DNA of 21,810 nt from a virus, in IMG/VR virus record IMGVR_UViG_3300001750_000008, positions 25,816 to 47,625 of that record; one strand, given 5' to 3'. Shown piece after piece: positions 1 to 21,810 of the stretch; within the stretch, counting starts at the first letter, position 1; every line of letters starts with the position of its first letter. The position numbers and the translations under genes were made by a program. The notes under the pieces are model-generated. The model did no database searches and had not been told where the DNA came from. It worked only from the letters and a program-made list of their open reading frames with translations.

Positions 1-93
1 TTTAAATAAATAAACAATTTCGAACGAGAACAAGTAACCGATTATAAGACCTACAAAACCGCATATTAAATGTAATGAAAGGTTTGGATACTT

Positions 94-549
94 ATGGAAA
101 ATCTGTCTCCAGTTATAACCGGACTTCTCGGAGCTTTGGTTAGTGCGATCATCACACATCGTTTGACTATCTGGCGGATGAAAGAAAACAACAAGCTTGC
201 CATGTTCAGTGAGGCAGGTAAAAATTTTCGTTTCACTGTTATTAACGAACTCACCGGCCTCTATCCCATCAATCAAGGTTGGTATACAGACAACTTCCCC
301 CGGCTCCTTGAATCCATCCAGGCAGTCAATACCGCTGCTGCCGAATTCAGGTATTTCGTCAAAAGCCAAACCGCTTTTGACAAAGCCGTGGCTGAGTATA
401 ACGAGTACTGCCGCAAGACAACATATGCGGAAGTCCAAGCATATGAGATGTATGATAAATCGAGAAAGCCCGGCGATATTGGTCCTAAAAATAGATTTAA
501 TAATATTGTTAATCATTTGCTCTCTTTTGCGGATTCGGCTAATCGCTGA
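94..549 (+). CDS. Hypothetical membrane-anchored protein (151 aa)
   Basis: I do not recognise the family. Residues about 5-22 form one hydrophobic segment followed by basic residues (HRLTIWRMK), so the protein is probably anchored in the inner membrane with a mainly helical soluble domain on the cytoplasmic side. A GAAAGG ribosome-binding site lies about 11 nt before the ATG. The last 37 bp overlap the end of the leftward gene at 513-758 (tail to tail), so the two transcripts are antisense there. It stands alone at the left edge of the phage segment; no upstream partner is visible. Its placement next to the immunity region would fit a lysogeny-expressed accessory gene, but nothing in the sequence shows its job. 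Confidence 0.65.
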   Translation: MENLSPVITGLLGALVSAIITHRLTIWRMKENNKLAMFSEAGKNFRFTVINELTGLYPINQGWYTDNFPRLLESIQAVNTAAAEFRYFVKSQTAFDKAVAEYNEYCRKTTYAEVQAYEMYDKSRKPGDIGPKNRFNNIVNHLLSFADSANR

Positions 550-758
550 AGTTCGGATGCAGTCAGCGTCGCTGTAAATCTATCAACTTTATCTAATATT
601 TCATCTGCTCTTAAAGCGCCCACAAGTTCTCCAATTCCGACATTGATCTCTTTTGCGATCTTGTGTATTGCACAGGGATTATTCAAACCATCAGCCTTCA
701 AACGCTCAATAAGACGGTCTCTTGATTCAGATGACATCTTTTTATTATCTGTACACAT
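513..758 (-). CDS. Small hypothetical protein (81 aa), second gene of leftward operon
   Basis: The minus-strand ATG is preceded by AAAAGGAAT at a good distance, which supports translation. The predicted protein is charged and mostly helical, with no membrane segment and no motif I recognise. The segment IHKIAKEINVGIGELVGALR (about residues 31-50) has a vaguely helix-turn-helix look, so a small DNA-binding role is possible but unproven. It begins 23 bp after the stop of the CxxC protein gene at 782-988 and is probably co-transcribed from the promoter at 1042-1070. Its 3' end overlaps the convergent gene 94-549. Confidence 0.6.
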   Translation of the reverse strand: MCTDNKKMSSESRDRLIERLKADGLNNPCAIHKIAKEINVGIGELVGALRADEILDKVDRFTATLTASELQRLAESAKESK

Positions 759-781
759 TTCTAATATTCCTTTTCATAAAT

Positions 782-988
782 TCAAATATTGTGCTTTTTT
801 ACTACCTTGCCGCACCAATTACAGACATCGTGCTTATATACACGGTAATACATTAAACTCCGAAGACGCTCTGAACTACAACGCACAGATTCAAACTCTA
901 AACCAGCCGGCCTTTCACTATAGCGACCGCTAAAATTGTGCCTGCTTCCGCCGTTATAACACCTTGATCTGAAAATTTTTTTAAACAT
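782..988 (-). CDS. Small CxxC protein (68 aa), possible zinc-binding
   Basis: A near-perfect Shine-Dalgarno sequence, AGGAGGTG, lies 4 nt before the minus-strand ATG, so this short gene is well supported. The protein is basic and carries a C-terminal CNWCGK (CxxC) motif plus two further cysteines near residues 9 and 37, which could form a small zinc site. No enzyme family is recognised. It is the first gene of a leftward operon with 513-758. Its promoter region holds four tandem GGTTAAC boxes at exact 10-bp spacing, implying tight control by a DNA-binding protein. Small treble-clef-like proteins of this kind are common in phage accessory regions, usually without known function. Confidence 0.7.
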   Translation of the reverse strand: MFKKIFRSRCYNGGSRHNFSGRYSERPAGLEFESVRCSSERLRSLMYYRVYKHDVCNWCGKVVKKHNI

Positions 989-1041
989 AAATCACCTCCT
1001 GTGGACTCACGCTTTATCTCATTTCTGTCTTAACCTATTGA

Positions 1042-1070
1042 ATTTTAAAAGGTTAACATAGGTTAACCAA
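1042..1070 (-). promoter_or_regulatory. Predicted promoter of the leftward operon 988-513
   Basis: Read on the minus strand, TTGGTT (1065-1070) is followed by a 17-nt spacer and TAAAAT (1042-1047). The -35 is poor and the -10 is 5/6 of consensus. The GGTTAAC boxes overlap the -35 and spacer, so binding there should repress or activate this promoter. Confidence 0.45.
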
Positions 1071-1090
1071 GGTTAACCAAGGTTAACTTG
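1051..1090. repeat. Four tandem GGTTAAC boxes at 10-bp period (operator array)
   Basis: GGTTAAC starts at 1051, 1061, 1071 and 1081, exactly one helical turn apart. The two central copies extend to the palindrome GGTTAACC. A further inverted TTAACCT lies at about 1030-1036. The array sits between the stop of the ribbon-helix-helix-like gene (1107) and the start of the CxxC gene (988). Tandem boxes on one DNA face are typical of sites bound cooperatively, as ribbon-helix-helix regulators do. An iteron role is an alternative. Confidence 0.8.
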
Positions 1091-1106
1091 CCAAAACAAA
1101 AAAAAT

Positions 1107-1376
1107 CTATTTTAATTTACTTAAAAACTGACAGACGAATTCTGGATCGTCTTCGATTTTTGTCTTATAGGGAAAAAGGTACAGATATATTGCAGCAGCA
1201 TCACGAAGGAACCCAGATACGGAGAAACCATGTTTATTACAGATTTTTTGAATCGCATCTTTTTGACTTGGGGTAAATTTTGCCAGCGCTCCTTCAGTAC
1301 AGGATTCATCTTTTCTCGCGCCGCGGTAGATATTAATCTTTTTAATGGTGCTGTTTGTGATTTTGAATGTTGGCAT
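1107..1376 (-). CDS. Ribbon-helix-helix/MobC-like DNA-binding protein (89 aa)
   Basis: The start at 1376 (MPTFKITNS...) is chosen because GGGGTG lies 5 nt upstream. The frame is open further upstream, with an alternative ATG at 1484 that would add 36 residues but whose GGAGGG is too close to the ATG. The C-terminal part (FTPSQKDAIQKICNKHGFSV, then SGFLRDAAAIYL) has the pattern of ribbon-helix-helix and plasmid-MobC-type proteins, in which a short strand and two helices ending in SxFLRxAA bind DNA as dimers. The gene lies directly upstream of the GGTTAAC array on the same strand, which makes it a candidate regulator of the following operon. The family call rests on pattern only. Confidence 0.5.
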   Translation of the reverse strand: MPTFKITNSTIKKINIYRGARKDESCTEGALAKFTPSQKDAIQKICNKHGFSVSGFLRDAAAIYLYLFPYKTKIEDDPEFVCQFLSKLK

Positions 1377-1555
1377 TTTAACACCCCATTTTACTTGACA
1401 ATTTTTACCAAAAATGGTTTGACTGTATTGAGTAATACGGTTTTTAAGCTCGAAGGGATGAAAGACTCGTGGCAGAGACACCATCCCTCCGAACTTAGTC
1501 AGGACAACGGGATTGTTGCCCTTATGCGTACAGGCATAGGCCTGGGCATTTTTGT

Positions 1556-1753
1556 TTAGGCTGCTTTTGGTCTCAGCAGTTCTTCAAAGGTAACTTCACC
1601 GTTTGTGGCTTTTTCAATAGCGTCCGCAACTTCAGGGGATGGGCGGCGGTTACCATTACAAATTTGCGAAATAAAACCTGCTGAAGCTCTAACTTTTTTT
1701 GCGATGTCTTTCTGTCTGGTTTTTGTTTTTTTGCAATATTCTGATAGTTCCAT
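1556..1753 (-). CDS. Cro/C1-type HTH regulator (65 aa)
   Basis: This is a small Xre-family protein. Residues about 15-50 (KDIAKKVRASAGFISQICNG, then NRRPSPEVADAIEKAT) make a classic phage Cro/YdaS-like helix-turn-helix, and the tail GEVTFEELLRPKAA is typical of such short regulators. The ATG at 1753 is preferred. An upstream ATG at 1771 would add LIIII and would overlap the operator. No Shine-Dalgarno is present. The predicted promoter (1762-1790) puts the start site within about 3 nt of the ATG, so the message may be leaderless, as lambda cI is from PRM. It is transcribed divergently from the other HTH gene (1813) across a 59-bp region with two operators. Whether it plays the Cro or the CI role cannot be told from sequence. 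Confidence 0.85.
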   Translation of the reverse strand: MELSEYCKKTKTRQKDIAKKVRASAGFISQICNGNRRPSPEVADAIEKATNGEVTFEELLRPKAA

Positions 1754-1761
1754 AATGATTA

Positions 1762-1790
1762 TAATTAACATTATGCTAATTTAATGTCAA
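1762..1790 (-). promoter_or_regulatory. Leftward immunity promoter overlapping an operator
   Basis: On the minus strand, a perfect TTGACA (1785-1790) is separated by 17 nt from TAATTA (1762-1767). The operator at 1765-1779 covers the spacer and -10. The predicted start site is at about 1755, next to the ATG at 1753, implying a leaderless transcript. Confidence 0.6.
1765..1779. promoter_or_regulatory. Immunity operator 1 (TTAACATTATGCTAA)
   Basis: Near-perfect 15-bp dyad: the left half TTAACAT matches the reverse complement of ATGCTAA at 6 of 7 positions around a central T. It is one of four copies in the window and covers the leftward promoter. Its right half with flanking bases (TGCTAATTT) also reads as an extended -10 for the rightward gene. 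Confidence 0.75.
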
Positions 1791-1796
1791 CAATGA

Positions 1797-1811
1797 TTTT
1801 CACTGTGCTAA
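1797..1811. promoter_or_regulatory. Immunity operator 2 (TTTTCACTGTGCTAA)
   Basis: Second copy of the operator, 32 bp from the first (about three helical turns) and ending 1 bp before the ATG of the rightward HTH gene. It keeps the right half GTGCTAA; the left half is degenerate. Binding here would block expression of that gene. Confidence 0.65.
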
Positions 1812-1812
1812 T

Positions 1813-2343
1813 ATGAGAAAAGAACATCAAGAGGTGTTTTGGAATAATATTGAAAAAGAATTTAAGAAATCCGGATTGTCGCAAAAAGAATTCGCAAAAA
1901 TATTGAATATTACACCGGCATATTTAAACGGCCTTCTTAAACAAAACAGGTCTGGTGAGCGAAAATTTATTCAAATATGTGATAGCCTAAACAAAGATTA
2001 TAAGGAAATGTTGGGTATTATTGATCATGATACAAAGCAGAAAAATCGTGACATCAAAAAAAAATATAAGTTGCAACCGGAAAATAAAACATTAAATTAT
2101 GGGAACAACAAAGGGGGTGATAGAAGCCTTATGAGTTCCGAAGAAGCCAAAGAAATTTTGTCTGAGATCCGAGAGTTAAATAAAAAAATGGAAAAAACCA
2201 ATGATAGGTTGTGGGGTTTGAATGATAAGATCGACAGCCTTGACAAAAGAACCACTGAACTGGAAAGGGCATTAAAAGAGCCCGACCTCTCCGAGGAGGA
2301 GAGGGAAAACGAGATCGATACCAAGAAAAGTACGGCATATTAG
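1813..2343 (+). CDS. HTH phage repressor with coiled coil, probably the 5' part of a split gene
   Basis: Residues about 10-60 form an Xre-type helix-turn-helix (GLSQKEFAKILNITPAYLNG), followed by a basic linker and a long charged helical region (about 108-170, heptad-like IRELNKKMEKTNDRLWGLND) that should form a coiled-coil oligomerisation domain. No Shine-Dalgarno is seen, and the ATG abuts operator 2. The reading frame ends at 2343, but the next frame, open from 2259, continues with protein-like sequence (YQEKYGILDLNKLAQEIAET) straight into the PAS-like ORF that has its first ATG at 2391. The intact ancestor was therefore probably one HTH-coiled coil-PAS-like protein of about 300 residues. 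A mutation, a sequencing error or a recoding event may explain the split. As the larger HTH protein facing the early genes, it is the better candidate for lysogenic repressor. Confidence 0.75.
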   Translation: MRKEHQEVFWNNIEKEFKKSGLSQKEFAKILNITPAYLNGLLKQNRSGERKFIQICDSLNKDYKEMLGIIDHDTKQKNRDIKKKYKLQPENKTLNYGNNKGGDRSLMSSEEAKEILSEIRELNKKMEKTNDRLWGLNDKIDSLDKRTTELERALKEPDLSEEERENEIDTKKSTAY

Positions 2344-2390
2344 ACCTGAATAAGCTGGCACAAGAAATTGCTGAAACCGAAGAAACCCTC

Positions 2391-2717
2391 ATGCTGCTCG
2401 TTACAAAGTCCGGCACGATATTAGAATCATATTGCACGAAAGATTATACACCTCTGCACCCAATACACACTATTACTCATCGGAAAATTAGAGATTATAT
2501 AGGTCCGACATTTTTCCGGGCCAAGGCTGATATAGACAAAGTGATCCAAACAAAACAGCCATTGGAAGGCAGCTTTTATATGTGGGGGAATAAAAAGATG
2601 CCTCGGTGGGTACGGGCCGTGGTTCCTGATAGGCAATTTTTTGTCAATGAAGAACCCGTTGCGATAATTATTTTAAAAAAAGAACCCTTTAAGATAAAGT
2701 TGGAACCATTCTCTTGA
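2391..2717 (+). CDS. PAS-like C-terminal part of the split HTH repressor (108 aa as drawn)
   Basis: The protein reads LMLLVTKSGTILESY, then a helical stretch, then FYMWGNKKMPRWVRAVVPD and PVAIIILKKE. This alternation of strands and helices resembles a PAS-type sensory fold, judged by eye. The ATG at 2391 has no ribosome-binding site, and no other ATG, GTG or TTG exists upstream in the frame back to 2259, while the upstream codons look coding. It is therefore probably not an independent gene but the out-of-frame continuation of 1813-2343, needing a -1 (or +2) shift between 2259 and 2341. If separate, it would be translated poorly. A C-terminal sensory domain on a repressor would suggest an induction trigger other than RecA cleavage. 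Confidence 0.5.
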   Translation: MLLVTKSGTILESYCTKDYTPLHPIHTITHRKIRDYIGPTFFRAKADIDKVIQTKQPLEGSFYMWGNKKMPRWVRAVVPDRQFFVNEEPVAIIILKKEPFKIKLEPFS

Positions 2718-2794
2718 CGGCCATAATCCTGAATGCTATGGCCTTAAATGTACCTCAATTTTCCACAAAAAATCAGTAGGGAGTTATATTTGAT

Positions 2795-3439
2795 ATGAAG
2801 AAATTATTTCTTACGGTAATTATTGTTTTTTTGATGGGTTGTGCGACTTCCGTCACTCAGAAAGGGGACAGCGGTGTTTATATAAAGACTGATAGAATGT
2901 ACGTTAACACTCAAGTTGGCGTATCTTTTAAAGTTCCAGACGGATGGTCAAGGACTAAGCCCCATCACAACATTTTTGATATTGCATTTATTGCAGATAA
3001 ATCCATAAAATATGGTGCAAAATCTTCTATTAATAAAGCATATATAAATGTTGATATAACGAATGCACGAACTTCGAATACTAAAACTTCTTTAAATTAT
3101 TTAATCTCACGCACAGAAAAGACGTCAGAAACAATAAAGCTAAAGTCTGCTGAAGATAAAGACTTTAAATATTATGATTATGTCATAAATAAGCCAAATA
3201 AGGAAATAAAATTCCCACATTTAATTACTTCATCGGAAATGATTTATATCCACCACTGGGAACCACCTCTAACGGAAAAAAGAAAAGTTATATCAAAAGA
3301 GTATTTAATTTCTTGTTATGATAATAAAAAGATTTTTGTAATCGGGTTTTCATTAAGTTTTTGGGCTCCTGGTTTGTCTGCCCAGTATAAGCATGATTTT
3401 AATACAATGATTGATTCCTTCTTGGCTCATTATAAATAA
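2795..3439 (+). CDS. Putative lipoprotein (214 aa)
   Basis: The N-terminus is a lipoprotein signal: MKK, a hydrophobic run, and a lipobox L13-M14-G15-C16, so the mature protein should be lipid-anchored in the cell envelope. The rest contains a stretch GVSFKVPDGWSRTKP typical of small periplasmic domains of PsbP/DUF1795 type, but I cannot assign a family. GGGAG about 11 nt upstream serves as the ribosome-binding site. The gene is followed by an intrinsic terminator at 3555-3575. It is more AT-rich than the early operon, as expected of cargo acquired separately. An envelope lipoprotein next to the immunity region is a common arrangement for lysogenic conversion or superinfection exclusion, which is inference only. 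Confidence 0.75.
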   Translation: MKKLFLTVIIVFLMGCATSVTQKGDSGVYIKTDRMYVNTQVGVSFKVPDGWSRTKPHHNIFDIAFIADKSIKYGAKSSINKAYINVDITNARTSNTKTSLNYLISRTEKTSETIKLKSAEDKDFKYYDYVINKPNKEIKFPHLITSSEMIYIHHWEPPLTEKRKVISKEYLISCYDNKKIFVIGFSLSFWAPGLSAQYKHDFNTMIDSFLAHYK

Positions 3440-3554
3440 ATGTCTCAGTTTGCAAAATATTTTTATTTGCATGGAAGTGGTCAAAAAAGAAAAGAACGAG
3501 AAAAACAAATGGAAAAAATGATAATACAATCTTAGCAACAGTCTCACCCCTCCC

Positions 3555-3575
3555 CCCGCTTCGGCGGGTTTTTTA
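3555..3575 (+). terminator. Intrinsic terminator after the lipoprotein gene
   Basis: CCCGC (3555-3559), TTCG tetraloop, GCGGG (3564-3568), then TTTTTT. The hairpin overlaps the stop codon of the convergent gene at 3573-3941. On the minus strand it lacks a T-tract, so it acts mainly rightward. Confidence 0.85.
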
Positions 3576-3941
3576 TTCTGGTCCCATCCTCCAAACATCT
3601 ATTGGCAGTTGATATGTCTGAATAACTTTCATCATCCTAAACCAATATTTCCGGTCACTGTCTTTCTCCAGGATTAACACGATCCCTGCCCTCTTTCCGG
3701 TCTGTGTGGAATAATATAGGGCCTGCCCGATCGCTTCGGCCCACTTCGATCCAAAATCAAACTCAATAGCATTATTTTCCGTCAGACAGTCACACCGGGT
3801 CCGGTCCGGCAGTCTTACCTCAACCTGTCCACCCTGCTCTAAACACCACTTATCTTGATAGTATCTCTCATTATGAAGCCTTGCCGATATTAACAATAAT
3901 ATCGACACGATAATTAATAATGCGAGTAATATTTTTTTCAT
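3573..3941 (-). CDS. Membrane-anchored or exported nuclease-like protein (122 aa)
   Basis: Residues 1-20 are a signal or anchor (MKKILLALLIIVSILLLISA). The soluble part carries the conserved-looking block RTRCDCLTENNAIEFDFGSK (48-67) followed by WAEAIGQALYYSTQTGKRAG and a strand IVLILEK. I have seen this block in a widespread family of short bacterial and phage proteins of unknown function. The order D51, E60, D62, K66 resembles a PD-(D/E)XK nuclease core, but this is not established. Its ATG overlaps the stop of the upstream membrane-protein gene (ATGA at 3938-3941), so the two are translated as a unit. An envelope-located nuclease could act on incoming DNA. That role is inferred from topology and context only. 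Confidence 0.7.
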   Translation of the reverse strand: MKKILLALLIIVSILLLISARLHNERYYQDKWCLEQGGQVEVRLPDRTRCDCLTENNAIEFDFGSKWAEAIGQALYYSTQTGKRAGIVLILEKDSDRKYWFRMMKVIQTYQLPIDVWRMGPE

Positions 3942-4504
3942 GGTTTCCCTTCCCTATGAGCTTTTCTATATCGATCCGCTTCATTTAGAATGCGCATTAA
4001 AAAAACAATCTCCTGGTCTTCTTTTTCGGTTAAAAACTCCTTTTTGCGTAATTTATTATATTTAGCATTATAATTTTCGTACATTTTTTCTTTTCCAACC
4101 TCGCCAAGAGAACCATTATCTTTTAGATGTTTCAACACTCTCACTTCAACCTCTAATCCCAAAATATGTTCTCGATTTTTATAATGATCTCTGAACATAT
4201 TTAAAAAAAATAAAAACAAACTTGTTCCAAATAAACCCGCAAAATACCTTCTGGTTGTAAAATACTCGCCAGTTTCATAATCATATCCGCCCCAAGATTC
4301 AGGAATTCCACGTAAAAATTCATAAAAACCACCAATTAAAATCAATAAAAATAAGATTCCAGCAGCCCAATAAAACAACTTGGTGCGCTTTGGGCGAAAT
4401 TTAAAACTGTATTCATAAGAGTCTGGTTTAAAATAATGATAAACGACAATGACAGCAGATATGAAAAGAAAAACATATAATACTAAAATTAATACAATAT
4501 TCAT
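3938..4504 (-). CDS. Membrane protein with three TM segments (188 aa)
   Basis: Three hydrophobic segments are visible at about residues 4-24, 44-62 and 88-104, followed by a cytoplasmic, highly charged, helical tail of about 80 residues (VEVRVLKHLKDNGSLGEVGK and beyond). AAGGGGAAA precedes the ATG. It overlaps the start of the nuclease-like gene by 4 bp, so the pair forms a leftward cargo operon diverging from the early promoter at 4598. The family is not recognised. Two-gene membrane cargo units between immunity and early genes are often exclusion systems in temperate phages, but no diagnostic motif is present. Confidence 0.7.
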   Translation of the reverse strand: MNIVLILVLYVFLFISAVIVVYHYFKPDSYEYSFKFRPKRTKLFYWAAGILFLLILIGGFYEFLRGIPESWGGYDYETGEYFTTRRYFAGLFGTSLFLFFLNMFRDHYKNREHILGLEVEVRVLKHLKDNGSLGEVGKEKMYENYNAKYNKLRKKEFLTEKEDQEIVFLMRILNEADRYRKAHREGKP

Positions 4505-4574
4505 TTATTTTCCCCTTTTTTCAGCATTCCCTCACCGGTAACAAACTCAAAAGCAAATATCAACATTTAAAAAA

Positions 4575-4589
4575 ATTACACTATGCTAA
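4575..4589. promoter_or_regulatory. Early-region operator 3 (ATTACACTATGCTAA)
   Basis: Third copy of the immunity operator, lying upstream of the -35 of the early promoter. It shares ACACTATGCTAAT with operator 4, 34 bp away. Confidence 0.7.
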
Positions 4590-4597
4590 TTTTTATC

Positions 4598-4626
4598 TTG
4601 ACATAAAATTTACACTATGCTAATTT
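4598..4626 (+). promoter_or_regulatory. Early rightward promoter
   Basis: Perfect -35 TTGACA (4598-4603), 17-nt spacer, and TAATTT (4621-4626) preceded by TGC, forming an extended -10. Operator 4 covers the spacer and -10, and operator 3 lies upstream of the -35. This is the obvious repressed early promoter feeding the tRNA and the recombination operon. Confidence 0.8.
4609..4623. promoter_or_regulatory. Early-region operator 4 (TTTACACTATGCTAA)
   Basis: Fourth operator copy, overlapping the spacer and extended -10 of the early promoter, so a bound repressor would exclude RNA polymerase. Confidence 0.75.
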
Positions 4627-4768
4627 TGTAACCGAACCAACACTAACCCCACCGCTAATGTGCGACGGGTTGGTGAGAAAGCCCTAAATAATCTTTCCCG
4701 GCTGGACAAATGGTCGCAGCGACTGAGCGAAGGGTTAACGGGCAAAAAGATAGTGCAGCAAGTAATTT
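4627..4768 (+). other. 142-nt untranslated early leader
   Basis: No gene is seen between the early promoter and the tRNA. The stretch has some self-complementarity (ACCAAC 4636-4641 with GTTGGT 4669-4674, and a GTCG-CAG-CGAC hairpin just downstream). It would be the 5' leader of the early transcript and the substrate from which the tRNA 5' end is cut. An antitermination role is possible but has no visible signature. Confidence 0.4.
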
Positions 4769-4842
4769 CGCGGGAAGGTCGGGTGGCCAGCTTGGGCTCA
4801 TAACCCAGGAATTTCCGGGTTCGATTCCCGGTCCCGCAACCA
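4769..4842 (+). tRNA. tRNA-Met(CAT), initiator-like, with shortened D arm
   Basis: A 74-nt cloverleaf with encoded CCA. The 7-nt acceptor strands CGCGGGA and TCCCGCA pair except for C1-A72. That mismatch, together with three G-C pairs next to the CAT anticodon loop (GGG-CTCATAA-CCC), is the hallmark of bacterial initiator tRNA-fMet. The T arm is regular (CCGGG-TTCGATT-CCCGG). The D arm is abnormal: GGTC and GGCC pair around a loop of only 4 nt, and the variable loop is 6 nt, so the molecule may be degenerate or specialised. It lies in the leader of the early transcript, 142 nt after the promoter. It could be a functional phage initiator tRNA, a decoy, or a decaying copy. Confidence 0.8.
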
Positions 4843-4867
4843 ATAACTCTAACAGGATAGGTGCCCA

Positions 4868-4975
4868 ATGTATCGCAGGTTTTTGAAAAATTTGTCCAAT
4901 GTGCTGGTCATGGCTGCTTTTAGTTTTTTAATGCTTTGGCTGATTTACGAATTTTTAACGGCAATAGGGAGGTAA
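4868..4975 (+). CDS. Small single-span membrane protein (35 aa)
   Basis: ATG at 4868 opens a 35-residue frame: basic N-terminus (MYRRFLKNLSN), then one hydrophobic helix (VLVMAAFSFLMLWLIYEFL), ending TAIGR. It stops 3 bp before the next gene's ATG, and its last codons contain the GGGAGG ribosome-binding site of that gene, suggesting translational coupling. A weak AGG-rich site precedes it. It lies first in the early operon, directly after the tRNA. The size and single helix are typical of phage regulatory or exclusion micropeptides. No family is recognised. Confidence 0.5.
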   Translation: MYRRFLKNLSNVLVMAAFSFLMLWLIYEFLTAIGR

Positions 4976-4978
4976 TGT

Positions 4979-5974
4979 ATGAAGCAAATATCTGTACCCG
5001 AGGAATTTGAAAAATTAAAACAAGCCGGTGCCAACATTCTGTTGAACACCGAGCGTGTGGAAACCCTTTCCCAGTTCCACAAACCCGTCATTGACAAGGT
5101 TCATCTCAGTTCCAACCCGAAAGACGGGGATGTATACCCGGCAAAAAGTGCGGACAAAGATGAACCCTCAAGATTCAGATTAACTCATCAGGCATTGCTT
5201 AAACTTTCTGCGGCTGCGGTCGTTGAGTGGCACCCCATAGAATCCAAAAGAATTGACAGGATGAATGACCGCAATTACGTGGCATATCGCGCAGTCGGCG
5301 GCGTCCGTAGGCCTGATGGTACTCCTATCTTTTTCAGTTCCGAGTATGATCTGGATTTCGAGGTGGTCGAAGAAGAACTCCGAGAATTGTACCATAACAA
5401 ATGCAAAACCTGGAACAAACCGGAAGATCACAAAAAAAATTACATTGAAAGCAGTGTCAAACGGGATCTGATTTCAAAACGAAAACACAAGGTCAAGCTG
5501 TGCGAGGCCGGTGCAAAAAACCGTGTCATCCGGAAAAGCTTAGGCATCAAGAACGATTATACGAAAGCAGAGCTTGAAAAGCCCTTCATCATTGTTCGCA
5601 TGGAATTAAGGCCCGATTATAACGACCCTGAAGTTAAGAGACAACTGGTGGAAGCTGCTATCAAATCACAGACCAGAATATTCGGGCAAAGTCAATTAAC
5701 TCAACCCCTAATCGAATTACCGCCTTCAGAATACCATGAAGTCCTCCAGGATCCCGATGATTCTGAACCGGATCCGGAACCCGAAGAAGAACCGCCCCCG
5801 GATTTTGAGAATGCTGATGGAAAAAGCCAGATCAAGATGCTCAAAAATATGGCTAAAAAGAAAGGGTATGATCTGAAGCAGCTAAAAGCACCGTTGAAAG
5901 ATTTCAGCGAGAAACACCGGATAGATTTCTGGAATGTTCTTGTCGATATGAAGGATGATGACATTCCCTATTAA
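4979..5974 (+). CDS. Putative single-strand annealing recombinase with SSB-like C-terminal tip (331 aa)
   Basis: Strong GGGAGG lies 6 nt before the ATG. The core, about residues 30-230, includes AGAKNRVIRKSLGI (177-190) and YTKAELEKPFIIVR, the 'AKNRAIRK.LG...YT..EL.KPF' pattern I associate with phage annealing proteins of the RecT/Erf/Rad52 functional class. A proline-glutamate-rich linker (about 253-275) leads to a small helical C-terminal domain (QIKMLKNMAKKKGYDLKQLK) and the terminus MKDDDIPY. E. coli SSB ends in DDDIPF, the tip that recruits many repair proteins, so this annealase may mimic SSB. It is followed 11 bp later by SbcD and SbcC homologues, the usual exonuclease partners of an annealase. 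The annealase call is by pattern and context, not a confirmed family hit. Confidence 0.6.
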   Translation: MKQISVPEEFEKLKQAGANILLNTERVETLSQFHKPVIDKVHLSSNPKDGDVYPAKSADKDEPSRFRLTHQALLKLSAAAVVEWHPIESKRIDRMNDRNYVAYRAVGGVRRPDGTPIFFSSEYDLDFEVVEEELRELYHNKCKTWNKPEDHKKNYIESSVKRDLISKRKHKVKLCEAGAKNRVIRKSLGIKNDYTKAELEKPFIIVRMELRPDYNDPEVKRQLVEAAIKSQTRIFGQSQLTQPLIELPPSEYHEVLQDPDDSEPDPEPEEEPPPDFENADGKSQIKMLKNMAKKKGYDLKQLKAPLKDFSEKHRIDFWNVLVDMKDDDIPY

Positions 5975-5985
5975 GGAGGTGACAA

Positions 5986-7221
5986 ATGAAAATATTACAT
6001 CTTGCGGATATTCACACAGATGATCAGGACTTACCAGAGATTCAAAAATGTTTGGACTTCACTATTAAAACGGCAGAGGAAGAAAGGCCGGATCTGATCG
6101 TTAATGCCGGCGACACGTTTAACTCAAGGTCGGTTAAGATGGATTCGGCCTCGGCAAAATATATATGTCGGGCGTTCAAAGAGCTGGCTGATATCGCACC
6201 GGTGGCGATCGTCACGGGTACACCGAGCCATGACGGTCATGCAGTCGAAATCATTTGGCGAATCGGGGCTACCCATAATATCTGGGTATCCACTCTCCCT
6301 GAACAGATATGTTTATTGGATGGTCACCTAATCCAATTTCAGAGCGATGTTGATTATTACGATTCTATAGACAGCACTGATGCTGTGATCAGTCTGGTCC
6401 CGACACCCACCAAAAAGTATTTTGAGTCCGATGGAAATATAAATCAGACCGATATCGATATCAGTAATGAAATGGCAACGATGTTCGCGGGATTTGGAGC
6501 AAGTGCCAAAGAATATCCCGGCCCTCACATTATGGTCGGTCATTTCCCCGTCGGCGGCGCTTATGTATCTGGCACACAGCAGTTGACCGGTGTGGACATT
6601 GAAATGACTCGGGAACAGATATCCCTTGCTGAAGCCGATGTGGTCTGTCTGGGGCACATCCATTATCACCAACAATTCGGAGATAATATTTTTTATTCCG
6701 GATCCATTTACAGGAAAGATTTTGGAGAGCTTGAGGAAAAGGGATTTTACATCCATGAAATTGAGAAAATTCCGGAAGATCATGAATATAAGCTCATATC
6801 ACGCTTTGTCGAAACACCGTCCCGGAAGCTGATAAAAGACAGTGTTGATCTGTGCGCGGGTGTTGATGAATCGGTTTACATCCTTTCCGAAGCCATTGCC
6901 CGTTCACCAGAAGAAATCAAGGATGCTTTTGTGCGGTTGGAATTCAAGGTTTACCAGGATGAAGCTGAAGCGATCGACAAAGAGCAGATCACAGGATTCT
7001 ACAAGCTGGTCGGCGCTGCTGATGTGGATATTAAAATAATTCGCGTACCCAGGGTGAATGTCAGGAGCGAGAAAATACTATCCCTCACGACCCTGCGTGA
7101 AAAGCTGATTGAAAGAGCTGCTCTCATCGATGAAAAAGTACCGGAGAAAGTACTCGAAAAAGCAGACATCCTGGAGGAATACAACCCTGACGAAATAATC
7201 AAAACAATCGCAAGGATATAA
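5986..7221 (+). CDS. sbcD: SbcD/Mre11/gp47-like nuclease subunit (411 aa)
   Basis: Metallophosphoesterase subunit of an SbcCD/Rad50-Mre11/T4 gp46-47-type nuclease, which processes DNA ends and hairpins for recombination-dependent repair and replication. Metal motifs are in order: D8-x-H10 in LADIHTDD, G42-D43-T-F, G78-T-P-S-H82-D83, G185-H186-F, and G223-H224-I-H226. The third motif is normally GNHD; here asparagine is replaced in GTPSHD, a variant I recall from phage gp47 relatives. AAGGAGGTGACAA gives an excellent ribosome-binding site. The C-terminal third is the capping region that contacts the partner ATPase. The stop is 2 bp before the SbcC start, so the two are translationally coupled. 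E. coli SbcD is about 400 aa, matching the length. Confidence 0.93.
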   Translation: MKILHLADIHTDDQDLPEIQKCLDFTIKTAEEERPDLIVNAGDTFNSRSVKMDSASAKYICRAFKELADIAPVAIVTGTPSHDGHAVEIIWRIGATHNIWVSTLPEQICLLDGHLIQFQSDVDYYDSIDSTDAVISLVPTPTKKYFESDGNINQTDIDISNEMATMFAGFGASAKEYPGPHIMVGHFPVGGAYVSGTQQLTGVDIEMTREQISLAEADVVCLGHIHYHQQFGDNIFYSGSIYRKDFGELEEKGFYIHEIEKIPEDHEYKLISRFVETPSRKLIKDSVDLCAGVDESVYILSEAIARSPEEIKDAFVRLEFKVYQDEAEAIDKEQITGFYKLVGAADVDIKIIRVPRVNVRSEKILSLTTLREKLIERAALIDEKVPEKVLEKADILEEYNPDEIIKTIARI

Positions 7222-7223
7222 CC

Positions 7224-9521
7224 ATGGAAATTAAACGCTTAAAATTACGGGGATTCATCGGAATTAAGGAGGGTTTGGGCCTTGATGAAGTTGAGCTCGA
7301 CCTGTCATCCATAAACGGACTTGTAGCCTTTGACGGCCCTAACGGTCATGGAAAAACAACGATTCTTGATAACCTGCATCCTTACCGGACTTTAGCAAGT
7401 CGGAGTAAATCACTCCAGCACCATGTATTTTTGCGGGATTCAAGCAAGGAATTAATATTCACTTTCCAGGGTGATGAATACAGGACTCTGATCAAGATTG
7501 ATTCCGAATCCGAACGGTCGGAAGGATTCGTGTGGAAAAACGGCGAACCCATGACCAACGGCAAAGTGTCTCGGTATGATAGTTACATCGCTAATCTGTT
7601 CGGATCTCAGAACCTGTTTTTCAGTTCTGTTTTCTGCGCTCAGAATTCCGAGAAAATTTCAGACCTGACAACCGGGCAACTAAAAAAACTGTTTTCCGAG
7701 TTCCTGCGCCTGGATCAATTAATCGAACATGAGAAGACTTCTAACCAGGCCGGTAATATTATTTCCGGAAAGGTTGAAACCATTGAGCGTGAAATTCAGG
7801 AATTACGCGGGAAACTGAAGGACAAGGATGTGGTGACTCAGGATCTTGAAAGTAAAAAAAATAATCTTAAGAAGGCGGAAAATGACCTGGTCATTACCCA
7901 GGAAGCTCTGAAACAGAATGACGACAAGCTCATTAAATCCCGGGAACTGTTAACTGAAAATAATCACACATTAATAAAAATCAAAGATCTGGAAATAGAC
8001 AGAGAACGACTGGCCATCGAGTTGGGAACAGATCGGCTCCAGGTTGAAAAGCAGTTAAAGGAATTTCGGGAGAAATTAACCGGTATCAATTCGGACATCA
8101 AAGATTGTGAAGCCCTGCTCGAAAACGAATGCGAGATCAGGAACGCTGCCGCGCTTGAAAAAAAATTGAGTATCCAGGTTGATGAAAAAACCAACGAGCT
8201 CGATATAGTCCGGGAAGAACTTTCAAAGTCTACTTCTGAACTATCCGTCCACTCACAAGCACTGACAAAACTCACAGCATATCATGCAAGCCTGGTAACT
8301 GATAATAAAACTCTGATTATCGAAGGCAAGATAAAAGCCCGTCGGGATAGAATGTCTGCACTCGAAAAGAAGGCCCGGTCCTGCAAATCAAAAACATGCA
8401 GTTTTATTGTTGGAGCGCTGGAAGCTCAAGAACAATTACCGGAATTACAGAAAAAACTAGCGGAACAAAAAGCGGAGACAGCAAAGCTCAGAACTGAATG
8501 TGAAGAAAAAAGCAATACAATCAATGCTGAAATCGACAATATAAAAAAGTATGCTGAGGCAAAAGCCAGGCAACGTGATGACCTGTCATCAAACATCGTT
8601 CGATTAAAAAACGAAATCGGGAAACTCAAAAACCTGACTGACGATCTGCCTAAGATCGAAGGCGCTTCATCTAAAAAAACTGAACTTAAAAAACAGAAAG
8701 AATATGTTACCAGCGAAGGGACAAAAGCAAGGGATCAATGGAATTCAAGGGAGGAACCGAAGTTACAGCAGATTGAGCAGCTCAGAAAGAAAATTAATGA
8801 ACTGGATAAGACTGTTGACGATAAGATATCAGAGCGCATTGCTGACATTGAAGACAAAATATATGATCTTAATTCGGAAAAAGCGAGTCTCGAAAAAGTC
8901 AAATCTCTCATCAGAATTGAAATCATTTCCCTGGAGAACGATCTTGAATCGATTGAGCTGACCGAAGAAAAGCTGAAAAGTCTTGAAACCAAAAAACAGA
9001 TTTTACTCGACCATGCTGCAGACTGGAGATACCTTAAAGATGCATGCTCAAAAGACGGTCTCCGGGCCCTAGAAATCGATTCAGTCGCACCGGTCATCAC
9101 CGGTTATGCCAATGACCTGCTCATCAATACCTTTGGTCCTGCCCATACCGTTAAATTCAGAACACAGGATGAAGAAACGCTGAGGGAGATCTTTGATATC
9201 CTGGTGATCCGCGAGGACGGTTCGGAGGTTCTTCTTGACGATCTGTCCGGCGGTGAAAAGGTATGGAGTCTCAAAGCGCTGCGCCTGGCCATGACACTGA
9301 TAGCCAAAGAAAAATCGGGTAAGAACTTTCTTACTGCCCTGGCCGATGAAGAAGACGGCTCTCTGGATGTCGAGAATGCCAGGAACTTCATTTCTCTTTA
9401 TCGTGCTTTCATGAAGTCCGGAGAATTCAATACTATTTATTACATCTCTCACAAACCAGATTGTGTGAGCATGGCTGATCACGTTCTACATTTCAATAAT
9501 AATGGAATCACAATTCATTAA
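7224..9521 (+). CDS. sbcC: SbcC/Rad50/gp46-like ATPase subunit (765 aa)
   Basis: SMC-family ATPase that partners SbcD. Walker A is GPNGHGKTT (38-46), the ABC signature is LSGGEK (674-679), Walker B is FLTALADE (702-709), the D-loop is SLD (713-715), and the switch histidine is H743 in ISHKPD. Between about 160 and 610 are two long antiparallel coiled coils. At their apex lie C387 and C392 (SCKSKTC), where Rad50/SbcC proteins carry a CxxC zinc hook. The CX4C spacing here is unusual. At 765 residues it is shorter than E. coli SbcC (about 1048) and longer than T4 gp46 (560), so the arms are of middle length. It probably loads ends for annealing by the protein encoded at 4979. Confidence 0.93.
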   Translation: MEIKRLKLRGFIGIKEGLGLDEVELDLSSINGLVAFDGPNGHGKTTILDNLHPYRTLASRSKSLQHHVFLRDSSKELIFTFQGDEYRTLIKIDSESERSEGFVWKNGEPMTNGKVSRYDSYIANLFGSQNLFFSSVFCAQNSEKISDLTTGQLKKLFSEFLRLDQLIEHEKTSNQAGNIISGKVETIEREIQELRGKLKDKDVVTQDLESKKNNLKKAENDLVITQEALKQNDDKLIKSRELLTENNHTLIKIKDLEIDRERLAIELGTDRLQVEKQLKEFREKLTGINSDIKDCEALLENECEIRNAAALEKKLSIQVDEKTNELDIVREELSKSTSELSVHSQALTKLTAYHASLVTDNKTLIIEGKIKARRDRMSALEKKARSCKSKTCSFIVGALEAQEQLPELQKKLAEQKAETAKLRTECEEKSNTINAEIDNIKKYAEAKARQRDDLSSNIVRLKNEIGKLKNLTDDLPKIEGASSKKTELKKQKEYVTSEGTKARDQWNSREEPKLQQIEQLRKKINELDKTVDDKISERIADIEDKIYDLNSEKASLEKVKSLIRIEIISLENDLESIELTEEKLKSLETKKQILLDHAADWRYLKDACSKDGLRALEIDSVAPVITGYANDLLINTFGPAHTVKFRTQDEETLREIFDILVIREDGSEVLLDDLSGGEKVWSLKALRLAMTLIAKEKSGKNFLTALADEEDGSLDVENARNFISLYRAFMKSGEFNTIYYISHKPDCVSMADHVLHFNNNGITIH

Positions 9522-9603
9522 GCGTCTGTAACACCCCCTTACCCGGTACCCATGACGGGAAAAGTAGCGGCCTTTGGCTTGCGAATATGGGTAATCCTTA
9601 TAA

Positions 9604-11226
9604 ATGTATAGAAAACACCAGAAACAATTCAACACACTGATCGATAGCATAATAGCCGGTACAGGCGTAAGAAAAATACTGCTCAAGGTCACACCCGGGG
9701 GCGGAAAAAGCGCGATCCCCATCATTGCCTGCAAGCTTATACGTGCAAGGCTGGCCGATGGACTACTCTGGATCGTGCCGCGAAAATCACTTCAGGATCA
9801 GGCGGAAAGAAATTTCATTGATCCGTATTTCCGGGAGATGATCGGGCATGATTTTAAAATACGATCATCCACGAACGACGATAATCCGCGCCGAGGGCTT
9901 CATGGATTTGTAACCACATATCAGGCTATCGGTCAGGATGACGCTCAGACCGTATATTTTGAAATCGCAAGGCAAAGATACATAGTCGTACTTGATGAAT
10001 TTCATCACGTGGAACAGGGCGGGATCTGGCACCAGGCGCTTAAACATATCGTTAAAAACGCTTCATACCTCATATTAATGACCGGTACCCTGGAGCGCGG
10101 GGATGAAAAGAAAATCGCATTCATACCTTATCAAAAAGCTGATGAAGACAGCTACATACCTGATCTTGAATCATCTGACATGCACGTAATCGAATACACA
10201 AGGAGTGATGCGCTGTCAGAGAAAGCCATCATTCCTTTGAAATTTTACCTTTCCGATGGCGCCGCCGAATGGATCGATAAAGAAGGGTTGCACATGCAGA
10301 TTGATAGTCTCGCAAAAGAACATCGAAAAAATATTGCGTCACAGGCAATTTTTACGGTGCTCAACTCTGAATATGCTTTTGAACTTCTTAATAAAGCCCT
10401 TCATCAATGGTTAAAACACAAAGAGAAAAACCCGGGATCAAAACTCCTGGTCGTTACTTCTAACTTTAAACGGGCAAAGATCATAATCAAAACAGTACAG
10501 GAATACGGTCTTAATGCCGAGATTGCAACATCACACAGGCCTACTGAAGCGGCTCACGCCATCAAACGCTTTAAGATGGGTTATACAGAAATTCTGGTCA
10601 CTATTGCCATGGCATATGAAGGCATGGACGTGCCGGAGATATCGCATATTTGCTGTTTAACGAATATAAGGTCAACACCATGGATTGAACAGATGGTCGC
10701 AAGGGTTGTGAGGATAGACCGGAACGCCGGGCCATATGAAAGCCAGACCGGTTTTATATTCGCGCCGGATGATGTTCACTTCAGGGAAATAGTGAACCAG
10801 ATCCGAAAAGAACAATTACCCTATGCCCGGCATAGCGGAGAGCAAAGGGAAATGTTTGAAAAGTCGGAATTCCCGGGAGAACGGGAAACCATCAAAGCCC
10901 TGGCATCAAAAATGACCGGCAACCGTGAAATGAATTTGGGACCGGTCCATGTAAGTTTTTTAAATCGAGCTCAAACCCCGAAGGATGAAGAAACAGATCT
11001 TAGAAAAAAAATCGAGGAACATGTCCGACTGTATTCATATCTTGGCAGATATCGAAACGGTACAATCAATGGTGAGATCGTGCGTGAGTTCGAAAAGAGC
11101 AGACAGGATATGACGATCCCGGAGCTCAGACGGTGCTTGGAGTTTGTCAGAAAAACATATCCAATTGAAAAAGTCCGGGGCTGTGGTCGCAGGGTCCCGA
11201 CAAAAGTTGTGAGATGGTATGGATGA
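9604..11226 (+). CDS. SF2 DExH-box helicase (540 aa)
   Basis: Superfamily 2 helicase/translocase. Motif I is TPGGGKSA (30-37), motif Ia region is WIVPRKSL, motif II is DEFHH (131-135), motif III is MTGT (159-162), and motif VI is QMVARVVRIDR (about 363-373). The second RecA domain spans roughly 240-400 and includes ILVTIAMAYEGMDVPEISHI. The C-terminal 150 residues have no recognised domain. The arrangement resembles phage-borne UvsW/XPB-like helicases that remodel forks or D-loops. No Shine-Dalgarno is seen before ATG 9604, and an 82-bp gap separates it from sbcC, so expression may be lower. It overlaps the nuclease gene by 8 bp, suggesting that the two products work together on recombination intermediates. 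Confidence 0.9.
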   Translation: MYRKHQKQFNTLIDSIIAGTGVRKILLKVTPGGGKSAIPIIACKLIRARLADGLLWIVPRKSLQDQAERNFIDPYFREMIGHDFKIRSSTNDDNPRRGLHGFVTTYQAIGQDDAQTVYFEIARQRYIVVLDEFHHVEQGGIWHQALKHIVKNASYLILMTGTLERGDEKKIAFIPYQKADEDSYIPDLESSDMHVIEYTRSDALSEKAIIPLKFYLSDGAAEWIDKEGLHMQIDSLAKEHRKNIASQAIFTVLNSEYAFELLNKALHQWLKHKEKNPGSKLLVVTSNFKRAKIIIKTVQEYGLNAEIATSHRPTEAAHAIKRFKMGYTEILVTIAMAYEGMDVPEISHICCLTNIRSTPWIEQMVARVVRIDRNAGPYESQTGFIFAPDDVHFREIVNQIRKEQLPYARHSGEQREMFEKSEFPGERETIKALASKMTGNREMNLGPVHVSFLNRAQTPKDEETDLRKKIEEHVRLYSYLGRYRNGTINGEIVREFEKSRQDMTIPELRRCLEFVRKTYPIEKVRGCGRRVPTKVVRWYG

Positions 11227-11716
11227 AAAAATAATACAGAACACGCTTCAAGTGTTTTGGGCCGGCCGCGGACACGATCTCATAATACCCAATTTTTATC
11301 TGACTTATGAATCCGACTTATTGTCAGTTACTAAATCAGGTTTCATTCATGAGTTTGAAATCAAATGCACCAAATCCGATTTTAAAAGAGATTTTAAGAA
11401 TAAATCAGATAAGCATTTTTATTTGAAAGCAGCTTTAGAAAAAGAACAAATAAAAGTTGTTAGATATCAGCACATGGTAGCGAATTATTTTTGGTTTGTT
11501 GCCCCCGAAAATCTGCTCGATATTAACGACATTCCAAAATACTCAGGGTTCATTGAAATAAGTGAAAACGACTTTGGGCCATGGTGCAGAGAACAAAGAA
11601 GAGCTCCACGCTTGCATTCAGATAAGATTACAGAGCCTATCACAACCCGTATCTATCGAGGCTTAATGTTTCGATATTGGAAAATGAGAAAGGAGATTGA
11701 ACATGCAACAAATTAA
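11219..11716 (+). CDS. PD-(D/E)XK nuclease, MmcB-like (165 aa)
   Basis: The N-terminal half reads VFWAGRGHDLIIPNFYLTYE, then SDLLSVTKSGFIHEFEIKCT, then KSDFKRDFKNK. D33 and the E47-I-K49 triad, with the following KSDFKRDF, match the catalytic core of the MmcB family of DNA-repair endonucleases (D ... ExK ... xSDFxxD). The start overlaps the helicase's last codons by 8 bp, and the end overlaps the next gene by 14 bp, so it is in the early operon. Coupling with a DExH helicase suggests a helicase-nuclease pair acting on branched or damaged DNA; that pairing is inference. The family assignment is fairly secure by motif. Confidence 0.8.
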   Translation: MDEKIIQNTLQVFWAGRGHDLIIPNFYLTYESDLLSVTKSGFIHEFEIKCTKSDFKRDFKNKSDKHFYLKAALEKEQIKVVRYQHMVANYFWFVAPENLLDINDIPKYSGFIEISENDFGPWCREQRRAPRLHSDKITEPITTRIYRGLMFRYWKMRKEIEHATN

Positions 11717-11909
11717 TCATGACGGATCAAAAGGGCCGATTGAGCCTTTTGACAAAAAGAAAATGGAAAAATTTCTGAACGATCCGAAAGTAAAGGAAGT
11801 TCGGGTGTTCAGGCTTAAAAAGGGCATGACGGTTGATTTTAAGGGCACAACTTACAAAGTAACTGCGGTCAGACCCAACGGAAAGGTAACGCTCAGAGAA
11901 AAAAGGTGA
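11703..11909 (+). CDS. Small basic hypothetical protein (68 aa)
   Basis: ATG at 11703 is preferred because AAAGGAGA lies 5-7 nt upstream; a TTG two codons earlier is also in frame. The C-terminal half, KKGMTVDFKGTTYKVTAVRP followed by NGKVTLREKR, reads as a small beta-barrel-like domain (KOW/SH3-like pattern) common in short phage early proteins. The N-terminal half is charged. It overlaps the end of the nuclease gene by 14 bp and is followed by a GC-rich hairpin (11937-11958) that is repeated after the next gene. No function is known to me. Confidence 0.65.
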   Translation: MQQINHDGSKGPIEPFDKKKMEKFLNDPKVKEVRVFRLKKGMTVDFKGTTYKVTAVRPNGKVTLREKR

Positions 11910-11936
11910 AAATCTTGAAACCACCAGAAAAAAGAC

Positions 11937-11958
11937 GGCCCGATCAGGCGACCGGGCC
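11937..11958 (+). repeat. Intergenic RNA hairpin, copy 1
   Basis: GGCCCG (11937-11942), a 10-nt loop and CGGGCC (11953-11958), with outer GACGG and CCGTC also able to pair. A very similar hairpin with the same loop length follows the next gene (12333-12354). No T-tract follows, so it is not an ordinary terminator; an mRNA-stabilising or processing role is possible. Confidence 0.65.
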
Positions 11959-12038
11959 TAACCGTCCACCTCATGCTTAGTAAGAATTGACGGCTTGAGT
12001 AACCCATAACAGATCTTACACTATTAAGGAAATAAAAA

Positions 12039-12329
12039 ATGGGAAAAAACGACGCCATAAACGAGTTAATGAAGCTTCGTGACAAAGTCGATAGATTACC
12101 GCGCTTTAAAGGCCGTGCAGATCTGATCCGAAAGATTCAAGATTCGGTTGAGCACTTAAGAATCTATAAATCGGGCGTTGCTGATAATTTACCGGAATTG
12201 TTTTTGGAAGAATGTAATAAGGCGTTTGAATCTGGCTTTCAATATGTTGAAGAACTTGACATTCAGAAAGAGGAACGGAGAAGACTTAAAGAAACTAAGA
12301 GGCGACCCTTAATGAGCCTGGAAAAATAA
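12039..12329 (+). CDS. Hypothetical helical protein (96 aa)
   Basis: AAGGAAA lies about 7 nt before the ATG. The protein is charged and predicted largely helical (MGKNDAINELMKLRDKVDRL at the start; LDIQKEERRRLKETKRR near the end), with no cysteines in pairs and no membrane segment. It is the next rightward gene after the small basic protein and is framed by the two copies of the GGCCCG hairpin. I do not recognise it. An accessory role in the early recombination operon is a guess from position. Confidence 0.6.
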   Translation: MGKNDAINELMKLRDKVDRLPRFKGRADLIRKIQDSVEHLRIYKSGVADNLPELFLEECNKAFESGFQYVEELDIQKEERRRLKETKRRPLMSLEK

Positions 12330-12332
12330 GTC

Positions 12333-12354
12333 GGCCCGGCCGGGCGACCGGGCC
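12333..12354 (+). repeat. Intergenic RNA hairpin, copy 2
   Basis: GGCCCG (12333-12338), 10-nt loop, CGGGCC (12349-12354), starting 3 bp after the stop of 12039-12329. It matches copy 1 in stem, loop length and the loop end GGCGAC. It is followed by a 140-bp gap without a clear gene. Confidence 0.65.
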
Positions 12355-12494
12355 TCGCCACGTATCTACTCTACCACTCTTTTTGCTGAAAAAGATAATA
12401 TGATTTGTGGCGTGAGGGAATAATAACAAAGTCTAAATTGTGAGGCAAGCAGATTATTATATCAAGAAAAGTTTAGCAGAATGGAATTGAAGCT

Positions 12495-12770
12495 ATGGTA
12501 ACAACCGATCGTTCAAAAATAATTAAACCGCTTGCTGTTAGTCCTATAAGTGTATGGCTGTTGGAAGCACTTTCTGTGCTGGAAGAAGCTAAAGACAGTC
12601 TTTGTGCAGGAAAGTTGTATCATTCAAAACCGGCCAGCACAGAAAAAATTGTTCTAATGGAACACCTTAACCGATCTAAAGGAGTGAAGGATGAAAATCA
12701 CAGAAATCACGCGAACAATATCAAATGGTGCAAACTATTCAAATCTATCCGCAAAAGCAGTGCTGAATGA
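12495..12770 (+). CDS. Doubtful small ORF (91 aa) upstream of the SSB-tip protein
   Basis: The frame opens with ATG at 12495 without a Shine-Dalgarno sequence. The first 60 residues (for example VWLLEALSVLEEAKDSLCAG) look protein-like and amphipathic. The last 27 are only the shifted reading of the better supported gene at 12691, which it overlaps by 80 bp. It may be a real short gene whose stop has drifted, a frameshifted remnant, or chance. I include it because the 12355-12690 interval would otherwise hold no gene. Confidence 0.35.
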   Translation: MVTTDRSKIIKPLAVSPISVWLLEALSVLEEAKDSLCAGKLYHSKPASTEKIVLMEHLNRSKGVKDENHRNHANNIKWCKLFKSIRKSSAE

Positions 12771-12894
12771 GGGTGAGGATTTTATTAAGGCATGCTTTGA
12801 GCTTGATCATCGATTAAAAGAAGCACTTGATGCCATTAATGCGGAGATGATCAAAAAATGGAAAGAAGAATCTGAGGACGAACTCCCATATTAA
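12691..12894 (+). CDS. Small acidic helical protein with SSB-like C-terminus (67 aa)
   Basis: AAAGGAGTGAAGG directly precedes the ATG. The first 30 residues (MKITEITRTISNGANYSNLS, AKAVLNEGED) match the look of a small phage family found near recombination genes that I recall without a name. The rest is a helix (ELDHRLKEALDAINAEM) and an acidic tail ending EESEDELPY. That tip resembles the SSB C-terminus (DDDIPF/DDDLPF) and the end of the annealase at 4979-5974 (DDDIPY) in the same operon. It may therefore dock to host proteins that read SSB tails. It is a short gap of 65 bp from the integrase start. Confidence 0.7.
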   Translation: MKITEITRTISNGANYSNLSAKAVLNEGEDFIKACFELDHRLKEALDAINAEMIKKWKEESEDELPY

Positions 12895-12959
12895 CCATGC
12901 TCTTGACAAATTCCTCACATAATTATACCCCTGTCCCAATACAAATGGGAGGGGTTACT

Positions 12960-14132
12960 ATGAAGGGAAACATCTATTCGGATCAAAAGTGTCTGATATG
13001 TAACTGTAATTTCAAGCATTTTGAACCAAAAGGACTGTGGTGTCCGAATCACCCTGAAAGCCAGCCCACCAGATTAAAAGTCATTTTTGGCGAACTCACC
13101 AAACGATTCAAATCATATGATCAAGCATACCGGTTTTTAACAGGAGTCCGATATGAAACAGACATGGGCAAGTTTGATATCAGGGATTATCAGCGTGACA
13201 ATCCATTGGGTTTTGAAACCCTTGTAAAAAAGTTCATCAAAAGTAAGCGCAAACTTAAAGCGGTGAAAGAGTATGAAAGGCGTCTCGGTTTCGGTGTAAA
13301 TAAGTGGCACAACCGGATTATAAAAGAGATCGGTTTTGCTGAAATCCAGGAACTTTTAAATGAACTGGATGATCAGGGAAAATCCACTAAGTATATATAT
13401 GACATTCTATCCTGTCTGAAAATGTTCTGGAATTGGGCTATTAAATGCGAAGATACCGTTTCAAACATACAAACACGTCTGAGAGTGCCTAACTTTCCTG
13501 ATTGGGATAATACTATGGCCTTCAGGAAAATATTAACCAAAGATGAGCAAATAGCTGTACTCGATGAAGTCAAAAAATTGACATGGGGTATCAATCCAAG
13601 AATATACATTGGAATACTGTTTCTATCGACTTATATCAATATCAGACCGAATGAACTTAAAAATATCCAGGAAAAGCATATTGAACTGGAAAACAGACGA
13701 ATCTTAATCCCTCATCCCAAAGAAGGCTCACCAAAATATGTATACCTCATTGATGAAGATGCTGAGTTGTTACAATCAATGCCCCGAGGTTTTCCTGAAC
13801 TATATTTTTTCAGGCATATCAAATACAACCAGGGAGCCATTGCCGGTCAAAGGTTTGGTCGGGATCTGATGTCTGTCTGGTGGAAAAGAGCCTGCGAAAA
13901 TCTCAACATTGAAGGAGTACCTCTCTACCCGGGAACCAGGCACACCACAGCAGTTGCTCAACGTGAAAATCACTCACCTGAAGCTATTAAACGCAGTATG
14001 GGAACGAAAACAAATAAGGCTTTTGAAAGGTATTTACAGGTGAGCGGTAATGAGTTGAGAAAGATGTATCACACCTCAAGAGCAAAAATTATTAAAATGG
14101 ATAAAATTAAAAAGGAAGGGCCAGACGATTAA
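12960..14132 (+). CDS. int: Tyrosine recombinase/phage integrase (390 aa)
   Basis: The start at 12960 is chosen because GGGAGGGG lies 6 nt upstream; an in-frame ATG at 12897 overlaps a TTGACA element and lacks such a site. The N-terminus is a zinc-ribbon-like segment (C11, C14, C16, C28, H31), followed by an SAM-like core-binding domain (about 80-185) and the catalytic domain. Catalytic residues visible are R229 (INIRPNEL), R327 (GTRHTT) and nucleophile Y358 (FERYL). The usual HxxR histidine is P324, and the H/W position reads threonine/lysine (MGTKTNKAF), so the active site is atypical. attP lies 7-177 bp downstream. The protein integrates the phage at a tRNA 3' end. Confidence 0.92.
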   Translation: MKGNIYSDQKCLICNCNFKHFEPKGLWCPNHPESQPTRLKVIFGELTKRFKSYDQAYRFLTGVRYETDMGKFDIRDYQRDNPLGFETLVKKFIKSKRKLKAVKEYERRLGFGVNKWHNRIIKEIGFAEIQELLNELDDQGKSTKYIYDILSCLKMFWNWAIKCEDTVSNIQTRLRVPNFPDWDNTMAFRKILTKDEQIAVLDEVKKLTWGINPRIYIGILFLSTYINIRPNELKNIQEKHIELENRRILIPHPKEGSPKYVYLIDEDAELLQSMPRGFPELYFFRHIKYNQGAIAGQRFGRDLMSVWWKRACENLNIEGVPLYPGTRHTTAVAQRENHSPEAIKRSMGTKTNKAFERYLQVSGNELRKMYHTSRAKIIKMDKIKKEGPDD

Positions 14133-14138
14133 TAAAAC

Positions 14139-14160
14139 TGACAAGGTTTTGACAAGGTTT
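14139..14160 (+). repeat. Left integrase arm-type sites, 2 x TGACAAGGTTT
   Basis: Two abutting 11-bp copies (14139-14149, 14150-14160), 7 bp after the int stop. They match the right pair at 14288-14309 except for G/A at position 8 and lie 47 bp from the tRNA-like core. Confidence 0.8.
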
Positions 14161-14207
14161 TTTTACCACTTTCAAGATGTTAAGTTATTGATTTTATTAT
14201 ATAAGGA

Positions 14208-14241
14208 TGGTGCCCGGGACGAGAATTGAACTCGGCCTGTC
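14208..14241 (-). other. attP core: 34-nt tRNA 3'-end fragment
   Basis: Read on the minus strand, this is the 3' part of a tRNA: T arm CGAG-TTCAATT-CTCG, acceptor strand CCCGGGC, discriminator A and CCA. No anticodon or D arm follows at 14242 and beyond, so it is not a whole gene. Phages that integrate into tRNA genes carry exactly such a fragment to restore the gene after crossover. The isotype cannot be read from this piece; the host gene should start GCCCGGG. Confidence 0.85.
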
Positions 14242-14287
14242 TTTTATTTTATCATAATATCAATTAGTTATAAAGCCGTTTTTAAAT

Positions 14288-14309
14288 TGACAAGATTTTG
14301 ACAAGATTT
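14288..14309 (+). repeat. Right integrase arm-type sites, 2 x TGACAAGATTT
   Basis: Two abutting 11-bp copies (14288-14298, 14299-14309) in the same orientation as the left pair. The midpoint of the two pairs is position 14224, the middle of the tRNA fragment. Confidence 0.8.
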
Positions 14310-14370
14310 TAAAAAAATGACCTGCCATTTTAAGTAGTTCTACCCACATAAATTTGAGTAGTTTCCCGGA

Positions 14371-14399
14371 TTGTTTTTCATAATTATAGGGGATATTTA
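14371..14399 (+). promoter_or_regulatory. Promoter of the candidate small RNA
   Basis: TTGTTT (14371-14376), 17-nt spacer, TATTTA (14394-14399). The 40 bp ending at its -35 (14334-14373) are a diverged copy of the element in front of the 15154 promoter. Predicted start is near 14406. Confidence 0.5.
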
Positions 14400-14405
14400 A
14401 GTTTT

Positions 14406-14483
14406 ACCATTGCCGAAGGGCGATGTTTCTTTACGCAAGGGATCGCACCTCACCTCCTTTTTTGATCCCTTGCGTTTTTTTTT
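14406..14483 (+). ncRNA. Candidate 78-nt small RNA with anti-Shine-Dalgarno loop
   Basis: No ORF is present, but a promoter (14371-14399) faces a strong terminator 80 bp away. The predicted RNA has a 5' hairpin (ATTGCC-GAAG-GGCGAT, 14409-14424) and a 12-bp perfect stem, ACGCAAGGGATC (14433-14444) with GATCCCTTGCGT (14464-14475), followed by nine Ts. Its 19-nt loop contains TCACCTCCTTT (14450-14460), the same 11 nt as the 3' tail of bacterial 16S rRNA (ATCACCTCCTTTCT). The loop could pair with Shine-Dalgarno sequences of mRNAs. It lies between attP and the cargo genes. Expression and function are inferred. Confidence 0.5.
14433..14483 (+). terminator. Strong intrinsic terminator before the cargo genes
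   Basis: Perfect 12-bp stem (14433-14444 with 14464-14475), a 19-nt loop and a nine-T tract. It closes transcription from int and attP and overlaps by 2 bp the TTGACA of the next promoter. Confidence 0.88.
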
Positions 14484-14509
14484 GACATCCCACCCGGAAT
14501 GTGTATTAA
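14482..14509 (+). promoter_or_regulatory. Cargo promoter, copy 1
   Basis: TTGACA (14482-14487), 16-nt spacer and TATTAA (14504-14509). The whole stretch, spacer included, recurs at 15808-15835 with one spacer difference (A/G), so the spacer may be a binding site. Confidence 0.75.
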
Positions 14510-14553
14510 TCGGAGCGCTGAATTAACCTCAAATAAGGAAAAAATCATACAAT

Positions 14554-15078
14554 ATGAATATTGATTGGAAAATAATAGGCATCATCTTAAGCATCATTTT
14601 TAATATCATACTTGTCATTCTATTGTTTTTCAAATCAGCACTTAATAATATCCTTATGGATTTGTGGATTGAGAGAAGGAAGAAAAGAGAAAAAACAATC
14701 CAAAGGATTATTGAGTTTAAAAAATTTTTTAACCTCCAGCAAACAGGGAACTTTCTTGTTATTCTTATGTTAGCCCAAAAAAAAACTGCCATAATATTGG
14801 AAAAAAAGGCTGACTCATACGTTGAACCTACTTACCAAGATAGTTTGAAAAAATCTAAAGAGGCAGCAGACGCAATTTCTGAGATAATAGATCACCTGTA
14901 TGTTGACCTAAAAAATTCTTATAGACGCTATAATGAATTATATATGAAAATAATAAATAAAATTTTGGAAGGCTGGGTCACCAAAGAAAATATGCAACTA
15001 TATTTAGAAAAAATTACATCTTCAACACTGGAAATTACTGAGCTAATCGATTCAAAATTTAGTAACAAATTAGATTAA
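14554..15078 (+). CDS. Membrane-anchored helical cargo protein (174 aa)
   Basis: Residues about 7-28 (IIGIILSIIFNIILVILLFF) form one transmembrane helix; the remaining 145 residues are charged and helical, probably a cytoplasmic coiled-coil domain. AAGGAA lies 13 nt before the ATG. The gene has its own terminator-insulated promoter (14482-14509), so it can be expressed in the lysogen. AT-richness and many AAA lysine codons set it apart from the early operon, as expected of separately acquired cargo. No family is recognised. Exclusion or defence is plausible from position only. Confidence 0.65.
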   Translation: MNIDWKIIGIILSIIFNIILVILLFFKSALNNILMDLWIERRKKREKTIQRIIEFKKFFNLQQTGNFLVILMLAQKKTAIILEKKADSYVEPTYQDSLKKSKEAADAISEIIDHLYVDLKNSYRRYNELYMKIINKILEGWVTKENMQLYLEKITSSTLEITELIDSKFSNKLD

Positions 15079-15080
15079 AT

Positions 15081-15098
15081 ATGCCCCCTGTCAGGCAA
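15081..15098 (+). repeat. 18-bp direct repeat, copy 1 (ATGCCCCCTGTCAGGCAA)
   Basis: Exact 18-bp match to 16783-16800. The two copies bracket 1.7 kb holding three cargo genes and may mark recombination boundaries of that cassette. Confidence 0.75.
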
Positions 15099-15153
15099 TT
15101 CAACCAACAAATCTACGTAATTCTACCTGCCCCAAAAAGAGTAGTTCCCGGGA

Positions 15154-15182
15154 TTGATTTTTATCCCCAAAAAATGTATAAA
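15154..15182 (+). promoter_or_regulatory. Cargo promoter giving an apparently leaderless mRNA
   Basis: TTGATT (15154-15159), 17-nt spacer, TATAAA (15177-15182). The start site should fall at about 15189, and the ATG is at 15191, with no Shine-Dalgarno sequence. The 40 bp before it (15117-15156) resemble 14334-14373. Confidence 0.6.
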
Positions 15183-15190
15183 ACAGCATC

Positions 15191-15442
15191 ATGCTAAAAA
15201 TCGAAAAACCCGATATTGTAAATAAGTTGATAGACGACCTTATTTCGAATCTATCCCTAAAAGAAAAATCTACTATCGCAAATATGGAATTGAGTCTTGT
15301 AAAGGCGCTCGATTTTATATTCCAGGAATATATAGAGTCTAAAGTCGGAATCGGGCCGGAAGATGCAAAGGAATATTCTTTGATAATAACTGGATTGTGG
15401 GAAAAGCTTCAGGAAAACTATAAGTTGAGGGTTGTTAAATGA
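15191..15442 (+). CDS. Small helical cargo protein (83 aa), leaderless
   Basis: Predicted all-helical and acidic (IVNKLIDDLISNLSLKEKST, then IANMELSLVKALDFIFQEYI). I recall similar short proteins beginning with this 'LIDDLI..LSLK.K..IANM' pattern in deltaproteobacterial genomes, always unnamed. No ribosome-binding site is present, and the promoter's predicted start site is within 2-3 nt of the ATG. It shares an ATGA overlap with the next gene (15439), so the two form a translationally coupled pair. A toxin-antitoxin or similar two-component unit is possible from size and overlap, but no toxin motif is visible. Confidence 0.65.
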   Translation: MLKIEKPDIVNKLIDDLISNLSLKEKSTIANMELSLVKALDFIFQEYIESKVGIGPEDAKEYSLIITGLWEKLQENYKLRVVK

Positions 15443-15756
15443 GTGAGCGAGGATCTTTTGTAACAGAATATATCTATTGTGATATTTGTTTTGAAGCCGC
15501 CAAAAAGGTTTTGAACAGTGATACCAAATATTTAAAAACAACTATAGTACCGCACTGGGGACAACCCGATTTAGAACTTCCTATCATTGCCGGTAAAATT
15601 GGGGGTCTTGGTCTTGGTGATGAATTTATCCGAATGAAAGTTGAAATAATACCAAAATTGGAAAGGGTAATTTGTCATAAATTAAGGATAGCTCTATTAT
15701 CCGAACAAGCCGAAGAATTTTTTACGGTCTTACCAAAAAAGGAAAAAAAGGTATAA
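15439..15756 (+). CDS. Cargo protein with CxxC motif, partner of 15191 gene (105 aa)
   Basis: The N-terminus reads MSERGSFVTEYIYCDICFEA, with a CxxC at 14-17. The middle has VPHWG and a glycine-rich IIAGKIGGLGLGDEF, and near the end is RVICHKLRIALL. The cysteines and histidines (C14, C17, the PHW histidine, ICH) could form a metal site. The start overlaps the previous stop by 4 bp, and GAGGG lies 8-10 nt upstream. I recall homologues of unknown function paired with the same small partner. No terminator is seen after it; the GCGACC repeats and next promoter follow. Confidence 0.7.
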   Translation: MSERGSFVTEYIYCDICFEAAKKVLNSDTKYLKTTIVPHWGQPDLELPIIAGKIGGLGLGDEFIRMKVEIIPKLERVICHKLRIALLSEQAEEFFTVLPKKEKKV

Positions 15757-15771
15757 ATTTCAGAAAAATGC

Positions 15772-15798
15772 GCGACCGAAATGCGACCAAGTGCGACC
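15772..15798 (+). repeat. Three GCGACC repeats upstream of cargo promoter 2
   Basis: GCGACC at 15772, 15783 and 15793 (periods 11 and 10). They lie just upstream of the promoter at 15808. They may be regulator sites, or remnants of arm-type sites of another integrase. Confidence 0.5.
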
Positions 15799-15807
15799 AA
15801 TATCCCT

Positions 15808-15835
15808 TTGACATCCCGCCCGGAATGTGTATTTA
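15808..15835 (+). promoter_or_regulatory. Cargo promoter, copy 2
   Basis: TTGACA (15808-15813), 16-nt spacer and TATTTA (15830-15835), a near copy of 14482-14509 including the spacer. It drives the HEPN-like gene after a leader of about 100 nt. Confidence 0.75.
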
Positions 15836-15940
15836 TTGAGGTGCTGATATCAGAACCACCCAAATATACGCCCAGATCTTTGACGACGTAGTACAAAAAG
15901 AAATGAGCAAATTGAAATATTGATTATTTAAGGAGGCTTA

Positions 15941-16669
15941 GTGGTGGAAAATAAAACCGATAAACTAAGACAGTATTACAATATCATATCAGGTTTAAAT
16001 AATCAGTTAAAACCAGCCAGGGGAGCTGTAGGATCTTATTATGTAGATATTTTGGCTGAAGAAATCAAAAAATTGCTTTCTGATTTTCCTGACATAGTGC
16101 GACCCTTCGAAATATCTGATTTTGATAGTTACAGTGGAGCAGATGGTAAATTCTACTATAAGATTCCAAATATCAAAATATATTTAGTAACGGTATTGGG
16201 TAGTTTAAGTGTTTTCATGGATAGGTCACAAGACACACCTATAACAGAAAAAAGGGACTTTACTTGCATTAATGACCCAAAATTAAGAAGAATCATTGAA
16301 AGGGATTATTCTGAGATACAAAGAGCATATATTTCAAGTTGTTGGAAATCGGTAATAATTCTTTCAGGTAGCGCAATGGAAGCAATATTGGCAGATTTAT
16401 TATTATCCAATTCAAAACAAGCATTGTCTTCACAAAAAGCCCCAAACAAAAATAATGATATCAAAAAATGGACTCTTAATAATCTAATTAATGTCGCTGT
16501 TGATTTAGAATTAGTTCCCGCAGGAATTGAAAAAATGTCTCATACAGTTCGAGAATACCGGAACCTTGTACATCCAGGCCTTGAGCTGCGTAAAAATCTT
16601 AAATTTGATGCCGAGGAAGCACGGATAGCCATAGAAGTACTGAATATTGTCCAACGCGATCTGTCATAA
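15941..16669 (+). CDS. HEPN-like cargo protein, possible abortive-infection RNase (242 aa)
   Basis: Two adjacent GTG codons follow AGGAGG (15931-15936); 15941 is the longer choice, and 15944 has the better spacing. Residues 130-155 (SCWKSVIILSGSAMEAILAD) and 200-215 (REYRNLVHPG) resemble the paired helices of HEPN domains: R204-x6-H211, with R207-N208 just before the histidine, matches the Rx4-6H catalytic motif of HEPN ribonucleases used in toxins, Abi systems and CRISPR effectors. The N-terminal 125 residues are of unknown fold. It sits alone behind its own duplicated promoter, with no visible antitoxin, between attP and the lysis genes, a usual place for phage-carried defence. HEPN-like proteins without RNase activity also exist, so function is tentative. 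Confidence 0.6.
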   Translation: MVENKTDKLRQYYNIISGLNNQLKPARGAVGSYYVDILAEEIKKLLSDFPDIVRPFEISDFDSYSGADGKFYYKIPNIKIYLVTVLGSLSVFMDRSQDTPITEKRDFTCINDPKLRRIIERDYSEIQRAYISSCWKSVIILSGSAMEAILADLLLSNSKQALSSQKAPNKNNDIKKWTLNNLINVAVDLELVPAGIEKMSHTVREYRNLVHPGLELRKNLKFDAEEARIAIEVLNIVQRDLS

Positions 16670-16782
16670 TGTATAATTTTTAATATATTTTTTTTGTCAT
16701 AGCTGTCGAAGGTTTATCGAAATATGAATATAAGTACCCGATATTGTTTACAGGACCGGTTGCTTCGTAATCAGCAGGCAAA

Positions 16783-16800
16783 ATGCCCCCTGTCAGGCAA
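16783..16800 (+). repeat. 18-bp direct repeat, copy 2
   Basis: Same ATGCCCCCTGTCAGGCAA as 15081-15098, here next to the end of the late operon. Confidence 0.75.
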
Positions 16801-16830
16801 CGGCGGGTAAAATGTTGCTACCACAACAAT

Positions 16831-16850
16831 AAACCCTGTCCGACACGGGG
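16831..16850 (-). terminator. Probable weak terminator of the late leftward operon
   Basis: CCCTGT (16834-16839) pairs with ACGGGG (16845-16850). On the minus strand the hairpin is followed by TTTATTGTTGT, 9 bp after the holin stop. The T-tract is interrupted, so efficiency is uncertain. Confidence 0.5.
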
Positions 16851-16858
16851 CACCTGAT

Positions 16859-17275
16859 CTATTTATCCAATTTTTTCTTTAAAACTTTCTGAATCTGATG
16901 AGGTCCAAAATATATCACTGTAATTGCTGAAATAATAAACAATATCTTTGTAGCGAGCAAAAGCAGAAATTTGGCATATTCAGGATCGAACTTGTAAACC
17001 ACACTGGCCGCCAAAAGAAAAAAGAAAAAAACCTGGAATGTCATTTTTGCCAATTCTCGTCTGGCCTTGCTTTGTTCTGAGTTTTCTTGGGCCGTTATCC
17101 CCCAGAATTTAAGAATCGTATCAGTAGCTTTCTGTCTTGCGTCTGATTTTTCTTCATCTGTATGCCAGATTTTATCTATCCCGCTGACAATACCATCGGT
17201 AATATTTTTCCCCGCTTCAGCGGCCGTATCGATTGTTTTTGGTGATAAAAATTTTAACCATGCAGGTAAGGCCAT
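16859..17275 (-). CDS. Holin, GTA_holin_3TM-like (138 aa)
   Basis: The N-terminus (LSPKTIDTAAEAGKNITDGI) and the following KIWHTDEEKSDARQ match my memory of the GTA_holin_3TM family, whose members permeabilise the inner membrane for lysis or particle release. Hydrophobic segments lie at about residues 79-94 and 101-122; the family's third segment is not obvious here. The C-terminus is strongly basic (VLKKKLDK), as in many holins. The gene lies 1 bp after the endolysin stop in the leftward late operon and is the last gene before the terminator. Holin-endolysin adjacency supports the call. Confidence 0.8.
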   Translation of the reverse strand: MALPAWLKFLSPKTIDTAAEAGKNITDGIVSGIDKIWHTDEEKSDARQKATDTILKFWGITAQENSEQSKARRELAKMTFQVFFFFLLAASVVYKFDPEYAKFLLLLATKILFIISAITVIYFGPHQIQKVLKKKLDK

Positions 17276-17276
17276 T

Positions 17277-17675
17277 TTAATTCTCCTTTATCAGTTCAAA
17301 ATGTGGAAGATCGTCAAAATGGTTATGCTTAAGATCAGTGGTTCTTCCCCAGTCTCCGCCCCAGCGCAATAGAATTCCCATTTTTTGTCCGATACCCATA
17401 ATATGCCCGGCCAGGTATGTGAACCGTTCCCGATCTTCCCAGTCGATAGGGTAAGGGGCAATATCAACCGCCATTGACGGTAATTGATTATGCCTGGATT
17501 TCGGAAATTTCAATTTTGATTTTCCAATCGAGTATAATCGATCCTGTTCCGCGGCCCCTCGATGGCCTTCAAGTATCGTAAAATCAAAATGCTTGACTGC
17601 TTCCTTTAAGACTTCCTGTATATCTTCATGACAGGTTTTTAATTTGTTCAATGATTTTTCTGAAAAATTCGGCAT
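17277..17675 (-). CDS. Endolysin, M15-family L-Ala-D-Glu-type peptidase (132 aa)
   Basis: The start at 17675 (MPNFSEKSLNKL) is set by AAGGAT 8 nt upstream; the frame is open to 17756, but that would overlap the preceding gene. Zinc ligands of the M15 peptidase fold are visible: H62 and D71 in SRHNQLPSMAVDIAPYP, and H125 in DDLPHFEL. FTILEGHRGAAEQDRLY is the typical preceding segment. The enzyme cuts peptide cross-links of peptidoglycan at the end of the lytic cycle. It has no signal peptide, so it needs the adjacent holin. The small size with no cell-wall-binding domain is usual for phages of Gram-negative hosts. Confidence 0.9.
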   Translation of the reverse strand: MPNFSEKSLNKLKTCHEDIQEVLKEAVKHFDFTILEGHRGAAEQDRLYSIGKSKLKFPKSRHNQLPSMAVDIAPYPIDWEDRERFTYLAGHIMGIGQKMGILLRWGGDWGRTTDLKHNHFDDLPHFELIKEN

Positions 17676-17689
17676 GATATTTATCCTTA

Positions 17690-17935
17690 TTACCCCAGGA
17701 TTGTTTTTATTGCTCCACCAAGTATGACAAGAATGATGGCTCCCACGAAATACCATAGGCGTTTTAATGATGATTTATTCAAATGAGTCTGGGTGACGAT
17801 CCCCACAGTCCCATTGCCCTCAAGAATTTTGAACAGCTTTTCAAAATTCCTGTCATTGGTTTTTTTTAGATTGGCAATTTCGGTTTTTATTTCACCGAAA
17901 GTACCTTCCTTTTTACATTCATGATCTTCAGCCAT
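17690..17935 (-). CDS. Small coiled-coil membrane protein of the lysis cassette (81 aa)
   Basis: ATG at 17935 is chosen because AGAGG lies 8 nt upstream (a TTG two codons earlier is in frame). The N-terminal 45 residues are charged and heptad-like (FGEIKTEIANLKKTNDRNFE), and residues about 58-79 form one transmembrane helix (RLWYFVGAIILVILGGAIKT). This layout is that of XhlA-type haemolysin-like or holin-accessory proteins found beside endolysins. It lies between the tail gene and the endolysin with a 14-bp gap to the latter. It could be a second holin, antiholin or pinholin-like factor. Confidence 0.75.
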   Translation of the reverse strand: MAEDHECKKEGTFGEIKTEIANLKKTNDRNFEKLFKILEGNGTVGIVTQTHLNKSSLKRLWYFVGAIILVILGGAIKTILG

Positions 17936-17953
17936 ATTCAAAAACCTCTGCTC

Positions 17954-20101
17954 TTATCGGGCATTGGCCCAAGGAAAAGGCTGCCCTGCAAATTCGATTG
18001 ATATATATTTTTCTCCGACTGCGTTTAGCTCAACATCAATTGTCCTGATCTTTCTGGCATAAGCCAGAAAATCAAGAAAGTCTGTTGTTCCCTCGATGTC
18101 GTTTGTATTTGGATGCAGCTCATTATTATCCACATTATAACCAAGCCTGTCTTTTGTGAAAAACAGCCAGTTATCAATATCATCCTTGTTTTTATATAGC
18201 CCTAATGCCGTTCTAAAACCCGTGTGAGTATAAGGCCCATCAGCGTTATTATTTCCTGTGTGAACCCCCAAAAAGCTAAACCCTTCAATTTCCATCAGGG
18301 CGATTACCCTATATGTCCCGGTAGGTGCTGCGCTTTTTATCGTGATATTGGTATTGTCCACACTGACGTACTGAGTAGCGGTTTCCGCTTCTGCCGGTGA
18401 TGGATCGATCCTGATGTTATAGTTTGATGTCAACCCGGGATGGGTCAAATACAAACTGCCGGCGATATTTGTTAATTTTGCAATTCCAACCTGCGCAGAA
18501 TCCAAACCATGGGCCTGATTCGTATCTGATCCGGTTGTATGAGATATCTCAGTGGTAAAGACGCCGTAACCGGATTCAACCCTTAAAGACACTCCTGTAT
18601 AGGTATCACCACTCACTAAGGTTTGTTTTGTTCCTTTGGCTGCGTCCGTGTCAAAATGTATCGAGTTAGTGGGGTCGTCTGAAAATCTTACATCCCAGGA
18701 TTCAAGGTTGGATAAGTTTTTATATATGTCTATCCAGGCACTCCAACTCGAACGAGCAGCAGCTATGTTTGATTCGATTGCCGAGCCTAAAGCTGAATCA
18801 GTAACACAGCCTGTTTTAGAGTCGGAAATGAGTGGGTCGGATATATTATCCGCGCACAGCGCTTTAAATCCTGTGGGCGGGGAATAGGTGAAACCGAGTT
18901 GACCGAAATTTAATGTTCCTCCTGAGCCCTGTCCTACACCAAAAAATAAATCATCAGGAAGTGAAGAATACATGATGCCTTGCGAAACATTGTTCTTATA
19001 CATGGTAATTGTTTTAGCATCTGAGTCAACCGCAATACCAATTACATCACCTGCTCCAAAAGTCAGGCCATAAGAACCATCTGCGCCAATATGATATTTT
19101 ACAGCACTACCGTGATAAGTCCAGCCATAGGCATCTGATCCAAGATAAGTTGCTACTGTTCTTTTTTCTGTACCCACTCCAACCATTTCAGTTCCAGCAG
19201 CAGCGGTATATTCGGCATACCATTTCCCACTATTTGGTATCCGCATTGTGCTCAATCCAGCGAGCACAGAATCAGCCTTTAAATTACCGTCTAAAAGATC
19301 AGTTACACCCAAAGCTAATTCATTAATAACTGGATAATTATTTGTCGGTGTATCTATAACCTGATTATCGGTAGTGAAATAATAATCGGTGAAGTCGTTG
19401 CCCCTACCGGATTGATCTTCGCCAAAATGAGATGGGTTAGAATAATCAAGATAAAAACTGTTTGCACCATACGTCCCTGTGTATTTTTTTGGTATCCATA
19501 TATTGTTTTTACTTTCGCCAAATGATGACGGCAAAAGTTGTTGGCCTGTGATAAGTTGAGTTTCAGCCATATATCCTAAAAAATAATTTCCAGAGTAGTT
19601 TCTTCCAACATAATGCGCCTGTTGCCATCCAACCCCACCATTATAATCCTGAGTTACATAATTACTATAAGAAAATTCAGATTCTACTCCATTAATATAT
19701 ACTTTTACTCTATCAGCAGCTGTCGCCAATGTAGTATCGACAGAAATTACGAGATTATACCAATTTGTTATATCACGAAATAATGGTGCTGTGTAATAAC
19801 GACCACTACTACCACCACTAAATTGGATATCTATATAATTATTACTACTAATAAATATATTATCATAACTCGTCGGAGCAGTTGTCCCAAGTAAACAATA
19901 TGTATCATTTAAAAAATAAACTTCACCTCCTCGTTTAAACCATGTTGAAAATGTCCACTTTTTTCTATCTAAATTAGTTTCAGTCATTGATCTACGTAAA
20001 TATGCCAGATTAACATTTCTAGTAAACATACAAGCACAATAAATTTTGTAGTCATAAAAAGAAAGTTCATCATCAGCAGGTATTAAGAAAAAAGGAAACA
20101 T
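17954..20101 (-). CDS. Tail fibre/receptor-binding protein with LamG and SPRY domains (715 aa)
   Basis: Residues about 48-196 form a LamG/concanavalin-like fold (WTFSTWFKRG, YNLVISVDTT, RVKVYINGVE, GYMAETQLITGQQL). Residues about 293-405 form a SPRY-like domain (KWYAEYTA, GDVIGIAVDSDAKTITMYKN, NFGQLGFTYSPPTGF). The C-terminal 300 residues are beta-rich but unassigned. Such domains bind carbohydrates or proteins on the host surface. The ATG overlaps the upstream fibre gene's stop by 1 base (TAATG), with GGAG 9-11 nt before it, so the two fibre proteins are co-translated. The 5' third (about 19560-20100) is clearly more AT-rich than the rest, a sign of recombination in the host-range part. Confidence 0.85.
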   Translation of the reverse strand: MFPFFLIPADDELSFYDYKIYCACMFTRNVNLAYLRRSMTETNLDRKKWTFSTWFKRGGEVYFLNDTYCLLGTTAPTSYDNIFISSNNYIDIQFSGGSSGRYYTAPLFRDITNWYNLVISVDTTLATAADRVKVYINGVESEFSYSNYVTQDYNGGVGWQQAHYVGRNYSGNYFLGYMAETQLITGQQLLPSSFGESKNNIWIPKKYTGTYGANSFYLDYSNPSHFGEDQSGRGNDFTDYYFTTDNQVIDTPTNNYPVINELALGVTDLLDGNLKADSVLAGLSTMRIPNSGKWYAEYTAAAGTEMVGVGTEKRTVATYLGSDAYGWTYHGSAVKYHIGADGSYGLTFGAGDVIGIAVDSDAKTITMYKNNVSQGIMYSSLPDDLFFGVGQGSGGTLNFGQLGFTYSPPTGFKALCADNISDPLISDSKTGCVTDSALGSAIESNIAAARSSWSAWIDIYKNLSNLESWDVRFSDDPTNSIHFDTDAAKGTKQTLVSGDTYTGVSLRVESGYGVFTTEISHTTGSDTNQAHGLDSAQVGIAKLTNIAGSLYLTHPGLTSNYNIRIDPSPAEAETATQYVSVDNTNITIKSAAPTGTYRVIALMEIEGFSFLGVHTGNNNADGPYTHTGFRTALGLYKNKDDIDNWLFFTKDRLGYNVDNNELHPNTNDIEGTTDFLDFLAYARKIRTIDVELNAVGEKYISIEFAGQPFPWANAR

Positions 20102-21504
20102 TAGTTTGCACTCCAGATTCTGCGAGCATATACGTTGCTACCCACATTCCAGTATAAATATTGGGTTACTTCATTGATCCCGGTGTTTACTGCAAAAGGA
20201 TGATTAGCAAAATTATAAACGGCGGGTTGGGTGTATGAAAAACCTCCTGCATTGGTAACCACGACTACAACAGCATAATTTTTATCAAGCCCGGTAGGAG
20301 CGCTGAGGACTGCGTTTTCAGTCAAAGATAGCGTTCTGAGTGGCCCGGCTGACATATCTAAAGCAACATTACCAGTAGAAATTGAAAGAGCAGACGATGG
20401 CATGGCTTGAGTTTTTGACCACTCATTATTGAGATTCAAAAAACCTGCATTTGAAACAAGGGCTGCTGCATCCGCACTTCCAAGAACCGTTCGCATGAAT
20501 GATGTAAGGGTAGTCAATGCCATAGCTGCAGCACCGGTGAAATATGCCAGTTGGTTTGCGGATGGAGATAGGCCGGCCAGGGCATTTAAAATCGTGCTTG
20601 CTTGTTGAGCATCGAGATTTGATCTTGCTGCTGGTGCATCAACACTGCCAAGCAGCGTCCGCATAAATGATGTCAACGAGGTCAAGGCAACTGCCGCAGC
20701 ACCGGTAAAATACATCAATCTATCTGCCGATGGAGATAAACCGGATATGGCCGTTAGGATGGCATTGAGTTGTTGAGCGTCAAGATTTGTTCTCGCTGCT
20801 AATGCATCCGCACTGCCGAGCAAAGTTCGCATGAAAGCCGTCAATGATGTCAACGCCATTGCCGCAGCACCGGTGAAATATGCCAGTTGGTTTGCGGATG
20901 GAGATAGGCCGGCCAGGGCATTTAAAATCGTGCTTGCCTGCTGTGCATCAAGGTTTGTTCTTGCATCTAAGGCGTTCTCATCTTTTAATAGATTCTGCAT
21001 AAAAGCACTTACAAGCAGGCCACCAGCCGAATATACATCGATTGTTTCAAGTCCATCCCCTGCGGCGTTAAATCTTACAAGATGCAATGGAACTGGATCG
21101 GGAAAATCAAAATTTGAATACACTGATGTTAAAGCAAATTTTATTGCCCTTCCAAAGGTCTCAGCAACCTCCTGATCCTTGAATGTGAGTTTATCGAATC
21201 CGCTTTCAACCAGCTCGGCGTCAAAGTCATGTGAATTGAGAAGATTCAAAAGCTGGTCGGATGGTGTTACCCGGGTAATATGCAGTTTCTCAGTTGATGA
21301 AGGTGCCGTATCCATAACGACTTCATCATTAACCACATTATAATCAACGCCTAATGTCTGGAGCGTTTTCCCACCCGTGACGGTATCAATCAGGTTAACA
21401 ACCAGGTCGCCGGAAGCTATATAGTCAAAAGTCACAGGGAAGTTTGTAGTACTTCCATTTCCTGTGTATAATTCAGGAGTAAAGCTTTGCGCCGTGACAC
21501 TCAT
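20101..21504 (-). CDS. T7-type tail fibre/adaptor protein with three 56-aa repeats (467 aa)
   Basis: AAGGAGAAGATAA precedes the ATG. Residues 1-125 (YTGNGSTTNFPVTFDYIASG, LQTLGVDYNV, LHITRVTPSDQ, FDKLTFKDQEVAE) correspond to the N-terminal virion-attachment domain of T7 gp17-like fibres, which points to a short-tailed phage. Residues 184-351 are three tandem 56-residue repeats (NLDAQQASTILNALAGLSPS and so on), preceded by a partial copy (LVSAFMQNLLKDENALDART), probably a trimeric stalk. Residues about 370-467 form a C-terminal beta domain ending in YLYWNVGSNVYARRIWSAN. The next gene downstream, with LamG and SPRY domains, is likely the distal receptor-binding piece mounted on this adaptor. 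Confidence 0.88.
   Translation of the reverse strand: MSVTAQSFTPELYTGNGSTTNFPVTFDYIASGDLVVNLIDTVTGGKTLQTLGVDYNVVNDEVVMDTAPSSTEKLHITRVTPSDQLLNLLNSHDFDAELVESGFDKLTFKDQEVAETFGRAIKFALTSVYSNFDFPDPVPLHLVRFNAAGDGLETIDVYSAGGLLVSAFMQNLLKDENALDARTNLDAQQASTILNALAGLSPSANQLAYFTGAAAMALTSLTAFMRTLLGSADALAARTNLDAQQLNAILTAISGLSPSADRLMYFTGAAAVALTSLTSFMRTLLGSVDAPAARSNLDAQQASTILNALAGLSPSANQLAYFTGAAAMALTTLTSFMRTVLGSADAAALVSNAGFLNLNNEWSKTQAMPSSALSISTGNVALDMSAGPLRTLSLTENAVLSAPTGLDKNYAVVVVVTNAGGFSYTQPAVYNFANHPFAVNTGINEVTQYLYWNVGSNVYARRIWSAN
20452..20955 (-). repeat. Three in-frame tandem 168-bp repeats in the tail fibre gene
   Basis: Units are 20788-20955, 20620-20787 and 20452-20619, each 56 codons beginning NLDAQQ. 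Units 1 and 3 share an exact 74-bp stretch (20864-20937 and 20528-20601, 336 bp apart), while unit 2 differs there. Confidence 0.9.
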
Positions 21505-21810
21505 TTATCTTCTCCTTGATCTTTTCTGTTCGCTGAAAAACAACCTTGAAAAATCCTCGGTTTCACCGGTCATCAAATCAATCATACCATCCACAGTAAT
21601 GATAAGCTGGTTTGATGGTAATCCCCACCAGTAACCGATTACTTTCGTGGCCGGTTTTATAATTTTGCCTAATTCTTTTTCTTCGGCCCAAATAGCCTTA
21701 TTCAGTCTTTTGATTTCCTCTCCAAATCCCACGGCCGGACTCATTGTATACCCATAATCTTTGATCATCCCGGAAACTATATCACGCACAAACGGCAAAC
21801 CGCCGGTACC
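21505..21810 (-). CDS. C-terminal end of a large virion protein (partial)
   Basis: The frame is open through the window edge (residues GTGG precede LPFVRD), so this is only the last 101 residues of a longer protein. The tail GYWWGLPSNQLIITVDGMID followed by LMTGETEDFSRLFF resembles the C-termini of very large phage internal virion or polyvalent proteins, which end in a hydrophobic 'GLP..Q...T.DG..DL.TGET.D' block. In T7-like phages the internal (ejection) proteins lie just upstream of the tail fibre, as here. The stop is directly before the fibre's ATG (stop ends at 21505, ATG starts at 21504). Confidence 0.7.
   Translation of the reverse strand, partial: GTGGLPFVRDIVSGMIKDYGYTMSPAVGFGEEIKRLNKAIWAEEKELGKIIKPATKVIGYWWGLPSNQLIITVDGMIDLMTGETEDFSRLFFSEQKRSRRR

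Follow-up and report, generated by a model that had tools for sequence, protein, structure and literature searches.

A compact initiator-type tRNA gene in the early leader of a predicted temperate podovirus

The window analysed here, 21,810 nucleotides in length (positions 25,816 to 47,625), is the right-hand part of the 47,625-bp virus record IMGVR_UViG_3300001750_000008. Because the ends of the record overlap by 3,631 bp with 99.5% identity, the genome has a size of about 44.0 kb and is probably complete. The terminase is 60% identical to that of vir555 (BK063671) and 41% identical to that of epsilon15, and the phage is predicted to be a temperate podovirus of about 44 kb with an epsilon15-type terminase. 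The overlapping ends differ at 19 positions, all of them between 18269 and 18386 of the window (118 bp, in the gene of a 715-aa tail-region protein) and mostly three nucleotides apart, a pattern that resembles local variation between strains in a gene for a tail or fibre. The features on which the analysis is built are collected in Table 1.

Table 1. Features of the window, with positions counted from its first nucleotide
Feature	Position	Strand	Evidence or remark
Small HTH regulator, transcriptional repressor PHROG 35	1556..1771	-	PHROG
HTH_3 regulator, divergent from the 1556..1771 gene	1813..2343	+	Domain and PHROG match
Operator-like repeat copy 1, TTACACTATGCTAATTTT	4571..4593	+	Similar sites at 1766-1811
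Operator-like repeat copy 2, TTACACTATGCTAATTTT	4605..4627	+	Overlaps promoter-like TTGACA (4598-4603) / TGCTAATTT
Initiator-type tRNA, anticodon CAT, 74 nt including encoded CCA	4769..4842	+	ARAGORN; RF00005, 26.9 bits; RNAfold; pairing check
Mini D arm, stem GGTC/GGCC, 4-nt loop GGGT	4777..4788	+	RNAfold, pairing check; same layout with different stem letters in L140
6-bp anticodon stem (C26-G44 plus TTGGG/CCCAG), loop CTCATAA	4791..4809	+	RNAfold, stem-length comparison
35-aa ORF with one hydrophobic stretch, first after the tRNA	4868..4975	+	By reading; without PHROG match
331-aa early protein, PHROG 13782 (function unknown)	4979..5974	+	PHROG
SbcD-type phosphoesterase (Metallophos)	5986..7221	+	Domain match
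SbcC-like ATPase, PHROG 77	7224..9521	+	PHROG
Tyrosine integrase, PHROG 1	12897..14132	+	PHROG
Putative attP, resembling the 3' part (T arm, acceptor strand, ACCA) of another tRNA	14209..14236	-	By reading

The tRNA gene stands between operator- and promoter-like DNA and the first early ORFs, in the same orientation. Both copies of the TTACACTATGCTAATTTT repeat overlap a sequence resembling a TTGACA-17-TGCTAATTT promoter, which was recognised by eye about 140 bp upstream of the tRNA and is not among the listings of a consensus promoter scan. The preliminary description had placed the tRNA in the early leader, directly behind a repressor-controlled early promoter. This placement is borne out by the repeats at 4571-4627 and by two imperfect copies, with a shared repeat of 14-17 bp, in the intergenic region between repressor and cro (1766-1811); the recurrence supports the reading of the leader as repressor-controlled, with a repressor presumably binding the repeats. 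The operon also contains a phage-encoded SbcD-/SbcC-type pair (5986-9521). A search of IMG/VR found no relatives of the 331-aa protein or of the SbcC-like protein and one weak match to the SbcD-type protein, and PADLOC returned nothing for the neighbouring genes beyond weak similarities to ATPases, helicases and nucleases. In 30 records with related terminases, many of them fragments, 29 were without a tRNA at an E value of 0.1 and the sole tRNA found was not an initiator; the tRNA gene is thus not conserved with the structural module. The preliminary description had named a lack of the initiator features in related phages as an argument against its interpretation. This argument applies in part, namely to the terminase relatives; relatives of the early module were not found.

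The tRNA at 4769-4842 on the plus strand was called as tRNA-Met with the anticodon CAT and is the sole ARAGORN call in the window; the record as a whole gave no further call. By direct reading and a pairing check, the acceptor has a C1×A72 mismatch, six paired positions, A73 and an encoded CCA, the T arm reads CCGGG-TTCGATT-CCCGG, and every stem outside the D arm is intact. RNAfold returned exactly the cloverleaf as read, at -32 kcal/mol. The Rfam tRNA model RF00005 scored 26.9 bits (E 4e-5), just below its gathering score of 29 bits, and a pattern for initiators matched once in the window and in none of 100 shuffles. Taken together, the ARAGORN call, the RF00005 E value, the predicted fold and the shuffles indicate a real tRNA-type sequence and no chance hairpin. 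A 47-codon open frame (4660-4803) reaches into the tRNA, where the TAA of the anticodon loop ends it; since it matched no PHROG and a ribosome-binding site was not seen, it was taken as non-coding.

The initiator identity proposed in the preliminary description is supported. Besides the 1-72 mismatch, three G-C pairs close the loop end of the anticodon stem (GGG CTCATAA CCC), and position 11 is a purine opposite a pyrimidine at 24 (G11-C24), provided that the D stem is GGTC/GGCC. The GGG/CCC stem was found across viral loci in 86 of 121 distinct CAT tRNAs as against 17 of 737 other tRNAs. What departs from a bacterial initiator is the D arm, where U8, A14, G18 and G19 would be expected: the linker between acceptor and D stem is a single base, A8, residue 9 is absent and the loop is the 4-nt GGGT. 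Since A8 replaces U8 and residue 9 is missing, neither the canonical U8-A14 pair nor the usual set of core contacts can form. Three bases follow the D stem, and the last of them, C26, pairs with G44 and thereby lengthens the anticodon stem to 6 bp. Hairpins of 4 bp with a 4-nt loop arose in about 14% of shuffled D regions, so the mini D arm alone is weak evidence.

Several known tRNAs combine some of these features. The best-scoring Rfam family was tRNA-Sec (RF01852), probably because bacterial tRNA-Sec likewise has a 4-nt D loop, in which contacts between D loop and T loop remain possible (PMC7609411); its score of 28.5 bits lies well below the cut-off of 47. In contrast to tRNA-Sec, the window tRNA has no 8-bp acceptor, no 6-bp D stem, no long variable arm and a CAT instead of a UCA anticodon, and its letters are those of an initiator throughout. 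The tRNA-Pyl and the mammalian mitochondrial tRNA-Ser(UCN) (PMC7609411) share with it the single linker base, the small D loop and the 6-bp anticodon stem. However, the variable loop is 5-6 nt here and 3 nt in those tRNAs, the anticodon is CAT and the tRNA is a phage-encoded initiator; tRNA-Pyl itself is without G18 G19 and the TPsiC letters. The window tRNA therefore belongs with neither tRNA-Sec nor tRNA-Pyl.

The preliminary description had called the 4-nt D loop odd, and it proved to be so: a scan of viral contigs with a tighter pattern for short-D initiators found so short a version in just four contigs besides the window. Of these, L140 is informative, having the same 1-nt linker and 4-bp/4-nt D arm, with the loop CGGT. 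Its D stem reads AGGA/TCCT, so that three of the four pairs differ from those in the window while pairing is kept, and outside the tRNA no similarity between the two was detected at the nucleotide or protein level. The anticodon stem comprises 6 bp in the window and 8 bp in L140, whereas it exceeded 5 bp in none of 83 ordinary phage initiators. By reading, GG is retained in the mini loop of all five short-D tRNAs. The covariation of the D stem is suggestive rather than proof, because hairpins were frequent among the shuffles and L140 is a single comparison.

These comparisons bear on whether the tRNA is a decaying relic, that is, a captured host initiator whose D arm has been partly lost and which no longer functions. 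The loss is indeed limited to one region, the RF00005 score is sub-threshold, and initiator genes with damaged D arms were seen in several bacterial genomes (L169, L172, L178 and L180). On the other hand, the residual D arm re-pairs, the other stems are perfect, and L140 repeats the architecture with other D-stem letters, the anticodon stem being lengthened in both. Decay is accordingly regarded as rather unlikely, and the D-stem changes with pairing kept, together with the long anticodon stems, argue for a selected compact initiator instead. A scan of bacterial genomes for short-D initiators gave 13 matches, in 7 of which the D arm contains masked NN so that its length cannot be trusted; one further match (L171) is no tRNA, and the remaining ones resemble initiator genes of a host in which the D arm is cut short. 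One short-D initiator-like tRNA (L168:12858-12926) lies in a large tRNA array and was not called by ARAGORN.

Initiator tRNAs as such had been thought exceptional in phages, a view that the present searches do not support. A pattern of the form CGCGG...GGGCTCATAACCC...TTCRA, in which the D region was allowed to be no longer than usual, found initiator-type tRNAs in at least 119 IMG/VR contigs, many of which belong to large phages carrying arrays of tRNAs. Something like an ordinary initiator tRNA is contained in 395 annotated phage records, an impure list that includes other tRNAs and 3' halves. In at least 35 of the pattern-derived viral loci the initiator was the lone tRNA by ARAGORN or, in L057, was missed by it; some of these contigs may be host DNA wrongly classed as viral. 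The compact D arm is rare among these otherwise common phage initiators and occurs in a handful of unrelated phages. An open-access literature search found no phage initiator with a truncated D arm, which is weak evidence of absence. The tRNA-Met and tRNA-fMet genes of large phages (mycobacteriophages such as Ava3 and Drazdys, CcrColossus and Erwinia phages) resemble the window tRNA in being phage-encoded CAT tRNAs with an ordinary-initiator-like sequence. Their matches, however, span a D arm of ordinary length, and the two that were inspected both sit in tRNA arrays, whereas the window tRNA is the only one of its genome, combines a 4-nt D loop with a 6-bp anticodon stem and is sited in an early leader.

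Lone initiators in early regions were found in at least four other phages, in the orders repressor - tRNA - SbcC-like - RecT (L077), tRNA - Sak4 (L092), integrase - repressor - cro-type - tRNA - early genes, among them a cytosine methylase (L126/L082) and small HTH - tRNA - DUF3310 - replication-type genes (L140). Early placement is no universal rule for lone phage initiators, as those of L101, L144 and L120 lie within head or tail modules. The position also raises the question whether the tRNA serves merely as a processing or regulatory element, in which cleavage by RNase P and at the 3' end would trim the early mRNA and the freed RNA itself would be irrelevant. Its co-oriented place ahead of the first early ORF would suit such a role, and the short-D tRNAs of L057 and L100 were likewise read as preceding a putative protease/capsid gene, whose product Pfam recognised in neither case. 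Processing, however, needs none of the initiator-specific C1×A72, GGG/CCC and CTCATAA, yet all three are kept, and this explanation appears unlikely.

The reading preferred here, with a probability of roughly one half, is that the tRNA is a working compact initiator, made early, that supplements or replaces the initiator of the host. In favour of this reading are the intact stems outside the D arm, the encoded CCA, the retained initiator letters, the parallel with L140 and the lone initiators in early regions of other phages; the lost core contacts, the RF00005 score below the cut-off and the lone initiators in head or tail modules speak against it. Upon infection or induction the early promoter would fire, and the tRNA would be cut out of the early transcript by RNase P and 3' nucleases. 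Charging by MetRS and formyltransferase would proceed by way of the normal acceptor and anticodon, and the charged tRNA would enter the P site of the 30S subunit. Through its GG the 4-nt D loop would dock on the T loop in the manner of tRNA-Sec, with the longer anticodon stem offsetting the shorter D arm. A working fold is plausible because the compact features are reported in tRNA-Pyl and mitochondrial tRNA-Ser(UCN) and D-T contacts with a 4-nt loop in tRNA-Sec (PMC7609411). A decoy, suggested in the preliminary description next to an effect on initiation, would act in another way, titrating MetRS, formyltransferase, IF2 or a host nuclease, so that host initiation is damped or host tRNA-fMet shielded. 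The weakened core with retained identity elements and the early placement could be expected of a decoy, but nothing among the features examined sets the window tRNA apart from a working one, and the product of a single gene would face competition from an abundant pool; the decoy is thus considered improbable.

The likely benefit of a working initiator would be that initiation is sustained when the host tRNA-fMet pool is limiting or is hit by tRNA-targeting defences. Phage tRNAs have been shown to evade such defences and, in principle, to rescue infection from them (PMC11555353, PMC10264068). According to the account of Winther and Gerdes 2011 given in PMC10264068, the enteric VapC cleaves initiator tRNA, and where VapC targets tRNA-fMet, phages generally avoid encoding it (PMC10264068). 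Given this avoidance and the standard anticodon loop, nothing points to escape from an anticodon nuclease, and escape from an enzyme recognising the D arm or elbow is no more than possible. The wider proposition of a class of compact initiators (1-nt linker, 4-bp/4-nt D arm, long anticodon stem) of more than one phage origin, which are made early, initiate and escape host enzymes reading the elbow or D arm, is doubtful at present. If the compact initiator does work, it would show how little of a D arm initiators need and which host enzymes read it. As initiators confer no codon-usage benefit, a lone early initiator also bears on why phages carry tRNAs.

A tRNA 3' end beside an integrase is the usual form of an attP and restores the host tRNA upon integration. 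Just 3' of the integrase of this phage lies what reads as such a piece (14209-14236; acceptor strand CCCGGGC), which gave a partial match (E 0.2) to an integrase-annotated sequence in a Microcystis phage and, being so short, was not recognised by Rfam. The combination of a temperate phage, a tyrosine integrase and a tRNA recalls the phages of tRNA-dependent lysogeny, whose attB lies in a tRNA gene of the same isotype that is not restored after integration (PMC10865867). The initiator might by analogy be an attachment site, or a substitute for a host tRNA split by integration (PMC10865867), and the integrase and tRNA-type attP candidate agree with some such role. That candidate, however, reads as the 3' end of another tRNA, long enough to restore that gene, and the initiator lies 8 kb from the integrase. 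If the piece is read correctly, the initiator is neither the attP nor a rescue tRNA of that kind (PMC10865867), and a role in lysogeny was judged highly improbable. Matches of 39 nt to the 3' half of an initiator tRNA were also observed at about 20 kb in the records of 39-kb Arthrobacter phages (Abidatro, Jamun and others), where they are possibly attachment sites.
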